Assembly (NCBI RefSeq): GCF_947241125.1
Contig: NZ_OX365700.1
Coordinates: 3,814,001-3,878,000, forward strand
Direction of reading: 5' to 3'
Origin: Nitrospira tepida
GTDB lineage: Bacteria > Nitrospirota > Nitrospiria > Nitrospirales > Nitrospiraceae
DNA: 64,000 bases
In this document: one piece after another, positions 1 to 64,000 of the stretch
How the letters are laid out: each line of letters begins with the position of its first letter
How positions within the stretch are numbered: position 1 is the first letter of the stretch
The notes under the pieces: generated by a model
What the model was told of the DNA's origin: nothing
Seen by the model: only the letters and a program-made list of their open reading frames with translations
Database searches by the model: none
Program-made: the position numbers and the translations under genes

Positions 1-578
1 CGATTCGGGTCCGCTCGCCCCATTCGGCGGCCGACGAAGAAGTGGCTGAGTTGTTGATGGGTGACGAACAGGGCAAACTGCTCTACCTGCTCGGGTCGGA
101 CTCCGACGCGCTGAAGCGGGGCAACGAAGCGTTCGATGAGCTGCTGGCCAAGCACGGCAAGCATCCGCTCGCCGTCTATGCGAACCTGGTCAAGGGCATC
201 AACGCCGGACGCGACTACAAACGGCTGGCGGCCGACAGGCCGGATAAAACGGTCTCGGTACGCAAAGCGGAAGCGGGAGAAAGCATCCAGCAATTGTCGT
301 CCGTCGCCGAAGCATCGGCCGGCGAGCGGGGCGTGGACAACATCACGCTGAACATGGTCATCCGCCGCATCGCGCGCGCCCAGAAGAAGGCGGGCGATCT
401 CGACAGGGCGGAAGCCACCCTCGACCGGATGGTCGAGACGTTCAAGAGAAAGCAGCTCAAGCCGCAGGTGTTGCGACGGATCACGGCTCAGGCGGAGGCT
501 GAAAAGGCTTCGTTGGGGTTGGGAGGCCATTCCGGCGAGAGCAACAACAACGGCCGTCGGGCGAGGCGGAAACATTGA
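1..578 (+). CDS. C-terminal part of a helical repeat (TPR-like) protein, start outside window
   Basis: The reading frame is open from base 3 with no stop, so the N-terminus lies left of the window; a GTG at 42 is in frame but has no convincing ribosome site. The visible 191 residues are hydrophilic and helical. Segments such as ALKRGNEAFDELLAKHG and RAQKKAGDLDRAEATLDRM have the small-residue spacing of tetratricopeptide helices, suggesting a scaffold protein. The end is strongly basic (NNNGRRARRKH). No catalytic motif is visible. A 38-bp perfect palindrome follows 39 bp after the stop. Confidence 0.6.
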   Translation, partial: IRVRSPHSAADEEVAELLMGDEQGKLLYLLGSDSDALKRGNEAFDELLAKHGKHPLAVYANLVKGINAGRDYKRLAADRPDKTVSVRKAEAGESIQQLSSVAEASAGERGVDNITLNMVIRRIARAQKKAGDLDRAEATLDRMVETFKRKQLKPQVLRRITAQAEAEKASLGLGGHSGESNNNGRRARRKH

Positions 579-617
579 CGTCCATGACGGCGCCGTGATG
601 AGATCGCGGTGACAGGC

Positions 618-655
618 AGGCTGAAGCAGGCGTTGGCCAACGCCTGCTTCAGCCT
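618..655. terminator. 38-bp perfect palindrome, probable terminator hairpin
   Basis: Two 19-nt arms starting AGGCTGAAGCAGG are exact reverse complements with no spacer, so the transcript could form a very stable stem. A second, overlapping inverted repeat (CCTTTGCC, one base, GGCAAAGG) runs from 653 to 669. The position, between the stop at 578 and the next start at 686, fits a terminator or a 3'-end stabiliser. Only three T residues follow, so intrinsic termination is not certain. Confidence 0.5.
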
Positions 656-685
656 TTGCCCGGCAAAGGTGGTCCTGCTCGTTCT

Positions 686-1201
686 ATGGCCATTGTGACG
701 CTGACATTGCACGGTCCGGATCGGCCGCTGACGCTTGGATCGCCGGTGCCGATCAGGATCGAGGTGAAGAACGTCTCATCCGGCAGCGTCTGGATGGTCG
801 GGGTCCTGGACGGATCGGAAACCGGCACCCGCTATCCGCATTATCTTCCGGAAATCAAACTCGGCGGGCGAGCCATCGCGAATCCGCCGGTCCCGGAAGA
901 CCCATTGGTAAGCCCTCTGCGTCTGGCGGACTTTCACCTGCTCCAACCGGGAGCCGGATTCGATCCGACGACAAAAGCCGGAGCGTCCTACCTTCCAGTC
1001 AGCACCTTCGCCAATTTCCGCCCATCCCTGCCGGGTCGCTATGAATTCCAGCTTGTACTCTCAACCGAGAGCAGAAGCCCGGATCAGTGGTTGGGAAAGT
1101 TCGGACAGGATGTTGAACGGGCCGCGGTGCTGGACCGGCTGGGATTGATCCCCAAATTCACCGTCACCTCGAATCTGCTTGTGGTCGAGGTGCGGGGATA
1201 A
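686..1201 (+). CDS. hypothetical protein, beta-rich
   Basis: A 171-residue protein without signal peptide or transmembrane segment. It alternates short beta-forming stretches (IVTLTLHG, IRIEVKNVSSGSVWMVGV, YEFQLVLSTES, LLVVEV), which resembles an immunoglobulin-like or other beta-sandwich domain; no catalytic residues stand out. I start it at ATG 686, preceded by AAAGGTGG about 13 nt upstream. An in-frame ATG at 656 lies inside the preceding hairpin and is unlikely. Function unknown. Confidence 0.6.
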   Translation: MAIVTLTLHGPDRPLTLGSPVPIRIEVKNVSSGSVWMVGVLDGSETGTRYPHYLPEIKLGGRAIANPPVPEDPLVSPLRLADFHLLQPGAGFDPTTKAGASYLPVSTFANFRPSLPGRYEFQLVLSTESRSPDQWLGKFGQDVERAAVLDRLGLIPKFTVTSNLLVVEVRG

Positions 1202-1295
1202 CGGCTGGCAGGGATTCTCTGCTTTACCTCTCGTCTCTTCCTTGCAACGTCACCCGTGCTGGTGCCATTGAGGCCATCGAGCAACTTTTATCTAC

Positions 1296-1550
1296 GAGGC
1301 TTCCTCCAAGCTCGTTCGTTGTCTTTCCCTTGGAGAGCAGTCTGGTAGGATCCTCACCGCGCGCATCCCACGAAGGCTTTCTGAGGCCGCGCCTCGTGCG
1401 ACCACGGCTATCAATGCTCCTTCCAAGCTTGCTCGTTGTCTATTTCCCAGGACGGGCACCCGCGCTGGTCCCCCTGCGGCCGTCGAGTGAGGCCCTTCCG
1501 AGGGCGCGCGCTCCGGGAGCACAGGACCAGTACGGGTGCCCGTCCTCCCC
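1296..1550. repeat. locus-specific hairpin repeat, copy 1 plus a degenerate half copy
   Basis: Arms at 1449-1471 and 1524-1546 (starting AGGACGGGCACCC and GGACCAGTACGGG) are near-perfect reverse complements of 23 nt around a 52-nt loop. The family-wide flank TGCTCCTTCCAAGCTTGC precedes them at about 1418. A degenerate flank copy (TTCCTCCAAGCTCGTTCG) lies near 1301. Short frames through this segment are not genes. The right arm ends 4 nt before the last base of the leftward zinc-ribbon gene. Confidence 0.75.
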
Positions 1551-1910
1551 TCATGTCTCCATCATCTCCAGCCTCGCATCAAACTCATGCCCACAGGCGG
1601 TGCAACGGATGCAGTCCGACTCGACCGTAAACTCATCGGACCTGATGCCCATCCCGCCGCAATCCGGACAGCGGGCCAGGTGGACCCTGCGATCATCCAC
1701 CGTCTCATATTGGACGCCGCGGAGGCAGTAGATCAGCTTCCCGTCCAGCAACCACGGCCGGCCTGCGTTATCGACGACGGGCAACACGAGGTAGTGATGG
1801 TTCACGTAGTCTTCGATCTCGCGCTGGCTCGTGAACCCGTCACGAATCAGCTTCCCTCCCACCGCCTCATACAGCGCGTGCCCTTTCACGATCGCCTTGG
1901 TCGGACCCAT
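1551..1910 (-). CDS. small zinc-ribbon protein
   Basis: A 119-residue protein whose C-terminal third carries two Cys pairs (ARCPDCGG and CIRCTACGHEF) able to bind one zinc in a ribbon fold. The N-terminal part is unrecognised. The frame stays open upstream, but ATG 1910 is preceded by GGGAGGTGGGAT, a strong ribosome site, and the upstream residues look non-coding. No partner gene is adjacent. The stop abuts hairpin repeat copy 1, which may form its 3' end. A nucleic-acid-binding role is possible but not shown. Confidence 0.65.
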   Translation of the reverse strand: MGPTKAIVKGHALYEAVGGKLIRDGFTSQREIEDYVNHHYLVLPVVDNAGRPWLLDGKLIYCLRGVQYETVDDRRVHLARCPDCGGMGIRSDEFTVESDCIRCTACGHEFDARLEMMET

Positions 1911-2265
1911 ATCCCACCTCCCAATCTTGAATAAGGTCTTGAATAGGCCGTTGAACAGTGAGCGCGATGCGTTTCGAACGAGAGACGCGGATCGCCCACG
2001 AGCGGAGCGAAACCTGCTCCATAGACGATCCTGGTTCGACACAGAGTATTCGCAGGGGTTGGATGCGACAATCGAGAGAGACTACAGGTATGCAGAGGAG
2101 CGGTCCGGGTCATGGCCACCCACCTCCTGCCATCCCACACGCGAGGTGGCCGAATCTTACCCCTGCCGTATCAGAGAGGCAAGATGCCGTTCATGGAGCC
2201 GGTTGGTCGAGCGCGTGATGACGAGGTGACGACTGGACGAGGTATCGAGTAAGCCAACGGATACG
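1911..2265. other. intergenic stretch, no gene seen
   Basis: Frames here are short, lack ribosome sites and run through both strands without recognisable protein sequence. The segment presumably holds the promoters or 5' region of the leftward zinc-ribbon gene and the 3' region of the glycosyltransferase gene. I see no RNA gene or clear hairpin. Confidence 0.4.
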
Positions 2266-2949
2266 TTAATCGGAGAGGCGAAATCGGATGATGGTGTAGA
2301 TGGCGGCCAAGCCGTCCTTCCAGGTGATCTTCTTGCCCTCTTGATACGTGCGGCCCCGATAGCTGACGGGCACTTCATAGATCCGGTATCCTCGCTTGGC
2401 CACCTTCATCGTAAACTCCGGCTCAAAGCCGAACCGGTCGGACCTGAGCGGCAGATCCTTCAGGACTTCCCGCCTGAACACTTTGTAACAGACCTCCATG
2501 TCGGACAGGTTCAAGTTACTGAGCACGTTGGAGAGCAGCGTCAACAGCTTATTGCCGATGTAATGCCAGAAGAACAGCACCCGGTGAGGCCCGCCAAGAA
2601 ACCGCGACCCATACACCACATCGGCATGGCCCTCTTGAATGGGCCGCAAGAGGATCGGGTAGTCCGCGGGATCGTACTCCAAGTCCGCATCCTGGATGAT
2701 CACCACATCGCCGCCGACGGCTTCAAAGCCGGTGCGCAGCGCGGCGCCCTTGCCTCGATTGCGCTCATGGAACAGCACCCGGACATCGGGATGCCGCTTC
2801 ATGACTTCCAGTTGCGCCCGCGTGCCGTCCGTAGACCCGTCATCGACGATGATGATCTCCTTTTCAAACGGGGCCTTCCGCACGCGCGAGACAATCTCGG
2901 TGATCGTGGCGAGCTCGTTATACACAGGAATGACAATCGAGAGCTTCAT
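2266..2949 (-). CDS. family-2 glycosyltransferase, dolichol-phosphate-mannose-synthase type
   Basis: A 227-residue cytoplasmic GT-A enzyme. The N-terminus has the family signature IVIPVYNE (residues 5-12), the nucleotide-sugar motif VDDGSTDGT near residue 36 and the metal-binding DADLEYDP near residue 89, followed by YGSRFLGG. There is no C-terminal membrane domain, as in the short DPM1-like members that move a sugar from a nucleotide donor to a polyprenyl phosphate for cell-surface glycan assembly. The substrate cannot be told from sequence. It stands alone, with no glycan cluster around it. Confidence 0.85.
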
Positions 2950-3308
2950 CGCACCCTTCCCTTGGCCCCGAGGTTTTCCTCCGCACGCGGGCTCGAACAG
3001 CGACGAGCCTCCGCCTTCAGCGGCGGTTTCGACAGGGAGCTTGTAAAAAAAGGCTAGGACGGGGACAGAAATGTGTCAAGGAACATCACGAACCGGGATG
3101 TCGCGAGACGCCGTCCCCACCGGCTCAGAACATGACAGCACGCCGCCAATGGCATGATGACGTGACCATCAGGGTAGCCGGTGACGAGTCTGTCAGTCTG
3201 ATCAGGGCTTAAGTTTCTTGATGTCTTATCGCAAGACCCGACTCCGTCCGGCACTTCACGGAAGCGGGCCGAACCGCGCCTTGCGCCAGACAATGCGACG
3301 AGACGCGA
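2950..3308. other. intergenic stretch with possible transposon-border remnants
   Basis: No gene is supported. The sequence ATCGCAAGACCCGA near 3226 resembles the border repeat of the element at 60020-60250 and a similar site near 5167. Near 3058 GGACGGGGAC is partly complementary to GCCGTCCCC near 3112. The segment may be a decayed REP-type or Y1-transposase-associated element, but this is inference. Confidence 0.35.
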
Positions 3309-3545
3309 CTACGCGGCCTTGAGGATCGCCCTGCGAACAGACTGAGGAACGGTGATGGGATGGAAGAAGTCTTTGGGATAGAGATAATCCTCACCGGACT
3401 CATCGATCACACGAACTTGCCCATGCTTGAGAGCGCTGGGATCCGGCAAAGAGATGTAGATTTTTCGCTTTTCGAGCGACGTGACATAGCCCTTGTTCTC
3501 GACACAAATCACAAACCGCGCGGTAGAGAGTTTAGGAATCCTCAT
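3309..3545 (-). CDS. conserved small hypothetical protein, second gene of a two-gene module
   Basis: A 78-residue soluble protein with the striking core RVIDESGEDYLYPKDFF and an N-terminal FVICVENKGYVTSLEKRKIY. I recall a family of small bacterial proteins with this ENxGY...DESGEDYLYP pattern that occur beside a partner like the gene just upstream, but I cannot name a function. ATG 3545 is preceded by GAGGAG with 8-nt spacing, preferred over ATG 3560. It lies 11 bp downstream of its neighbour in the same orientation, so the two are very likely co-transcribed. A regulatory or toxin-antitoxin role is possible and unproven. Confidence 0.6.
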   Translation of the reverse strand: MRIPKLSTARFVICVENKGYVTSLEKRKIYISLPDPSALKHGQVRVIDESGEDYLYPKDFFHPITVPQSVRRAILKAA

Positions 3546-3556
3546 CGGGAAACTCC

Positions 3557-3787
3557 TCACAACAATCGCTTGATCTTATATTCTTTGCGACCTATGCGTG
3601 TGGCCTCATACCAGTGGATCTCAGCCTCATGAACTGACCCATCTGAAAGCCGAACCTTGGCAATGCCCTTTCGCTTGCGCCAACGCCCCTTCCCATAGAT
3701 CTTTCGGAGCCGTGCGACCTCTCGAATCCCTGTCCCAACTGCAAATGTCTCAATCTGAGTGATCGACCCAAGGATTTCAAAATACAC
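3557..3787 (-). CDS. conserved small basic hypothetical protein, first gene of a two-gene module
   Basis: A 76-residue basic protein (IRE VARLRKIYGKGRWRKRKG; ends RIGRKEYKIKRLL) with a middle section AEIHWYEATRIG. Similar short proteins with the KxYGKGRWRKxKG and LHWYEA pattern are familiar to me as uncharacterised bacterial proteins. The high charge suggests nucleic-acid binding. It is followed after 11 bp by the DESGEDYLYP protein, and the pair forms a compact transcription unit next to a vapBC locus, typical company for addiction or regulatory modules. Confidence 0.6.
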   Translation of the reverse strand: MYFEILGSITQIETFAVGTGIREVARLRKIYGKGRWRKRKGIAKVRLSDGSVHEAEIHWYEATRIGRKEYKIKRLL

Positions 3788-3904
3788 TCACTAATGCTCC
3801 CAAAGTCTATGGAATGCAGTCAATGGGAAAAGCGAGGGCCTTGTCAAAAACGCTGCGCACCCTACAAGGAGGCAGGGAAACCACACCTGTTCTTCATGCG
3901 GACC

Positions 3905-4151
3905 CCAGCCCACATTATTCATGAGCGCTTCTACTGCAACCACCGACACGCCGCTGCGACAAGCCAGCATGCGCCTCTGGGGTATGCTGGCGGGCAGGCT
4001 CGCCCCTCACGGCCTCAACGTACTGTTTCAAGTACGCCTCCGCCTCAAGGGGCTCCGCGTGGGGGTACCCATTGCTCTTCTCCATGCAATGGGTCCAACG
4101 CTTGGCGTCTCAGTGGTTTCGTGACGAACCGTCATGAATAATGTGGGCTAG
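3905..4151. mobile_element. MITE-like element, copy 1 (247 bp)
   Basis: The ends are inverted repeats: TCATGAATAATGTGGGCTAG at 4132-4151 and its complement, with one mismatch, at 3905-3924. The interior contains a hairpin around 3968-3994 (CCAGCAT ... ATGCTGG) and another near 4067-4095 (ACCCATTGC ... GCAATGGGT). It holds no transposase. A second copy with the same ends and about 160 shared interior bases lies at 29866-30193. Target-site duplications are not obvious. A transposase acting in trans is inferred, not seen. Confidence 0.8.
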
Positions 4152-4273
4152 AACCCATCGCGCGGGCACGTCGGCCGAAAAGCCGTGACGGGGCTGTCAG
4201 CGCACCGCCGCTGATGTTCGGTACTGGCAATGGACCCTAGGCGGAGGCGTGACTACGGACTGCGGAACGGTGA

Positions 4274-4684
4274 TCAGAAATCCTCGATTTGGATCCACGG
4301 GACACGGGCAAAGTGCTTGTGATCGTAGGTAAGGATCTGCGTGAGCCCCCGCTCTCTCATTTCGAAGGCGGTGTACGCATCGACAAAGTCGATGCTTGCA
4401 TGCACATAGAGATCAAGCGCCAGAAGAATAAGCGGCATGTCGGGACATTCCAGGTTGGGTGTATTCAGAATTTTCTCGACCTTCGCTGCGATATCTGGTT
4501 TGGCGACCTTGTAAAAAGACTCCAGGGTCCAGATGATTTCGGCGATGACGAGCAGGCTCGTCGCCAACCGAACCTTGCCGCGCAGGGCGTCTCGAAACAG
4601 TGTCTCGGCGCGTTTGGCTTTGCCCGGGTCGTCGTTGGTTAAGAAACGGAGAAACACATTGGTATCGACGAACAGGTTAACCAT
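4274..4684 (-). CDS. vapC: VapC-type PIN-domain ribonuclease toxin
   Basis: A 136-residue PIN domain of normal VapC length. It opens with FVDTNVFLRFL, carrying the first catalytic Asp, has a conserved Glu in VIAEIIWTLE and the later acidic pair in IDFVDAYTAFE; these residues hold the metal ions used to cleave RNA. It overlaps the 3' end of the antitoxin gene by 8 bp, the usual translational coupling of vapBC. The final WIQIEDF is also typical. The RNA target cannot be predicted. Confidence 0.9.
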   Translation of the reverse strand: MVNLFVDTNVFLRFLTNDDPGKAKRAETLFRDALRGKVRLATSLLVIAEIIWTLESFYKVAKPDIAAKVEKILNTPNLECPDMPLILLALDLYVHASIDFVDAYTAFEMRERGLTQILTYDHKHFARVPWIQIEDF

Positions 4685-4928
4685 GTCCGGCCACCCTCTT
4701 GGCCACAGTGTGCTTCACCGCCTGACGAATCTTGTCAAAATCTTCAGGATGCATCGATGGCTGAACCGACCCTTTAAGATCGAGGATGGTGCCCTTGATG
4801 ACCTTCAAGACGACTTCCTCACCACGCACCACAAAGAACACCTTCTCCCCTTCTTTGACCCCCAGACGATCCCGAATGACCTTGGGGATTGTGACTTGTC
4901 CCTTTCGGGTCATGGTTGATTCAAGCAT
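4677..4928 (-). CDS. vapB: VapB-type AbrB/SpoVT antitoxin
   Basis: An 83-residue protein whose first 50 residues are an AbrB/MazE swapped-hairpin DNA-binding domain (TMTRKGQVTIPKVIRDRLGV, then EGEKVFFVVRGEEVVLK). The C-terminal tail should wrap the VapC toxin and block its active site. AAGGAGG with 5-nt spacing precedes ATG 4928. It is the first gene of the operon. The inverted repeat over the promoter is the likely operator for autorepression by the VapBC complex. Confidence 0.9.
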   Translation of the reverse strand: MLESTMTRKGQVTIPKVIRDRLGVKEGEKVFFVVRGEEVVLKVIKGTILDLKGSVQPSMHPEDFDKIRQAVKHTVAKRVAGHG

Positions 4929-4946
4929 TCCTACCTCCTTGCCTTT

Positions 4947-4989
4947 TGTAGTACATGTTAATTCTAGTACTACATTTCACCCACGTCAA
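4947..4989 (-). promoter_or_regulatory. vapBC promoter with overlapping operator
   Basis: Reading leftward, TTGACG (4984-4989) and TAGAAT (4961-4966) are separated by 17 nt, an excellent sigma-70 promoter. An inverted repeat TGTAGTAC / GTACTACA (4947-4954 and 4967-4974) sits on both sides of the -10 element. A dimeric AbrB-fold repressor bound there would occlude RNA polymerase, which fits conditional autoregulation of the toxin pair. Confidence 0.7.
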
Positions 4990-5266
4990 TGCGACGAACA
5001 GCAGGCCCTCCTCGACGCCACACACCCCTTGGTGGTCAAAATCGCGCATGAAGGTTGCTTACCGAAGGCGGACTTCAAGACCCAGGTTCGCGGCCCCAGA
5101 GGAAAAGTAGCCGTCACGGGCGTGTCATCTTATCCAGGGAGGTATGGGAGGGGACCATAGTCATGTATCATCGCAAGACCCGACCCTGCCAGTGCGCTCG
5201 TTCTGATCGTGCGGCCTCTGCGAGCACAGAGACCATGCCAGCCGCTCCGCACCACCCCAGGAACTA
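4990..5266. other. intergenic stretch with a partial repeat
   Basis: No supported gene. Around 5167 lies ATCGCAAGACCCGACCCT, similar to the border repeat of the element at 60020-60250. From 5208 the sequence TGATCGTGCGGCCTCTGC continues into GAGCACAG, the conserved loop end of the hairpin repeat family, so a right half copy is present without its left arm. Confidence 0.45.
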
Positions 5267-5468
5267 CCAATGCTCCCTCCAAGCTTGCTCGTTGTCACTC
5301 TCACCTATAAGAGCGGCCTTATTCCGTGAGTCTATGATTGCCGCATCTGTTGATCTGGCAGCTATTTCGTAAAAGGGGCAGCCAGGCTGTCCTTTACTGC
5401 GCGCATGGAGCGACCACTGTTTCATCGTGGGGGCTCTGCGAGCAAGAAGGATGGCCTGGCTGCCCCTT
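5267..5468. repeat. locus-specific hairpin repeat, copy 2
   Basis: The family flank ATGCTCCCTCCAAGCTTGC is at about 5269, followed by arms at 5373-5394 and 5447-5468 (AAGGGGCAGCCAGG and AAGGATGGCCTGG) that are reverse complements with two or three mismatches around a 52-nt loop (ACTGCGCGCATGGAGCGA ... CTCTGCGAGCA). About 75 extra bases lie between the flank and the left arm. The right arm ends 20 nt from the stop of the leftward phosphofructokinase-fusion gene. Confidence 0.75.
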
Positions 5469-5488
5469 CTATTCATCCCAGACCGCCC

Positions 5489-7801
5489 TTACTCCCTCTC
5501 CCTCCCATGCATCCTCATGAACAGCTCCCAATCGAAGGGCTTGGGGGCGAGCGCGTGCAGCGGGATGGCTTCGACCGCGGCCTGGTCCCGGTAGGCCAGC
5601 ATGCAGCCCACGACATCTGCGGGCCGTTCAACCAGCCGGCGGATTGTTTCATAGGCCAGGTGCTGCGCGATGGCCTTGTCCTCCGGCGTCGGCGGCGCGC
5701 CGCGCAACGTGTGGCCGAGGATCGTGGCCTTCGTGGCGGGCGTGAGCGGATAGTGCCCGTCGTGCGGGCGCACCTGCGGCCAGCCCGCGACCTCCCGCGC
5801 CACAAACTCGGGCAGGCCGTGCACCCCGCCCTCCGGATGGTGGCGATGCGGCGTCCGTTCGGCGACGAGAAACAGATGGCTCTTGTTCGGTACGCCCAAC
5901 GACCGTTTCAGGGTGCCGAGAATCACCTCGTCGATGTAGGCGTCCGGATCGGGATGTTCGTTCACCAGCACCCCTTCCGCCCGGGCCTGATAGGCACAGG
6001 CCAGGGCCAGATGGCCGGACCCGGCTCCCATCACCTCCACGAAGAACACGCTCCCCATCGCCGAGCTGGTCGCCTTCAACGATTCGATCGACTGGTCGGC
6101 CAATCGGATGGCCGAATGAAAGCCCAGCGACGTGGTCCCGGCCAGATTGTTGTCGATCGTCCCGGGAATCCCGACCACCTGGACCCCGAAGGTCTCATAG
6201 ATGGCGCGCGCCCCGCGCAGGCTGCCGTCGCCGCCGAGCACGACCAGGGCGCCGTCCCGTAGGAACGGCTCCAGATGCCGCACCGCCGCCCGTTGCACCT
6301 GTTCGTCCTTGAAATCTTCGAACCGGCTGCTGCCGATCGGGCTGCTCGGCCTGCTGCCCAGCATGCGCGTGTCCTGTTCGGAGACCTTCTCGATCCAATT
6401 GTTCGCCAGGCCGAGAAAGCCGTGCCGCACGAAGTACACTTCCAATCCGAACCGGTTTCCAGTCACCCGCAATTCCTTCAGCGCCGCCCCGGCCCCGGCA
6501 AAGTCTCCGCCCGACACCAGCGCCACGATCCGCCTCACCTGCTGCGGCTTCAACATGACGCGATCCCGCCTGGTGCGTTCCACCGACATCCAGGCTTCCC
6601 GCTCCGCCCGCTCGCGCTGCGACAGGCCCACCGCGGTTGAATAGCCCGAGATCTGGCGGTTCTCATAGGTCAGCAACACGACGTTGTCCTGGCCTTCTTT
6701 ATATTCGCCGAACTCGGTGAAGGCCTCCGCGAACGGACGAGGGTCCAGAAAGATCATCAGCGCCCGCAAGGTCGAGCTGTGGGTGTAGAGGCAGGCCACG
6801 GTGCCGCGATGCGCCTCCGCCAGCCGATGAATGCCATCGACCACGCTCACATAGGTATCGAAAAAGGAGTTGCCGCCCGGATAGCAGTAGAGCGGATGTT
6901 TGAGCAGGGTCTTGGCGACCTTCGCGTCGACGCCGAACGCCTGCGCCGCCGCCTCGGCCTCCGCCGCCTTCTCGATGCCGGTCACCCAGCCGAAGTCCTG
7001 CGACTCCAAGGCATCGGCCGTCATGGGAGCGGCCGACTCTCCTCGTCCCGCCGCCAGCGCCGCGGACACCCGCTGATACAATTGCGTCGTGTTCGGGCTG
7101 CGGCTCACCAGGTGCACGAACGATTGCGGGTCCAGATAGTTGTGGACATGCAAATAATCGAGCTGCTGCCCGACCACCCCGAGAATCTTTGCCAAGGCCG
7201 TTCCGACCGCCTCCGCCTTGGCGATGCCCCGTTCCTGATCCAGCACGTTCGCCAGCCGGCAGCCGACCCGATGGGTCTTGCTTTCGACCTGCGAGATGCC
7301 GTGCCGCATCGCAAACAGCAGCGTGCGCTCGGTCAGGTCGCGGGGCAGGAGCCAGAAGCGGTCGTCTCCCAAGTCGAGGACGATCCGCCCCTCTGCCAGT
7401 TGCGGGGTGAGCTGCGCGCGGGGCACGATCGCGACGGGACGCCGGATCGGCGGCTTCTGCACCCGTCCGATGGCGGCCCGATAGAGGGACACGAGCCGCC
7501 CCTCCGCCACCAGCCTGTTCCAGGCGGCATAGAAGACGAGGGCATCGCCGCCGCAAGGACCGTCGATCAGTTCCTGTCTGGCTGCACGATAGGCGCCGGC
7601 ATCGGCAAACCCGGCCGCAGCCCGCTCGACAACAGACAGGATACCAGCCTGCGCGGCCGTGGCCTGCCTGACACGATCAGCGGAAGGCGCGATCGGCCCC
7701 GGCAGCACCGCCTCGCCGATACGCGGCAAGCGGCTCAGCGCCTCCCCGTAAGCCAGCAACGATTCCACCGTGACGAATTGGAGATGGTCGGTCTTGGACA
7801 T
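5489..7801 (-). CDS. histidine-phosphatase / 6-phosphofructokinase fusion protein
   Basis: A 770-residue protein. Residues about 160-385 look like a histidine-phosphatase domain: FAMRHG (His167), then YPGGNSF (307-313) and THSSTLRAL (340-348), the order seen in phosphoglycerate mutase and fructose-2,6-bisphosphatase. Residues about 423-770 are a PFK-1-type domain: SGGDFAG, GSRPS, GGDGS (523-527), PGTIDNN (546-552) and EVMGAGSG (589-596). GGDGS rather than GGDDS favours ATP over pyrophosphate. Two usual PFK residues differ: the second Asp of TIDND is Asn and the Arg of EVMGR is Ala. In the phosphatase part the usual Glu of PGGES is Asn. Residues 1-155 are unrecognised. A role in the fructose-6-phosphate / fructose-bisphosphate step is inferred; activity of either half is uncertain. 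Confidence 0.8.
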   Translation of the reverse strand: MSKTDHLQFVTVESLLAYGEALSRLPRIGEAVLPGPIAPSADRVRQATAAQAGILSVVERAAAGFADAGAYRAARQELIDGPCGGDALVFYAAWNRLVAEGRLVSLYRAAIGRVQKPPIRRPVAIVPRAQLTPQLAEGRIVLDLGDDRFWLLPRDLTERTLLFAMRHGISQVESKTHRVGCRLANVLDQERGIAKAEAVGTALAKILGVVGQQLDYLHVHNYLDPQSFVHLVSRSPNTTQLYQRVSAALAAGRGESAAPMTADALESQDFGWVTGIEKAAEAEAAAQAFGVDAKVAKTLLKHPLYCYPGGNSFFDTYVSVVDGIHRLAEAHRGTVACLYTHSSTLRALMIFLDPRPFAEAFTEFGEYKEGQDNVVLLTYENRQISGYSTAVGLSQRERAEREAWMSVERTRRDRVMLKPQQVRRIVALVSGGDFAGAGAALKELRVTGNRFGLEVYFVRHGFLGLANNWIEKVSEQDTRMLGSRPSSPIGSSRFEDFKDEQVQRAAVRHLEPFLRDGALVVLGGDGSLRGARAIYETFGVQVVGIPGTIDNNLAGTTSLGFHSAIRLADQSIESLKATSSAMGSVFFVEVMGAGSGHLALACAYQARAEGVLVNEHPDPDAYIDEVILGTLKRSLGVPNKSHLFLVAERTPHRHHPEGGVHGLPEFVAREVAGWPQVRPHDGHYPLTPATKATILGHTLRGAPPTPEDKAIAQHLAYETIRRLVERPADVVGCMLAYRDQAAVEAIPLHALAPKPFDWELFMRMHGRERE

Positions 7802-7811
7802 CTTCGCTCCG

Positions 7812-9497
7812 TTAAAACCGTGAGGCAGTCAGTCTGATATCCGCCCGCTCCCAAGCCTTGCGAAAGTCCGCTTCGACCGCCGCGGCTTCCTTAGTTTTCT
7901 GTTGGGCCTCCAGGCTCTGCTTTAACCCGAACAGGGCCCAGCCATTGTGCGGGTGCTGCGTGAGATCGAGACGATAGACCCGCTCCGCCTCGGCAGGTCG
8001 CTTGGCCTGCAACAGGACGGCGCCCAGGGAATGGCGCACCGGAATGTGCCACAGGGGCGGCTCGTAGTAGCGCAGCGCATCCTCCAGCTTCGCAGCTCCG
8101 TTCAGGATCGTAACGGCCTCGTCGTCGTGGCCCTGACGCGCGGCAATCTCGCCCGCCAGCACCCGTTCCGCGATCCGGGCCAGATCCACCACAGGGGTCA
8201 CGCCAAGGGTCCGGTCCTCCGGCAACGAACCGGCGAGATCGAGCAAGGCCCTGTGCTCCTGCTGCGCCTCGTCGAACCGCTTGGTCGCCGCGAAGGCCAT
8301 CCCGCGCGCGTAATGCCAGATCGCCGTCGTATAGCTGAGCTCGGCCGGCGGCTTGGGCAGCGAAAGAATCTCCTCCCACTGGCCGAACCGCACCAGCGAG
8401 AACAGCAGCGAGGGCGTGAACTCTTCCAGCGCCGGCACTTGCTTCGCTGCCTCCCAGGGCACCAATTCACGGAGATTGCGTGCGGCCTTGATCGCCTCCT
8501 GGCTGCGCCCCTCCATCGTCAAGGCCGACCAGAGGAAGTGCACGTTGTGGGGATAGTAGCCCATCGGATAGATGCCGGTGAGCTGGCGATGCGCCAGATA
8601 GTCATGATCAATGGCCGTCGCGTGGATGTTCTGCTCCGCCGCCTCCTTGTACATGCCCAACCGCAAATAGATGTGTCCCGGCATATGGACCAGGTGGCCG
8701 GCGCCCGGCATCAGATCCGGCAAGCGCCTGGCGCAGGGCAGCGCCCGCTCGGGCTTCGGCGAGGCCTCGACCGCGTGGATGTAATAATGACAGGCCCCGG
8801 GATGGTCGGGGTTCAACGTCAGCGCCCGTTCCAGCGTCGAGACGATCTCGTTGGCGCGGCCCTTGGGTTGTCCCTCCGGCGTCCAATAATCCCAAGGCTG
8901 AAGATCCATCATAGCCTCGGCATAGAGGGTCGCGGCATCGGCATCATCGCGGTACTGGGCCGCCACCTTTCCCATCACCTCGGCATAGGCATGATCCAAC
9001 GTTTCCCGCTTCGCATTGGGATCGACGGCATAGCGCAAAGCCAGCGCCTCGATGTAGGCCCGCTCTTGTGCACTTGCGCCTTCGGCACGGGAACGGGCCT
9101 GCTGAATCGCCTCATAGGCCCGTTTCTCCGCTTCGCGCTCCATCGGCATGTTGATGTTCGGGCCGAGCGCCAAGGCGATCCCCCAATGGGGCATCGCCGC
9201 CTTGGGATCGAGCTTCGCCGCCTCGTTAAACGAATTGACGGCCTCCTCATGGTTGAAGGCAAAGACCAATCGTAACCCTTGATCGAAGTATTGTTGTGCT
9301 TTGGGCGACGAGGTGGTGATGGGATGGTGGAGCTTGCCGAGGTTGTCGAACAGCGGTGTGCCGCCCTCTCCGCCGACCTGCGCACGACCTTGATGGTGCT
9401 TCTGATCGGCCGACACAACGGCGGCTGCAAGCACCCAGAACAGGATGAGCCCGAAGAGCCAGCCCCGCATCACGCCGCTATATGGTCTCATCATCAT
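7812..9497 (-). CDS. secreted tetratricopeptide-repeat protein
   Basis: A 561-residue protein that starts at the first ATG of an ATG triplet, behind GGAGG with 4-nt spacing. Residues 1-31 form a signal peptide (RGWLFGLILFWVLAAAVVSA). The rest is a TPR array with repeats such as YFDQGLRLVFAFNHEEAVNSFNEAAKLDPK, and with the conserved patches ALGPNINMP, HYYIHAVEA and GHLVHMPGHIYLRLG. Such proteins mediate protein-protein contacts in the envelope. It is 10 bp upstream of the phosphofructokinase fusion in the same direction, so co-transcription is likely, though a functional link is not evident. Confidence 0.75.
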   Translation of the reverse strand: MMMRPYSGVMRGWLFGLILFWVLAAAVVSADQKHHQGRAQVGGEGGTPLFDNLGKLHHPITTSSPKAQQYFDQGLRLVFAFNHEEAVNSFNEAAKLDPKAAMPHWGIALALGPNINMPMEREAEKRAYEAIQQARSRAEGASAQERAYIEALALRYAVDPNAKRETLDHAYAEVMGKVAAQYRDDADAATLYAEAMMDLQPWDYWTPEGQPKGRANEIVSTLERALTLNPDHPGACHYYIHAVEASPKPERALPCARRLPDLMPGAGHLVHMPGHIYLRLGMYKEAAEQNIHATAIDHDYLAHRQLTGIYPMGYYPHNVHFLWSALTMEGRSQEAIKAARNLRELVPWEAAKQVPALEEFTPSLLFSLVRFGQWEEILSLPKPPAELSYTTAIWHYARGMAFAATKRFDEAQQEHRALLDLAGSLPEDRTLGVTPVVDLARIAERVLAGEIAARQGHDDEAVTILNGAAKLEDALRYYEPPLWHIPVRHSLGAVLLQAKRPAEAERVYRLDLTQHPHNGWALFGLKQSLEAQQKTKEAAAVEADFRKAWERADIRLTASRF

Positions 9498-9737
9498 GAT
9501 TCCTCCAATCACCCATGGGCCGACGCCAGACCGTTCACGGCGCGACCCACGACAAGCTGTTGGATGCTTCCGGATCGAAGGAAGCCGGCCAACGGAAGAG
9601 AGATTGCTTCCGTCCGACATCGGAGAGGACCGCGCTTCCTGTTTGGGACGGTAGTTTCCTAGCACAGGCTCGCGCGAGGCACAAGAGCGCGCGGCCGGCC
9701 GGTCCATCCGGCCGGCCACGCATAAGAGCGAAGGGTT

Positions 9738-10598
9738 CTACTCGACCGAAAAATCCAGCATCATGCCCTTGGTGAAATGGGGGGCGCCGGTCTGCGGATC
9801 TTCGAAGAAACAGAGCAACCCATACCGGCCGGCTTCGAAATCCTCTATGAAATAGCCCCGGCCTCCCTTTTCGATCCCCACGATGCCGCCGACGGGCAGC
9901 CCGGGGGGCGGACCGGATGCGCCTGGCTCGAACGAAGCAGCCCAATCCTTCGCGGTGGCGCCGGGGGCCAGCTTCACCACCACGACCTCATGCGGTTGCG
10001 CGCCCTTGTTGGTGACCTGGACCATATGGTGTCCGGCCCTGACCGGCTGCGAGAGGGAGAAGCTGAAATCGGATTGGGTAATGGTCAGGTCGGCCTTCGG
10101 CTCGGCGAACGCTGCGGATTTGGCCGGCATGACGGTCACGGGCTTCTGCATGCCCAGAGCCAGGTGCGGAACGCCCTGCCCATTCGGGATCAAACAGAGC
10201 AAGACGTACTCGCCGGCGTCGAGCCGCATGATGGCTTCGGCTTGGCCTCCCGGCACCACCGCGTTGGGGCCGCCGACAAAGGTCGCCCAGGCCGGCGGGT
10301 GAGCCGGGTTTTCCATCATCGCGGCAGCAAAGTCCGCCGCCGTTTTCCCTTGAGCCAACCTCACGAGCTGCACGTGGTGCGGCCCTTTCCCCTGGTTGAC
10401 CACACGCACCGCCGTCATGCCGGCCGGAATCCGATCCGGCCCCTTGAATCCATAATCATGGGCGGTGAAAATGACGGGCCCTGCGCCGGCCTGCTCGGCG
10501 GCCGCCTGATGAACCGGCATCACCGTCGTCCCGACGGCCAGGGCCGCGGCAAGTAGAATGTTCGATACCTTGATCGTGCGAGGATTTCGACTCTTCAT
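9738..10598 (-). CDS. periplasmic protein with two cupredoxin-like repeats
   Basis: A 286-residue exported protein with a signal peptide ending near residue 34 (VHQAAAE). It consists of two related domains of about 115 residues. Each carries a possible type-1 copper set: His74/75, Cys135, His145, Met150 in the first and His203, Cys263, His274, Met279 in the second. In classical plastocyanins two residues separate Cys and His; here there are 9 or 10, so copper binding is plausible but not assured. It may carry electrons or copper in the periplasm. The gene is transcribed leftward and diverges from the split-barrel operon at 10764. Confidence 0.7.
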   Translation of the reverse strand: MKSRNPRTIKVSNILLAAALAVGTTVMPVHQAAAEQAGAGPVIFTAHDYGFKGPDRIPAGMTAVRVVNQGKGPHHVQLVRLAQGKTAADFAAAMMENPAHPPAWATFVGGPNAVVPGGQAEAIMRLDAGEYVLLCLIPNGQGVPHLALGMQKPVTVMPAKSAAFAEPKADLTITQSDFSFSLSQPVRAGHHMVQVTNKGAQPHEVVVVKLAPGATAKDWAASFEPGASGPPPGLPVGGIVGIEKGGRGYFIEDFEAGRYGLLCFFEDPQTGAPHFTKGMMLDFSVE

Positions 10599-10763
10599 GG
10601 AAGCGCTCCTTTCTGTCTGTCGGTGGCGAACCGGGTTCCGGTTCGAGGCTGTTGTCTCTGACGCGGCGGGACTCTACCACGGAACGCGAGCGGCGCTTCC
10701 CTAAAACTATGCTAAGCTGTCGCTACTTTTTCCCTAACGGCGATCAGGCTGGCTCGACCGACG

Positions 10764-11219
10764 ATGATTCCCCAACTTCTGCGTGATCTGTTGGAGACCG
10801 GCGTCTCGGTCATGGTCGGCACCCGCGATCACGCCCTCATGCCCGAATGCACGAGGGCATGGGGCATCAAGGTGGAGCCGGATGCCGCGTCCGTCACCGT
10901 CTTCCTGACTGAAACAATCTCGCGGAGAACGCTCGCCAACCTCCGGGAGAACGGCCGCATCGCGATCACCTGCACCAGACCCAGCGACCACACCGCCTGC
11001 CAACTGAAGGGCACTGTCCGGCTTATTCGTCCGGCCGACCCGCGTGACGAGACACCACGCAGCCGATGGAAGCGCGAGTTTTTCAGCGAACTCGTGGCCG
11101 TCGGCGTCCCGGCCGAGCTCTGCGAGGCCCTGATCACCGACCCGGTGCTCGCCGTCGAAGTCGATGTGCAGGAGTCATTCGGCCAGACGCCGGGGCCCGG
11201 CGCGGGAGACAGGGCGTAA
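10764..11219 (+). CDS. pyridoxamine-phosphate-oxidase-family split-barrel protein
   Basis: A 151-residue single-domain protein of the FMN-binding split-barrel (PPOX) superfamily, judged from the opening LLETGVSVMVGTRDHALMPE, the strand pattern VTVFLTE, and NLRENGRIAITCTRPSDHTACQLKGTVRLI. Members reduce or oxidise small substrates with FMN or F420, or sense flavin or haem. The stop is 3 bp before the next gene, which begins with a related domain, so the two form an operon. The substrate is unknown. Confidence 0.75.
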   Translation: MIPQLLRDLLETGVSVMVGTRDHALMPECTRAWGIKVEPDAASVTVFLTETISRRTLANLRENGRIAITCTRPSDHTACQLKGTVRLIRPADPRDETPRSRWKREFFSELVAVGVPAELCEALITDPVLAVEVDVQESFGQTPGPGAGDRA

Positions 11220-11222
11220 TCG

Positions 11223-12611
11223 ATGGGGGCCGATACGCCGTCGCTTGAATCCTTGTGGCCCTGTTTTCAGGGCATGATCCCCGCCGCGATCAGCACCTGT
11301 TCGCGCGACGGCATTCCGAACATCAGTTTCGTCAGCCAGGTCTACTATGTCGATGCGTCCCACGTGGCCATCTCGTTTCAGTTTTTCAACAAGACCCACC
11401 GTAACATTTCCGAGCACCCCTACGCCTGCATCATGTTCATGGATCCCCGCACGTTGCAGGCCTACCGGATGCGCCTCCATTACGAGCGGTCCGAATCCTC
11501 CGGACCGCTGTTCGAGTCCATGTCGCTCCAGCTTCAAGCCATCGCCTCGCACGTGGGCATGTCGGAGGTCTTTCGCCTGCGTGCCGCCGACGTCTACCGC
11601 GTGCTGGAGATCGAGCGGGTGGCAGGCTTTACCAGGCTGCCCGAGCCGCCTCCTTCCGAGCGCGCCGATCCGTTGTTCGTCAGCCACGAGCTGGCGGCCC
11701 TTCGCGTCATCGTCGAACGGATCAATCGCGCCGAACTGCTGGGAGACCTGTTGGACGGCACGCTTCAGTTGCTCGATGAGTTCTTCGGCTTCCGCCATGC
11801 GCTGATTCTGATCGCCGAGGACAAGACCCGGAAGCTGCTCACGATCGCGAGCCGCGGCTATCCGGCCAACGGGGTGGGGTCGGAGATCGGCTACGGAGAA
11901 GGACTGATCGGCACTGTCGCCCTCGCGAAGCGGGGCCTCAGGCTCGCGGGCCTGGACCACAGCCTCCGTTATGCGCGAGCCGCCCGTGATCGGGCGGACA
12001 GGCTCGCCGGGTTGGACCAGATAAGCCGGGAAATCCCGCTGCCAGGATTGCAGGCGGCCTGCAGCCAACTTGCGGTCCCGCTCCAGGCCCGCGGCCGGCT
12101 CGTGGGGGTGCTGGCGGTGGAAAGCCGGGACCCGGGGGCGTTTCAGGCAAAGGAAGAAACGTTGCTCGCGATCATCGGCGGGCAGTTGGCGGCCGGCATC
12201 GACCAACTCGGACGGGAGAGCGAAGAGGCTGCTCCCTTGGAGCCGGGACGACCGGGGCGCGCACAGGCATCTCCGACTGCCACAAGAATTCGGTCGTTCT
12301 GCTTCTTCCGGGAGGATGATTGTGTTTTCGTGGACGGTGAATACCTGATCCGGAACGTCCCGGGCCGCATTCTGTGGCGGATTTTGCGCCAATACCAGGA
12401 CGAAGGCCGGACGGAGTTCACGAATCGGGCGCTGCGCATGGATGGGTGGCTGGGCCTGCCGGAATTGAAGGACAACCTCGAAAGCCGGCTGATTCTGCTG
12501 CGCAAACGTTTGGAGCAGAAGTGCCCCGACATCCGGCTTGTCCCGCGGGGACGAGGCCGATTTGCGCTCGAAACGGACGTGGCGATCGCCTTGTCGGAAC
12601 GATCGAATTGA
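11223..12611 (+). CDS. PPOX - GAF - winged-helix sensor/regulator
   Basis: A 462-residue multidomain protein. Residues 1-150 repeat the split-barrel flavin fold (PAAISTCSRDGIPNISFVSQV, HVAISFQFFNKTHRNI). Residues about 165-335 form a GAF domain (LLDGTLQLLDEFFGFRHALIL, IASRGYP, QLAVPLQARGRLVGVLAVES). The C-terminal 110 residues (DDCVFVDGEYLIRNVPGRIL ... VPRGRGRFAL) resemble a response-regulator-type winged helix. The arrangement suggests a cytoplasmic redox or small-molecule sensor with DNA-binding output. It is co-transcribed with the upstream single-domain PPOX protein. I know no named family with this exact order. Confidence 0.7.
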   Translation: MGADTPSLESLWPCFQGMIPAAISTCSRDGIPNISFVSQVYYVDASHVAISFQFFNKTHRNISEHPYACIMFMDPRTLQAYRMRLHYERSESSGPLFESMSLQLQAIASHVGMSEVFRLRAADVYRVLEIERVAGFTRLPEPPPSERADPLFVSHELAALRVIVERINRAELLGDLLDGTLQLLDEFFGFRHALILIAEDKTRKLLTIASRGYPANGVGSEIGYGEGLIGTVALAKRGLRLAGLDHSLRYARAARDRADRLAGLDQISREIPLPGLQAACSQLAVPLQARGRLVGVLAVESRDPGAFQAKEETLLAIIGGQLAAGIDQLGRESEEAAPLEPGRPGRAQASPTATRIRSFCFFREDDCVFVDGEYLIRNVPGRILWRILRQYQDEGRTEFTNRALRMDGWLGLPELKDNLESRLILLRKRLEQKCPDIRLVPRGRGRFALETDVAIALSERSN

Positions 12612-12617
12612 CAGCGT

Positions 12618-13079
12618 TCATTCCCGCCGAGGGTTGGGCTCTGCCGAACGACGGCTGTTCGACAGTCGAGGCAAGGTGAGGGGGATAAACCATTTCGGCC
12701 TCAGGCGGCCGAAGTCCCTGCGGCGATGGGAACGCAGCGATCGGTTGGAATCGAGCACGACCGGGCCGTCAGGCCCGCGGTGGAACACGACCCAATGCCA
12801 GAAGGCCAGCCCCTTCGCGCGGTGCCACTTGATCGCTAGTAGCGCAACGCCCGGCAACGCCTCCCAGGATCGAAACGGCGCTTCGTTCTTGGCCAAGTGA
12901 ATGTGGTACTGGGCCAGTAACCGGCGAACATGAGACTGGTCCGACCAGAGGAGCGGATCTGAGGCGCTGATGCCAAGTCGGAGCGCCGCCCTCCTGGCTT
13001 CTTGATAGGTGACGCCGGCCAACGTGGCCACGGCCGCGATCCCACAGCCCGTCCGTTCTTCCTGCGCCACCGGCTTCAT
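12618..13079 (-). CDS. C39-like cysteine peptidase
   Basis: A 153-residue papain-fold protein of the peptidase C39 type. The catalytic Cys is in RTGCGIAAVATLAG (Cys12), the His in FWHWVVF (His95) and the Asp in VVLDSN (Asp110), in the correct order and spacing. There is no ABC-transporter fusion or signal peptide, so it is a stand-alone peptidase or amidase-like enzyme with unknown substrate. The C-terminal 35 residues are basic and low in order. It converges with the sensor gene at 12611, leaving 6 bp between the stops. Confidence 0.7.
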   Translation of the reverse strand: MKPVAQEERTGCGIAAVATLAGVTYQEARRAALRLGISASDPLLWSDQSHVRRLLAQYHIHLAKNEAPFRSWEALPGVALLAIKWHRAKGLAFWHWVVFHRGPDGPVVLDSNRSLRSHRRRDFGRLRPKWFIPLTLPRLSNSRRSAEPNPRRE

Positions 13080-13129
13080 ACCGAGCCGAACCCTACGGCG
13101 ACGGGCGTCACGGTTTCAAGAGCGTCCAC

Positions 13130-13172
13130 TTTTCTTACGTCTGACGATTGACGTTTGACGGTTGACGATCCG
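13130..13172. repeat. short TTGACG-type tandem repeats, copy A
   Basis: Between the peptidase and PilZ genes the hexamer TGACG recurs four times in about 30 bases (CTGACGATTGACGTTTGACG then GTTGACGA). Similar strings occur at 13699-13727 and, inverted, at 40065-40100. They contain perfect -35-like hexamers but no matching -10 elements in view. A repeat or protein-binding role is equally possible. Confidence 0.45.
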
Positions 13173-13228
13173 CGGTGTCGGAACAGAAGTTCCTGGAAAG
13201 CAGCAGGAGCGGAGGCGGCGGAACGGGA

Positions 13229-13606
13229 TTACAGCTTGCCGGCAGGATGGTCTCTGACGAACTTTCTGATGCGGTCTTGAACGGCGGGTCGGATCGAAAA
13301 AAATTCGACTCCGAACGTGTCCCCAGAAACCCAGCGCACGATGGCGCCGTCGATCCTGATCGGCCAGGGATGGTCGGTCAGGAACAACGAGAGCTTCAGT
13401 TCCATCCCCACCTCGACCGGACTGCTCGACTCGGCCCGACAGCCACCCGCGGAGAGATCGAGCACCCGCGCCTCGGCCTCGAAGTCGTTCGCTCCGAAGA
13501 GGAACAGGCGGCATTCGATCGGCACGCGGCGGCCACGACGCTCTTTGGGTTCCGCTTTCGAGGCGGGAACGGGATTCCGATTCACCGGCTGGTTCATCAC
13601 GGCCAC
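13229..13606 (-). CDS. PilZ-domain protein, candidate cyclic-di-GMP receptor
   Basis: A 125-residue single PilZ domain. It has the RxxxR-type basic cluster at residues 23-27 (ERRGRRVP) and the second signature DLSAGG at 50-55 (DxSxxG), which together hold cyclic-di-GMP. The strands LKLSLFL, RIDGAIVRWV and FGVEFF complete the barrel. With no other domain it probably acts as an adaptor that binds the nucleotide and a partner, often in motility, secretion or polysaccharide export. No such genes are adjacent, so the process is unknown. Confidence 0.85.
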   Translation of the reverse strand: MAVMNQPVNRNPVPASKAEPKERRGRRVPIECRLFLFGANDFEAEARVLDLSAGGCRAESSSPVEVGMELKLSLFLTDHPWPIRIDGAIVRWVSGDTFGVEFFSIRPAVQDRIRKFVRDHPAGKL

Positions 13607-13820
13607 CCTGGTCGCGGATGAGAAACGTATGTCGGCACCAGTCTATCGGAAGTGAGGTTCCCTCGATATTCATTTCGTTGTTTCAACCAGCCTTCCCGCT
13701 TGACGATTGACGCCTGACGGACGACGGCCGGCGATGCCCTAGCCGGTTGCGGGAAAACTGCTTTCGATCCCTCAAATTGCCACAGATAGGCGGGGTCTGA
13801 GACGACAGTTATACGCCGTA
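13607..13820. other. intergenic stretch beside IS110
   Basis: No gene is supported. A second run of TGACG repeats lies at 13699-13727. The stretch ends at the REP-like sequence that flanks the IS110 element. Confidence 0.4.
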
Positions 13821-13887
13821 CAGGATGCTCAAAAAGGCCGTCCAGCGCGGCCGCAACGAGCGAGGAGGCGAGCAACTGTCTTGAATG

Positions 13888-15078
<1,191 letters not shown>

Positions 15079-15089
15079 TCAGCATCCTG

Positions 15090-15881
15090 CTAGAACCCCA
15101 CCGAGACCCCCACCGTCCCCTGTAAGGCCGCCCGGTCGGCAGGGCCGAGGAATTCCGTTCCAATCCCGGCATCGAGCACAACGCGAGAGGTGAATTGATG
15201 CCGCACGCCCATTTCGATGCCTGTATGGTTCGACTGTCCTCGAAGATCGGATTGGCGCGTGTAGAGGCTCGCGATCACGGTCTCGCGAAACCGCATAGGA
15301 TAACCGAACGGATAACTGACGGCCACGATGGCCCGATAGGTCCCCGGCCGCTCCTGGCCTTGCGGCGAGCCCAGCACCGTATAGCCGGCGTTGACGTGCA
15401 GGCGCCAGCGGTCGAACGAGCGGGTCATGATCCCGGTCATCTGCGTATCCACCCCGCGCGAGTTGACGCCGGTCGGCAGGTCCGCCTCCACGCGCACCGC
15501 GAAGGCCGGCAGCCTCAACGTCTCGGTGTTGAAGTTATAGAGCAGACCCAGGTGCAGGTCCCCGGATTTGTTGGCGCCGACCACGGTTTGCGGGTCCGTG
15601 AACAGATCGCCCTGAATTTCGATCTGCGTGTTGCGAAAGGCGCCGTAGATGATCTGCGGCTGAAAGGTCGCCTGTGTCCGGCCTCGGCGACGGTCGTTGA
15701 ACCGGACGCCTCCTTCCACCCCCATCTCGCCCTCGGGGATGGCGTAGGCGTCTTCGATCGCGATCGGCCGATTCGGGTCGAGATTGTCATGGTCCAGCGC
15801 GAGCGCCGATTCACTGATCACGTTCATGGCCATCACACATCCGCCAACAGACAGAAAAAGGCCGACGATCCACCGATGCAT
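15090..15881 (-). CDS. outer-membrane beta-barrel protein
   Basis: A 263-residue exported protein: signal peptide at residues 1-29 (RWIVGLFLSVGGCVMAMNVISESALA), then alternating amphipathic strands (GEMGVEGGVRFND, LHLGLLYNFN, FAVRVEADLP, WRLHVNAGYTVLG, IEMGVRHQFTS) and the C-terminal Phe typical of outer-membrane barrels (VGVSVGF). It resembles the phenol-degradation MetA-like or transporter-like barrel families. It is the last gene of a leftward set with a lipoprotein (2-bp gap) and a DUF4396 protein. Its substrate is unknown; the neighbourhood hints at metals. Confidence 0.75.
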   Translation of the reverse strand: MHRWIVGLFLSVGGCVMAMNVISESALALDHDNLDPNRPIAIEDAYAIPEGEMGVEGGVRFNDRRRGRTQATFQPQIIYGAFRNTQIEIQGDLFTDPQTVVGANKSGDLHLGLLYNFNTETLRLPAFAVRVEADLPTGVNSRGVDTQMTGIMTRSFDRWRLHVNAGYTVLGSPQGQERPGTYRAIVAVSYPFGYPMRFRETVIASLYTRQSDLRGQSNHTGIEMGVRHQFTSRVVLDAGIGTEFLGPADRAALQGTVGVSVGF

Positions 15882-15883
15882 GG

Positions 15884-16933
15884 TTACTGCACCTCGTGAT
15901 GCTGGTGGGCGGGCTTCGAGGGCGCCGGTTGACCGGGAACGGACGGCGGGGCGCCGCTAGATGGCTGGACAGGAGGCATGGAATGCTGTTCATGCCCCTC
16001 TTGGACGATCATGGGGTTGGTCGCATCAGCGGAGGCGAGATAGTACGAATCCACGAGGCGATAGATCTCGGCCCGCTTGACCTCCCAGGTCGGGAGCAAG
16101 CCGCTCGCCAGGATGTCGCTGATGTTGTCGTGCAACATGTGGAGGTTGTCGAAGATATTCGCCACCTCCGGATAGCGGGCAGCGAATGAGGGGCTGTATT
16201 CGGCGGTCAAGGGCATGAAGGTCCAGTGCACCGGCGGCCGTTCCAGATAGCCCCGATAGGTGCTCAAGATCGGCCGGACCGCGCGCGTTTTCTCGTCGAG
16301 ATTCGGGGCGGCCTGCAGCGGGTCATAGACCGCCACTTGCAGATAGTGATAGGACCAGATGGTGGCGTTGAACAGCGGGAAGCGCCGCCGGAACTCACCG
16401 GAGTACGGGAACGCATCCAGGCGGTGATGGTCCAACCGCCGTGCCGTCAGCGCATAGCGGCTGTCCTGATAATAGGCCAGAACCTTCCGGATCGCCGCCT
16501 CTTCCTCCCGGTCGGACAAGTCGGCCACCATGATGTCGTACGTCGCCCGATGCAATGCATGCGCTTCGTCGAAGGTATTCTGCGCGCGCCATGCGAGCTT
16601 CATGTAGGCCGGAGCGATCGCCTCCTCGTTGGGATTCAGCGTCGGCTTGGTCGCGATGAACGCCAGCGTCTCTTTGCGGGCCCGGTTCTCGATCGCGTCC
16701 ACGTCCCGGCCTCCGGTCAGCAACAGGTTTTCGTAGAGATTGGCATGCCCGAAGTCCACGCCATTGAACTCGCTGTCCAACTCGGCCAAATCTTCCCGAA
16801 GGGCGAAGTTCCAGAGCGCCCGGTAGTAAAACCGTTTGTCGCGCGGCTCGAACTCCGAGCAGCCGGCGAACGCCCCGAGCCCGACCAGCAACAGAAGCGC
16901 GCCGGCGAACCATACAAGATTGGTTCTGTTCAT
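15884..16933 (-). CDS. lipoprotein of unknown function, His-rich C-terminus
   Basis: A 349-residue lipoprotein. Start ATG 16933 follows AAGGAGCGGT, and the signal MNRTNLVWFAGALLLLVG leads to the lipobox LGAFAGC. The mature part is rich in Tyr, His and Arg, helical and unrecognised. The tail is Pro-rich and ends PAHQHHEVQ, which could bind metal. It sits between the barrel gene (2 bp) and the DUF4396 gene (70 bp), so these three are almost certainly co-transcribed. An envelope partner of the barrel is a reasonable inference. Confidence 0.7.
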   Translation of the reverse strand: MNRTNLVWFAGALLLLVGLGAFAGCSEFEPRDKRFYYRALWNFALREDLAELDSEFNGVDFGHANLYENLLLTGGRDVDAIENRARKETLAFIATKPTLNPNEEAIAPAYMKLAWRAQNTFDEAHALHRATYDIMVADLSDREEEAAIRKVLAYYQDSRYALTARRLDHHRLDAFPYSGEFRRRFPLFNATIWSYHYLQVAVYDPLQAAPNLDEKTRAVRPILSTYRGYLERPPVHWTFMPLTAEYSPSFAARYPEVANIFDNLHMLHDNISDILASGLLPTWEVKRAEIYRLVDSYYLASADATNPMIVQEGHEQHSMPPVQPSSGAPPSVPGQPAPSKPAHQHHEVQ

Positions 16934-17003
16934 ACCGCTCCTTGACGGCGCGCCCGGTCGGATGCAGGGCGCGCCGGTATTTCGTTTGATTGAGAGGCTC
17001 GCT

Positions 17004-17558
17004 TCATTCATGCCCATGATGCGCATGCACCAAGGCATGGCCTTGACCGCGTGCGATCAACCAGCGGTTGACCGGAAAGGCTGTGGCCCCCGCTATAATC
17101 ATGGAGAGCGCAAGGCTGCCCCAGAACAGGGGATCGCCCAGCCCGGCCTCCATTGCGCCGGGTATCGCCAGCATCAATCCATTATCCACGATCTCCATCG
17201 TGGTGATGGATAAGGTGTCCGACGCGAAGGCGAGCCCCAATGCCGTCGCCGGCGCAAGCCCGGCACGAAGCAGCGGCCAGAGCGTCATGGCATACCCAGT
17301 GGCAAAGGCCAACCCGACCGCCAAGGTCACGGTCTCCCAATTGCCCCAGCCCAAGGCCGTCCCGATCACCATTCCCACGACCTCGCCGATGGCGCAGCCT
17401 GTCAAGCAATGGACTGTCGCGGAGAAGGCCACCCGATTCAAGGAGGTCCTGTTGTCGACTTCCTCCCTTTGGTGATGATGGTGGTCATGCCTGTGGTCCT
17501 GATGGTGATGAAGTTCATGGTGAGACATGGCTGCCGGCGCCTGTTCTGTGGTGATCAT
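17004..17558 (-). CDS. DUF4396 membrane protein with His-rich N-terminus
   Basis: A 184-residue membrane protein. The N-terminal 35 residues are exceptionally His-rich (SHHELHHHQDHRHDHHHHQ) and would bind Zn, Ni, Co or Cu. About four to five hydrophobic segments follow, with CLTGCAIGEVVGMVIG, SDTLSITTMEIVDNG and a C-terminal HALVHAHHGHE, matching the DUF4396 family. AGGAGGG stands 6 nt before ATG 17558. Located downstream of an ECF sigma gene with a Cys-rich tail, it is a good candidate metal transporter or sensor, although the family has no proven function that I can cite. Confidence 0.75.
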   Translation of the reverse strand: MITTEQAPAAMSHHELHHHQDHRHDHHHHQREEVDNRTSLNRVAFSATVHCLTGCAIGEVVGMVIGTALGWGNWETVTLAVGLAFATGYAMTLWPLLRAGLAPATALGLAFASDTLSITTMEIVDNGLMLAIPGAMEAGLGDPLFWGSLALSMIIAGATAFPVNRWLIARGQGHALVHAHHGHE

Positions 17559-17700
17559 CGTCTACCCTCCTGATCGTCGACCGGCGAAGGATTTCGCCTG
17601 TTCACCACTACAGACGGAAGAGGGTGTCGATTATTACAGTGCGGTGCGACCGCCCGCACGACGGGGGAAGCACGTGTGGGGCAAGCGCTCAGACCGCGGC

Positions 17701-18351
17701 TCACTCGCAGGTGCAATGAAGACAGCCGTGGGTCGTACAGATCCCGCAGGTCTCTTCCAGGCTTTCCTTCAGGGCCTGCCGGGCGCGATGGAGCCGGACC
17801 GTGAGGTTGTTCTGTGAAATGTTCAACTCCTCGGCGACCCGCTGAGAGGCTTCGCCGCCGAGATCAATGCGGCGGATCAATTCGGCATAGTTCGGCCTGA
17901 GCGTCGGCAACAGGCGAGAGAGGCAGGCGCAGACGGAGGGTTTCAGTTCGTCGAATGCCGGCTCCTGGTCCTCGCCGGCCTGGACAAGGTCACGCAAATA
18001 GGCGTCATCGCGGCGCGCTTCCGCATCGTGGGCTCGATAGTAGTCGATCACCGCATGGCGCAGAATCCGATAAAACCAGGGCACGACGCTTTCGTCGTGC
18101 TTGAGCGAATGGTAACGTTCGACCGCCCGAACCAGACTCTGCTGGAACAGATCCTCCGCAACCGTCTCGCTGCCAAGCCGCCGTCGCAGGAATCCCATGA
18201 ACTCCGGCTGTTGGTCGAGGAGCCGCCGAACCGACAGCTCCGGCTGACGGTCTTGGGTTCGGGTCTCGTCCCCGTCTCTTCGCGTCTCTCGATCCTGCGA
18301 GGCTTCGGCCGTTTTCTTGCCGGGATCTTCTCTGTTGCCTTCCTTGGGCAT
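17701..18351 (-). CDS. ECF sigma factor with C-terminal Cys-rich domain (CorE-like)
   Basis: A 216-residue ECF sigma factor. Region 2 is LLDQQPEFMGFLRRRLGSETVAEDLFQQSLVRAVERY plus WFYRILRHAVIDYYR; region 4 is LRPNYAELIRRIDLGGEASQRVAEELNISQNNLTVRLHRARQAL. After region 4 comes CGICTTHGCLHCTCE: five Cys and two His, resembling the metal-sensing Cys-rich tail of ECF44/CorE factors, which respond to Cu, Co or Cd without an anti-sigma factor. No anti-sigma gene is adjacent. The sigma gene lies 142 bp upstream of the DUF4396-lipoprotein-barrel set, its likely regulon. The first 45 residues are charged and poorly ordered. Confidence 0.85.
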   Translation of the reverse strand: MPKEGNREDPGKKTAEASQDRETRRDGDETRTQDRQPELSVRRLLDQQPEFMGFLRRRLGSETVAEDLFQQSLVRAVERYHSLKHDESVVPWFYRILRHAVIDYYRAHDAEARRDDAYLRDLVQAGEDQEPAFDELKPSVCACLSRLLPTLRPNYAELIRRIDLGGEASQRVAEELNISQNNLTVRLHRARQALKESLEETCGICTTHGCLHCTCE

Positions 18352-18467
18352 GAACGACCTCCCGGCACAGCTTACCCGTCGTTCGTGCGGCCATTCAAGA
18401 CAAGGCTCGACGAGATGCGCGAAGCCCGCGCCTACGGGATTTCGGACCGTCCAGGGTACAATGGCGC

Positions 18468-19013
18468 ATGCCGCAGGAAGCTCCGTCCAACCAGGCCGAT
18501 CATGCCGACGGCGCTGGCCACAACGACAGCTTCGCTCGGGCCTTTTTCGCCGACGCGATGCTCGGGCGCCTTGCGCGCTGGCTCCGGATGCTCGGCTACG
18601 ATACGGCCTATGAGAAATTCATTGCCGACGATGAGTTGGCCGCGCGCGTCCTCGCCGAAGACCGATGGCTCCTGACCCGGGACCGCTATCTCGTCCGGCG
18701 GCGTGTACTTCGCGGGCGGCATACCTTGATCGCCGACGATCATGTCCAGGACCAGCTTCGGCAGCTACGCCGAGAACTCCATCTGCGTTTGTCGGTCGGA
18801 GATCAAACGGCCCATCGCTGCGCCGACTGCAATACCGCGCTCATTCCCATGTCGGCGGCGGAGGCTGCTCCGCTGATCCCGCCGGTTGTGGCATCCCAAT
18901 ACCCGACCTTCATGTGCTGCCCTACCTGCCGGCGCCTGTTCTGGCCTGGGACCCAGTGGACCTCGTTTCTCGATCGATTGGCCCGGATCAGGGACGGAGC
19001 TGCACGGCCATGA
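18468..19013 (+). CDS. Mut7-C ribonuclease-domain protein
   Basis: A 181-residue protein with the PIN-like Mut7-C domain: FFADAMLGRLARWLRMLGYDT, then DRWLLTRDR, with acidic residues for metal-dependent RNA cleavage. The C-terminal half has Cys pairs (HRCADCNTAL and MCCPTCRRLFWPG) forming a zinc ribbon, as in other stand-alone members. The cellular RNA target is not known. The stop overlaps the start of the endonuclease V gene by 4 bp (ATGA), so the two nucleic-acid enzymes are translationally coupled. Confidence 0.85.
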   Translation: MPQEAPSNQADHADGAGHNDSFARAFFADAMLGRLARWLRMLGYDTAYEKFIADDELAARVLAEDRWLLTRDRYLVRRRVLRGRHTLIADDHVQDQLRQLRRELHLRLSVGDQTAHRCADCNTALIPMSAAEAAPLIPPVVASQYPTFMCCPTCRRLFWPGTQWTSFLDRLARIRDGAARP

Positions 19014-19699
19014 ACGTCGGGCAGTTCCACTCCTGGACGGTCACCCCGCGCGAGGCGGTACGGATTCAAGAACAGATACGAGCCCTCGTGATCCCGCGGG
19101 GACGGACGCCTCGTCCGAAATTGGTCGCGGGAGCCGACGCCGCCTTCGATCTTCACGCTCGGCAGGTCTATGCGGCCGTCGTCGTGCTGGCCTATCCCGA
19201 TCTCGAGGTCGTCGAGACGGCCGTATCACGCCATCGCCTGTCCTTTCCCTATGTTCCCGGTCTCCTGTCGTTTCGTGAAGCGCCGGCGCTCCTGCGCGCC
19301 TTCTCGAAACTTCGACATGAGCCCGATGTCGTGTTTATCGATGGGCACGGTCTGTCGCATCCCCGCGCGGCCGGCCTGGCCTGCCACATCGGCCTGTGCC
19401 TGGAGAAGCCGACGATCGGCTGCGCCAAGTCACGGTTGATCGGCGGCTATCGCGAGCCCGGGCCCAAGCGGGGAGCGACTTCCCCACTCCTCAGCCGCGA
19501 CAAGAAGGTGATCGGCTCGGTCCTCCGCACCTGCGACAATGTGCGACCAGTGTTCGTCTCGGTCGGTCATCGCATCGGCCTCGCCCAAGCCGTCCGATTG
19601 ACGCTCGCCTGTGGCAAGGGATACCGGGTTCCCGAACCGACGAGGCAGGCCGATATCCTGGCCGAACGAGCGAAACGGGAGGCGGCTGGTTCGGGATGA
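19010..19699 (+). CDS. nfi: endonuclease V (deoxyinosine-specific)
   Basis: A 229-residue enzyme of standard length. Motifs in order: LVAGADAAF (first catalytic Asp), FPYVPGLLSFREAP, DGHGLSHPRAAGLACHIG and GCAKSRLIG. Endonuclease V nicks DNA (or RNA) one nucleotide 3' of inosine as a first step in repair of deaminated adenine. ATG 19010 overlaps the upstream Mut7-C stop; longer frames upstream are spurious. The final residues REAAGSG are family-typical in character. No other repair gene is directly downstream. Confidence 0.93.
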   Translation: MNVGQFHSWTVTPREAVRIQEQIRALVIPRGRTPRPKLVAGADAAFDLHARQVYAAVVVLAYPDLEVVETAVSRHRLSFPYVPGLLSFREAPALLRAFSKLRHEPDVVFIDGHGLSHPRAAGLACHIGLCLEKPTIGCAKSRLIGGYREPGPKRGATSPLLSRDKKVIGSVLRTCDNVRPVFVSVGHRIGLAQAVRLTLACGKGYRVPEPTRQADILAERAKREAAGSG

Positions 19700-19802
19700 C
19701 CTGTTGCATCCGATCCCCGGACCAGGGTATCAAGGAGGCCCTTGCCGCCACTTGAGGCAAGCAGAAACTTGTAGGGCCGACATAGATCCGATCATTATTG
19801 CC

Positions 19803-20411
19803 ATGAACAAGCCGACCGCATCGTTGGCGCCAAGCCAATCGCTCGAGTTGAAATCGCCTCGCTTGGCCATTATTGCTTTCCTCTTCCTTGCTGTCTGTGC
19901 GACGGAAGGCTGCCGCCCTCCGGTTCCTCCACGATACCTCGCGCAGGCGGAAAAGGACGTGACCTTGACGGCGCTCATGGCCCATCCCGATCGGTATCGC
20001 GACAAGGTTGTGATGCTGGGCGGGGTGGTTGTGGAGGAGCGGCTGGATCAGGACCAGCTCTGGGTCCGGCTCAAGAATCGTCCGCTCGATGATACCTACC
20101 GCCCCCACCGTCCGGTGACGCAGGACAGTCCCGAGGCCGGCTACTTCTGGGTGACCGCGTCGAACCGGAGCCGGTTTTCCGGCCAGTATCGCCATTGGGC
20201 CCGCATCACGGTCGTCGGACGCGTCGTCGGCACCTGGTCTGCCTCGCCCCACGGGGCTTCCGGCAGCGAACCAGTCCTCTCGCTCCTGTACGCCAGAGGC
20301 TGGACCTCATCCGGCGCCAGTCATGACAATGCCTGGGAAATCTCGACGGACCCGAACGCAATCATGAACGTGCCGGCGGGGCTTGGCGGGGAATTTGGTC
20401 CTGCGCCATAG
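19803..20411 (+). CDS. Slp-family outer-membrane lipoprotein
   Basis: A 202-residue lipoprotein. A long N-region precedes the hydrophobic stretch LAIIAFLFLAVCATEGC; the Cys after TEG is the likely lipid site, although TEGC is an imperfect lipobox. The mature domain TALMAHPDRYRDKVVMLGGVVVEERLDQDQLWVRLKNRPL fits the Slp (starvation-inducible lipoprotein) family, an OB-like beta domain. I start at ATG 19803. Members occur at the outer membrane and their function is poorly known. It is probably transcribed from its own promoter. Confidence 0.75.
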   Translation: MNKPTASLAPSQSLELKSPRLAIIAFLFLAVCATEGCRPPVPPRYLAQAEKDVTLTALMAHPDRYRDKVVMLGGVVVEERLDQDQLWVRLKNRPLDDTYRPHRPVTQDSPEAGYFWVTASNRSRFSGQYRHWARITVVGRVVGTWSASPHGASGSEPVLSLLYARGWTSSGASHDNAWEISTDPNAIMNVPAGLGGEFGPAP

Positions 20412-20545
20412 TCGTTGCGTCCTCTTCACCGCCTCCTCTCCCCGTGGAGGGCAAAGGAGAGAGGGTGAGAAGAGTATGGACGCAGAAAACGAGACGGAGG
20501 CCGAACAGGATTGGTTGCCAGCCAGGGGTATCTCACGGCGATGTC

Positions 20546-20980
20546 TTACGCGGACGACGGCAGGTGGCGCTTGATCGCCTCATGAATTTTTCTTGCCCGC
20601 ACCTCGTCCCCGGTGAGCCCGACTCGAATGGTCAGGCTGGTGCGGCTCTCCGGAATAGATTCCAGATCAATCCAGACGTGTTTCCCGTCGGCGAATTCTG
20701 ATTCGAGATGGGCCGACACCTTGTCGGCCTTGTCTTCTGACAATTTCAGATCCAAGTCCTTCATGGCCTCCACGGCCGCCGCGTGGACGGTAGGGACGTC
20801 GTGATTCACTTCATCCTTGAGCTTGCCCATCACGTACACGGCCCCGGCCACTCCGCCCGCCGCGCCGACCGCCAGCGCGACGCAGCCGGAGGCAAAGGCC
20901 CCCAACATCAGGCAGAGCACGAGATGACTCATCCAGGCAGGTGGCTTCAGTTCCGCCGATATCGTTCGACCTGACCGCAT
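20546..20980 (-). CDS. DUF3568-like lipoprotein
   Basis: A 144-residue lipoprotein with start ATG 20980 behind AAGGAGCGG. The signal SHLVLCLMLGAFASGC gives a clean lipobox, followed by a glycine-rich hydrophobic segment VALAVGAAGGVAGAVYVMG. The C-terminal domain (VHAAAVEAMKDLDLKLSEDKADKVSAHLES ... TIRVGLTGDEVRARKIHEAI) matches the small DUF3568 fold of Gram-negative lipoproteins. Function unknown. The frame is open upstream, but those residues have no signal-peptide logic. Confidence 0.75.
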   Translation of the reverse strand: MRSGRTISAELKPPAWMSHLVLCLMLGAFASGCVALAVGAAGGVAGAVYVMGKLKDEVNHDVPTVHAAAVEAMKDLDLKLSEDKADKVSAHLESEFADGKHVWIDLESIPESRTSLTIRVGLTGDEVRARKIHEAIKRHLPSSA

Positions 20981-21122
20981 ATCCGCTCCTTGGTTCGTTC
21001 GCGCTCGACAGCTCGCTCCCATTGTGCCTGCATCGAACGGCCTGATCAACCGGCAACCGCAACCCGGGTGGATGGAGGCCGCTCCATTCACGGCACGGTC
21101 ATGGTACGATGGCGCAGACATC

Positions 21123-21926
21123 ATGATTGCATCCACTTTTCTCTTCCTTCCCGGCATCGCCGCCGTGCGCGAGCGGCAATTGTGGTCGAGCGGCATCCTC
21201 ACTTGGCAAACGTTCCTGGAGACCTGCCGGATTCCCCGTGTCAGCGGGACTTGGAAAACACACTATGATGAGCTGGTGAAGGCCGCGCAAGAGCAGTATG
21301 AAAGGGACAATCCACGTTGGTTTGCGCCGCGCCTCAAGACGCGCGAGCACTGGCGGCTGTATGAATGGCTCCGTCCACGTACCGTTTTCCTTGATATCGA
21401 GACTGCCGGCCCTTTCGGCGACGTGACCGTCGTCGGCCTGTTCGGACAGGGCCGGATGGTACAGCTCGTTCGCGGGGAGACCTTGACGGAGGCGCGGCTC
21501 GGCGAGCACCTTTCGCAATACGACCTGCTCGTCACGTTCAACGGCGCCGGCTTCGACTTGCCTTGCTTACGAAGCCAATTCCCGCGGCTCCCGCTTGATC
21601 ACGCGCATCTGGATCTCCGTTTCGCAGGCCGCGCGCTCCAATGGAGAGGCGGGCTCAAACAGGTAGAACGGCAGGCCGGCATCGAACGGCCGGCTGGGAT
21701 CGACGGGTTGGACGGGTGGGATGCCGTGCGCCTGTGGAATCAGTGGCGGCGCGGGCACGATCCGGCGGCGCTCGAACGGCTGTTGGCCTACAACGCCGCC
21801 GATTGCATCAACCTCGAGCCGCTGGCCGACCTCCTCTACTCCGGCCTGCGGGAACGATGCGGTCTCGACGGATTCTTCAATCATGAGCGTCCTGCTCTTC
21901 TCGGTGCGACATCCGGCGGCCTCTGA
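21123..21926 (+). CDS. RNase H-like (YprB-type) exonuclease
   Basis: A 267-residue protein with a DEDD exonuclease-like domain: VFLDIETAGPFGDVTVVGLF contains the DxE pair, LVTFNGAGFDLPCL the second Asp region, and LLAYNAADCINLEPLADLL the YxxxD motif. This is the ribonuclease H-like YprB domain found in bacterial single-strand nucleases. ATG 21123 is chosen because the signature region follows; upstream in-frame residues look non-coding. The ribosome site is weak. The substrate is not determined by sequence. Confidence 0.8.
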   Translation: MIASTFLFLPGIAAVRERQLWSSGILTWQTFLETCRIPRVSGTWKTHYDELVKAAQEQYERDNPRWFAPRLKTREHWRLYEWLRPRTVFLDIETAGPFGDVTVVGLFGQGRMVQLVRGETLTEARLGEHLSQYDLLVTFNGAGFDLPCLRSQFPRLPLDHAHLDLRFAGRALQWRGGLKQVERQAGIERPAGIDGLDGWDAVRLWNQWRRGHDPAALERLLAYNAADCINLEPLADLLYSGLRERCGLDGFFNHERPALLGATSGGL

Positions 21927-21961
21927 CCGCTCGGATCGCCGTCCTCCTCCGAGCCTCCGGA

Positions 21962-22378
21962 TCACCTCATCTCACCCGGGAACTGTCCGTACCAGGAATG
22001 ACACAGGCAGGGCGCTCCCCTGACACCCGGCTGGATCAACGGACACCTACCCTGTCGCGTCACGCAGGTTGTCGCAACGGAAGTGGCGGCCACGGACGTG
22101 CGTGTAGCCGGTTGATAAGACGTCTGATCGCCGTCAGCAGACGGACGATTCCCGTTCTGATACCGTCTATCGAGTTCCCCCTGAATAATCGTGCGGGTTG
22201 CGTCTATCACTTCGTCGGGAATTTTAGAGCTCGTACAGGCTCTGTTGATGTCCTCAACGCTGAATCCGCCTTCTTTCATCTTGACCATCTCTTCGCTGCT
22301 GCACGTGCGGTAGGCCACGCAGGACGTGGACACGAACAGGATGCTCAGACAGGCAATCGTCGTCATCAAGCGTTTCAT
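21962..22378 (-). CDS. small Cys-containing lipoprotein
   Basis: A 138-residue lipoprotein. AGGAGG stands 6 nt before ATG 22378. The signal is KRLMTTIACLSILFVSTSC, with Cys20 or so as the lipid site. A helical middle (SSEEMVKMKEGGFSVEDINRACTSSKIPDEVIDATRTII) resembles short helix-hairpin segments of other lipoproteins. The C-terminus holds four further Cys (TTCVTRQGRC and APCLC). Unrecognised family. A low-complexity linker rich in Thr and Ser separates the two parts. Confidence 0.65.
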   Translation of the reverse strand: MKRLMTTIACLSILFVSTSCVAYRTCSSEEMVKMKEGGFSVEDINRACTSSKIPDEVIDATRTIIQGELDRRYQNGNRPSADGDQTSYQPATRTSVAATSVATTCVTRQGRCPLIQPGVRGAPCLCHSWYGQFPGEMR

Positions 22379-22776
22379 GGTCAACCTCCTCTTGGAGCGA
22401 GACCGGATCTTCCGCCTTGAGCCTGAATCTCCGATCGGTCATGCAACCACCCAGGGCATTATCCCTACTGTCACACGCTCCCATATGGAGCAAGGAGCAC
22501 GCCGGATCACAATTTGGACGCATTAGGTGTAAACCGTTGAAACGTAGAGGAGCCGCTCAGGTGGGGACTGGCAGGTGTATCTCTTCCAATACGCCGCTGT
22601 ATCCGTCAGTGCCTGACCCAAGGCGCCTCGTTCGAATGGGGCATGCCAGACCGCGAGAGGGGGCCGGTTCGGCGAAGCAGCCGACTCATTCTCTCGGGCT
22701 GTCGGTTCGATGGAACGGCAGAGTGGATCAGAGGGAGTGCGTAGATGCGTATCTGGCGGAAGAGGACCGCGGGAAA
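22379..22776. other. intergenic stretch, no gene seen
   Basis: About 400 bases between two leftward genes. I find no frame with both a ribosome site and protein-like composition, no convincing hairpin and no copy of the repeat families found elsewhere in the window. It should contain the lipoprotein promoter and the terminator of the dehydrogenase gene. Confidence 0.4.
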
Positions 22777-23382
22777 TTATCTTCTGAACATTCTCGTATT
22801 GAGCACCTGGCCCGTTTGCGTTCCTTCGACGCTTTCCACATAGGCGAGCGCGACCTCGTCGGCCGGCATGCCGCCGGCCAGATCCATTCCGCGGGCCTTC
22901 AAGGTTTCGGTCACCCAGGTGGGGCTCACCACATTGATGCGAAGGCCACGCGGCAACTCCAGCGCCGCCGCCCGCACAAACCCGTCGAGCCCCCCGTTGA
23001 CCAGGCTGATCGCCGCACTCCCCTTCATCGGCTCCTGGCTCAACACGCCGCTGGTGAGCGTGAACGATCCCCGGTCTCGCAACAATGCGGCTCCGATCCG
23101 GACCAGATTCACCTGCCCCATCAGTTTATGGGACAGGCTGAATGCAAAATCCTCATCCGTCAGTTTCGTCAAGTCCGCAAAGGCGGCCCGTCCGGCTGCC
23201 GAGACCACGGCATCCACCGGACCGATCGCCTGGTAGAGAGATCGGATCGAGTCGGGATTGGCAAGATCGACCTGAAAGTCCCCGCCCTTGTTCCCGACCT
23301 TGATCACCTCGTGCCGAGACGCCAATGCCCGGCACACGGCCTGCCCGATCGTCCCGGTCGCACCGATCACTGCGATTCGCAT
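22777..23382 (-). CDS. short-chain dehydrogenase/reductase-like protein, atypical active site
   Basis: A 201-residue Rossmann-fold protein. The N-terminal IAVIGATGTIGQAV gives the NAD(P)-binding Gly pattern, VDAVVSAAGRA the NNAG-like segment, and INVVSPTWV the C-terminal SDR signature. The usual YxxxK catalytic pair is missing: the equivalent region reads MKGSAAISLVNGGLDGF. Either catalysis uses other residues or the protein binds nucleotide without classical dehydrogenation. It lies 12 bp downstream of the tag gene, so co-transcription is probable. No substrate can be inferred. Confidence 0.8.
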   Translation of the reverse strand: MRIAVIGATGTIGQAVCRALASRHEVIKVGNKGGDFQVDLANPDSIRSLYQAIGPVDAVVSAAGRAAFADLTKLTDEDFAFSLSHKLMGQVNLVRIGAALLRDRGSFTLTSGVLSQEPMKGSAAISLVNGGLDGFVRAAALELPRGLRINVVSPTWVTETLKARGMDLAGGMPADEVALAYVESVEGTQTGQVLNTRMFRR

Positions 23383-23394
23383 GGTTCCACTCCG

Positions 23395-24042
23395 CTATGG
23401 GATTCTTGATTTCCGGCTCGCCTTCCGCGACCGTGATGTCCGCACGAAACAGTCGAGCAGGTGATCATTCACCATGCCGACCGCCTGCATGTGGGCATAG
23501 ATGATCGTGCTGCCGACGAAGCGGAAGCCGCGTTTTTTGAGATCCTTCGACAGCGCGTCGCTCTCCGGACTGGTGGCCGGCACCTGAGCAATCCTCGTCC
23601 AGTGATTGACCTTCGGCCTCCCCCCGACGAACGGCCAGACGTATCGATCGAACGAGCCGAATTCCTTTTGGATCTTCAGGAAGGCCTGCGCATTTGCCAC
23701 GGCGGCATCGATCTTCAGGCGATTGCGGATGATGCCGGCGTCCTTGAGCAGCGCCGCCTTCTTCTTCGCATCGAACGTGGCCACCTTCGCCGGATCGAAC
23801 CCGGCAAAGGCCCGACGATAGCCCTCGCGCCGGCGCAGGATCGTCTCCCAGGACAGGCCGGCCTGCGCCCCTTCCAGCAGCAACATCTCAAAATGGCGCC
23901 GATCGTCGTGGACGGGCCTGCCCCACTCTTCATCGTGGTAGCGGATCATGTGAGGCTTGTCTCCCGCCCATGCGCACCGAGGCTTGGAAGGACTCGCCCC
24001 TTTTGCAGCGGTCTTCCTCGTCTTCCTGCCGCCCTTCTGCAT
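23395..24042 (-). CDS. tag: DNA-3-methyladenine glycosylase I
   Basis: A 215-residue Tag enzyme that removes 3-methyladenine from alkylated DNA. Family features: RCAWAG and YHDEEWGRPVHDD near the N-terminus, EGAQAGLSWETILRRREGYRRAF, DAGIIRNRLKI and the C-terminal KKRGFRFVGSTIIYAHMQAVGMVNDHLLDCF. The zinc ligands (Cys of RCAW, His of YHDEE, His and Cys of NDHLLDC) are all present. The N-terminal 20 residues and the tail RTSRSRKASRKSRIP are basic extensions. It precedes the dehydrogenase gene. Confidence 0.93.
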   Translation of the reverse strand: MQKGGRKTRKTAAKGASPSKPRCAWAGDKPHMIRYHDEEWGRPVHDDRRHFEMLLLEGAQAGLSWETILRRREGYRRAFAGFDPAKVATFDAKKKAALLKDAGIIRNRLKIDAAVANAQAFLKIQKEFGSFDRYVWPFVGGRPKVNHWTRIAQVPATSPESDALSKDLKKRGFRFVGSTIIYAHMQAVGMVNDHLLDCFVRTSRSRKASRKSRIP

Positions 24043-24072
24043 GTCCGCTTTTATCAGGTCGAACCGGGAGGG

Positions 24073-24504
24073 CTACGCCTGCGCCTGGATATCGACCACC
24101 GTGACGTCGAAGTGGAGCGTCTGGCCCGCCAGCGGATGGTTGAGATCGAGCAGCACGGTGTGCTCCCGAATCTCCGCCACATGGGGATACACGGGCTTGC
24201 CGTCCGGCCCCTCGCCCTGAAGCGTGGCCCCGATTCGCAGCGCCTCGGCAGGAACGCGGTCCTTGGCGACTTCGAACCGCCCCTCCGGATGCACTTCGCC
24301 GTAGCCTTCGCTCGGGCTCACCGTCACCTGCTTGCGCTCACCCACCGCCATGCCTTCGAGTTCCTTTTCCAAGCCCGTGATGATTTCCTGTGCCCCGTGC
24401 GTATAGGTCAGCGGCGCCTTGCCCTCCGTCGAATCGATGATCTCGGCATTGTCGAGCCGCAACGTATATTCGAGCGACACGACCAACCCCTGTGCGACAA
24501 CCAT
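24073..24504 (-). CDS. SlyD-type FKBP peptidyl-prolyl isomerase
   Basis: A 143-residue FKBP of the SlyD class: VSLEYTLRLDNAEIIDSTEGKAPLTYTHGAQEIITGLEKEL followed by the insert-in-flap domain (SEGYGEVHPEGRFEVAKDRVP ... VLLDLNHPLAGQTLHFDVTVV). It lacks the metal-binding His-rich tail of E. coli SlyD. It catalyses proline isomerisation and acts as a chaperone in the cytoplasm. AAAGGAGAC stands 6 nt before ATG 24504. It lies 30 bp upstream of tag in the same direction. Confidence 0.9.
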   Translation of the reverse strand: MVVAQGLVVSLEYTLRLDNAEIIDSTEGKAPLTYTHGAQEIITGLEKELEGMAVGERKQVTVSPSEGYGEVHPEGRFEVAKDRVPAEALRIGATLQGEGPDGKPVYPHVAEIREHTVLLDLNHPLAGQTLHFDVTVVDIQAQA

Positions 24505-24761
24505 GGGCCTGTCTCCTTTCCGACATGCGTAGGTGAAAAAGCGAGTGCTGCACCGCCCGCTTTGCGAGAACCGTGGCTGGAGAATTTCCGTGGTACGGAA
24601 TCCCGCGAGCTGCGGTGACGATCGAGCCATCGTTTCGGCCCCTCGCCATAGGCGCAGCCGACCCTATCACATCCAAAGAACCGCTTCCACCGGACATGCT
24701 CTCTGTGATGGAAGCACGGCTGCGTCAGAATATAGAATGGTCGCAATTCGAGGTCCCTCGC

Positions 24762-24956
24762 ATGAGCGCCAGGAGCAAAGCGGACCGAGTTTGCCACTGC
24801 GGCCACAACAAGCGGCAGCATCGCGTCGTGGCCGTGAGCCGCGGCCCCTGCCGCGAATGCGCCTGCGACCGGTATCGGCCTCGACAAAAGCGCGCGCCGG
24901 GTCGCCGCGCACCGTCCCGGGATCGCAACGGCCGTCGGCTCGGCCGCCGGAGCTAA
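24762..24956 (+). CDS. small Cys/His metal-binding protein
   Basis: A 64-residue basic protein. CHCGHNKRQH and GPCRECACDRY provide five Cys and two His in a pattern that would hold one or two zinc ions. The C-terminal half is almost entirely Arg, Gly and Lys, suggesting nucleic-acid contact. ATG 24762 is preceded by GAGGT at 8 nt; an in-frame ATG at 24696 would add 22 residues. No known family is recognised. It is divergent from the SlyD gene. Confidence 0.5.
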   Translation: MSARSKADRVCHCGHNKRQHRVVAVSRGPCRECACDRYRPRQKRAPGRRAPSRDRNGRRLGRRS

Positions 24957-25117
24957 GTCCACCGGCATTCACGGCGAATGGAGTCCCGCGTCGATTCGCG
25001 AACGGAACAGAACAAGACCCGCCGACCTCGTCGGCGCCTCTCAGCCCGACGGAGTCGGAACATTGTGAAGATTGTGGCCTCATGATATTTTCCTGCCACT
25101 CACGGAAGGAGGGGGAG

Positions 25118-25415
25118 ATGATCGGCGTATTCGTGACGTTTCGATACGGGGAGCGCTTCGATGAGACCGCCATCCGAAAGATCGCCGAGACGGCGCGAGG
25201 ACGGTTCGAGGGAATGCCGGGACTGCGCTACAAGGCCTTCACCCTCAATCCCCGGAGCGCGTGAAGCGACCAATTTCTATGTTTGGGACTCGGAGGAGGC
25301 AGCCAGATCGTTCTTCACCAGTGAACTCATCGAGAAAGTCACCGGTCTCTACGGGGTACGTCCCAGCGTCGATTTCGTGCAAATTGCCACTCTGGTGGAA
25401 AACCATCATCGGTGA
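25118..25415 (+). pseudogene. frameshifted monooxygenase-like (dimeric alpha-beta barrel) protein
   Basis: GGAAGGAGGGGGAG precedes ATG 25118 and the first frame encodes MIGVFVTFRYGERF ... KAFTLNPRSA before a stop at 25262. The next frame continues in the same family style with EATNFYVWDSEEAARSFF and ends VENHHR at 25415. Removing one C from the run CCCC near 25250 would fuse the two into one 98-residue protein resembling antibiotic-biosynthesis monooxygenase or YdhR-type barrels. It is either a recent pseudogene or a sequencing error. It lies upstream of the MBL gene in the same direction. Confidence 0.7.
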
Positions 25416-25576
25416 AACTCACACAAGCGTCACGGCGGGAGCCCCGCTTCGCTGTGGGTTGCCCCTCGATCCAGGCTTCCAGGGGCAGTGGCACGCGCAC
25501 GGGCATTCTTCGCCGCGTTGTGTCTTGGATGAAACGGACGCAGCGTCAGGCCGCTTGCCGGAATCAGGAGGTCGAG

Positions 25577-26590
25577 ATGGCAAGGGGATACCATCCGTCG
25601 GAATCCTCTGTTGAACTGCTCCCGGTCGATCGACTGGAAGTCCAAGTACTGGTGGACAACGTCTCCGACCAACTTTCGACCAACCCCAACGGCGTACGAT
25701 CGGAATTGGCCCGCCTGTTGAGCGCCGGGATGACCGAATGGGGCGGTGAGTCCATCTGTTGCGCCCATCACGGGCTGTCCCTGATCCTGACCGCTCACGC
25801 AAACGGCGCGAGGCATACCCTGCTCTTCGACACCGGCCCAGAAGGATACGCTGTTGAACGAAACGGGCAACGGCTGGGCGTCGCGTTCGGCGCGATCGAG
25901 TGTGTCATGCTCTCACACGGTCATTGGGATCACGGCGGCGGGCTGCCCAAGGCGCTGGAGTTGATCTCCCACAACAAAGACCGGAAGGTACCCGTATATC
26001 TCCACCCGGACGTGTTCCGATCGCGGGGGTTCAGGCTTCCCTCGGGAGAGGTTGTGCCTTTTAAGGATGTGCCTCGGCCAGAAGCCCTGTCAAAGAAGGG
26101 CGGTTCAGTGGTCTGTGTCTCAGAACCAAGATGCCTGCTCGAAGGATGCTTCTATATCAGCGGCGAGATCGCGCGAGTCACCACCTACGAACAGGGCTTC
26201 CCGAACCACATGCGGAAGGCGGAAGACGGCGTCACATGGGAACCAGACCCCTTCATCATGGATGAGCAGTTCCTGGCGGTGAGGGTGAAAGAGAAAGGCC
26301 TCATCATCCTCACCGCCTGCTCCCATGCGGGAGTCGTCAACGTGTCGAAGCAAGCCCGAGCCACGTTCCCCGCCATCCCCCTCTATGCGGTCATGGGTGG
26401 ATTCCATTTGTCCGGCTCCGGTCCGGAAAAGATCATCCCCGAAACCGTGAGGGACTTGCTGAGCTTTGATCTCAAAATGATCATCCCGGGTCATTGTACC
26501 GGTTGGCGGGCCATCACGGCTTTGGTGAATGCCTTCGGCGAGGAGGTCGTCGTGCCATCTGCCGTGGGGAAACATTATCGTTTTGGATGA
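25577..26590 (+). CDS. MBL-fold metallo-hydrolase, COG1237 type
   Basis: A 337-residue metallo-beta-lactamase-fold protein. Metal ligands: SHGHWDHGGG (HxHxDH), a His in LTACSHAGVVN, and GHCTGW near the end. The N-terminal VQVLVDNVSDQLSTNPNGVRSE and the middle YISGEI resemble the COG1237 group, related to ribofuranosyl-aminobenzene-phosphate synthases of methanopterin-like pathways, but that reaction is not established here. AGGAGG is 5 nt before ATG 25577; the longer frame upstream lacks such a site. Confidence 0.82.
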   Translation: MARGYHPSESSVELLPVDRLEVQVLVDNVSDQLSTNPNGVRSELARLLSAGMTEWGGESICCAHHGLSLILTAHANGARHTLLFDTGPEGYAVERNGQRLGVAFGAIECVMLSHGHWDHGGGLPKALELISHNKDRKVPVYLHPDVFRSRGFRLPSGEVVPFKDVPRPEALSKKGGSVVCVSEPRCLLEGCFYISGEIARVTTYEQGFPNHMRKAEDGVTWEPDPFIMDEQFLAVRVKEKGLIILTACSHAGVVNVSKQARATFPAIPLYAVMGGFHLSGSGPEKIIPETVRDLLSFDLKMIIPGHCTGWRAITALVNAFGEEVVVPSAVGKHYRFG

Positions 26591-26641
26591 TGTATCGCCC
26601 ACGGTGAAGCCACAGACCAAGGGTGGCAAACCGCCGACCGA

Positions 26642-26872
26642 TCAGTCGTACTCATCGGCCTCCACGTGGCTGAAGCCGATCCATCGCAACCGGTCCGGCT
26701 GGATAAGCGACACGACCGCATCCATCACCGCGGGGGAGATCGCGCGGAGCCCCGTGTGAAACAGCAGCGGCTCATCGTCCCTCACGAGGAATTGGTTGAA
26801 CTGCAGATCGAAGTCGGGAACAAAGGTCGAGATCCGGAATATATCCGGGGCGATTTCGGTGATCTGGACCAT
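26642..26872 (-). pseudogene. N-terminal fragment of an ODP-like MBL-fold protein
   Basis: The 76 residues [39 protein letters not shown] ... [12 protein letters not shown] match the start of flavodiiron-like MBL proteins (oxygen-binding diiron protein type) that continue for about 170 more residues. The frame stops right after SHVEADE, in the metal-binding loop, and the following DNA shows no continuation in any frame. The gene is therefore truncated and most likely non-functional. An inverted-repeat element begins 5 bp upstream of its start. Confidence 0.7.
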
Positions 26873-26876
26873 CGGG

Positions 26877-27021
26877 CTAGTGTAGTGCGTCAGAAATGGC
26901 TTTACACGCCCGTTCGTGCTGAGCCTGTCGAAGCACGAACCGAAGCCGTCAGAACCATAAGCCCTTCGACTAGCTCAGGGCGAACGTGAAATGTCAAGAA
27001 GCGTTACACGCACTAAACTAG
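26877..27021. repeat. 145-bp inverted-repeat element with REP-like hairpins
   Basis: The ends CTAGTGTAGTGCGT (26877-26890) and ACGCACTAAACTAG (27008-27021) are complementary at 13 of 14 positions. Inside are two hairpins: TTCGTGCT ... AGCACGAA near 26911 and GCCCT ... AGGGC near 26961. Such TTCGTGCTGAGCCTGTCGAA strings recur in many environmental genomes. The element may be a miniature transposon built around REP sequences. Its right end overlaps the last codon of the neighbouring gene. Confidence 0.6.
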
Positions 27022-27482
27022 CGTGTCAGCTCTTTCGCCTGTTTCCGCGAAAACTTCTGCAGCGGCGTCTTCGTGCTGACCTGATCCCCAAACTGGACAT
27101 AGGTGGGCGCGCCGTCCTGCGCCTTCTTCGTGTCGGTCAGCAAAAAGACCACCGTCCGCCCGTCGTCCTCGTACCGATAGTCGGTGACCTTGGTCTTCCC
27201 CACGTAGAGGACGGGGTCCAGCGCCCTCGCTTCAATGGGCTCGGAAGAGGTCACGCGGAATTCGAGCACCTCTTTCACCTGCCGCTTCCGTCCGGCTTCC
27301 AGCACCTCCATCGGGGTGGTGAGAGACACCCGCTCCACGGTCAGCTTGGCCCCCGGGATCGGTTGGTTGAGCTTGACCTGCGCCTCGCCAGGCGCCTCCT
27401 GGGGAGACTCGCCATAGGCGACCGCGCTCGCCAAGAGACAGAACACCGCCGTGACTGCCATCGTTTTCGCCTGTCTCATCAT
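27018..27482 (-). CDS. secreted hypothetical protein
   Basis: A 154-residue exported protein with a signal peptide (KTMAVTAVFCLLASAVAYGE). The mature part is beta-rich: AKLTVERVSLTTPMEV, VLEFRVTSSEPIEARAL, VTDYRYEDDGRTVVFLLTDT, YVQFGDQ. It lacks known motifs. It lies 18 bp downstream of the large serine hydrolase and is probably its operon partner in the periplasm. The last codon coincides with the end of the inverted-repeat element, so the native C-terminus may have been changed by insertion. Confidence 0.65.
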   Translation of the reverse strand: MMRQAKTMAVTAVFCLLASAVAYGESPQEAPGEAQVKLNQPIPGAKLTVERVSLTTPMEVLEAGRKRQVKEVLEFRVTSSEPIEARALDPVLYVGKTKVTDYRYEDDGRTVVFLLTDTKKAQDGAPTYVQFGDQVSTKTPLQKFSRKQAKELTR

Positions 27483-27500
27483 GACTGTCTCCTTCCTCGT

Positions 27501-29774
27501 TCAGCGCGTGAATTGAATCGAGTCGATGCCGACGAGTCCGGCCGCCTTCCGATTGAACCGGAAGTGGATTTTCACGACTGCTTTGGTGTGTACGCCCACG
27601 AGCGTCCGACAGGAAAAACACACGAGACCCAGCCGAACCGTTTGCAACATGGATTTTATCAAAGAGGGACGTTGATAGGGAAAGGGGATGCGATCGTAGG
27701 TCCCCACCCGCAGAAAGATTTTATTCCCCAGTTCGTCCTCCAATCCCACGTCCAAATCCTGGTCCTGCCCTACGGGGTTCACGGCTCCGTTGTCGAACAC
27801 CTGCGTGATGCGGAACGACAGGTAGCGATAAGCCGACACATCCTTCTTGGACGCCGGGATGGCGAGGGTGAACTGGTCTCCGGCGGCGTTCCATCCCGCG
27901 ATCAGGCCTTTGGTCTGTTGAAAGAAGCTCGGGTTGAATGCGCTGCCCTGCGTGAAGGAAAACTCGCCGAACGGGGAGAGCGAGACGCCCGCGTTGCTTC
28001 CTCCCAGGGAATTGAGCGCGACGTTGGCCGGCAGGTCTTCGAAGTCATCGACATTGAGATGCACCGGATCTTGGTAGGACCGATAGATTTCCGCTGGTGC
28101 CAAGGAAGCCACGGCGGCCGTTCCGGTGAACAACCCGCGGGCAGACGTGAACCCTTGCAGAAACTGGCGGAAGAATGCCACGGCCATCACCCGCTCCACC
28201 GCCTGTTGTTGCGGCTGCGTCAGCCGTCCGGCCGTGCCCCCTGGCGGACTGCCCTCGTCCTGGAACCACACCGTGTTGAACCAATTATGGTTGGCGCCGT
28301 ACACATGGGATTGCATCTTCGGCATCTTGTTCGGATTGGCGCGCGGCGCGGCGCGGTCGTAAAGACGAGCCCCGGCGAGGCTGGACACATCCCCATCGGC
28401 AGCCGGCAGCAACACGTAATAGGGCACGTCTTCCAGGATCAGCCCGTGAAAGTCCACGGGGGCGATCGAATGGAGCGCCTTGATGCCGAACCCCAACCCG
28501 GCGTTCTTGTTTTCGAGATAGGCGGAAAGGACGGCTTCCCCGCCGCGCGAATGACCGGCCAAGCCGATCCGGTTGAGGTCGACGCGGTTGTAAAAACGCC
28601 CGCCGAAATCGGCATCCGGCTGACCTGGGTCGTTCCAGTTTTTCCATCGCCGGAGGTGTTCGAGAATCAGCTTTCCCCGTTCCGGGATGCGATCGGCCTT
28701 GCAGTTGAGATCGTTGGCATTGATGGAGACGGCAATGAAACCCAAACTGGCAAGCCGGTCCAGGACATAGTTGTATCCGTCGTGATTCGGCACCGGAGGG
28801 CCGCTTCCGCCGCAGACATGGCTGCTTCCCGAAATCACCGTGCCATGGTTCCCATGCAGGTAGAGGACGAGCGGAAATTTGGTCGTGCCGGGGGCGATGG
28901 CGGCGTCCGGTCCGGCGGCCGCACCGGGGTATCGGACTGTCGCCCAAACATCGGTGTTGGGATCGTTCGGAGGAATGTTGATGGCGTCCACGAATTTATA
29001 CTCCGTGGAGGCGACCGGATAGTTTCCCGGTTCCGACGGATCGACCATGGAAGCCGGCGACACCTGACAGACCGGGAGGGGGAACAGCGGCGGGAGCACG
29101 ATGCCGACATCGATGCCTTTGGTCAGGTGGCATTCCGCAATCGCTTCGGGAAGGCGACCGCCGCGGTTCATGCAGCGCTCGCAGATGTCGCCCCCTCCCG
29201 GTCCCGGCCTCGGCGGCATCCCGGGGATGCCCGGATCGCCCGAGACGCCGATGGGGCCGACTTCTTTGAAACCCGCGCAATAGATCTTGGTACAGATCGG
29301 TTCGATCTGCGCCGGAGTCGGCCGTCCTTCTATGGCGCAGACCCGCCCGATCGCGGCCTTGCCCAGCGGCTCGGCCGGCAGCCCGAACAGGGAATAGTCT
29401 CCGCTCTGGGCCAGCCGCACGCTCGTTCCCTTGCCCGAGACCACCACCGGAACATCGAGGACCTCGTACTGTTTCGTTCCGGGGTCCAGCCGCCCCCAAC
29501 GCAAGGTGCTCAGGTCCATGGCCCCGATGGCCTGCGCTTTCACCGGCAGTTGAACCTCGGTGGCCTTGCCCTCCTCGGCAAGACGGACCCGATAGTGGTG
29601 CCCGAGATCCAACAGCGACGCGGCAGGGGCCGGCGCCGGGATTCGCTCCCAGCGGAAGGCGTGGCCGTCGAAACGCTCTGTCACGTCATCCGGCTGGGCC
29701 GCGACGGATGGCGAGAGCCAAAACACCATGGCAAGGCACATGACCAAGAGACACGAACAGTTCCAGGACCTCAT
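27501..29774 (-). CDS. large secreted alpha/beta-hydrolase
   Basis: A 757-residue exported serine hydrolase. AGGAGG is 6 nt before ATG 29774; residues 1-26 are a signal peptide (SCLLVMCLAMVFWLSPSVAA). The hydrolase core spans about residues 265-555: oxyanion segment VLYLHGNHG (303-311) and nucleophile elbow GHSRGG (Ser409), as in cutinase/PET-hydrolase-like and acyl-esterase families. The N-terminal 250 residues form a beta-rich domain with several Cys, including ICERCMNRGG. The C-terminal 180 residues (DDFED ... VDSIQFTR-like ending) resemble a carbohydrate-binding jelly roll. Substrates could be polyesters, esters or acylated glycans; none is proven. Confidence 0.8.
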   Translation of the reverse strand: MRSWNCSCLLVMCLAMVFWLSPSVAAQPDDVTERFDGHAFRWERIPAPAPAASLLDLGHHYRVRLAEEGKATEVQLPVKAQAIGAMDLSTLRWGRLDPGTKQYEVLDVPVVVSGKGTSVRLAQSGDYSLFGLPAEPLGKAAIGRVCAIEGRPTPAQIEPICTKIYCAGFKEVGPIGVSGDPGIPGMPPRPGPGGGDICERCMNRGGRLPEAIAECHLTKGIDVGIVLPPLFPLPVCQVSPASMVDPSEPGNYPVASTEYKFVDAINIPPNDPNTDVWATVRYPGAAAGPDAAIAPGTTKFPLVLYLHGNHGTVISGSSHVCGGSGPPVPNHDGYNYVLDRLASLGFIAVSINANDLNCKADRIPERGKLILEHLRRWKNWNDPGQPDADFGGRFYNRVDLNRIGLAGHSRGGEAVLSAYLENKNAGLGFGIKALHSIAPVDFHGLILEDVPYYVLLPAADGDVSSLAGARLYDRAAPRANPNKMPKMQSHVYGANHNWFNTVWFQDEGSPPGGTAGRLTQPQQQAVERVMAVAFFRQFLQGFTSARGLFTGTAAVASLAPAEIYRSYQDPVHLNVDDFEDLPANVALNSLGGSNAGVSLSPFGEFSFTQGSAFNPSFFQQTKGLIAGWNAAGDQFTLAIPASKKDVSAYRYLSFRITQVFDNGAVNPVGQDQDLDVGLEDELGNKIFLRVGTYDRIPFPYQRPSLIKSMLQTVRLGLVCFSCRTLVGVHTKAVVKIHFRFNRKAAGLVGIDSIQFTR

Positions 29775-29865
29775 GGGTATCCTCCTGGTGGAAGGTCTGC
29801 GAATCGTCGAACCGGTCACCGCGATTCACGTCCATTTCGCGCGTGCATGACGGAGGTGCATCGTC

Positions 29866-30193
29866 CTAGCCCACATTATTCATGAACGCTTCTACTGCAA
29901 CCGCCGATACGCCGCGGGGCACCCGTTGCTCTCAGATTGCAACGGGTCCCTGGCCAGCATGCGAAGTCGAAGGCAAAGGGCCTCTCCGCCGCGAGATGAT
30001 CGAACGCGGCGGCTCAAGCGAAGCTTGGTATGGCGGGCAGGCTCGCCCCTCACGGCCTCAACCTACTGTTTCAAGTACGCCTCCGCCGCAAGGGGCTCCG
30101 CGTGGGGGTACCCATTGCTCTTCTCCATACATGGGTCCAACGCTTGGCGTCTCAGTGGTTTCGTGACGAACCGTCATGAATAATGTGGGCTAG
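29866..30193. mobile_element. MITE-like element, copy 2 (328 bp)
   Basis: It has perfect 20-bp terminal inverted repeats: CTAGCCCACATTATTCATGA at 29866-29885 and the complement at 30174-30193. The right-hand 160 bp is nearly identical to copy 1 at 3905-4151. The left-centre differs and is about 80 bp longer, with a hairpin ACCCGTTGC ... GCAACGGGT near 29924 and a GC-rich segment. The frames inside are short and not supported as genes. No transposase of the same end type is present in the window. Confidence 0.85.
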
Positions 30194-30537
30194 TGGCGCC
30201 TGCGCCGGCTGATTCGGACCCTTCTTGTGGAGAGCAAGAACCGTGCGGCAAGGGTCTCGATCAGAAATGTTCGCCAGACCGCAGGCTTAAGGTGAGAGCG
30301 CCGTCGGCGCCGAGAGGGATCGTATCTATACCAATACAGTCCTGTATAGGTTTGGATACTAGGGGCCCATCGCCGATGTCGGGTCGGAGTAAGTGTCAGC
30401 TGAGTACCGCCCTTGATCTATCTATGATGCACAGCCGCGCGATCGGCTGTGGCGGCGCACCTGCTTTGACTTCATCGGGATAGATAGTTTAGCCTATCCG
30501 GGCCTCATTCCCCCACCCTTTGCAAGGAGAAGAACCA
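30194..30537. other. intergenic stretch with a candidate operator
   Basis: A 20-bp imperfect palindrome, CCAATACAGTCCTGTATAGG, lies at 30331-30350 (16 of 20 positions symmetric), about 190 bp upstream of the secreted-protein operon at 30538. It could bind a dimeric repressor. Nothing else is supported; frames in this stretch lack ribosome sites. Confidence 0.4.
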
Positions 30538-31272
30538 ATGAAGAACCTGTCTGTGGGCGCAGCCCTGGTCTTGGGCGCCGCCCTGCTGCCGGTCCCATCC
30601 GTCCGGGCCGTACCGTTGGTGGAACCGCAGGTCGAATACTCGGCGGACTCCGTCATGGAAACCGAACTCATGACGATGAGGGGCCGGATCTATTACACCC
30701 CTGCCAAGCAGCGGAACGACATGGGTGTTCCGGGAATGGACGGGGCTTCCTACATGATCATCCACCGGGACAAGAACGTGATATGGAACGTCATGCCGGA
30801 CGCCAAGATGTATATGGAGATGTCGCTGGACGCCTCCGATGTCCAGGATCTCAAGAACCTGGATTGGCAGGAGACAGTCGTCGGCGAGGAAATCGTCAAC
30901 GGGATGAAGACGACGAAATACAAGGCCATCGCCACGGCGAAGGACGGCAAGAAATACGGCGGATTCTCCTGGCGGACCAAGGACGGCGTCACGGTCAAGG
31001 CCGATCTCTTGTACAAAGAGGGAACCGAGACGCATCGGATCAAGATGGAGCTGACGAATCTCAAGGTAGGCAAACAGGACCCCAAGTTGTTCGAAGTCCC
31101 GGCTACCTTTGCCAAGACCGACATGGGAGCCATGATGGGCATGGGCCATGGCCGGAAGGGCAGACCCGATCTGTCCGAGATGATGAAGGGCATGAAGCAG
31201 GAGGCGCCAGGGAAGGACCAGCCTGATATGGACGCGATCAACAACATGATGAAACAGATGATGGGCAAGTAA
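30538..31272 (+). CDS. periplasmic protein, DUF4412/LolA-like, Met-rich tail
   Basis: A 244-residue exported protein. AAGGAGA stands 8 nt before ATG 30538 and the signal peptide is NLSVGAALVLGAALLPVPSVRA. The mature domain (VEYSADSVMETELMTMRGRIYYTP, MIIHRDKNVIWNVMPDAKMYMEM, YKAIATAKDGKKYGGFSW, LKVGKQDPKLFEVP) resembles the half-barrel of DUF4412 and LolA-like proteins. The tail is rich in Met (MGAMMGMGHGRKG, NNMMKQMMGK), which may bind Cu(I) or Ag(I). The next gene starts 14 bp downstream; both are secreted and probably work together. Confidence 0.65.
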   Translation: MKNLSVGAALVLGAALLPVPSVRAVPLVEPQVEYSADSVMETELMTMRGRIYYTPAKQRNDMGVPGMDGASYMIIHRDKNVIWNVMPDAKMYMEMSLDASDVQDLKNLDWQETVVGEEIVNGMKTTKYKAIATAKDGKKYGGFSWRTKDGVTVKADLLYKEGTETHRIKMELTNLKVGKQDPKLFEVPATFAKTDMGAMMGMGHGRKGRPDLSEMMKGMKQEAPGKDQPDMDAINNMMKQMMGK

Positions 31273-31286
31273 TGGAGGAGAGGACG

Positions 31287-32309
31287 ATGACGCTGATCGC
31301 ACGGTGGAGCCTGGCCGTATCCTTCATGGGTCTGTCGGGCCTCATGCTCCTGTCTTCTGGCCCGCCCGCCCAGGCCGACGACATCTGCGGCGGGCTGGAC
31401 GAGCGGAAGAAATGGACGGAGCAGGTCAAGGCCGACCTCTCCAAGGCCGAAAAGGCCGGCAAGCAGGCGGACCTGTTTCTCCTCTACGATTCAATCCAAC
31501 GCGACGACTGCGTGGCGGACGACCTGCGCATGAAGGCGGGCCAGGCGCTCCCGAAACTCGGCCGCGACCTGGCGGCCAAGGCTGAAGTCCAGGGCCGGCT
31601 CTATTCCAAGGACACGATCTACACCAACTCCGGCGAGAGCAGAAAGGCCAATGAGCGGGCGTCGGCATTCGCCTGGCTGGAGGCCTCCGGCCAGTTCCGC
31701 GAGGCCGACCAGGTCATGCTGAAAGCCGTCCGAGCCAAGCCGGATGATTTGGACCTGTTCAAGGCTGCCTGGACGATCGACCAACTGTCCGGCAGACGGA
31801 CCTGGCACCAGGCCCAGACCGGCGCGGAGGAACGGTACAAGGCGCCGGCTGCCTACCGCCAGGAGTTGGAGAAGACGGCCTCGGCCAATATCGCCAAGCT
31901 GCTGGCGGCGGAGGAGAAAGAGGCGGCAGGCCTGTCCGCCGACCTGGCGACCATGACGACCTCCTCGACCAAGTCACTGGCCAAGCTCAGGACGGCGGCC
32001 GCTTGGATGGAATTTCTCCCCGGGGGCAACGGCCCGGCCAAGACGCGGGCGGAACAGCGCGGCGATACCGTCATGAAACGGGGCGATGCCACCCTGGCGC
32101 AGGGCGCTGCGCTCGCCTACTACGAATTCGCCGGCTCGAAGAAGGCGGCGCAGGTGAAGGCCAAACAGGAGGAGTTCGCCCGGGGGATGGAGCAGTCGGC
32201 GGAGAAGATGAAAAACCAGATGAAGGGGGCGTTCGCCGAGAAGGGCGATCAAGAGAAAGAGCAATTCAAGAAAGGCCAATCCGATCTGGAAAAAGAATTG
32301 GGGTTCTGA
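31287..32309 (+). CDS. secreted hypothetical protein, helical
   Basis: A 340-residue exported protein. GGAGGAGAGG precedes ATG 31287; an in-frame ATG at 31272 overlaps the previous stop but would put that site inside the gene. The signal peptide is SLAVSFMGLSGLMLLSSGPPAQA. The mature part is strongly helical with Lys, Ala and Glu (SGESRKANERASAFAWLEASGQFREADQ; TASANIAKLLAAEEKEAAGL), resembling SEL1/TPR-type scaffolds, and ends in a charged coiled coil (EEFARGMEQSAEKMKNQMKG). Function unknown; second gene of the operon. Confidence 0.6.
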   Translation: MTLIARWSLAVSFMGLSGLMLLSSGPPAQADDICGGLDERKKWTEQVKADLSKAEKAGKQADLFLLYDSIQRDDCVADDLRMKAGQALPKLGRDLAAKAEVQGRLYSKDTIYTNSGESRKANERASAFAWLEASGQFREADQVMLKAVRAKPDDLDLFKAAWTIDQLSGRRTWHQAQTGAEERYKAPAAYRQELEKTASANIAKLLAAEEKEAAGLSADLATMTTSSTKSLAKLRTAAAWMEFLPGGNGPAKTRAEQRGDTVMKRGDATLAQGAALAYYEFAGSKKAAQVKAKQEEFARGMEQSAEKMKNQMKGAFAEKGDQEKEQFKKGQSDLEKELGF

Positions 32310-32765
32310 GTTTTTGGTGCATTGACTTACTCGCTGCTCAGGAATAGGCTGAACGCACGCCGATCGCACAGGTGAAGGGGGCAACAACCTATTCCTATCC
32401 CGTTCGCCTCGGCGATCCTCAACAGGGAGGGGTCGTCATGGAAGACCGCACTCCACCACGCCACCATGGCCGCTCGATTGGGCGGCTGGCTTCTTCACGG
32501 TAGCCCTTCACAGAGCCTCGATGGTGGTAGCCCGCCAGAGGAGGCAGTGAATTCTTGGCCAAGGGCGCTTTTCGAAGCGGACTGTACCGAGACGACCGAA
32601 AGGCACACCGGGTTTCCCGCCGCCGGAAGTGGAAGCCGCCGCCCGACCGACTGGCTCTCAACGCAAGACCCTCTCCCGCAGGGCCGGATCCCGACTGCCT
32701 GCAGGCACAAGAGAGCGGCGAGCGAGTGAGTTCACTTGGTCTTCCTGATCTCCAGGGGTGATGCC
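32310..32765. other. intergenic stretch, no gene seen
   Basis: A strong ribosome-like site (GGGAGGGG) precedes ATG 32439, but the frame closes after 21 codons. Longer frames on either strand lack a start with a ribosome site and do not read as protein. The segment may contain a decayed gene, the promoter of the Usp gene and the terminator of the upstream operon. Confidence 0.4.
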
Positions 32766-33320
32766 ATGGCTGCCACCACGAGCCACACAATCCTTTCCAG
32801 AGACGCGCAGGATGCGACGAACCGAACCGTCTCCAAAAAGATCCTGGTCGCCGTGGACGATTCGGAACAGTCGGCCCGCGCGGTCCACTACGTCGGAGTC
32901 CTGCTCCGGGACACGCAGGACGTGGCCGTGACGTTGTTCCACGTGCTGAAGCCGATGCCCCGTGAATTGTTGGAGCACGGCGGCTCCGAAGATCCGACGG
33001 TGGAAGATCAGTTGGGGAGACAGTTGCGGAAAGAGCAGGAGGCATGGGTGAAGGAGGAAGGGACCATCGAATATCCGATCCTACTGAAGGCCTTGCAGGG
33101 TCTGGGGAAGACCGGCTTCCCCATCGAGCGGGTGACGCTCAAGTTCGGCCATGAACGCGACATTGCCGACACCATTCTCGATGAAGCGCGCACCGGCGGG
33201 TACGGCACGATCGTGGTGAGCCGCCACGGCACGTCCGGCGCGAAACGACTCTTCGGCAACGGCATCACCGAGCACGTGCTGCGGGAGGCGTCCGGGATTG
33301 CGGTCTGGGTCCTGGGGTAA
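32766..33320 (+). CDS. universal stress protein (UspA family)
   Basis: A 184-residue single Usp domain. The first strand KKILVAVDDSEQSARAVHYV carries the Asp that contacts adenine. The C-terminal part GGYGTIVVSRHGTSGAKRLFGNGITEHVLREASGIAVWVLG lacks the strict GxxGxxxxxxxxxG(S/T) spacing in one place (VSRHGTSG), so nucleotide binding is likely but not certain. A 40-residue insert (RELLEHGGSEDPTVEDQLGR) lengthens it compared with the usual 140-150. It is the first of several stress genes in this region. Confidence 0.82.
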   Translation: MAATTSHTILSRDAQDATNRTVSKKILVAVDDSEQSARAVHYVGVLLRDTQDVAVTLFHVLKPMPRELLEHGGSEDPTVEDQLGRQLRKEQEAWVKEEGTIEYPILLKALQGLGKTGFPIERVTLKFGHERDIADTILDEARTGGYGTIVVSRHGTSGAKRLFGNGITEHVLREASGIAVWVLG

Positions 33321-33348
33321 CAAAATATCCGCTCTGTAGAAAGAGTCA

Positions 33349-33366
33349 CAGGATGCTCAAAAAGGG
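33349..33366 (+). repeat. REP-like CAGGATGCT repeat, copy
   Basis: CAGGATGCTCAAAAAGGG lies just upstream of the zinc-ribbon gene. The same core with up to two changes occurs at 13821, at 15070-15089 (inverted) and at 40025. The copies appear at gene borders and beside IS110. Confidence 0.5.
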
Positions 33367-33374
33367 AGGGCGCC

Positions 33375-34121
33375 ATGGACTGTCAGGCCTGTCGTTCCCT
33401 ACTCCCGCTGAGGGCGCGTTTCTGTCCCGCTTGCGGTACCCGGGTGACGTTCCGTGGGGATCCCGCCACGGACGAGGTGGCTGCCGCGAACCGCCACGGC
33501 GGCGACGGGACGACACAGGGCCCTCCCGTCTCTCCACAGACCCTCGGAGAATGGCGCGACAAGCTGATCGATTGTTATTTGAGCTTCTCCATTTCCAAGG
33601 AACTCTCCGACTGGCTGGAGGACCTCGGGCTCCCTTCGACCGGCACGACGCAGGAAAAACTCACCCGCCTGAGGCAACAGGCAGGCTCGCTCGTGCTGTC
33701 GGCCGAGAGCTTCCCCCGCCAGACCATCTACTATCTCAACAAGTACCCGGAGGACATCCTGGCGGAAATTTGCCAGGAACTCGGGGCTGACGGCACCGGC
33801 CCCAAGGACGTGCTGTTGAAACGGGTCTATCGCGAGGTCGGGACCAGGGAGGGCTGGCTGCAGCCCCTGTCGGACGACGCCCGGCTGCTGTTCAAAGAGA
33901 CGCTCTTGCCCATCCTGAGCGGCTTTGACTCCAAGAAGGAGTATTTTCTCAACCTGTGGGAGGAGCTATCCGATCTGCTCGGCCGGGAGCCGGTCCACGC
34001 GCAGGCGTCCCCGGCGTTCGGCAGCGCTGTCATCGCGGTCGCCATCCCGGACTTTTTGCAGGAGGCCCAGGCCGTCCTCTTCCAGCATGAACTCAAAAGC
34101 AGAACGGTCGAACTAAGCTGA
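33375..34121 (+). CDS. zinc-ribbon hypothetical protein
   Basis: A 248-residue soluble protein with an N-terminal zinc ribbon (CQACRSLLPLRARFCPACG, four Cys). A flexible linker follows, then a helical domain: LGEWRDKLIDCYLSFSISKELSDWLEDLGLPSTGTTQEKLTRLR, which looks like a SAP-type or death-like helix bundle, and FPRQTIYYLNKYPEDILAEICQELG. No enzyme motif. The REP-like repeat lies just upstream and the GGGAGGGCGCC ribosome site precedes ATG 33375. It may be an adaptor or regulator in the stress cluster; this is inference. Confidence 0.65.
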   Translation: MDCQACRSLLPLRARFCPACGTRVTFRGDPATDEVAAANRHGGDGTTQGPPVSPQTLGEWRDKLIDCYLSFSISKELSDWLEDLGLPSTGTTQEKLTRLRQQAGSLVLSAESFPRQTIYYLNKYPEDILAEICQELGADGTGPKDVLLKRVYREVGTREGWLQPLSDDARLLFKETLLPILSGFDSKKEYFLNLWEELSDLLGREPVHAQASPAFGSAVIAVAIPDFLQEAQAVLFQHELKSRTVELS

Positions 34122-34165
34122 CCCGGAGCCCACCGCCCGCTTGCTTCCGTCGCGATGCGCCAGGG

Positions 34166-34588
34166 TCACGAACTGATGTACCGTTGGAGGTAGCCGATCA
34201 GTTCCTCCTTCTCCTCCATCATCAAGGCCACCAGATCGCGGAGCGAGACCAGCCCGACAAATTCGTCGCCGTCGAAGACCAGCAGATGGCGGCAGCGATG
34301 TTCCTTCATCAAGTTCAGGCAGGCGCTCGCGCTGTCCTTGGGGCTGACCCGGACCACTTCCTTGGTCATCACGTCCCTGATCGTGACCTGTTCGGGATCC
34401 CGCTTCTTTCCGACCACCCGCAACATCAGATCCCGCTCGGTGAAGATGCCGGTGATTTTTGAGGCGCTGGTGATGACCACCGATCCCACGAACTCCTCGG
34501 CCATCAGAATCGCGGCTTCGAGCACGGTGTGATTCTCGTCGAGCACCACGACTTTGCGGACGATTTTCGACGCAATGTTCCATTCCAT
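34166..34588 (-). CDS. CBS-domain-pair protein
   Basis: A 140-residue protein made of two CBS motifs: VVVLDENHTVLEAAILMAEEFVGSVVITSASKITGIFTERDLMLRVV and IRDVMTKEVVRVSPKDSASACLNLMKEHRCRHLLVFDGDEFVGLVSLRDLV. A Bateman module of this kind binds adenine nucleotides and often reports energy state. There is no attached effector domain, so it probably acts in trans. AAAGGAGTGG is 6 nt before ATG 34588. It is 87 bp downstream of the double-Usp gene, in the same direction. Confidence 0.88.
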   Translation of the reverse strand: MEWNIASKIVRKVVVLDENHTVLEAAILMAEEFVGSVVITSASKITGIFTERDLMLRVVGKKRDPEQVTIRDVMTKEVVRVSPKDSASACLNLMKEHRCRHLLVFDGDEFVGLVSLRDLVALMMEEKEELIGYLQRYISS

Positions 34589-34675
34589 GTTGGTCCACTC
34601 CTTTCTGCCCCAAGGCACGGCCGATGTCCAAGCCGCCCGTGACACCCACTTCGGACGAGGAAGAATTGGAGCAAA

Positions 34676-35533
34676 CTAGCGGACGATCAGCACGGGACAC
34701 GTCACCTGATGCAACACCGCATGGGAGACGCTGCCGAGCAGGAAGTGCTCGATGCCCTTCCAGCCATGGGACCCTAGGATCACCAGGTCGGCCTGGCGCG
34801 CCGCCTGCGCGATACAACGGGCCGGGTCGCCGCGCCCTACCCGAGGCGTGACGGCGGGGAAGAGATCCCGCAGAGAAGCCGCAGTCTCCTCCACAAGCTG
34901 TTCGGCATACTGTTCGATCTCCCCCGTCCATTTCTCGGACCGAGCCCCGAGGGCCTCGTCGCCGGCGTGGAGGGTCGGGACCACGCTGAGCAAGGCCAAC
35001 GAAATCGGCTGGATGAATCGATGGCGTTGCAGCCAGGCACAGAGCCGCCGGGCATCCTCCTGTCCCTCGACGGCCAGCAGGACGGATTGGAGTTTCCCCG
35101 GGTCATTCCGCACGAGCAACGACGCGCAGGGGGCATGCAAGACCACCCGGTGCGACACGCTGCCGAGGAACAATTCCGCGACCCGTCCCCGCCCTTGAGA
35201 TCCCACCGCCACCAGATCGCACCCGGTCGAACGGACCGTCTCAAGCACGACCTTCGCCGGGTTGCCGACCTGATGAAACCGTTTGATGGAGGAGACCGTG
35301 GCCGGCAGCATGGCGCTGGTCTGATCGAGCAGCCGTTCGGCCGCGTCCATCATCGAGTGTCGGAGGTCTTCGGCGGTGCTGCGCCCGATCGGCTGGGCAA
35401 AGATGGGATTCTCGAACGGCCGGAGGTCCACCGCATGGACCAGGGTCAGCTCTTCATGGGTAAAGAGGCGGCAGACGACCCGGACCGCATTGAAGGCCTG
35501 GTCCGACCAATCAACGGCGACCACGGTGCGCAT
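34676..35533 (-). CDS. tandem universal stress protein
   Basis: A 285-residue protein with two Usp domains. Domain 1: TVVAVDWSDQAFNAVRV at the N-terminus and VAVGSQGRGRVAELFLGSVSHRVVLHAPCASLLVR near residue 140. Domain 2: QSVLLAVEGQEDARRL and VILGSHGWKGIEHFLLGSVSHAVLHQVTCPVLIVR at the end. Both C-terminal segments keep the Gly-rich phosphate loop (GSxGxG or GSHGxxG, then GSVSHxV), so ATP binding is likely. Tandem Usps are typical of stress survival under energy limitation. It precedes the CBS gene. Confidence 0.9.
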   Translation of the reverse strand: MRTVVAVDWSDQAFNAVRVVCRLFTHEELTLVHAVDLRPFENPIFAQPIGRSTAEDLRHSMMDAAERLLDQTSAMLPATVSSIKRFHQVGNPAKVVLETVRSTGCDLVAVGSQGRGRVAELFLGSVSHRVVLHAPCASLLVRNDPGKLQSVLLAVEGQEDARRLCAWLQRHRFIQPISLALLSVVPTLHAGDEALGARSEKWTGEIEQYAEQLVEETAASLRDLFPAVTPRVGRGDPARCIAQAARQADLVILGSHGWKGIEHFLLGSVSHAVLHQVTCPVLIVR

Positions 35534-35756
35534 GGCGCCCCTCAGGCTGGAATGGTACGGCAGTCGCTTTTCGACCGATGCGAGAGATCCCGACCTCCGG
35601 AGGGATCTCCCGAGATCGGTAGCTATGTCATCATACTCCCAACGTGATGACCGAGGTCAACCACCAGCGATAGAATATCCGTGTAATCTTCTACGCCGAG
35701 AAGGGATCGGCTTGCGACACGATAGCCAAGTCCTTGGAATAGACGGGAGGAATCCC

Positions 35757-35930
35757 ATGATCACCCTATCCTTGGAAACGAACGAGCAGGAGATTCTTGT
35801 GTGGGCGCTCAGGAGCGTCGTCTCGGACCTTGGGGCGGAGATTGCCGATACCGAAAACTTTGAAATGCGGCAAGATCTGAAAGAGCGGAAGGCGGTGCTC
35901 ATGAGCATGATCAAGCGGCTCGAATCGTAA
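35757..35930 (+). CDS. small helical hypothetical protein
   Basis: A 57-residue acidic protein, LSLETNEQEILVWALRSVV ... DLKERKAVLMSMIKRLES, that should form two helices or a short coiled coil. GGGAGG stands 6 nt before ATG 35757, which supports translation. Similar short proteins are common as conserved hypotheticals beside stress genes; no function is known. It is divergent from the double-Usp gene. Confidence 0.6.
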   Translation: MITLSLETNEQEILVWALRSVVSDLGAEIADTENFEMRQDLKERKAVLMSMIKRLES

Positions 35931-36105
35931 GCCTTTCCGCCGAGCGACGACAGAGAGCCCGCCTGTTCATAAAGAATAAAGCTGATGCCCCTGTACGACA
36001 CACCGCAGTAGAATGCCCGGTGTCGCCAAAGTTCCTCCATGTACCCCCATCCATCAGCGTGGCGTACGCTGAGGTACGGGCGGGCGCCTGACGCTCAATC
36101 ACAGA

Positions 36106-36876
36106 ATGGAGAGCCTGATGTTTGAATGGTTGACCAACCCCGAAGCCTGGATCGCCTTGGGGACCTTGACCGCCCTGGAGATCGTGCTGGGCATCGACAA
36201 CATTATTTTCATCTCCATCCTGGTCGGCCGCCTCCCCGAGAAGCAACGTACTCTCGCTCGACAGGCAGGCCTCGGCCTCGCCATGATCGCCCGCCTGGGC
36301 CTGCTGTTTTCCATCTCCTGGGTCATGAGCTTGACCCAGCCCTTGTTCACCGTCCTGGCTCAGGAGATCTCCGGGCGCGATCTGATTCTCATCGGAGGCG
36401 GATTGTTTCTGCTGGCCAAGGCCACGCATGAGATCCACGAGAGCCTCGAAGGCGTCGAGGAGAGCGATCGCAAGGTCATGGCCGCCGGACTGGGGATGGT
36501 CTTGCTGCAGATCGCGCTGTTGGATATCGTGTTCTCGCTCGATTCCGTGATTACCGCCGTCGGCCTGGCCGAGCATGTTTCCATCATGGCCATCGCCATC
36601 ATCCTGGCCGTGGTCGTGATGCTCATGGCAGCCAAGGCCATCGGGGATTTCGTCGAAGCCCACCCGACGATCAAGATCCTGGCCCTGTCGTTTTTGATCC
36701 TCGTGGGCGTCACGCTCATGGTCGAAGGATTCGACGTGCACGTGCCCAAGGGGTACATCTATTTCGCCATGGCCTTTTCCGTCGGCGTCGAAATGCTCAA
36801 CATCCGCATGAGGAAGAACCGGCGGGCGCCGATCAAGCTGCACAGCAAGTACGCGCGGGACCAGCAGCAAGACTGA
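36106..36876 (+). CDS. TerC-family integral membrane protein
   Basis: A 256-residue protein with about seven transmembrane helices. The family signatures are present: TALEIVLGIDNIIFISILVGRLP in helix 1 and LLDIVFSLDSVITAVGLAEH in the second half, whose acidic residues (GIDN and SLDS) are thought to bind a divalent cation. TerC proteins include manganese exporters and partners in tellurite resistance. A polar ending (MRKNRRAPIKLHSKYARDQQQD) lies in the cytoplasm. No yybP-type riboswitch is visible upstream. It fits the stress cluster. Confidence 0.9.
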   Translation: MESLMFEWLTNPEAWIALGTLTALEIVLGIDNIIFISILVGRLPEKQRTLARQAGLGLAMIARLGLLFSISWVMSLTQPLFTVLAQEISGRDLILIGGGLFLLAKATHEIHESLEGVEESDRKVMAAGLGMVLLQIALLDIVFSLDSVITAVGLAEHVSIMAIAIILAVVVMLMAAKAIGDFVEAHPTIKILALSFLILVGVTLMVEGFDVHVPKGYIYFAMAFSVGVEMLNIRMRKNRRAPIKLHSKYARDQQQD

Positions 36877-37038
36877 GTTGACTGTCCGTTGCGATCGTGC
36901 GGGAGACGCGGATGGCCATTCACCGCCGGCTGAGGGAGCCGATAGACAGGGACCCGTTGTGTTATCATGCCCTCGCAAGGCCAGACCCGTCGCACCGAGA
37001 CGGAGCAGCCGTTTCCCACCGAACCAAGGAGGATAGTC

Positions 37039-37353
37039 ATGCATAGATCGTGGTTGGCGATAGCCGCAATGGTCGTTTGGCTGGCTACGGGCGGCGTCCC
37101 GGCGCTCATGGCGCCGGCTCAGGCCGAAGGGATGGCAGCCGAAGGCAAGGATGCCATGAAGGGAACGAGCAAGTCGGTGACCGAGTCCGCCGGCAAGCTG
37201 AAGACCGACGCGACCAAGACGGCAGAGGACGCCAAGGCCCTCGATCTCGAGAAGACCAAGCAGGGCACCGGCCAGGTCAAACAAGACGCCAAGGACTTGA
37301 AGGACAGCGCCAAGGACACGATGAAGAATCCGATGGGCACGCTGGGAAAATAA
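37039..37353 (+). CDS. secreted LEA-like/apolipoprotein-like small protein
   Basis: A 104-residue exported protein. AAGGAGGATAGTC precedes ATG 37039; the signal peptide runs to PAQA (residue 28). The mature part is repetitive and very polar: GKDAMKGTSKSVTESAGKLKTDATKTAEDAKALDLEKTKQGTGQVKQDAKDLKDSAKDTMK. This 11-residue periodicity with Lys, Asp, Ala and Thr is typical of late-embryogenesis-abundant or apolipoprotein-like helices that protect membranes or proteins during desiccation. A strong hairpin follows at 37381. Confidence 0.65.
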   Translation: MHRSWLAIAAMVVWLATGGVPALMAPAQAEGMAAEGKDAMKGTSKSVTESAGKLKTDATKTAEDAKALDLEKTKQGTGQVKQDAKDLKDSAKDTMKNPMGTLGK

Positions 37354-37380
37354 CTGTCGTGCCATCTGAATTCAGCCACT

Positions 37381-37414
37381 CAAGCTCCGCCGGCCGAAAG
37401 ACCGGCGGAGCTTG
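37381..37414 (+). terminator. hairpin after the LEA-like gene
   Basis: A 13-bp perfect stem (CAAGCTCCGCCGG and CCGGCGGAGCTTG) with an 8-nt loop lies 27 bp after the stop at 37353. There is no following T-run, so it may be a Rho-dependent or mRNA-stabilising structure rather than a simple intrinsic terminator. Confidence 0.6.
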
Positions 37415-37519
37415 TCGCATCAGATCAGCGCTATCGCTATCACACCGCACCGGCCGTCCGCATCAGGCCGAAGTCTATGCCTGAATGGAAACCGTCAGGC
37501 TGGTACCCGGAGGTGGGAG

Positions 37520-37852
37520 ATGTCCCCTGTGAAACCATTTGTCATCGCTTTGCTGGCATTCGGCATCCTCATGGGAGGAGAAGTGGCCATCTGTGCGTTC
37601 GCCAGCGACCAGAATCCACAATCAAGCGCGCCGCCTTCAGCCGCCTCCGATGCGCACAAACGCGGGAGGGAGAAGATCAGACAGGCCTGTGGCGATGATG
37701 TCAAACGGTTCTGTGAGGGAGTCAAGCCGGGCGAGGGCCGCATCGTGCAATGCCTCGAACAACACGCCACAGACCTGTCGCAGGATTGCTCGGAGCTGAT
37801 GCAGCGCCGGATGCAGAAGAAGAACAAGCAGCCGAAGGCTCCGTCGCAATAG
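37520..37852 (+). CDS. secreted Cys-rich repeat protein
   Basis: A 110-residue exported protein. GGAGGTGGGAG precedes ATG 37520; the signal is PFVIALLAFGILMGGEVAICAFA. The mature part ACGDDVKRFCEGVKPGEGRIVQCLEQHATDLSQDCSELMQ matches the four-Cys repeat (Cys-x7-Cys ... Cys-x10-Cys) known from GLG1-type cysteine-rich repeat proteins, where two disulfides form. It ends in a basic QRRMQKKNKQPKAPSQ tail. Function in bacteria unknown, probably periplasmic binding. Confidence 0.72.
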   Translation: MSPVKPFVIALLAFGILMGGEVAICAFASDQNPQSSAPPSAASDAHKRGREKIRQACGDDVKRFCEGVKPGEGRIVQCLEQHATDLSQDCSELMQRRMQKKNKQPKAPSQ

Positions 37853-38028
37853 TCCGGACAGTGGTGGACGTTGGTAGTTCAAGACGGAGGGGTTCCCTCC
37901 GAGCTTGCCTGTTCGGTTTCATCTGCGATGCCTTTGATACGGATTCCACAGGGCCTTCCGAAAGAATGGGGCTGATTCCTTTGTTTTATCCGAGCAGTCA
38001 CTTTGTGGGTCCGCCGCTTGGCCGTTTT

Positions 38029-38742
38029 CTATTTCGCATACTGCTTTGCAATGCCTGCCCATGTCTTTTCCATCTGCGGGATGAGCAGTGCAAATGCTTC
38101 TCGCTCTGCTTCCAGTCTCTTCCTATCAACAGTGTCTGTTGATCCCCATACATTGGTGAGCCCCGTGGCATTGGCAGTAGCTTCCGAAAGGCCATAGACA
38201 AATCCAGTGCGGACGTCAGTAAAGAGAGCAGACGCTGTGGATGTGATGTGTGCGTCACGATCTGGCACTATTCCAAGAGACAATGGGGACAGTGGAGCAT
38301 AGGTGCGCCCTTGAACTCTGAATGAAGTGTCGATTGTATAAATGAGCAAGACATCAGCTTGGACTTGAGCAGCTGAAACCCTTAGATCATCAAGGGAATT
38401 CAGAGAAGGAGGGAGAAGTAGCCGATTGATGGGAGCGACCCCTGCCACAGATGGCCACTTTGAGATGCTTTCAATCTGGTCTTCGGTAAGTAATTCCTGC
38501 GTCGTTACAACGCTAAACGGACCAGAGCCGTAGCTCGTTGATGTGTAGGATTTGTATTGGGGTGCTTGAACCCTTGCAACCGCCAGGCGGGAGGGAAAGT
38601 TAGGAGAGGGCTTGCGCGAAGCAGCTTCGGCAATGTCGGCGCGATTGATGTCTGCCAAGTTCACCGATCCGCCAGGAGTCACATAACTTGCACAGCCTGA
38701 ACAGAGAATTACGAGGCCGAAGAGCAGGTTTCTCAATGACAT
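38029..38742 (-). CDS. lipoprotein, less GC-rich than its neighbours
   Basis: A 237-residue lipoprotein with GGAGGATGAGATC before ATG 38742. The signal SLRNLLFGLVILCSGC gives a clean lipobox. The mature part resembles uncharacterised lipoproteins that report a sum of scores (RLAVARVQAP ... QAQVDVLLIYTIDTSFRVQGR-like core, then HITSTASALFTDVRTGFVYG); I cannot name the family. It is visibly less GC-rich than the flanks, which suggests horizontal acquisition. It lies next to the hairpin-repeat cluster. Confidence 0.6.
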   Translation of the reverse strand: MSLRNLLFGLVILCSGCASYVTPGGSVNLADINRADIAEAASRKPSPNFPSRLAVARVQAPQYKSYTSTSYGSGPFSVVTTQELLTEDQIESISKWPSVAGVAPINRLLLPPSLNSLDDLRVSAAQVQADVLLIYTIDTSFRVQGRTYAPLSPLSLGIVPDRDAHITSTASALFTDVRTGFVYGLSEATANATGLTNVWGSTDTVDRKRLEAEREAFALLIPQMEKTWAGIAKQYAK

Positions 38743-38858
38743 GATCTCATCCTCCAATTCCTCTAGTGGGCTACTACCAACCTTCGTTTCAACAAGGCTC
38801 GGCAGCCTGTGAATCCGCCTAGCGAGCAAGTCTACTGGAAAGCCCAATAGGCATCCAC

Positions 38859-39520
38859 TGTTATGCTCCTTCCGAGCTTGCTCGTTGTCGCTTCTCAGGA
38901 AGGGCGGCCTGATTGCTCTCTAACTGCGCGCGTCCAACAAGCACCGCCCACAACATGACAATCTGAACAACCTAGTGTGCGCGTTGCGCGAGCACAGATA
39001 TAAACGTTCCCTCCAAGCTTGCTCGTTGCCTCTTCCCCATGGATGGACACTCGTGCTGGTCCCACTGCGGGCGTCGTTCGACACTTATCTATGATGCTCC
39101 CTCTAAGCTTGCTCGTTGTTTTTCGCCTGCGAGACGGCTGGTGTGGTTTCCATTGCGCGCATGGAGGGAGCACCTTCTGAGCGTGCGGCCTCTGCGAGCA
39201 CAGAAACCACACCAGCCGCCTCGCCCTCCCCTTCCGCGTACTCCGGGAGCGCAGGACCAGTATGGGTGGCCTTCCATCTCCTCTCATTGTGCGGCCTCCG
39301 TGAGCAAGAAGGATGGCTGGCCGTTCTCTCCGCGCCCTCACCGCTTTCTTCGAATGGTCCTTCCAAGCTTGCTCCCTGTCACATCACAGGAAGGGTGGCT
39401 TGATTGGTCTCTAACTGCGCGCGTCCAACGAGCACCGCCCGCAACATGACAATCTGAACAACCTAGTGTGCGCGTTGCGCGAGCACGGGAGATCAACAAG
39501 CCACCCTTCCACCATTTCCC
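38859..39520. repeat. cluster of locus-specific hairpin repeats (copies 3 to 6)
   Basis: Four or five elements lie within 660 bp. Arm pairs: 39129-39150 with 39203-39224 (22 bp), nested inside 39039-39062 with 39254-39277; and 39389-39411 with 39487-39510. The element at 38896 shares about 100 bp with the one at 39388 but has lost its right arm. Conserved flanks (TCCAAGCTTGCTCGTTG) appear at about 38867, 39010, 39102 and 39362. The cluster looks like repeated insertion or recombination among copies. Confidence 0.8.
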
Positions 39521-39559
39521 TCCTTGCAATTCGCCGATCCCTCCTCTTATTCTCCCCCA

Positions 39560-39763
39560 ATGGACCTCTCCAACCTCACCCCGGCAGAATTCAAAGAACT
39601 CGTCCGCGGCCTCGTGGACGACCGGTTGCGCGAACTCCTGGGCGATCCGGATTTGGGGCTTCAGCTTGGAGAGGCGCTCCGAGCCAGGCTCAAAGAATCC
39701 TTGACGAGCGGCGAGCGGATCAGCGGGGACGACCTGGCTGAAAAACTCGGGTTGCGCTGGTAG
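39560..39763 (+). CDS. antitoxin-like small protein
   Basis: A 67-residue acidic protein: LSNLTPAEFKELVRGLVDDRLRELLGDPDLGLQLGEALRARLKESLTSGERISGDDL. This is the composition of small antitoxins paired with RelE/ParE-type toxins, with a helical N-terminus and a toxin-wrapping C-terminus. The stop lies 5 bp before the toxin gene. ATG 39560 is preferred over upstream alternatives because it opens the conserved part. It is the first gene of the pair. Confidence 0.7.
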   Translation: MDLSNLTPAEFKELVRGLVDDRLRELLGDPDLGLQLGEALRARLKESLTSGERISGDDLAEKLGLRW

Positions 39764-39768
39764 CAACC

Positions 39769-40035
39769 ATGCCCTGGTATCGCCTGGCGTTCAAACCGGC
39801 CGTCGTGGCCGACCTGGCCGAAGTAGATCAGGCGCTGGCCCAGCGGTTGTTCGACAAGACCAAGTGGCTCGCCTCCAACGTCGAGAATCTTCGCCACGAA
39901 CCGATTGCGCCGGACCTGCCGGGTTTGGCGAAATATGCGGTCGGCGACTGGCGGATCTTCTACTCCATCGACCGAGCCGACCAGGTGCTCGACGTGCATG
40001 GCATCCTGCACAAGTCTCGCGTGGCAGGATGCTGA
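39769..40035 (+). CDS. RelE/ParE-type toxin
   Basis: An 88-residue protein: YRLAFKPAVVADLAEVDQALAQRLFDKTKWLASNV, then GLAKYAVGDWRIFYSIDRADQVLDVHGILHKSR, the strand-rich end that is conserved in RelE-fold mRNA interferases and ParE gyrase poisons. The Arg of GDWRIFY is a typical catalytic-region residue. The last codons and stop overlap the REP-like repeat CAGGATGCTGAAAAAGG at 40025, so the repeat supplies the C-terminus. It belongs with the antitoxin 5 bp upstream. Confidence 0.82.
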   Translation: MPWYRLAFKPAVVADLAEVDQALAQRLFDKTKWLASNVENLRHEPIAPDLPGLAKYAVGDWRIFYSIDRADQVLDVHGILHKSRVAGC

Positions 40036-40100
40036 AAAAGGCCTCCAGCGGGCGGGGGATTCGTCAATCGTCATACGTCAATCGTCATAGGCCAATCGTA
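40025..40100. repeat. REP-like repeat plus inverted TGACG strings
   Basis: CAGGATGCTGAAAAAGGC (40025-40042) is one of four copies in the window. It is followed by CGTCAATCGTCATACGTCAA and GTCAT, the reverse complement of the TGACG repeats at 13130 and 13699. Confidence 0.5.
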
Positions 40101-40228
40101 CATTGAGCGGCATGTCTCCCGAGCGGGGCAGGCGAAGCGAAACGGAGTGGGTCGCGAAGCGCCGGCGCCTCGCGACCCACCCATGACGCATGATTTGGAG
40201 CACGACGATTCCGGCACGGCCGGAACGC

Positions 40229-41022
40229 TCACCGCTCCTGTTGCACGGTGATGGTGAACTCCCCGGTTCCGGCCGGACTGTAATGGCGCACCTGCACGTG
40301 ATAGCTCCCCGGCGCCAACTGTTGCGTGATCTTCGCATTGGACGATTCCCCGTCATCGTCGTCCTCTTCGATCAGCCTGGCGGCGCTGTTGGGGCCGAAC
40401 AATGACATGAACACATCCGTCGTCCCATGGGTCTCCACCGTATACTTGGCGGCTTGCACGACGTCGAAGGAGTAGGACAGCTTTTGATTGGGCTGCGTGA
40501 GCGTCCCCCCTGTCGCCGGCGGAGGGGGCGGAATGATCGGCAGCTTGATGGACACCGGCGTTTCCGGTGGGGGACCTCCCTTGAACGCCGTCAGCAGTCC
40601 CGCCCCGCAAGGTTTCGGACACTGAGTCGATGTGCGGGGTGTCGCATCGTTCATGAGCCGGGCCATCACCTGTCCCGGGATCATGCTGGGATCTTCGGCG
40701 AAAATCAGCGCCGCCACCCCCGCGACGTGGGGAGCCGCCATCGAGGTGCCGTTGAAGTAGGCATACCCTCCCTTCACCATGCTGAGGACGCCGTCCGGCT
40801 GGCTGTCGCCGTTGTCGTCCCGCCGAAGGTCGCCCCCCGGCGCCAGGATCTTCACGTCCGGTCCAAAGTTCGAGTAGCGCGTCACCAGGTGGCCGCGATA
40901 GTCGCTGGCTGCGACCGTGAACCCTTCATCGCAACTGGCCGGCGTCACGCTGGCCGCGTCCACTGCGTCGTTGCCTGCGGCAATCACGACCAGGGCTCCT
41001 GCGGCCATCGAGTGACTTTCCG
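40229..41022 (-). pseudogene. subtilisin-family (S8) peptidase lacking its N-terminal half
   Basis: The surviving frame carries ALVVIAAGNDA, then NGTSMAAPHVAGVAAL with the catalytic Ser, followed by a PPC-type C-terminal domain (LSYSFDVVQAAKYTVETHG ... GSYHVQVRHYSPAGTGEFTI). The Asp and His motifs and the signal peptide expected upstream are absent; the frame runs instead into hairpin repeat copy 7 at 41026. The first bases with protease character are near 41020. A former secreted peptidase was broken here, so it is listed as a pseudogene even though a short product could be made. Confidence 0.75.
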
Positions 41023-41025
41023 CTA

Positions 41026-41170
41026 TGATGCTCCCACCGAGCTTGCCTATGCCACCCTCGCTCTCCGAGGGGAGTAGCCGGGTTGCCCTCCACTGCGCGC
41101 ATGGAGGGAGCACCTTCTGAGTGTGCGGCCTCTGCGAGCACAGAGGGCTGCCTGGCTACTACTCCCCTCG
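41026..41170. repeat. locus-specific hairpin repeat, copy 7
   Basis: The flank ATGATGCTCCCACCGAGC is at 41028. Arms lie at 41066-41090 and 41143-41170 (CGAGGGGAGTAGCC and GAGGGCTGCCTGG); with a 3-nt gap they are complementary over about 25 bp. The loop starts ACTGCGCGCATGGAGGGAGC and ends CTCTGCGAGCACA. It cuts the subtilisin gene on one side and ends 3 nt before the last base of the methyltransferase gene on the other. Confidence 0.8.
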
Positions 41171-41172
41171 CC

Positions 41173-42186
41173 TCATTTCACCCCCACCACCATCGCATCC
41201 GGCCCTGCCAGCTTTTCGACACTCGCCCGCTTGAACCCCGCCTCCTTCATCCATTGCTTGCAGTCGGCACCGGTGAAGTCGAAGCCGCCGTGCGTTTCAA
41301 TGAGCATGTTCAGGCTCATGAGCAGTCCGAACGCGTTCCGTTTCCGTTCGTCGTCGATGATCGCCTCGTGCACGATGATCGCGCCGCCGGCAGGCAACGC
41401 CTCATAGGCCTTGCGCAGGAGCATCAGCTTTTCGTCGAGGTTCCAGTCGTGCAGGATATGGCCCATAATCAGCACGTCCGCCTTCGGCAAGGGGTCCTTG
41501 AAGAAGTCGCCGGACTGGAAGCGCAGTCTCTGGGCCAGCCCCTTCGCCCTGACATAAGCCTCAAACACCGGCCGCACCACCGGCAGATCCATTCCGCCGC
41601 CCGTCTGATGCTTGTGCGCCAACGCGATCTCGACCGCCACGCCGCCCTGCGCGCACCCGATGTCCACGAACGACCGATACCGCTTCCATGGAAACTTCTT
41701 CGCGATGGCCCGCGCCGTCCCCAGGCTGAGCCCGGTCATGGCCTTGAGAAACCCTTCCAACCGTTGCGGGTCCGCATAGAGCGCGCCGAAGAAGTCCTCG
41801 CCCGTCTTCGCCTCGTTCTGCGGCTTGCCGGTGCGCAGCGCTTCGGTGAGCGATCCCCAGAATCGGTAGAGCCGGGCATTGGACATCTCCAGCATGCCGC
41901 CCATATAGGAGGGTTTGGCCCGATCAAGGAACATGGCGGTTTCCGGCGTGTTGGCATAGCGGCGGCCCGTTCGCTTCAACATCCCCAACGCGACGAGCGC
42001 GTCGAAGAAATCCCTGGCGCTTCGCGGATGGAGATTCAGCCGCTTGGCCAACGCCTCCGCATCCAGCGGACCTTTCGCCAGTTCCGTGAACAGACCCAGC
42101 TCGACGGCGCTGAGCAGCGTCTTCGATCCCCAGAAGCCGAAACCGAGTTGCATGATCCGATCGGGAGAAAGTGTGGGTTGAGGCAT
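41173..42186 (-). CDS. SAM-dependent O-methyltransferase, acetylserotonin-type
   Basis: A 337-residue plant-type O-methyltransferase. The N-terminal dimerisation winged helix is [51 protein letters not shown]. The catalytic domain holds the SAM loop [35 protein letters not shown] with the catalytic His of the family, and [21 protein letters not shown] is 4 nt before ATG 42186. The substrate may be a small phenol, a quinone-like or a polyketide molecule. The stop abuts hairpin repeat copy 7. Confidence 0.88.
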
Positions 42187-42347
42187 GCTTGGGCTCCTTC
42201 GGGTGAAAAAACCGCGCACAAGCTACGCCGCGACACTTGGGAAGTCAACGGCTTGTCGGTGGGAACAGCAGGGCGGAGACCGGCGAGGGCACGAGAGATA
42301 GGCGGCGGAAAGACAAGGGCGGCGAGGCGTCAACTGCGCGCGTCGCG

Positions 42348-42527
42348 ACCCGTTGCATAAAGGAAAGAGCAACGGGTCCCCCGGCACCGCCTATGATGCT
42401 CCCTCAAAGCTCGCTAATCGTCCCCACTATGGAAGGGCCCTCGTGCTGGTCCAACTGCGGCCATGGAGCGAGCGTGCTTCTGAGCGCGCGGGCTCTGGGA
42501 GCACAGGACCAGTATGGGTGGCTTTCC
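42348..42527. repeat. locus-specific hairpin repeat, copy 8, with a small extra hairpin
   Basis: Arms at 42431-42452 and 42506-42527 (GGAAGGGCCCTCGTG and GGACCAGTATGGG) are complementary over 22 bp. The flank ATGATGCTCCCTCAAAGC is at 42391. Just left lies ACCCGTTGC ... GCAACGGGT (42348-42356 and 42369-42377), the same small hairpin found in MITE copy 2. The right arm ends 9 nt before the last base of zwf. Confidence 0.75.
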
Positions 42528-42536
42528 ATCCCTTCC

Positions 42537-44030
42537 TCACCACCCCAACTGCCACCCATGCCCATTCCGCTCCAGCAGTGCCTCCGCCTCCCGGGGCCCC
42601 CAGGTCCCGGCCGTGTAGAAATGCACGGACCGCTCGCCGGCCAGCAACGGGTCGTATAACCGCCAGGCGGTTTCGGTGAAGTCGGCCGTGACGAACAGGG
42701 TCTGGTCGCCGATCATCACGTCGCGCAGCAACGTCTCGTAGGCCTCCGGCAATCGGCCGAAGGCGTCTTCATAATCAAACTGCAACGCCCGGTCGGCAAA
42801 CCGGAACGGCCGGCCCGGTGACTTGACGGAAAAACACAGCGAAAACCCTTCGCTCGGCTGCAAGGTGATGAGCAGCTTGTTGGGCGGCATGCTGCCCGGC
42901 GCGAGAGAGCGAAACACTTGCGTCGGCGCCTCGCGAAAGGTGACCGTGATCTGGGTCAGCTTGCGCGGAAGCCGCTTGCCGGTCCTCAGATAAAACGGCA
43001 CCCCTTTCCATCGCCAGTTGTGGATCTCCGCTTTCAGGGCGACATAGGTTTCCGTCGTCGAATCCGCCGGCACGCCCTTCTCCTCGCGATAGCCGGGAAT
43101 CGTGATGTCCGCGATCCGCCAGGCGGTGTACTGGCCGAACACCACATCCTGCGGCGGAATCGGCGCGATCGAATGCAGCGCCTTCAGCTTCTCGCCCTGG
43201 ATCGCGCCGGCGTCAAAGGACACCGGCACTTCCATGGCCACGACCGTCATGAGTTGCGTCAAGTGATTCTGGACCATGTCGCGCAGGGCGCCGGCCTGCT
43301 GGTAATAGGCGCCGCGATGCTCGACCCCGATATCCTCCGCCACCGTGATCTGCACGCTCTCGACGATGTCGCGGTTCCACAGCGATTCAAAAATCGGATT
43401 GGCAAAGCGGAACGCCAGGAGATTCTGCACCGTTTCCTTGCCCAGGTAATGGTCGATCCGGTAGATCTGCGATTCGTCGAGGTACCGGTGCAGCCGCGTA
43501 TTCAGGGCTCGGGCAGAATGAAAATCGTGGCCGAAGGGTTTTTCAAACACGACGCGGACCCACCCGCGGCCTTTCAGAAGCCCTACCTGGTCGAGCTGTT
43601 CGATGGCAGCGGGAACCGTGTCCGGCGGCAACGCCAGGTAGAAGATGCGGTTCTCCGGCATCGAACGGGATCGTTCCAACCGGCGGATGGCCCCGGCCAA
43701 CGCGGCAAACTCTTCCGCCCCCCCTCCGTGCAAGGAATGGTAATGGAGGCAGGCTTCGCACCAGGCGCGCAACTCCGGCTCATTGCGCAAGCCCGCATTG
43801 TGCAGCCCTTCGTAGGCCCAGAGGCGAAAGGCTTCTTCGCTCATCTCCGGCAACGCGGCCCCGACGATCAAGGTCTTCCGCCGGTCCAAAACGCCGTGGT
43901 CGCCTAAATGATAGAGCGCCGGCAGCAGTTTCCGCCGCGTCAGATCGCCGGTGGCGCCGAGAATGACAAAGGTATGCGGCTCGACCGTTTGCTCCACTAA
44001 CGGCGCGGTCGCGCCTTCTGTCATAACCAC
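42537..44030 (-). CDS. zwf: glucose-6-phosphate dehydrogenase
   Basis: A 497-residue enzyme of standard length. The NADP fold opens with FVILGATGDLTRRKLLPALY, and the substrate signature RIDHYLGKETVQNLL, with the active-site His, stands near residue 195. FEKPFGHD, PFYLRTGKRLPRK and PNKLLITLQPSEG are also present. It oxidises glucose 6-phosphate to 6-phosphogluconolactone, feeding NADPH and the oxidative pentose phosphate pathway. No gnd or pgl gene is adjacent. The gene is monocistronic as far as can be seen, with hairpin repeat copy 8 at its end. Confidence 0.95.
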   Translation of the reverse strand: MVMTEGATAPLVEQTVEPHTFVILGATGDLTRRKLLPALYHLGDHGVLDRRKTLIVGAALPEMSEEAFRLWAYEGLHNAGLRNEPELRAWCEACLHYHSLHGGGAEEFAALAGAIRRLERSRSMPENRIFYLALPPDTVPAAIEQLDQVGLLKGRGWVRVVFEKPFGHDFHSARALNTRLHRYLDESQIYRIDHYLGKETVQNLLAFRFANPIFESLWNRDIVESVQITVAEDIGVEHRGAYYQQAGALRDMVQNHLTQLMTVVAMEVPVSFDAGAIQGEKLKALHSIAPIPPQDVVFGQYTAWRIADITIPGYREEKGVPADSTTETYVALKAEIHNWRWKGVPFYLRTGKRLPRKLTQITVTFREAPTQVFRSLAPGSMPPNKLLITLQPSEGFSLCFSVKSPGRPFRFADRALQFDYEDAFGRLPEAYETLLRDVMIGDQTLFVTADFTETAWRLYDPLLAGERSVHFYTAGTWGPREAEALLERNGHGWQLGW

Positions 44031-44332
44031 AACCAGTTCCCTTCTTGATCGGTCCGCTCAGTCCGCTTCCCTCCGGCGAGGAGGAGCCGTCGTCGTGCGC
44101 GTATCCGCCCTCTCCGCGCCACACAGGCCGGATCATGGCTTGCAATCGGCGAGGACGCCCGCACTCTTGCTACTTTCGCACAGCCGGGGGAACAGTCTCA
44201 ATGTCGGAGGCCAGCGTGGGACGGAATCGGGATGGTCTATGCCAACGAGACTGTCGCACAAGCAACTACGGCGGGGCTCGTTTCGAGCAGGCTCTTTTCT
44301 AGCGATCACAGTTCGTCTACTCTGCTTCTACG
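44031..44332. other. divergent promoter region, no gene seen
   Basis: About 300 bases separate the divergent zwf and Ap4A-phosphorylase-like genes and must hold both promoters. No clear -35/-10 pair, repeat or hairpin stands out, and frames here do not read as protein. Confidence 0.4.
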
Positions 44333-45262
44333 ATGAGCCGTCAACCATTCCTTCTGACGCCCGGCACCTTGTGGCCGGCATTGCGCGAGCGGACGGAACA
44401 GGCGCGCCGCTGCGGGGCGATCGTCTCCATCCCGACGACCGAAGAAACGGTGGACCAAGAGGGGATCACGTTCCTCATCCGTCTGGTCGCGGCGCTGGCG
44501 AGGAAGGCGGAAGCGGCCACGGCACAGCCGCCACCGGGCCATTCGCAACCGGCAGAGCCTCCGGCCAATCCCTTCCTTCCTTATGATCCGAACCTGTTCG
44601 TCGCCGATGTGTCGCCCACCCATGTCGCGCTGTTGAACAAATTCAACGTGGTGGACCATCACCTGCTGATCGTCACCCGTTCGTTCGAGGAGCAGGACAT
44701 GCTGCTGACGGAACAGGACTGTCTGGCGCTGTTGGTCTGTCTGGCGGAGATTGACGGTTTGGGGTTTTACAACGCGGGACGGGTGGCCGGAGCCAGCCAG
44801 AAGCACAGGCATCTGCAACTCGTGCCGCTTCCGCTCTGTCAGACAGGGCCTCGCCTGCCGATCGAGGCATTCGTCAGGCATTCGCGCATCACCGGTCCGG
44901 CCGGCGTGATTCCGGGCTTGCCGTTTCTCCATGCCTTTGCGCCGATGGACCCACGCTGGCTCGACAGTCCGGTGGAATCGGCCCCGCTGCTGCTGACGCG
45001 GTACGAAACATTGCTGCAGCGGGCGCAGGTACCGATCAGCCGGACTCCGGAGGGTTTGCGGACCGGTCCCTACAACCTGCTCGTCACCCGGCCATGGATG
45101 CTCTTGGTCCCCCGTTCGGCGGAATGTTTTGAAGGGATCTCGATCAATGCCTTGGGGTTTGCCGGGGGGTTACTGGTGAAGGATCAGACACAACTGGAGA
45201 TCGTGAAAACGCGCGGGCCGATGACCGCGCTGCGTCAGGTCGGCTTTCCTCGGCAACCGTGA
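44333..45262 (+). CDS. ATP adenylyltransferase / Ap4A phosphorylase-like protein
   Basis: A 309-residue HIT-superfamily protein. NKFNVVDHHLLIVTRSFEEQ and the catalytic GASQKHRHLQLVPLP (HxHxQ) match Ap4A phosphorylases, which split diadenosine tetraphosphate with phosphate into ATP and ADP, or transfer AMP. The N-terminal half (LTPGTLWPALRERTEQARRCGAIVSIPTTEE) and the C-terminal GPYNLLVTRPWMLLVPR ... ISINALGFAGGLLVKD also agree with the family. Ap4A is a stress alarmone, which fits the surrounding stress genes. It diverges from zwf. Confidence 0.85.
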   Translation: MSRQPFLLTPGTLWPALRERTEQARRCGAIVSIPTTEETVDQEGITFLIRLVAALARKAEAATAQPPPGHSQPAEPPANPFLPYDPNLFVADVSPTHVALLNKFNVVDHHLLIVTRSFEEQDMLLTEQDCLALLVCLAEIDGLGFYNAGRVAGASQKHRHLQLVPLPLCQTGPRLPIEAFVRHSRITGPAGVIPGLPFLHAFAPMDPRWLDSPVESAPLLLTRYETLLQRAQVPISRTPEGLRTGPYNLLVTRPWMLLVPRSAECFEGISINALGFAGGLLVKDQTQLEIVKTRGPMTALRQVGFPRQP

Positions 45263-45308
45263 CGGCGGAGCCTTATGGGATAAACCGGGAAGGGTTCCCG
45301 TTCGTATT

Positions 45309-45992
45309 CTATTTCGCGGCACCTTTCGACCAGAAGGTTTCCAACTCGGGGAATTTCTCGCGATAGTCCTCGTGGCTGGCTCGAATGACGTTGAGCGCCT
45401 CCTCACGGCCGTAGACGCTGGTGATCTCCACCTTATGTTGCGTCGTCCCCGGCGCGCTCTTGTAGGTCAGGAAATAATGCTGAAGGCGATCGATCAAGGT
45501 CAGCGGACAATCCGCGATGTCGGTATACCCGCCATAGACCGCATCTTCCTTCATCACCGCGATGATCTTGTCGTCGGCTTCTCCCCCGTCCGCCATGCTG
45601 AGGCCGCCGATCGGCAGGGCCGTCAGGAGAATGTCGCTATGGGGAATGGTCTTTTCCGTGAGGACGCAGATGTCGAGAGGGTCTCCGTCCCCGATCATCT
45701 GCTTGCGCTTGGCGCGCTTCGCAAAAAGCTCGGCCACCCGCTCCCCGCAAAAAGTCTGGGGCACAAGCCCGTAATAGACCGGGCAGAAATTCGAGAACCG
45801 CTGCGGCCGATCCACCTTGAGGAAGCCGCTGGCCTTGTCCACCTCATATTTCACCGTATCGGTCGGCACGATTTCGATGTAGGCCGTCACGACCTCGGGT
45901 GCTTTCTCCCCGATGGGGACTCCATGCCAGGGATGGGCCTTGAACATCAGACCCATCAGTCGTTGCCAATTCTCTGCTCTGTCACTGCTCAT
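45309..45992 (-). CDS. ppa: inorganic pyrophosphatase, family I
   Basis: A 227-residue soluble pyrophosphatase that hydrolyses PPi to phosphate in the cytoplasm. The metal site GDGDPLDICVLTE and the region DKASGFLKVDRPQRF and YGLVPQTFCG are conserved. It is longer than the 175-180 residues of most bacterial enzymes, with extra N-terminal and C-terminal segments (EDYREKFPELETFWSKGAAK). AAAGGAGG stands 9 nt before ATG 45992. It converges with the Ap4A-phosphorylase-like gene, leaving 46 bp. Confidence 0.93.
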   Translation of the reverse strand: MSSDRAENWQRLMGLMFKAHPWHGVPIGEKAPEVVTAYIEIVPTDTVKYEVDKASGFLKVDRPQRFSNFCPVYYGLVPQTFCGERVAELFAKRAKRKQMIGDGDPLDICVLTEKTIPHSDILLTALPIGGLSMADGGEADDKIIAVMKEDAVYGGYTDIADCPLTLIDRLQHYFLTYKSAPGTTQHKVEITSVYGREEALNVIRASHEDYREKFPELETFWSKGAAK

Positions 45993-46049
45993 CCCGGGAA
46001 CCTCCTTTGAACTGCATACGACCGATTTGCAGCCTGCCGGCAGCGCGCT

Positions 46050-47009
46050 CTACCCCTGACCATGCACCTGGATCTGCCGGCTCCGATAGAGCCGCCTCGC
46101 GTTCAACCCGGCCTCTTCCGCCTCCCGGTCTTTGCCGGCTTGGCGATACAGCTCGGCCAGCGCCGCCAGCGCGGCCGCCTCGCCCGCATTCTTGCGCATG
46201 ACCTGGTAGAGGGAGGAGGCCTGCCGTCCGAACTCAATACCCTCTTCGATACGGCCCAGCTCGCCGGCCGACTGGGCCAGCCTGAGCCGGAGCTTCGCTT
46301 CCCGCATTCCGTTTCGCTCTGCCTCGGTGAGGCGGAGACTTTCCGCATAGGTCCGTTGCGCCTCCTCGTACCGCCCCATCAACCAATGGATGTCGCCCAG
46401 CGCGAGCAGCACGTTCGCCTCATGGCCACCGGCCTGGCGGGCCTGCGCCTCCCCCCGTTCCCGCTCCAGCATGGCCAGCCCTTCTTCCACACGACCCTCC
46501 TGCACCCGCAACAGAGCCAGTTGCACGACCGCCACGTGGCGTCCATTTGAGTCCTGAAGACGATCATGCAGCGTGACGGCCTCCATAAGAGATTGCTCGG
46601 CTTCTCTGTCATGCCCGAGTCGGGCCGCCAACCGTCCGGTGGCCAAGGCGGCATCGGCGCGCACACGAAGGGCCCCCTTGGTCCCCAACAGTTTTGTTGC
46701 CTCCTGTAACGAGGTATAAGCCTCGCGCACCTGTTCCCGCCGTTCCTGAACACCGGCCATCTTCACCAACGCGGCCGCCTGGCCGCCCTTCTGCTCCGCC
46801 TGACGATACGCCGACAAGGCCAGTTGGTAATAGTTCAACGCTTCCTGGAAATGATCCTGCGCGTCATGGAGTTGTCCGATCCGCAGCAACTCATCGCCCG
46901 TCAGGGTGCGGACGGAGGACACGGGATGCCGCCATGTCTCAGGGACGGACCAGGCCGGCGAAGGAACGACGAGGAAGAGCGCGAAGAGCATGAGGCACAA
47001 CATCGTCAT
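46050..47009 (-). CDS. secreted TPR protein
   Basis: A 319-residue exported protein with signal peptide LCLMLFALFLVVPSPAWS. At least six TPR-type repeats follow (QDHFQEALNYYQLALSAYRQAEQKGGQA; GRLAARLGHDREAEQSLMEAVTLHDRLQDSNGRHVAV; GDIHWLMGRYEEAQRTYAESLRLTEAERNG). It should scaffold envelope complexes. It lies 57 bp upstream of ppa in the same direction; a link to pyrophosphatase is not expected. It is 125 bp downstream of the DNA ligase gene. Confidence 0.78.
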   Translation of the reverse strand: MTMLCLMLFALFLVVPSPAWSVPETWRHPVSSVRTLTGDELLRIGQLHDAQDHFQEALNYYQLALSAYRQAEQKGGQAAALVKMAGVQERREQVREAYTSLQEATKLLGTKGALRVRADAALATGRLAARLGHDREAEQSLMEAVTLHDRLQDSNGRHVAVVQLALLRVQEGRVEEGLAMLERERGEAQARQAGGHEANVLLALGDIHWLMGRYEEAQRTYAESLRLTEAERNGMREAKLRLRLAQSAGELGRIEEGIEFGRQASSLYQVMRKNAGEAAALAALAELYRQAGKDREAEEAGLNARRLYRSRQIQVHGQG

Positions 47010-47134
47010 GGCGCGACCTCTTCATGCAGCCGATGCATCCCAATCCACGCATCCCGGTGAGCATTGACGAAGAGACAAGACACCCACTCTACTCTGTCCG
47101 TCGGATCCGGCGCAACGAAGAGTCGAAGTCGCCG

Positions 47135-48703
47135 CTACGCGCGTTGTCGCTCGTACAGTTCGATCACCGTCTGAATCGTGTCCGCTTCTACGGCCGGCTT
47201 GTCCGGCCGATAGCGAATCACCCGCGCGAAGCGCAGCGCCAGGCCGGCGGGATAGCGCGGCGACTCCTGAATCTCATTGAAGGCGATCTCCGACACCAAC
47301 TCAGGCTTCACATGGACCGTCCACTCGTCGCGGTGGGTTTCGAGGGCCAGCAGCTTCTCCGTTTGCCATTGCAGCATGTCATCGGTCAAACCCTTGAAGG
47401 TCTTGCCCAACATCACGAACTGTCCGCTCCGGGGATCGCGCGCGCCCAGATGGAGATTGGAGAGCCAGCCCTGGCGGCGCCCGTGCCCCCATTCCGCTGC
47501 CAGGATGACGAGATCGAGCGTGACCGCCGCCTTGAGCTTGAGCCAGTGAAATCCACGCTGCCCGCTGACATAGGGCGCCGTCAACGATTTGGCCATCACC
47601 CCCTCGTGCCCCGCCTCCAAGGCCCGGCGGAGAAAGCGTTCGGCCTCCTTGGGCTGGCCGGTCACGAGCCTCGGCAACAGCGACGACGCGGGCGCCACCC
47701 GCGCGAGAAGATTCATCCGTTGTCGATACGGCACCGTCAGCAGGGGGCCTTCCCCATCGAGGTAAAGACAGTCGAAGAAAAACGACGAGAGCAGAATCTC
47801 CTGACGCAGCGCCGCCACATCCTTGATGCGACCCAACCGTCGCATCGTGATCTGAAACGGCCTGGGCCTGCCGTCCGGCCGGAGCGCGATAGCCTCCCCC
47901 TCCAAGACGAGGTCGCGCGCCGGCAGACCCTGTACGGCCTCCACAATCTCTGGCACACGATCCGTCACATCTTGAAGCTGGCGGGTGAACACCCGCACCT
48001 CTGGGCCGCTCTTGTGCACCTGGATGCGCGCCCCATCCAGCTTGTATTCAAACGCCGCCTCTCCGAGCCGCGCCAAGGCTTCCGGCACGTCCTCCACGCT
48101 GTTGGCCAGCATCGGGGCGACCGGAACCAGCAATCGCAACGTGAAGCGATCGAGGCCGGCCTGACCTTCGGTCAATGCGGCCCGCGCCACCTCGCCGATG
48201 TGGCCGGCAAAGGCCGCGGCCTGCCGGACATCGCTGGGCGGCAACGTGGCCGCCTTGGCGACGGCTTCGAGCAGCAATCCTTCCAAGGCACCTTGACGCA
48301 ATTCGCCGATCAGTAATTGCGTCAAGAACCGGCGCTCGTCACCCGTCGCCCGCTGGAAGAGTTGCCGCAATGACCGGACACGACGCTCCGACGATCCGGC
48401 GCCGCTCTCCGCCGCGATAGCCACGAAAGCCCGGTCCACCTCGGCGAGGGTGAGCGGCGCCTCGTCCCGCGGAATCAGATCGGCTTCGGTCTGGGCGACG
48501 GTCAAGGCCTGCTCGATCACGCGCCAGCCGATTCCGATCTTCCCCTGACGCAACAACCCGGCGAGATAGAGGGCGGCTAGTTCCGTCTCCTCGCCCTCGG
48601 GTGAAGCCTGCCGGAGGCACTCTGCCAGCAGAGCGATCTTTTCGGTCTTTTTGGCCGTCGCGCGCACCTTGGCCACGGCTTCGACCAGCCGAGCGAGTTG
48701 CAT
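47135..48703 (-). CDS. ATP-dependent DNA ligase
   Basis: A 522-residue ligase. The N-terminal 200 residues form the helical DNA-binding domain (LLIGELRQGALEGLLLEAVAKA). The nucleotidyltransferase motif I is EYKLDGARIQVH with Lys221, which is adenylated by ATP. Later motifs are VLEGEAIAL, FFFDCLYLDGE, EGVMAKSLTAPY and RGFHWLKLK; the C-terminal OB part begins TLDLVILAAEWGHGRRQGWLSNLHLGARD. This resembles LigB/archaeal-type ligases used in repair in addition to the NAD-dependent enzyme. It is probably monocistronic. Confidence 0.92.
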   Translation of the reverse strand: MQLARLVEAVAKVRATAKKTEKIALLAECLRQASPEGEETELAALYLAGLLRQGKIGIGWRVIEQALTVAQTEADLIPRDEAPLTLAEVDRAFVAIAAESGAGSSERRVRSLRQLFQRATGDERRFLTQLLIGELRQGALEGLLLEAVAKAATLPPSDVRQAAAFAGHIGEVARAALTEGQAGLDRFTLRLLVPVAPMLANSVEDVPEALARLGEAAFEYKLDGARIQVHKSGPEVRVFTRQLQDVTDRVPEIVEAVQGLPARDLVLEGEAIALRPDGRPRPFQITMRRLGRIKDVAALRQEILLSSFFFDCLYLDGEGPLLTVPYRQRMNLLARVAPASSLLPRLVTGQPKEAERFLRRALEAGHEGVMAKSLTAPYVSGQRGFHWLKLKAAVTLDLVILAAEWGHGRRQGWLSNLHLGARDPRSGQFVMLGKTFKGLTDDMLQWQTEKLLALETHRDEWTVHVKPELVSEIAFNEIQESPRYPAGLALRFARVIRYRPDKPAVEADTIQTVIELYERQRA

Positions 48704-48895
48704 GGGGACTATTATACTCGGTGACGCGAATTTCGATGTTGGCGGAGGACGGGAAGAACTTGGGTGGTCGTGGCAGGAGCCAGTTTCAGTGGAGTGGATT
48801 GGCAGGGATCACCGGCTCGGCACGGTCAGCCCGAAAGGGAGACACGCCCACGGGCCTCCCTCCAGGCTTGCATCGGCTAGCGGCCGACGCTCTTG

Positions 48896-50041
48896 TCAGT
48901 CGAGCTTGTTCTGCTCATTCTCAAAGCTGGGAGAGGGTGCGGGTGGTGGCTCGCCATGATCGCCGCTTGGCCCCGCTCCCCCGGTCTCCTGCTCTCCCAG
49001 CGGGCCGGTGGACCGCTCGATCGGCCGTTGCTTGGCTCGCTTCTGCTCGTCCGCTCGCAGCGTCTCCATGTTCTGTACCAGAGTTTCGACCGCCGGCGAG
49101 AGATCCATCACGTCCGTCATGGAGACGTCCGGATGAATCTTGTACTGGTCGGTATTGACCACCATCCGCTCCTGTCCTGTGGCGTCGCGCGCGACCTTTA
49201 CAGCCGTCCAGGGTATGGGATGAAGGTGATGGTCGCTGTGAGCGAGGAGGATGACTGCGTATTCAATCTTGCCCGTGGCAGTGTCCACGAGCAGATTATC
49301 CAGGGTTCCCACCCGTTCGCCTCGGAGGTTGGTGACAGGCTTTTGAATCAGGGTATTGCCCTCGTCGGACTTGAGCTTGCCGCGGCGCAGCGGGACCACC
49401 GCGTACTCCTTGGGCGGATAGCCTTGCCCGCCCGTCATGTCCAACACAGCGGGTTTGTCCTGTTCTCCGGGCATCGCCAGTTGTCCTGTGCCGGCGCTCG
49501 GACCGGTCGCCCTCGCTGCAGCCGGAGGTTGGCCGGCCAAGTACTTCAACGTGGTCACCTTCCCATTGTCATCGACCTCCGCCTTCACCTGATCCCCAAC
49601 TCGAAAGTCGCAAGACCCGACTTGAAACCCGGACCCTCTGGCCGTCTCGTCCTCCCGTTGTCCCTGTCGCAGTTGCTGTTGACTGGCCTCGGGCGCTTGC
49701 TCTTTGGGAGTCGTGCGCTCGCTCGCCATCCGGTCCGCTTTCGCGGCCTTGCCCGATCGCGGGTTGGGCATTCCGGCACAATCCAGGTTCGTATCTCGGT
49801 TGACGATCAATCTGATCTGCTCGCCCGTATCCTTTTTTCTCACAAAATAGTAGCGGTCCTCGATCGTGGCGATGGAGCCTTCCACGAAATATTGGGCGCC
49901 GCCTAATGTGACTTGTGCATCGAACTCTTGCACTGACTCGTCGGTCTCTCCAGCATCTCGAGTGGCGGCGAATGCCGACGGCGCCGCCCCTTCGAGCACG
50001 AGACCGGAAAGCATCATGGTCATCAGCAGCTCCCGTGTCAT
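48896..50041 (-). CDS. secreted PRC-barrel domain protein
   Basis: A 381-residue exported protein: signal peptide TMMLSGLVLEGAAPSAFA, a low-complexity acidic and basic linker (RSGKAAKADRMASERTTPKEQAPEASQQQLRQG), and a C-terminal PRC barrel (LIQKPVTNLRGERVGTLDNLLVDTATGKIEYAVILLAHSD, then PIPWTAVKV). A first beta-domain (FVEGSIATIEDRYYFVRKKDTGEQIRLIVNRDTNLDCAG) may bind a ligand. PRC barrels act in RNA processing or photosynthesis, but secreted versions are uncharacterised. Single gene. Confidence 0.75.
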   Translation of the reverse strand: MTRELLMTMMLSGLVLEGAAPSAFAATRDAGETDESVQEFDAQVTLGGAQYFVEGSIATIEDRYYFVRKKDTGEQIRLIVNRDTNLDCAGMPNPRSGKAAKADRMASERTTPKEQAPEASQQQLRQGQREDETARGSGFQVGSCDFRVGDQVKAEVDDNGKVTTLKYLAGQPPAAARATGPSAGTGQLAMPGEQDKPAVLDMTGGQGYPPKEYAVVPLRRGKLKSDEGNTLIQKPVTNLRGERVGTLDNLLVDTATGKIEYAVILLAHSDHHLHPIPWTAVKVARDATGQERMVVNTDQYKIHPDVSMTDVMDLSPAVETLVQNMETLRADEQKRAKQRPIERSTGPLGEQETGGAGPSGDHGEPPPAPSPSFENEQNKLD

Positions 50042-50472
50042 TCAGTCCTCCTTTCCTTTCTCAGGCACACCCCGAACTAGGGATGGTACCAGGTTCGATA
50101 GGCTTCTCCTCTCCTGCGGACGCAAGGCACAGACCATCGGACCCGCGAGAAGAATGCTCGTGTTATTGGGAAGATAGTTGCGCCGACTAACCGGGCGCGA
50201 TCAGGTATGCGGGGAAGAGTTGTCTCGGTGCAACGTCGCGAGCCTTGGAAGCAGCCGTTTTCCGGCTGAATTTGGAACGATGAACAGCTTGTCCCTCATG
50301 GACAGCCTGTCCGGTCACCGATGGTCGCAGGTTCTCGCTACAACCAGTGCCTCCGGTCCGAATTTCGCCGTCCTCGCGGCATGCAAGATGCGTGGAACAG
50401 AATGATCAGGAGAAATTGCTGGCGTCTCCTCAGCCAACGAGTATAGTGTCGAAAGAAGAATCCACTGTGAGT
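50042..50472. other. intergenic stretch, no gene seen
   Basis: The sequence between the divergent PRC-barrel and radical-SAM genes has no frame with a ribosome site and convincing protein sequence. No member of the repeat families lies here. It should contain two promoters. Confidence 0.4.
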
Positions 50473-52065
50473 ATGAGAACGCCGTACGCTCCATCGACCA
50501 TCCGCCATATCCTCTGCATCTTTCCGCGCTATGCGCCGTCCTTCGGAACCTTCCACCATGCCTATGCCTTGCTCGGAGGCGTCCGGGCCTTCATGCCGCC
50601 GCAAGGATTGTTGCTGATCGCCGCCTATCTGCCTGAATCCTGGCGAGTCCGGTTCATAGATGAGAACGCCCGGGCGGCCACCGACGACGACTTTCGCTGG
50701 GCGGACGCGGTGTTCGTCTCAGGCATGCACGTGCAGCGGCCCTTCATCGACGAGATTGTCCGCCGGGCGCACGCCTGCGGCCGCCCGGTGGCACTCGGCG
50801 GCCCGTCCGTCTCCAGTGCCCCCGAGCTGTACCCGGACGTCGATTTCGTCCACGTCGGGGAGATCGGAGATGCGACCGATCGGCTCATCGCGCTGCTGGA
50901 CGGGCTCGGCGGCCGGCCCGCGCACCAGCACATCCTCACGACCGACAAGCGCCTCCCACTGGCCGAGTTCCCGATGCCGGCGTACGAACTCATCTCGCTT
51001 CCCGAGTACTTCCTTGCGAGCATCCAATTCTCCAGCGGATGCCCCTATACCTGCGAGTTCTGCGATATCCCTTCGCTCTATGGACGCGTCGCCCGGTTGA
51101 AGACGCCCGAGCAGATCATCGCCGAGCTGGATCGGCTGCGGGAGGGCGGCGCCGAGTCGGTCTACTTCGTCGATGACAACTTTATTGCCAACCCGAAAGC
51201 TGCGCGACACCTGCTCCCGCACCTGGTCGCCTGGCAGAAACACCATCGCTATCCGCTCCGGATCGCCTGCGAGGCCACGCTCAACATCGCCAAGCATGAT
51301 CCCCTCCTCGACCTCATGCGCGAGGCCGGTTTCGTCACCGTGTTTTGTGGCATCGAGACCCCGGAGGCCGAGGCGCTCAAGGCGATGTCCAAGTCGCAGA
51401 ACCTGCGCCTGCCGATTCTTGATGCGGTCGAAACCATCAACCACTACGGGATGGAGGTCGTCTCCGGGATCATCATCGGACTCGACACGGATACGCACGA
51501 TACAGCCGACCGCGTTCTCGAGTTCATCCATGCCTCGCAGATCCCGATCCTGACGATCAACCTGCTCTATGCGCTGCCGAAAACGCCGCTCTGGACCCGC
51601 CTGCAGGGCGCGGGCCGCCTCCGCCCCGAGGTAGGACGGGGCTCCAATGTGGACTTCCTGCTCCCCCACGACACCGTCCTCGGCATGTGGCGGCGCTGCA
51701 TCGAAACCGCCTACGAACCCAATGCGCTTTACGCTCGGTACGCCCACCAGCAGCGGCACACGTTCCGTCGTCGCCTCCGTTATCCCACGGACCCTCGCCG
51801 CCTCGCCCCGCACAGTATCCGGCGAGGGCTTGGCATCTTCGCGCGCATCTTCTGGCGCATCGGCATCCTGGGTGCCTATCGCCACGCCTTTTGGGAGATG
51901 GCCTGGCGGACGCTTGGAAGAGGACGTTTTGAGGAGTTTGTCCACAGCGCGGTCGTGAGCCACCACCTCATCGAGTTTGCGCGCGAATGCCTGGTCAACC
52001 GGCCGGAGCCCTGCTTCTATGCGCCGTCGAGGGCGGCGGCCACGGATGCTGACGCCGCCGCCTAG
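50473..52065 (+). CDS. hpnP: B12-binding radical SAM enzyme, probable hopanoid C-2 methylase
   Basis: A 530-residue protein with an N-terminal cobalamin-binding part (ILCIFPRYAPSFGTFHHAYALL ... LIAAYLPESWRVRFIDENARA ... VALGGPSV) and a radical-SAM domain whose cluster motif is SGCPYTCEFCDIP (Cys190, 194 and 197). The sequence follows the HpnP pattern I remember (FPRYTPSFGTF, SGMHVQR, LGGPSVS, HVGEIGDATD, DVDFLLPHDTV), including the usual length near 530. HpnP methylates hopanoids at C-2 using SAM and cobalamin. No hopanoid synthesis genes are in the window, so the assignment depends on similarity alone. A GTG at 50467 is an alternative start. The stop overlaps the convergent oxidase gene by 4 bp. 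Confidence 0.72.
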   Translation: MRTPYAPSTIRHILCIFPRYAPSFGTFHHAYALLGGVRAFMPPQGLLLIAAYLPESWRVRFIDENARAATDDDFRWADAVFVSGMHVQRPFIDEIVRRAHACGRPVALGGPSVSSAPELYPDVDFVHVGEIGDATDRLIALLDGLGGRPAHQHILTTDKRLPLAEFPMPAYELISLPEYFLASIQFSSGCPYTCEFCDIPSLYGRVARLKTPEQIIAELDRLREGGAESVYFVDDNFIANPKAARHLLPHLVAWQKHHRYPLRIACEATLNIAKHDPLLDLMREAGFVTVFCGIETPEAEALKAMSKSQNLRLPILDAVETINHYGMEVVSGIIIGLDTDTHDTADRVLEFIHASQIPILTINLLYALPKTPLWTRLQGAGRLRPEVGRGSNVDFLLPHDTVLGMWRRCIETAYEPNALYARYAHQQRHTFRRRLRYPTDPRRLAPHSIRRGLGIFARIFWRIGILGAYRHAFWEMAWRTLGRGRFEEFVHSAVVSHHLIEFARECLVNRPEPCFYAPSRAAATDADAAA

Positions 52066-53705
52066 CCGACTCGCGCCGCGGTAAGGATGTCCTGTGCGGC
52101 TTGAATGCCGGAGAGTGCCGCGCCTTCCATGAAGCCTTGCCACTCGTAGAATGAATTCGCGTGCTCGCCGGCGAAGAACAGATTGCCGGCCGGCGTTCCC
52201 TCAAGGCCTGCGATCGTTGTGAACTGCCCGGGCCTGTAGCAGGTATAGCTGCCCTTCGACAACGGGTTCGAAGGCCAATGCTCCAGATGCGCCAGATAGT
52301 CCGTACCGATTTTCGTGGCGGCTCCCAGCGCGCCGGGATACACCACGTTCAGATCTCCGAGAAATCGCGCGACTTCGGTCTGGAGGTCATTTTGGTTCAG
52401 ACGAGCCCCGCGCGCGCCACTCGAATAATCAGTGAGGATGCCGCGGGTTGCCGTGCCGAGGGTCGGGTTCGTCTCCCAGGTGAGCTGATGATTCGGTAGA
52501 TCGGAATAGGACGTGCCGTTGCTGCCGAGCGTCCTCCAGAGCCGGGTTGAGAACCCGACCATCATTTTGGCGTTCGTCCCGTAGCCCAGTTGCCGGATCG
52601 CGTTCAGCTTCTCGGCCGACAGACCAAGGCTCGCATCCAGCTCGACCTCCCGCAAGATCGTGAACGGCAGCGTGAGCACGACGACATCGTGCGTCTTGAC
52701 GATCGTCCGCGTCCCCTGGCTGAGCGTCAGTTCAATCCGCCCGGCCGCGGTGCGCCGCACGCGCACGAGTTCGCTGCCGTACTCGATTTGTCCGGGGAGT
52801 TCTCCCGCCAATCCCTCCACGATGCGATCGTTCCCGTCGATCAGGTGATAGCGTTCGTCGCTGAAGACGCCGAAGGGCCTGAAATGCGCTCTCCGGTCGG
52901 CATGGATGAACAGGAGAAAGTTCAGGCAGCTTTGCTCATCCGCCGCGAGCCCGTATTCGGCCTCATAGGCTGCGACGATCGCGGCCTTCGCCACGGGGCC
53001 GGCGGGCACCCCTGCTCCATTCTGGCCGTCGAGGTAGGCCAGCAGGCTCGTGCGGTCGAGCTGCACATCCTGCGGCGTATGGGTCTCGGCCGTGACCTCT
53101 CGGGAGAGCCGATTGAGGTCGGTCCGCATCACCGCGACAAATTCGCGGAACTCTTCGACGACCACTGCCTCGGCGTATCGTTGGCCTCCAAAATGATAGA
53201 AGACCTCGCCCGGCTCCTTCGCGACGTTCTCCTTGGCAAGCCCGAATCGTTGCGCATAGCCGAGCATGGTCTTGTGGAGATTGTCGATCAATTCCCCTCC
53301 CCGTTCCGCCACTTGGCCGGGAAGCACATTCCTCAACGACCAGCAGCGACCGCCAGCCCGCGCCGCCGCTTCATAGAGCGAGGCCCGGACGCCGCGCTGT
53401 TTCAGAGCATCGGCACAGGCCAAGCCGGCGAGCCCGGCCCCGACAATGCCCACGTCGAGCGAGGAGCCAGACGGGCGCGCCGCCCGAGCGATGCCGGAGG
53501 CTCCGGAGAGGAGACCCACGGCCGCCGCCCCCGCGAGCCCGGCACGATGGAGAAATTCGCGCCGGCTGATGATCTGCCGGGCCTGCCTGTTGGACAGATG
53601 CGACAGCAGCTCGATGGTGTCCGTATCCGAACGTCCAGGCGGCTTCGAAAGAAGCGCGGCTGTCAGCAGACGGGTGAAGCGGTCGAAAATAGGCGTTCGT
53701 GCCAT
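52062..53705 (-). CDS. TAT-exported flavin amine oxidase
   Basis: A 547-residue flavoprotein of the monoamine-oxidase type. Residues 47-56 (SRREFLHRAG) are a twin-arginine signal and AAAVGLLSGASGIARAA follows. The FAD-binding VGIVGAGLAGLACADALKQRG (dinucleotide motif), GGRCWSLR, and the C-terminal ATGNLFFAGEHA-like segment (PAGNLFFAGEHANSFYEWQGFMEGAALSG) fit. It should oxidise an amine or amino acid in the periplasm. The N-terminal 40 residues before the RR motif are unusually long. It converges with hpnP. Confidence 0.85.
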   Translation of the reverse strand: MARTPIFDRFTRLLTAALLSKPPGRSDTDTIELLSHLSNRQARQIISRREFLHRAGLAGAAAVGLLSGASGIARAARPSGSSLDVGIVGAGLAGLACADALKQRGVRASLYEAAARAGGRCWSLRNVLPGQVAERGGELIDNLHKTMLGYAQRFGLAKENVAKEPGEVFYHFGGQRYAEAVVVEEFREFVAVMRTDLNRLSREVTAETHTPQDVQLDRTSLLAYLDGQNGAGVPAGPVAKAAIVAAYEAEYGLAADEQSCLNFLLFIHADRRAHFRPFGVFSDERYHLIDGNDRIVEGLAGELPGQIEYGSELVRVRRTAAGRIELTLSQGTRTIVKTHDVVVLTLPFTILREVELDASLGLSAEKLNAIRQLGYGTNAKMMVGFSTRLWRTLGSNGTSYSDLPNHQLTWETNPTLGTATRGILTDYSSGARGARLNQNDLQTEVARFLGDLNVVYPGALGAATKIGTDYLAHLEHWPSNPLSKGSYTCYRPGQFTTIAGLEGTPAGNLFFAGEHANSFYEWQGFMEGAALSGIQAAQDILTAARVG

Positions 53706-54069
53706 GCGCTGCTCCTGGTGGCGAAAGATCTACAGCCAAGCGGGCACTGTATACTCCGTTTCGGCCAGGCTGGGGAAGACCCAAGATGGGCCGCTTCTGA
53801 AAGGCAGTCTGCTGCTAGCGCTCCAAGAGATAATCAAAGGGCGGGGATGGAAACAAGTTGAAGCTGCGGCTCAGTTGGGGCTTGACCAAGCCGAGGTGTC
53901 CAAATTGCTGGCCAGCCGGATGGCCGGATTATTCATCGAACGCCTGGTGCACTTCCTTTCGCTGCTCGGCCAAGACGTGGAAGTCACGGTTCGCAAAGCC
54001 CCTCGTGGCCGACAGCGTGGGAGAGTGCTGACGAGACATGCTAGGAAGATGAGCAGAGTCGCTGGATAG
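53704..54069 (+). CDS. XRE-family helix-turn-helix protein, probable orphan antitoxin
   Basis: A 121-residue protein whose middle (SLLLALQEIIKGRGWKQVEAAAQLGLDQAEVSKLLASRMAGLFIERLVHFLSLLGQDVEVTVRK) is the HTH of the HigA-like antitoxins of the XRE family. The first 35 residues look like non-coding sequence, so the true start may be internal or lost, and the N-terminal half of the family is missing. No RelE/HigB toxin lies next to it. It overlaps the start of the divergent oxidase gene by 2 bp. Either a decayed antitoxin or a small repressor. Confidence 0.55.
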   Translation: MRCSWWRKIYSQAGTVYSVSARLGKTQDGPLLKGSLLLALQEIIKGRGWKQVEAAAQLGLDQAEVSKLLASRMAGLFIERLVHFLSLLGQDVEVTVRKAPRGRQRGRVLTRHARKMSRVAG

Positions 54070-54279
54070 CGGAGCCAATTCCTCTCAATAGGCCGTTCTC
54101 GCTATGGGGTCGTGTCTACGCCCCCTGACAAAGAGTCCTACCGAATCGCTCCCAGAAAACCCAGCAGAAGGAAAAGCAGGAGATTCCTGATGCGGTATCT
54201 CATCATGGGTCAGGGTGCGTCATGGCGTGTTGGCACCCGGTTGGCTCCACAAGAACACTGCAATAGACTAACCAGTGTT

Positions 54280-55437
54280 ATGAAACTCAGAAAAGCAAAT
54301 AGAGTCGATGTCCTACACGCATACGCTGATGAAACAGGAAATACCGGGTTCAATCTATTCGATGCTTCCCAGCCTTCATTTTGGACAGGGACAATAGTCT
54401 CAACCTACGATCTTCATGCAGAAGCCAGGACTTTCGTTGATGAATTATGTCGTTTTTCAGGAGTAAAGGAGCTTCATGGAAGCAGTCTAGGGTTGGAAGG
54501 GATCGAGCAAATCGCGCCCCGGCTACAAACTTTCCTCGGCAGCCATGAATGCGAATATGTTTTTACAATGTTGGACAAGTGCCACCTCGCTGCTACTAAA
54601 TTAGCCGACACCCTCCTGGACAGTTACCATAACAAAGGCGTCTCCCATCTCCATTACGTCTCACCCCTGCGAGCCTTCCTGGAATTGAGTCTAATCCCTC
54701 TCATAACCTACGGCGATAGAGTAACTTTCTGGAACGCGTACGAAAAGCTCGATCACGGTCAATTCAAAAAGGTACTTGAACGGTTGCAGGCAAGGGTAGT
54801 GGAAAAGGTGAGGGACGCTCGAGCCAGAGACCTACTCTCAGATGCACTTTCCTGGGCCATACGATACCCGGATGCGGTGCTAGTAGTCGGAAGAGACGAC
54901 CTAGATTCGCCTAATCTGGTTACATTTATGTCACTCATTGACGAGCTGAGAGATTTCGCTAATGAGAAAAACGCCTTTCAAATAAAACTGATTCACGACG
55001 AGCAGAGCCAGTTCGGAAAGTCCATAGAATGGACCTTTGAAATGATGAAGAACTTACGATGGAAACAAAAACGATCGCTGTTCCTAGAGACCTTCACAAG
55101 GGAGAAGAATTCTGCCTATAAAAGCCCCATCGATGTTTCTCCTTCCACAAATTCGCCAGGACTGCAACTTTTGGATTTAGCCCTATGGATTACTAAACGA
55201 TATGTAGAACGCCGCGTCCCGCCCTCTTGCCCTAATACGGTCTGTCTCGCCCGTGAGATCAGCCAACATGCACGCATCGTTCGTATCACGCTGAAGAGTT
55301 ACCAGGAAAGAACAAGAAAAGCTTTTGATTCGATCATGAAAGCTGATTTCTCGGCTGAACACGCGCGGCAAGGGGAGATGATAATGCAAAGGAACGAACT
55401 GGCACGGCTCAAACGTATGGCCGAGAAGCCCGATTGA
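54280..55437 (+). CDS. DUF3800 protein
   Basis: A 385-residue protein. The N-terminal VLHAYADETGNTGFNLF carries the DUF3800 YxDExG signature (a predicted RNase H-like fold with an acidic site), and later GLQLLDLALWITKRYVER is also characteristic. Such proteins occur in phage-defence islands and mobile elements; the action is unknown. It is visibly less GC-rich than its surroundings, suggesting horizontal transfer. ATG 54280 is the first start before the domain; the upstream residues do not resemble protein. A strong hairpin follows at 55522. Confidence 0.8.
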   Translation: MKLRKANRVDVLHAYADETGNTGFNLFDASQPSFWTGTIVSTYDLHAEARTFVDELCRFSGVKELHGSSLGLEGIEQIAPRLQTFLGSHECEYVFTMLDKCHLAATKLADTLLDSYHNKGVSHLHYVSPLRAFLELSLIPLITYGDRVTFWNAYEKLDHGQFKKVLERLQARVVEKVRDARARDLLSDALSWAIRYPDAVLVVGRDDLDSPNLVTFMSLIDELRDFANEKNAFQIKLIHDEQSQFGKSIEWTFEMMKNLRWKQKRSLFLETFTREKNSAYKSPIDVSPSTNSPGLQLLDLALWITKRYVERRVPPSCPNTVCLAREISQHARIVRITLKSYQERTRKAFDSIMKADFSAEHARQGEMIMQRNELARLKRMAEKPD

Positions 55438-55521
55438 CCTTTTTCTGGGGCCATTCTCAAACCGAAGGTACGATCTGTAGCCTCAGTCTGCCGATGAAGC
55501 GTCAGCAGAGAGGCTCTTGTT

Positions 55522-55558
55522 CCAGAATGGTTCCCCGGCGGGGAACCATTCATCTGGA
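55522..55558. terminator. bidirectional hairpin between convergent genes
   Basis: A 12-bp perfect stem GAATGGTTCCCC / GGGGAACCATTC (55525-55536 and 55540-55551) with a 3-nt loop is extended by TCCA and TGGA on the outside after a 2-nt bulge. It lies between the DUF3800 stop and the stop of the leftward gene at 55569. No T-run is present. Confidence 0.65.
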
Positions 55559-55568
55559 CCATCAGGCC

Positions 55569-55790
55569 TCATGGCTGGTTCTGGGCGGAGGATCTGAATA
55601 GGAAATACAGCCCGATGCCGGCGCCGACGGCGATGACCATGCCCGAGAGAAATCGGCCCGTGAAGCTGAGCGGGCCGACAAAGACTTCATATAAACGCGG
55701 GAGCACGATCGTGGCGAGCAGGGCCAACACCAAGGCCACCATGTGCTTGCGCAGATAAATCGGCTCACCCGGTTTGCGCGAAAATTTCAT
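55569..55790 (-). CDS. small two-helix membrane protein
   Basis: A 73-residue protein with two hydrophobic helices (MVALVLALLATIVLPRLYEVFVG and FLSGMVIAVGAGIGLYFLF) and a basic N-terminus (KFSRKPGEPIYLRKH). No known family. It may be a small subunit of an envelope complex or a membrane regulator. It lies 71 bp downstream of the DUF2238 pair in the same direction. Confidence 0.6.
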   Translation of the reverse strand: MKFSRKPGEPIYLRKHMVALVLALLATIVLPRLYEVFVGPLSFTGRFLSGMVIAVGAGIGLYFLFRSSAQNQP

Positions 55791-55861
55791 CGGCCATGGA
55801 TCTTACTGAACGCTCAAGCATGACTCAAGACAGAAGAGGCCCCAGAGGCAGTACGTCCCTC

Positions 55862-56536
55862 TCACTTTCGAGCCGGTGCATCGCCCGCATGCCGCGAACG
55901 TCCATCAAGAAATACGCCATTCGGCAGGAAGACGGCCGCTACCCCCGTCATCAACAGTGCGCCGGTGAAGGCCGCGGTCATGTCCTTCTGCGCATCCCAC
56001 TCGTCGCCCTGTGTGCCGAGGTAGGCGGAGCCAAGCTCGGGGCTCACGATCGAGGCCACGACCGCCTCCACCACTTCGAAGAAGCCGCTCTGCGCGAGCA
56101 CGGCGCTGATCGGGAGATAGTAGGACCAAAAGCCCCGTATGCCCGCAAGCCGCATGAGCAACTCCCTGATGGGCAGGACGAGCAGGAGACCGTATGCAAA
56201 GTGGACGATGCGGTCGAAGGGATTGCGGCTCAAGCCAAAGGTGTCTTGCAGCCAAAACCCCGCCGGCACCTTGGCGTAGGTATAGTGCGCCCCGATCGCA
56301 TGCAGCACCATGAACAGAGCGATCAGCACATAGGAGAAAGTGGAAAACTGGAAACGCCGGTAGGTCAGGACGAGAATCGCGACGAGCGTCACTGCCAGGA
56401 GATTTTCGAGGAGCCAATCCTGCCGGTCGATCGGCGCGATCGCCAGCCAACCCCATAACAACAGGTAGGCGGCAAGCAAGAGGCGCGGCAGAGTCCGTTC
56501 GGCCGGCTCGTGCCCGCTGGCTAGGACGCGAGCCAT
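55862..56536 (-). CDS. DUF2238 membrane protein, copy 1
   Basis: A 224-residue membrane protein with about six helices. The pattern RIVHFAYGLLLVLPIRELLMRLAGIRGFWSYYLPISAVLAQSGFFEVVEAVVA and GTQGDEWDAQKDMTAAFTGALL matches DUF2238 (YjdF-like) integral membrane proteins; the acidic and His residues in the second half may form an intramembrane site. The start is uncertain: ATG 56536 lies 4 bp after the previous stop, while an in-frame ATG at 56584 would overlap the upstream gene. Function unknown. It follows a paralogue. Confidence 0.75.
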   Translation of the reverse strand: MARVLASGHEPAERTLPRLLLAAYLLLWGWLAIAPIDRQDWLLENLLAVTLVAILVLTYRRFQFSTFSYVLIALFMVLHAIGAHYTYAKVPAGFWLQDTFGLSRNPFDRIVHFAYGLLLVLPIRELLMRLAGIRGFWSYYLPISAVLAQSGFFEVVEAVVASIVSPELGSAYLGTQGDEWDAQKDMTAAFTGALLMTGVAAVFLPNGVFLDGRSRHAGDAPARK

Positions 56537-56540
56537 TCGA

Positions 56541-57236
56541 TCAGGATGAACGCTGGGCGATGGCACTGTTTGCCTCGGTCTCATCGCTCGGATCGAGCAG
56601 AGGCAAGATGCCTCCTTTGGCTGAGGCATCGGCCCGCAGACGGCGGACGATGCGAACCGCCAGCAACAGCGCCATGCAGAGGAGCGATCCGTAGAAGGCC
56701 GCGGCCATATCTCTTTGCGCGTCCCACATGTCCCCCTGGGAACCCAGATAGGTGATGCCGAGCTCGGGATGCACGGCCCGGGCGACCCAGGACTCGATGA
56801 TCTCCCACAATCCGCTCAACCCGAGCACCGTGGTCACCGGCAGATAATACAGGACCCAGCCGCGCGCATGGCCGAGCAGGCGAAACGCCTCTTCCATCGG
56901 ATAGGCCAGGAGGAACCCGAAACTAAAATGAACGACGCGGTCGAAATGGTTGCGCCCGAGGTGCAGCGCCTGTTCCAACCAGGCGCCGACCGGCGTCTGA
57001 GCATAGGTGTAATGGACGCCGATCGAGTGCAAGGTCAGAAACCCGGTGATCAGCACATAGGACAGGGGTGACAGCGGCAGGTAGCGATAGGCCGCGATCA
57101 GACCCAGCACGAAGACGGCCGGGAGAATGCTGGCCAGGGCCCAAAATTCCCGGTCCACCGGTGAGTAGGCCATCCAGGCCGACAGCAGCACGTACCAGGC
57201 CACCAGGCCGATGAGCAGTTTGTTGCGGGCGATCAC
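56541..57236 (-). CDS. DUF2238 membrane protein, copy 2
   Basis: A 231-residue membrane protein very similar in plan to its downstream neighbour: VVHFSFGFLLAYPMEEAFRLLGHARGWVLYYLPVTTVLGLSGLWEIIESWVA and GSQGDMWDAQRDMAAAFYGSLL. GTG 57236 is preceded by GAGGAGG with 4-nt spacing, better than ATG 57257, which lies upstream of that site. The two copies arose by tandem duplication and differ enough that they may have diverged in function. It is the first gene of the pair; the CBS gene is transcribed in the same direction further right. Confidence 0.78.
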   Translation of the reverse strand: MIARNKLLIGLVAWYVLLSAWMAYSPVDREFWALASILPAVFVLGLIAAYRYLPLSPLSYVLITGFLTLHSIGVHYTYAQTPVGAWLEQALHLGRNHFDRVVHFSFGFLLAYPMEEAFRLLGHARGWVLYYLPVTTVLGLSGLWEIIESWVARAVHPELGITYLGSQGDMWDAQRDMAAAFYGSLLCMALLLAVRIVRRLRADASAKGGILPLLDPSDETEANSAIAQRSS

Positions 57237-57373
57237 AGAGCCTCCTCGTACAGTCATCGCATGGGCCTCGGAGGCCCAAGATGCGGCGACATCGTGCCGC
57301 AGCCTAGATCTCCGGAGGCTGCATACACTGTACCGGGAGGCTGCCATGGCCGCAAGGGAGCGGCCCGACTCCG

Positions 57374-57814
57374 CTATTTTTCGTCGATGGTCGGACCGAG
57401 GCCCAATCGGGCCCGCAGCACATCGTGGCGCGTGATCGACCGCACCACCTTGCCGTCCTGGACGACCGGGAGCAATTGGAAGCCCATTTCGAACAGACGC
57501 GACACACTGGCCAGCGGCGTATTCTCTTCCACGCCGACGAAGGCCGTGTTCATAATGTCGCGGGCCTTCGCCCGGTTCAAATCGACGCCGGCTTCCAAGG
57601 CCCGGATCACGTCGCCCTCGCTGATGAACCCGAGAAACTCATAATCCTCCCCCACGACCGGCAGGCCTCGCGACCCATCGCTCACCATCGCGATGGCGAT
57701 ATCCATCGCATTGTCGTCCGGCTTGGCCTGGACGGTGTTGGTCGCCGAGATGTCCGCCACGACATGATAGCCGCCCGCCGGCGTGCCGGGCACGTTACCG
57801 AGTACCTTCATCAT
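57374..57814 (-). CDS. CBS-domain-pair protein
   Basis: A 146-residue Bateman module. CBS 1: VQAKPDDNAMDIAIAMVSDGSRGLPVVGEDYEFLGFISEGDVIRALE; CBS 2: IMNTAFVGVEENTPLASVSRLFEMGFQLLPVVQDGKVVRSITRHDVLRA. It is a likely adenosine-nucleotide sensor without attached effector. GAAGGAGGCG precedes the two Met codons at 57814. It is the second stand-alone CBS protein in the window; the other is at 34166. It may share a promoter with the DUF2238 genes, 137 bp downstream. Confidence 0.88.
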   Translation of the reverse strand: MMKVLGNVPGTPAGGYHVVADISATNTVQAKPDDNAMDIAIAMVSDGSRGLPVVGEDYEFLGFISEGDVIRALEAGVDLNRAKARDIMNTAFVGVEENTPLASVSRLFEMGFQLLPVVQDGKVVRSITRHDVLRARLGLGPTIDEK

Positions 57815-57988
57815 CGCCTCCTTCGCATAAGGTTATATTCCATCACTGAATACGCGGCCGTGCACGGCAGCGACACTGGGCAGACCCCTTGCGTTCTCTT
57901 CAGGAGGCACCATTGCGTGCCCGGATTCAGAAGCTCATCATGATTGCGGCTCTTGGAACCATGACCCCACCAGGAAAGGAGGGGCGCC

Positions 57989-58732
57989 ATGTGGCAAGAC
58001 ATTCGATACGCTGGCTGGGTGGCGGCCTTATGCACGGCACTGGGTCTGGCGCTTACGGGTTCCGGCATCACGGGAGAGCCTCGGTTTGGGACGCCGAAGG
58101 GTGATGAAGGCACGAGGATCTTCAAAGCCACGGAGCACCCGTTCTACAGCGGGGCCTTTCGACTCACGGGCAACCGCGCCACGCTGGTCGGCAACATGCA
58201 GGACCAGTCGCCCTGGGATCATCTGGATTATGCCGGCAAGCGTCTGACTCCGGTGCAGGGCACGATCGAGATTAAGGTGAACGAAGTTACGAACAGCGGC
58301 CTGGTGGTCGCGGAGTTTGCCGAGGGCGCTGATCAGTACCGGATCGTCTTCGACCGCTTCGCTGCCAAGGCGCCGTTCCAAGATGGAGGCATTGCGACCA
58401 GACTGTACGAGCATGGCGATTCGAACAACGGCGATCCCCTGTATCCGAAAACCTGGCTGTACCTCGCCGGATGGGGCACCGCGACCATGCACAAGAACGA
58501 CCAGGTCCTCTACAAGGACTACGACGCGCATTTCATGGTGATGGAACGGTCCCGCGATCCCCAGACCCATGCAGTCCACTACCCGGTCACGCGCACCCTC
58601 CCCGGTGGTGAGACCGATCCGGCCGGGATGGAAATCGACCTCTGGGTGCGGTCGAAAGAACAGAACCCGCAGAATTTTCCTCCCTTTGACACCTTCGTCC
58701 ACATCTACTGGGAGGAGGTGACGTGGCGATGA
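57989..58732 (+). CDS. secreted hypothetical protein
   Basis: A 247-residue exported protein with signal peptide AGWVAALCTALGLALTGSGITG. AAAGGAGGGG is 5 nt before ATG 57989. The mature part has a beta-sandwich pattern (GAFRLTGNRATLVGNMQDQSPWDHLDYAG, IEIKVNEVTNSGLVVAEFAEG, YRIVFDRFAAK) and TWLYLAGWGTATM. No catalytic signature. It overlaps the next gene by ATGA, so the pair is coupled; both probably act outside the membrane on a polymer or ligand. Confidence 0.62.
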   Translation: MWQDIRYAGWVAALCTALGLALTGSGITGEPRFGTPKGDEGTRIFKATEHPFYSGAFRLTGNRATLVGNMQDQSPWDHLDYAGKRLTPVQGTIEIKVNEVTNSGLVVAEFAEGADQYRIVFDRFAAKAPFQDGGIATRLYEHGDSNNGDPLYPKTWLYLAGWGTATMHKNDQVLYKDYDAHFMVMERSRDPQTHAVHYPVTRTLPGGETDPAGMEIDLWVRSKEQNPQNFPPFDTFVHIYWEEVTWR

Positions 58733-59427
58733 ACACAGGCAGGATGCCTCCTATCGGTTCCACGCGATGGCTCTGGCTCATTCAGATCGGCGGCCTCTCG
58801 TTGGCGATGTTCGTCCTCTACAGCGTGTCGTCAGGGACACCGGCCTCGCAATCCTGGGGTTTTGATACTGATCCGTCCAACGCGCCCCCTCGCAACTTCG
58901 AGGTCGGCACCCTGTTCGATGGGCGGACCGCAGGGGAATGGCAGGTGCTGGCCACGGACAAGGCCAAGAGTCCTCCGCACGTGCTTGGCCAGTTGCAAGG
59001 GAAAGGCGCGGAACATGCGTATAAGGTCGTCCTCGTTGCAGGAACCGAGGCCGCAGATCTCGACCTGTCCGTTTCCTTTTTGGCTCTGGAAGGAAAGGCG
59101 GATATGGGCGGCGGGCTCATCTGGCGGGCGGCCGATGATCGACACTACTATTTGACTCGCGCGAACCCGCTTGAACAGAACATCCGCATCTATCGGGTCG
59201 TCAAGGGAGTCCGACAGATGTTGAAGAACGTTGACCGGATCATTGACGTGAAGCAGTGGCATACCTTGCGGGTGGTCAGCCAAGGCTGCCGCATTCAAGT
59301 GTTCTACGACGAAGCCCCAGTCTTTGACCTCTGCGATCGAACCTTTGCGTCGGGGCGGATCGGGCTCTGGACGAAATCCGACGCCGTGACCTACTTCGAC
59401 GACCTGCGCCTGGAGGTCTTGAAATGA
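58729..59427 (+). CDS. secreted concanavalin-like (DUF1080-type) protein
   Basis: A 232-residue protein with an N-terminal anchor WLWLIQIGGLSLAMFVLYSV and a jelly-roll domain: GTLFDGRTAGEWQVLATDK, FLALEGKADMGGGLIWRAADDRHYYLTRANPLEQNIRIYRVV, VDRIIDVKQWHTLRVV, FYDEAPVFDLCDRTFASGRIGLWTKSDAVTYFDDLRLE. This is the 3-keto-disaccharide hydrolase/lectin-like DUF1080 family, which binds or hydrolyses sugars. ATG 58729 overlaps the preceding stop; a GTG at 58723 is an alternative behind the same GGAGG. Substrate unknown. Confidence 0.75.
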   Translation: MNTGRMPPIGSTRWLWLIQIGGLSLAMFVLYSVSSGTPASQSWGFDTDPSNAPPRNFEVGTLFDGRTAGEWQVLATDKAKSPPHVLGQLQGKGAEHAYKVVLVAGTEAADLDLSVSFLALEGKADMGGGLIWRAADDRHYYLTRANPLEQNIRIYRVVKGVRQMLKNVDRIIDVKQWHTLRVVSQGCRIQVFYDEAPVFDLCDRTFASGRIGLWTKSDAVTYFDDLRLEVLK

Positions 59428-59572
59428 CCGTGACAATCTACAAGGGCGCCTGATCTCGTGATTTTCGACCTAAGACGTTGCCGCAGCGTGACGCCCAGCT
59501 TGACAACCCCGGTAGAAGCTACGGACAATCCCATCCTCACCATGATTGACCTTCCCCATAGGAGGACTGCGG

Positions 59573-59797
59573 ATGAAGCCAACCCCTTCTTCGATTTTTG
59601 ATCTGAGCCCATCCGAGAAACTCCAACTCGTGGAAGACCTATGGGATGACCTTGCCTCAACTCCCGAGGCAGTCCCGGTTTATGACTGGCAGAAAGAAGA
59701 GCTGGCTCGGCGAAAGGCGAACCTCATGAAACACCCGGCTTCCGGGCTCACATGGGAAGAAGTCAAACGGAAGGTTCGAAGCCTCGGTGCCCGCTGA
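59573..59797 (+). CDS. ParD/RelB-type antitoxin, addiction-module family
   Basis: A 74-residue protein: SSIFDLSPSEKLQLVEDLWDDLASTPEAVPVYDWQKEELARRKANLMKHPASGLTWEEVKRKV. This is the unstable-antitoxin family with the conserved LVEDLWDDLA and GxTWEEVK motifs. AGGAGG is 8 nt before ATG 59573. It overlaps the toxin gene by 11 bp. Confidence 0.85.
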   Translation: MKPTPSSIFDLSPSEKLQLVEDLWDDLASTPEAVPVYDWQKEELARRKANLMKHPASGLTWEEVKRKVRSLGAR

Positions 59798-60041
59798 GTT
59801 GATCGTTGCGCCGGAGGCGGTGCAGGACTTGGCAGAAGCCTACGCTTGGTACGAGGACCGACGGCCTGGTCTGGGAGAGGAATTTCTAAGCTCCCTCGAT
59901 GCCTGTATTGAAGCAATACGCCGCACGCCCAAGATACATGCGCTTGTTCACAAGAAGTATCGTCGCGCATTGGTACGCCGCTTTCCCTACGTGGTCTTCT
60001 ACGAACATATTTCCTCAGATGAGGGTCAGGTCTTGCAATAA
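59787..60041 (+). CDS. ParE/RelE-type toxin, C-terminus truncated
   Basis: An 84-residue toxin: ELIVAPEAVQDLAEAYAWYEDRRPGLGEEFLSSLDACIEAIRRTP ... RRALVRRFPYVVFYEH, the RelE/ParE fold. Family members normally run on to a strand such as VVVYAVFHCSRDP with key residues; here the sequence changes to ISSDEGQVLQ and stops because the element at 60020 starts in this place. The product may be inactive. It overlaps the antitoxin, a typical arrangement. Confidence 0.75.
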   Translation: MPAELIVAPEAVQDLAEAYAWYEDRRPGLGEEFLSSLDACIEAIRRTPKIHALVHKKYRRALVRRFPYVVFYEHISSDEGQVLQ

Positions 60042-60250
60042 TGCATCGAGCCGAAGCGGATGTGCTGAATGACGCGAGAAACGCAGGGGGCAGCCGCACG
60101 TAAGGCAATGAGGCGATTCGCAGGGGCCGATTTGGAACAGGGTACAGTTTGCCCGAGATCGGTCCCGCCGTAAGCTTGCACTATTTAACGATCAGTCGGG
60201 TCGTGAGTCCGCTGGCAGTCGGCAATGCACATAGCAAGACCTGACCCTCA
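60020..60250. repeat. 231-bp element with long inverted ends
   Basis: The ends share TGAGGGTCAGGTCTTGC: 60020-60036 in the forward and 60234-60250 in the reverse sense, followed by ATAATGCAT versus ATGTGCAT. Sequences of this type border REP-associated Y1 transposases in many genomes, and related borders occur near 3226 and 5167. The interior contains no supported gene. The left end cuts the ParE toxin and the right end lies against the first cassette gene. Confidence 0.65.
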
Positions 60251-60388
60251 ATATGGTATGGTGCATATTCGCCGCAACTCCCTACGAGCGCAGAGCGTAA
60301 TAGCGCAAAGTCTGGGAACGAAAAGATCCCGAACCCCACACCACCTGAGCTCCCGGCGGGAGTCTCGGTTCCTCCCGAAGCACTCGAG

Positions 60389-60712
60389 TTGCTGCAGCAG
60401 GCCATGTTGGCAGAACGCGCTAGGGCCTATTTCTGGGAATACCGCTACTTGAACTACTTCCTAGTCTTGGGGACCCAACGCGTCCTCGATTGGCTGGCTT
60501 CGTTGCCAGCTCCAACGACGGTCGGCGCCTTTGACACATTCTGGCAACCGCTTATTCCTTCGGCGGAGCAAAGGCGCACGATTCTCTCAGTGCTCGAAAG
60601 TCACAACCTAATCTTCTTTCGGGGCGAACTAATTGAGGTATCGCCAAAGGGTCGCGAGTACATTCAATGGCGGGGACCGCTTCCAAATCTTCCCCCACCG
60701 CAAGCGCCATGA
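60389..60712 (+). CDS. hypothetical cassette protein
   Basis: A 107-residue protein beginning at TTG 60389 or ATG 60404 (LAERARAYFWEYRYLNYFLVLGTQRVLDWLAS ... IEVSPKGREYIQWRGPLPNLPPP). The frame is open upstream to about 60245 without another start, so the gene may be truncated on the left. The C-terminal part looks like a winged-helix fragment. An attC-like site begins 10 bp after its stop, as expected for an integron cassette gene. Confidence 0.5.
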   Translation: MLQQAMLAERARAYFWEYRYLNYFLVLGTQRVLDWLASLPAPTTVGAFDTFWQPLIPSAEQRRTILSVLESHNLIFFRGELIEVSPKGREYIQWRGPLPNLPPPQAP

Positions 60713-60721
60713 ACAAACGGC

Positions 60722-60812
60722 AGATAACCCGTAGCTGGTGTGGACCGGCCGGAAGCGTCGCATGTCATCAACGGCCGTCGGAAATGGCCGGCCGCACAGC
60801 ACGACGTTAGGC
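60722..60812 (+). other. attC-like recombination site 1
   Basis: The right-hand end is the consensus core GTTAGGC (60806-60812, GTTRRRY). The left end AGATAAC (60722-60728) keeps AAC but misses two pyrimidines. The arms GTAGCTGGTGTGG and CCGCACAGCACGAC pair with a few extra-helical bases. Its 91-bp length is in the attC range, and the next gene begins 9 bp later. The site is imperfect, so it may be a diverged attC. Confidence 0.6.
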
Positions 60813-60820
60813 ACCATCCA

Positions 60821-61636
60821 ATGCAGACAGACATGCCCATCATGCTAAGACCAAAGCCCACCAAATGGCTTGGGGTCGCGCTCTGCTCACTTGCATTTGT
60901 TTTGATCGGGATTTGGATGGTCCGATCCGGAGAAATCATGGGCTGGATGGGCATTGTGTTCTTCGGGCTTTGCTTGTCTGTTTCGCTGATTTGCATGCTT
61001 CCAAAGGCTTCATATCTTCTCCTGACCCCCGATGGATTCACGATGTGCTCACTATTTCGCTCACACACAATTCGTTGGGAGGATGTAACGGGTTTTGGTG
61101 TTGGCAAGGTCTTCACCAACAAAATGGTGATGTTCAACTTTGTTGATTCCTACCAGCGGTCTCCAAGGTTGAGATCATTCAATACCGAGCTAGTGGGGTT
61201 CGAAGCTGCAATTCCGGACTCCTATGGGCTCAAGCATGAGGATCTCGCTGATTTACTTAACAGGTATAAGGCCTCATCACACGGAACCCAAGAACCGCCG
61301 CAGCTCATGCCGGAGAGTTTGTTTATCGTCGAGGTCTCTGATACGGGCGTTTCGTGCTCGCGGCCTGACCAAAGGGTCGAGCGTGTCACGTGGGATGACT
61401 TGCAGTGTGTCGAGGTCGTCAACACTGATGAAGGTCCCTTTTTGCCGGATGTCTTTTGGGTTCTCCACGGCTCGGATGGTGGCTGTGTCATCCCGCAAGG
61501 AGCCACCGGGGAAAAGCAACTGCTAGAAAGACTGCAGAAGTTGCCGGGTTTCGACAATGAAGCAGTCATCAAGGCAATGAGTGTGACGACGAATAAACGA
61601 TCGCTCTGTTGGCGAAGGCCGACCGCCAGCGTCTAA
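60821..61636 (+). CDS. membrane-anchored cassette protein, STM3941-like
   Basis: A 271-residue protein with two transmembrane helices near the N-terminus (WLGVALCSLAFVLIGIWMV and GWMGIVFFGLCLSVSLICML) followed by a PH-like domain: ASYLLLTPDGFTMCSLFRSHTIRWEDVTGFGVGK and FIVEVSDTGVSCSRP ... RVTWDDLQCVEVVNTD. This matches the STM3941 family of hypothetical proteins, several of which I know from integron cassettes. The start may be 60821 or 60836. It is visibly less GC-rich than its surroundings. An attC-like site overlaps the stop. Confidence 0.7.
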   Translation: MQTDMPIMLRPKPTKWLGVALCSLAFVLIGIWMVRSGEIMGWMGIVFFGLCLSVSLICMLPKASYLLLTPDGFTMCSLFRSHTIRWEDVTGFGVGKVFTNKMVMFNFVDSYQRSPRLRSFNTELVGFEAAIPDSYGLKHEDLADLLNRYKASSHGTQEPPQLMPESLFIVEVSDTGVSCSRPDQRVERVTWDDLQCVEVVNTDEGPFLPDVFWVLHGSDGGCVIPQGATGEKQLLERLQKLPGFDNEAVIKAMSVTTNKRSLCWRRPTASV

Positions 61637-61767
61637 CGAGTGCGTGCAGCGGAGCGGTCGCCAGGTTGTTGGTTGCTCGTTGCTTTTGTTCTCTTACAAC
61701 ACTGCTTGGTTGTTCCGGGCGTGTTGGCCCTTCGGTGGCGACCGCCCGCTGACGCACAGCGTTTGGG
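61631..61767 (+). other. attC-like recombination site 2
   Basis: It begins with the perfect R'' box GTCTAAC (61631-61637) overlapping the stop of the preceding gene, and ends with GTTTGGG (61761-61767), which departs from GTTRRRY at one or two positions. Between them GCGTGCAGCGGAGCGGTCGCC pairs well with GGCGACCGCCCGCTGACGCAC. The 137-bp length is near the upper limit for attC. Confidence 0.65.
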
Positions 61768-62021
61768 TTCATGCGGAAAATCAAATGGGGTATCTGAGCT
61801 TCCCCCCATTGTTTGGACAGGTTTTCATCTGAATTAAGCTAATGGATCTTTCCCTCCTTCCCTCCTTTCTTTTAGAGTTCTTCTGACTCCTGTTTCCCCA
61901 GAGGCGCGGGCCACAAACCGTCAATGCGTGGTTTGGGTGCAGGGGCATTTCAACACTTCGCTCCAGGATCGGTTATACGGGGCGATCGCCTGTCGGTCCA
62001 TACCGGAGTAGCCCCCTCGAC
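61768..62021. other. intergenic stretch, no gene seen
   Basis: No gene or repeat is supported. A pyrimidine-rich run occurs near 61850-61870. The stretch separates the cassette from the IS3-type remnant. Confidence 0.35.
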
Positions 62022-62169
62022 TCAGCCAAAATGCACCTCGGCCGGGGTCCGTCGGCCCAAGCTCTGGTGCCGTCGTTCGGTGTTGTAGAACAGAAAATAC
62101 CGCTGCAACCCGGCCCAGGCCTCGGCTCCGTCGGCGTAGTCCCGCAGGTAGATCTCCTCGTACTTCACG
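62022..62169 (-). pseudogene. C-terminal remnant of an IS3-family-type transposase
   Basis: The leftward frame ending at 62022 encodes VKYEEIYLRDYADGAEAWAG then LQRYFLFYNTERRHQSLGRR and TPAEVHFG, the C-terminus of a rve-type integrase. The N-terminal part is missing: the coding sequence is cut at base 62169 by the IS21 end TGTCAGCGGTC. The remainder must lie beyond the IS21 element or be lost. It documents an older insertion. Confidence 0.8.
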
Positions 62170-62244
62170 TGTCAGCGGTCATCCAATAATCCCCAGGTGT
62201 GGTCATTGAATTTTCCCCACCCTCCTAACTGAAGGAGGAGGGAG

Positions 62245-64000
<1,756 letters not shown>

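Follow-up and report, generated by a model that had tools for sequence, protein, structure and literature searches.

Which role might a phosphofructokinase (PFK) play when a histidine phosphatase (HP) precedes it in the same polypeptide? This question is raised by a gene in the 64,000-nt stretch of Nitrospira tepida DNA analysed here (the window), which occupies positions 5489-7801 of the minus strand and encodes 770 amino acids without an internal stop. The first-pass annotation had described it as an HP domain fused N-terminally to a PFK-1-like domain, that is, the pair of activities of eukaryotic PFK-2/FBPase-2 with another kinase fold and in reversed order, and had pointed out that several usually essential residues are changed. 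The gene is organised as follows:

5489..7801, minus strand: fusion gene, 770 aa (open reading frame and full-length homologues)
7451..7801, minus strand: helical N-terminal domain, residues 1-117 (AlphaFold2 model)
6542..7450, minus strand: HP (histidine-phosphatase, branch 1) region, residues 118-420, core ~160-385 (Pfam, Foldseek, profile alignment to FBPase-2)
5492..6541, minus strand: PFK-1-type domain, residues 421-770, core 424-748 (Pfam, Foldseek, conservation)

Both folds of the proposed fusion were supported by Pfam and by structure search. The Pfam PFK family (PF00365) matched residues 424-721 with E=7e-55 and 186.7 bits against a cut-off of 30.9, and the full AlphaFold2 model resembled bacterial PFK-1 (5xz7/1pfk; Foldseek TM 0.85 by target). 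Together with the Asp127 equivalent and the GGD motif, present in 66/66 family members, this places the C-terminal half in the PFK-1 superfamily. His_Phos_1 (PF00300), expected from the first-pass annotation within residues 160-385, was indeed found at residues 250-353, scoring 21.3 bits on the full protein, just below the cut-off of 21.7, and 24.8 bits, above the cut-off, on residues 118-420 alone; 38 of 39 family members also matched it (best 4e-8). The AlphaFold2 model of the HP region alone (pLDDT 81.4, pTM 0.79) matched HP-superfamily structures in the PDB, among them PhoE (1h2e; TM 0.72, E=5.5e-8). A profile of the HP half matched PDB sequences weakly (best E 0.79), and it was the fold search that gave the HP assignment. 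The fold, the RHG nucleophile and the second catalytic His are those of branch 1 of the superfamily. The model of the whole fusion has a pLDDT of 78.5 and a pTM of 0.60, low enough that the relative placement of the HP and PFK halves is not predicted. Across the family alignment, the N-terminal domain is the least conserved section (mean 52% identity) and the PFK-1-type domain the most conserved (mean 80%), while 31% of the columns of the HP half are invariant, suggesting that this half is constrained like a functional domain.

A scan with exact peptides over one genome per GTDB species returned 64 loci, all of them titled as Nitrospirota (Nitrospira, Manganitrophus and relatives) apart from L029. 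The latter is a metagenome-assembled (MAG) contig labelled Nitrosospira (Pseudomonadota), whose fusion nests within the Nitrospira clade; the MAG is probably mislabelled or misbinned. As to the phylogenetic spread, approximately 72 of 117 sampled genomes of the class Nitrospiria carry the fusion, at 62-81% identity, a carrier being a genome with a PFK match inside an open reading frame of 750-890 aa, or a split equivalent. Outside the class, full-length matches were absent from a 246-genome sample of the phylum, which yielded ordinary PFKs only, at 26-36% identity. A profile of the HP half matched in 27 of 148 phylum genomes, always inside frames of 764-885 residues, and found no stand-alone HP half in these 148 genomes. 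Outside Nitrospirota, plasmid records matched the PFK half only and phages gave no match. The fusion thus appears limited to the class in the data examined; other phyla were covered by exact peptides, and a distant fusion may exist there. Three small Nitrospiraceae genomes (G105, G161 and G165; 1.7-2.0 Mb) had no fusion. G161 and G165 also had no pyruvate kinase, and the pyruvate kinase frame of G105 has a stop; PF00365 matches were entirely absent from the streamlined G161 and G165 and from genus g12. Phosphofructokinase has been reported absent from streamlined freshwater Nitrospira (PMC9239080).

Neither a local accident nor faulty assembly explains the fusion. It lies far beyond chance, being complete at most of 64 further loci and represented by 66 non-identical aligned sequences. 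Full-length reading frames across 91 loci ruled out an assembly or frameshift artefact as its origin, and decay of the motifs in this genome alone was ruled out since the changes are fixed across the family. Two copies are imperfect: in a Candidatus Manganitrophus MAG (L065:5935-8315) the two halves are separated by a frameshift that is likely due to a sequencing error, and the copy at L063 is masked with N.

We aligned the kinase half with E. coli PfkA, canonical members from the class and PPi-PFKs, and counted residues over the 66 non-identical fusions, which also served for the residue counts in the HP half. Its motifs are:

6221..6235, minus strand: GGDGS, residues 523-527, ATP-type donor motif, invariant (meaning of the motif, PMC12203962)
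6146..6163, minus strand: GTIDNN, residues 547-552; D550, the Asp127 catalytic base, is invariant, and N552 replaces Asp129 (66/66)
6023..6031, minus strand: MGA, residues 591-593, with Ala593 in place of Arg171 (66/66)
5702..5731, minus strand: KATILGHTLR, residues 691-700, with K691 for Arg243, and H697 and R700 (His249 and Arg252) kept (alignment)

Invariant in all fusions are D550 (Asp127), D525, R493 (Arg72), E648 (Glu222), H697 (His249) and R700 (Arg252), as well as M591, G592 and the ATP-type residues G526, G530 and G547 (Gly, not the PPi-type Lys). The changes are equally uniform. Arg171 is Ala, Arg243 is Lys and Asp129 is Asn in every sequence, and the Arg162 position (584) holds Ser in 63/66 and otherwise Thr or Asn. 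Effector positions are altered as well (21 Lys; 25 Val, Ala or Ser; 154 Lys; 211 Val; 213 Asn). One divergent fusion outside this pattern (L116, G267:C13) retains Asp where Asp129 aligns (SIDND), and the change to Asn therefore came later than the fusion or was reverted. For residues other than Arg162, Asp127 and the donor motif, the roles given are those of their E. coli PFK counterparts. With the equivalents of R162, R171, R243 and D129 all changed, ordinary fructose 6-phosphate (F6P) binding may be lost. Asp127 is the general base and the GGDG/Gly donor motif is of the ATP type, and Arg162 is one of four ligands of the F6P phosphate as well as the element that moves in the R/T switch (PMC12203962). 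Since Arg162 is lost, classical PFK allostery cannot work in the same way in the fusion.

The PFK half scored below every NCBIfam PFK cut-off (best 176.2 versus 253; TIGR02482, 171.9 versus 371), and both this score and the residues at Arg162, Arg171 and Arg243 keep it out of the PfkA equivalog. In a tree, the PFK halves of the fusions grouped in one fully supported clade, whose stem measures 4.4 substitutions per site and whose tips are short; the position of the stem among other PFKs was unsure (support 89/23). A long stem followed by strong constraint is the pattern suggestive of a function that was changed and then retained.

The HP half was aligned as a family profile with a Nitrospirota HP set and FBPase-2, covering the whole domain, and the FBPase-2 sequence used was compared with PDB 1fbt. 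The landmarks of this half are:

7298..7306, minus strand: RHG, residues 166-168 (R166; H167, nucleophile), invariant in 66/66
7088..7099, minus strand: SPNT, residues 235-238; N237, aligned with FBPase-2 Arg307, is Asn in 66/66
6986..7006, minus strand: ESQDFGW, residues 266-272, region of the HP acid; position 266 is acidic (E/D) throughout and D269 is invariant
6866..6883, minus strand: YPGGNS, residues 307-312, aligned with YPKGES of FBPase-2; position 311 is His in 48 and Asn in 18
6764..6784, minus strand: THSSTLR, residues 340-346, with the second His, H341, and R346, both invariant

R166 and H167 align with Arg257 and His258 of FBPase-2, H341 with His392 and R346 with Arg397, and all four are invariant; we take the numbering of these residues, and of Arg307 and Glu327, to be that of the rat liver enzyme. 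The column of the second phosphate Arg (Arg307) holds the invariant Asn237 in a weakly aligned helix, where R239 is variable and R244 is present in 65/66. Being near Asn237, R244 could stand in for the second phosphate Arg. The acid of FBPase-2, Glu327 in NEIDAG, aligns with S267 of ESQDFG, and the adjacent E/D266 and D269 are acidic, so that the acid need not have been lost. A catalytic HP half is therefore possible but not secured.

These alignments also sort out the altered residues listed in the first-pass annotation. All of its motifs had been read correctly (RHG 166-168, PGGNS 308-312, THSS 340-343, TIDNN 548-552 and EVMGA 589-593), and two of the changes that it stressed, TIDNN (N552) and EVMGA (A593), proved fixed in 66/66. 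The third, PGGNS, does not concern a catalytic position: the loop, PGGHS in 48/66 and PGGNS in 18/66, aligns with YPKGES, a substrate-side loop in FBPase-2, while the acid Glu327 lies in NEIDAG, and PGGNS was thus rejected as a sign that the catalytic acid has been lost.

Comparison with known enzymes showed partial likeness to several. With bacterial PfkA (E. coli, Geobacillus) the fusion shares the fold (TM 0.85), Asp127, the GGDG donor motif and the equivalents of Arg72, Glu222, His249 and Arg252; it differs in the additional 420-residue N-terminal part, the altered effector site, the 4.4-substitution stem, and Ser, Ala, Lys and Asn in place of R162, R171, R243 and D129. Like eukaryotic PFK-2/FBPase-2, a likeness that would be one of function only, it combines a kinase of the F6P field with a branch-1 HP domain in one chain. 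Its kinase, however, belongs to the PFK-1 superfamily and is C-terminal, whereas the PFK-2 kinase is a P-loop protein and N-terminal, and Asn aligns with the second HP Arg. Membership in PFK-2/FBPase-2 is ruled out, since PF00365 and PF00300 were the only domains found, the kinase is C-terminal and it has the PFK-1 fold; the different fold and reversed order noted at first sight were thus borne out. Yeast PFK-1 similarly carries an extra N-terminal enzyme-like domain (glyoxalase-like; PMC12203962), but the added fold is different and the yeast PFK is duplicated, whereas the fusion has a single PFK domain. Branch-1 HPs (PhoE, dPGM, the alpha-ribazole phosphatase CobC and TIGAR) share the fold, RHG and second His; unlike them, the fusion contains long insertions, lacks a conserved Arg where the second one would align, and carries an attached PFK.

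At 69 of the 91 loci the gene for pyruvate kinase (pyk) is a direct neighbour of the fusion gene, divergently in 48 (with gaps mostly <250 bp), in tandem with pyk downstream in 17 and convergently in 4; the identity of pyk was confirmed by NCBIfam at one locus, L063. Coordinates from whole-genome searches, listed by hand, also showed this adjacency in 33 genomes. Parsimony on a tree of 80 fusions required 3 changes to account for the three orientations, indicating that the two genes stayed together despite rearrangement; this speaks for a functional link. The adjacency was absent from the deep families of the class among the 91 loci and on this tree. N. tepida itself has no such adjacency, its pyk lying at 4.63 Mb, 0.8 Mb from the fusion gene; the nearest relatives of its fusion have the convergent arrangement, and N. 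tepida has evidently lost it. An IS110-family transposase (13888-15063) lies ~6 kb from the fusion gene here. A PIN-domain protein, the probable toxin of a toxin-antitoxin pair, is encoded at 4274-4684, on the downstream side of the fusion gene. The window further encodes a secreted-looking protein of 286 aa with two similar halves and no Pfam or NCBIfam match (9738-10598). By co-occurrence, pyk was present in 70 of 72 genomes with the fusion versus 27 of 45 without it (Fisher p ~3e-7; 8e-4 without genus g12), both values being confounded by ancestry. Glycogen phosphorylase, considered as another functional clue, was uninformative, with matches in 96 of 117 genomes. In Listeria we found pfkA adjacent to pyk as well, so the same pairing occurs for true glycolytic PFKs.

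Most carriers in the class sample also have an ordinary PFK, PfkA-like and ~330-360 aa long in the outer families and PPi-type and ~430 aa long in Nitrospiraceae, which argues that the fusion is not a plain housekeeping enzyme. It is the sole PF00365 match in G088, G110, G117, G125, G127, G137, G189, G206 and other genomes. The N. tepida genome encodes two PPi-PFKs (NF041103; L002 and L003; 623 and 652 versus 550 bits in NCBIfam) at G000:C1:2585717-2586676 and 4361761-4362723. They belong to the same superfamily as the fusion, but have PPi-type GGDD/PKTIDND motifs and no HP domain. The second adjoins an archaeal-type fructose 1,6-bisphosphate (FBP) aldolase/phosphatase (NF041126; 585 versus 520 bits; L003:883-3517, ~4.36 Mb), a gene pair of opposite flux directions. 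With two PPi-PFKs and this aldolase/phosphatase, F6P/FBP interconversion is already covered in the genome.

To our mind there is about an even chance that the fusion is a class-specific, functionally shifted PFK-1 relative behind an HP module, which jointly with pyruvate kinase takes part in controlling glycolysis versus gluconeogenesis. Given that the catalytic Asp and the Mg/ATP residues never vary, and that the same holds for half of the contacts to the sugar phosphate, the kinase half would most likely still transfer phosphate from ATP to a sugar phosphate, be it F6P or a close relative such as sedoheptulose 7-phosphate. The classical R/T switch has lost its driving element, Arg162. In its RH...H pocket the HP half would bind a phosphorylated metabolite. 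It would then either hydrolyse this metabolite through phosphohistidine, opposing the kinase, or supply a regulatory signal in place of the lost one, by ligand binding or by phosphorylation at His167. The architecture, the conservation, the residue changes, the pyk linkage and the coexistence with ordinary PFKs are observed, whereas catalysis by either half, the substrate, and any control or opposition that the HP module exerts on the kinase are inferred. The conserved pyruvate kinase linkage lends independent support to the link with glycolytic control. The site of action would be the F6P/FBP and PEP/pyruvate control points in autotrophs that use the rTCA cycle and both make and use glycogen, as described for the N. 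marina genome (PMC8115632).

A true bifunctional enzyme, whose opposing halves make and break a sugar bisphosphate as a bacterial functional counterpart of PFK-2/FBPase-2, would be favoured by the invariant D550, the invariant R166, H167, H341 and R346, the alignment of the HP half with FBPase-2 over its length and the neighbouring pyk; with Asn237 at the second HP Arg, an uncertain acid and altered F6P-phosphate residues, we hold it to be rather doubtful. Its more specific form, in which the PFK-1-type kinase and the HP make and destroy a sugar-bisphosphate signal as a convergent PFK-2/FBPase-2 counterpart steering carbon flow in nitrifiers and manganese oxidisers, is in our estimate unlikely. 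The replaced sugar-phosphate and effector Args, the very long stem, the scores below every NCBIfam PFK cut-off and the ordinary PFK alongside in most genomes would also suit a non-catalytic regulator, with both halves acting as sensors upon pyruvate kinase, the linked gene, or upon the ordinary PFK. There is a model for this: in eukaryotic PFK-1 the C-terminal PFK half was turned into an allosteric site. That half has Ser at the Asp127 position in human PFK alignments, whereas the fusion keeps D550 and invariant Mg/ATP residues, and in several genomes, such as G110, G125 and G137, the fusion is the only PFK found, which makes such a regulator quite improbable. The PFK fold, the ATP-type motifs and a pyk neighbour, as in Firmicutes, could finally be those of an ordinary glycolytic 6-phosphofructokinase with an inert added domain. 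The fixed loss of R162 and R171, the long stem, scores below the PFK equivalog cut-offs (176 versus 253), the extra PFK in most carriers and the constraint on the HP half render this very improbable.

We found no published description of an HP/PFK fusion, and no characterised enzyme of the same architecture, in an open-licence library, the papers on N. defluvii and N. moscoviensis aside. A 2025 review of the PFK superfamily names the yeast glyoxalase-like N-terminal domain as the sole extra fused domain and expects more (PMC12203962). The component families are known; what appears new is their combination, its conservation within a class and the rewired kinase site. The protein enlarges the set of domain fusions recorded for this superfamily, and metabolic reconstructions would be misled if it were labelled simply as 6-phosphofructokinase.

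Nitrospira rank among the principal nitrite oxidisers, and complete ammonia oxidisers are found in the group as well. Their carbon is fixed through the reductive TCA cycle, and they have to alternate between synthesis and consumption of sugar and glycogen, a node whose control in Nitrospira we did not find described in the open-licence literature. With its rewired F6P and effector residues and the new enzyme-like module at its N-terminus, this PFK paralogue is a concrete candidate for that control, and the fusion may be a custom control point of central sugar metabolism in the Nitrospira class.

Follow-up and report, generated by a model that had tools for sequence, protein, structure and literature searches.

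A probable two-cassette cluster of attC sites lacking a neighbouring integrase in the genome of Nitrospira tepida

Introduction

Integron cassettes are a means for bacteria to exchange small genes, and a cluster of attC sites without a nearby integrase is known as a CALIN. The R'' and R' boxes of attC sites are complementary and follow the consensus RYYYAAC and GTTRRRY, respectively; IntI recombines the bottom strand of these sites.

The closest described systems are the CALIN treated in the IntegronFinder 2.0 paper (PMC9024848), passages of which report them from at least two attC sites upwards, count 2961 of them with an average of almost 6 attC each, mention two in Candidatus Nitrospira inopinata, and repeat the proposal that CALIN are degraded integrons. 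Integrases may still reach such cassettes from elsewhere, as an excerpt of a study on archaeal integrons (PMC9668308) states that an integrase in trans can excise or capture CALIN cassettes. Regarding the sites themselves, a section of Bouvier 2009 (PMC2727003) describes attC as having a central spacer that is unpaired and, on the R''-L'' arm, two or three extra-helical bases.

In this work we analyzed a stretch of 64 kb (hereafter the window; positions 3814001-3878000 in a genome that consists of one contig of 4731961 bases), in which a gene - attC - gene - attC arrangement near 60 kb is very probably a CALIN of two cassettes, with neither an adjacent integrase nor a recognised attI. As in the CALIN outlined in the passages of PMC9024848, its attC sites point in the same direction, each lies behind a gene and the integrase is not near; however, the pair is smaller than the average given there and its left end is truncated.

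Materials and methods

Searches against Rfam were negative for the window as a whole and, at E <= 1, for 59400-62400; we therefore built our own covariance model for attC. The surroundings of intI matches served as training loci, in which paired R boxes with left-arm bulges were sought; 18 sites near intI genes of the same taxonomic class, none of them in the window, were aligned and the structure was written by hand. Three of the 18 came from two integrons of the same genome. The site of locus L024, a possible double site, was left out of the training and used as a test, having been present in a trial alignment; also left out, by eye, were the L078 site at 7969-8046, the L085 and L079 candidates, and candidates in coding sequences that looked like chance. 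The window was searched on both strands over its 64 kb with filters off. A genome-wide search scored 150 of 5628 candidates and missed site 2, so that the attC list of the genome may be incomplete.

As a control the model was run on 28 loci without training sites, yielding 36 matches at E <= 0.5, all of them in intI-derived loci, and no match at this threshold in the control loci without an intI match (L106 and L112). For the integrase, NF011946 at the default E-value gave matches in 14 of 14 control genomes, presumably to ordinary tyrosine recombinases; at E <= 1e-40 or 1e-60 the controls gave no match.

Results

The array and its two attC sites

A preliminary description of the window had listed gene, attC-like site, gene and attC-like site in succession, and this order was seen as claimed, with everything on the + strand (Table 1). 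It had also staked this reading beforehand on a covariance model, by which both sites were then matched, each immediately 3' of a gene, with scores (37.4 and 29.4 bits) inside the range of 19.6 to 57.6 bits obtained in untrained loci. The third-best match in the window reached only 10.9 bits (E 2), with no other significant match, and in the genome-wide search site 1 had an E-value of 9.5e-5. The bare GTTRRRY motif was not informative, with 67 occurrences in the window against 73.8 expected; a cruder motif search of 59000-62300 picked up site 2 and missed site 1 because the R'' of the latter is degenerate.

Table 1. Coordinates of the features in and next to the cassette array (positions within the window).
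Feature	Position	Strand	Remarks
Y1-transposase (RAYT-like) element remnant	60020..60250		231 bp; inverted ends of 20 nt; marks the left limit of what is preserved of the array
Gene 1 (first cassette)	60251..60712	+	Open frame; first listed start TTG 60389, ATG 60404
attC site 1	60722..60812	+	37.4 bits, E 1.3e-6 in the window; arm fold
Mobile cassette 2, putative extent	60807..61761	+	955 bp between two G^TT points, deduced from where the R' boxes lie and where attC is known to be cut
Gene 2 (second cassette)	60821..61636	+	STM3941-family part; two helices predicted at the N-terminus and a second conserved domain at the C-terminus
attC site 2	61631..61768	+	29.4 bits, E 9.6e-5 in the window; bottom-strand fold z -5.11; arm fold

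Each site retains one exact and one degenerate R box. Site 1 ends with an exact R', GTTAGGC (60806-60812), as first described, the gap to the following ATG being 8 bases instead of the 9 stated then; its R'', AGATAAC (60722-60728), keeps just TAAC of the consensus. Site 2 starts with an exact R'', GTCTAAC (61631-61637), which does include the TAA stop (61634-61636) of gene 2, and its R' is the degenerate GTTTGGG (61761-61767). The GTT required at the cut point is intact in the R' of both sites.

Paired arms with extra bases had been claimed for the two sites, and folding bore this out. When the inner part was swapped for a short linker, the arms of both formed an R stem and an L stem separated by an unpaired spacer, the extra bases of the L stem being located on the R''-L'' arm, as they are in two comparison sites; the central spacer and extra-helical bases described in the Bouvier 2009 section (PMC2727003) are thus found in both. 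For the outer 30+30 nt of each site, none of 500 arm shuffles folded equally well on either strand. An extra-helical A occupies position 23 in both window sites, as it does in most sites of the model. On the full bottom strand, site 1 prefers another fold, with a stability no better than that of shuffles (z -0.70).

The GC content of the cassette genes is indeed lower than that of their surroundings (55.6% for gene 1 and 51.9% for gene 2 vs 61.4% for the window), and only 27 of 626 windows of 1400 bp have a GC content below that of the cassette stretch.

Integrases and other attC sites in the genome

The claim that no integrase was visible stands for the 64-kb window, in which there is no intI; in the genome, the search for intI found two loci. 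The first (genome positions 2948496-2949440, - strand) is one open frame, and the second (4636343-4637294, + strand) is frameshifted, lying in two pieces in different frames. Being the nearest strong intI matches, they lie ~0.93 and 0.76 Mb from the array, located at 3874722; no intI adjoins the array, as it does in a complete integron. The two attC sites are on the same strand, separated by 818 bp, and two same-strand attC sites with intI far away are the CALIN layout that had been proposed.

The first intI is accompanied by an attC at 2946496-2946555 (-) and the second by attC at 4638142 and 4638740 (+). In both integrons of the genome (L009 and L010) integrase and cassettes have the same direction, as judged by eye; a BrnT toxin is the product of the second L010 cassette. 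The window pair shares with these integrons attC sites of the same model, and the GTCTAAC start of site 2 is common to both L010 attC sites; in contrast, L009 and L010 have an intI, whereas the window pair has none within 0.7 Mb.

At least three more single attC sites are scattered in the genome, at 50434 (-), 3619646 (+) and 3917652 (+); they are preceded, in this order, by a gene without a Pfam match, by one with a TIR domain and by one with DUF1232. Locus L104 (8753-9746) holds a TIR-domain gene with a single attC at its end (55.4 bits), possibly a defence cassette.

Gene 1

Gene 1 has no Pfam or NCBIfam match and lacks a convincing start codon. Its product is 46% identical, over query residues 1-93, to that of a gene in a related genome (G018), which starts further upstream and has a hydrophobic N-terminus (by eye) missing from the window copy; gene 1 is probably truncated at its 5' end. 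It was present in 2 of the 269 genomes of the class, its own counted, and had no match in plasmid records or in viral contigs.

Gene 2

The first half of the gene 2 product matches the STM3941 family (NCBIfam NF041635) with 67.5 bits against a cut-off of 40. This N-terminal half is common to both; gene 2 differs from the family in an additional C-terminal domain of ~100 residues, which is found separately in loci L020-L023. The motif FDNEAVIKAM is part of this domain, which in other phyla stands by itself or is combined with different partners. Six relatives on contigs of other genomes (L018-L023) match one half only, two the first and four the second, and a single relative has both: that of L024, in genome G021 of the same family as the host. 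The L024 gene terminates in an attC (1798-1891, 40.3 bits). The loci of the other six showed no full attC at E <= 1, with a single partial match of 13 bits in L020; in this locus, from Verrucomicrobia, GTCTAACCAGCGCGATGG lies across the stop and has by eye the look of a left half-site, not being a model match.

Structure prediction for gene 2 gave a mean pLDDT of 80.8, and a fold search returned weak matches only, the best being double PH domains (E 1.3e-3, TM-score 0.21); the product is predicted to be a membrane-anchored protein with PH-like folds. Like gene 1, gene 2 was present in two genomes of the class (269 in total), its own among them. Partial matches to it were detected in just 3 plasmid records, at 29.8 to 40.8% identity, and the cassette DNA had no match in plasmid records. 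Regarding a defence role, there was no noteworthy PADLOC match, and a literature search on STM3941 or integron found no paper mentioning STM3941.

Flanks of the array

To the left, the remnant of a Y1-transposase element sits between a ParE-type gene and the 5' end of gene 1. Its arms (60020-60039 and 60231-60250) are 95% complementary, and 154 bp of it (60094-60247) resemble, at 74%, the 3' part of a Y1_Tnp gene (Pfam PF01797) in L104. Further to the left lies an Unstab_antitox/ParE toxin-antitoxin pair (59573-60041), the 3' end and stop of the toxin being inside the element remnant. This pair was considered as a third cassette and ruled out, since the model gave no attC match left of gene 1. 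The right flank holds an IS-type transposase end, read by eye, at 62030-62172 (-), and an IS21-type transposase with IstB at 62245-64000 (+).

Y1-transposase elements near attC sites

Copies or remnants of the Y1 element lie near attC in three loci of this genome: the window (60020-60250), L104 (9807-11394) and L010 (10965-11051). The 12-mer GGTCAGRYCTTG from the element ends occurs 25 times in the genome, at 18 loci by hand count. Three of these loci are 63, 164 and 472 bp from an attC, against an expectation of ~0.03 (Poisson p ~3e-6); this figure is post hoc, with six attC loci and a 600-bp reach set afterwards, and the motif list includes weak variants. A full copy of the element at 1.37 Mb had no attC in the 19 kb examined, and among the integron loci of other genomes the motif was seen in L072 alone, there too near attC.

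That the element, RAYT-like and with GGGGTCAGRTCTTG ends, favours integron cassettes in this genome appears to us quite doubtful. Such a preference might perhaps come from transposase and IntI both acting on folded single-stranded hairpins; in the literature on RAYT with integron or attC, passages of PMC8266576 are limited to comparing the binding of folded DNA by the proteins. An alternative for the proximity of element and attC is that dispensable DNA gathers insertions anyway.

Discussion

The two-cassette array is a real element of a known kind, modest in itself. Its cassettes would have been placed at the locus by an integron integrase, and the stretch may afterwards have been severed from its integron platform. 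The truncated 5' end of gene 1 now borders on an insertion remnant, and other insertion sequences have left remnants to the right; since there are insertions or remnants at both flanks, both original ends of the array have probably been lost.

We regard as evenly balanced the possibility that the locus is a dead fossil whose sites no longer recombine, which concerns activity and is compatible with its identity as a CALIN. The degenerate R box of each site, the truncation of gene 1 and the insertions on both sides speak for loss of activity, whereas both R' boxes still have the GTT of the cut point and the arms still fold. Because attC works as a folded single strand recognised by IntI, it is conceivable in principle that the intact-looking integrase at 2.95 Mb could still excise cassette 2 in trans, with an efficiency likely lowered by the one degenerate R box per site.

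The same integrase bears on a different origin, one that seems unlikely to us, in which a trans-acting IntI brought the two cassettes one by one into a secondary site of the chromosome, without their ever having belonged to a full integron. The presence of this integrase in the genome would agree with such events, as would the at least three further lone attC sites; however, a tandem pair in one orientation is a better fit to a piece of an array, and the insertions disturb both flanks, where the original ends are probably gone. Finally, it is highly improbable that chance palindromes or transcription terminators behind two unrelated genes account for the sites: the R-box motif alone is no commoner than chance and there is one terminator-like match at 61747-61761 (2 in the region vs 2.5 expected), but two model matches lie on the same strand, at the E-values of Table 1, each right behind a gene, and both carry the extra-helical A seen in most sites of the model.

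The CALIN described here contributes a further orphan cassette pair to a group with few CALIN reported, along with two uncharacterised cassette genes; it is otherwise ordinary. As its host is a complete genome that has integrons too, the in-trans mobilisation of orphan cassettes would be testable there.
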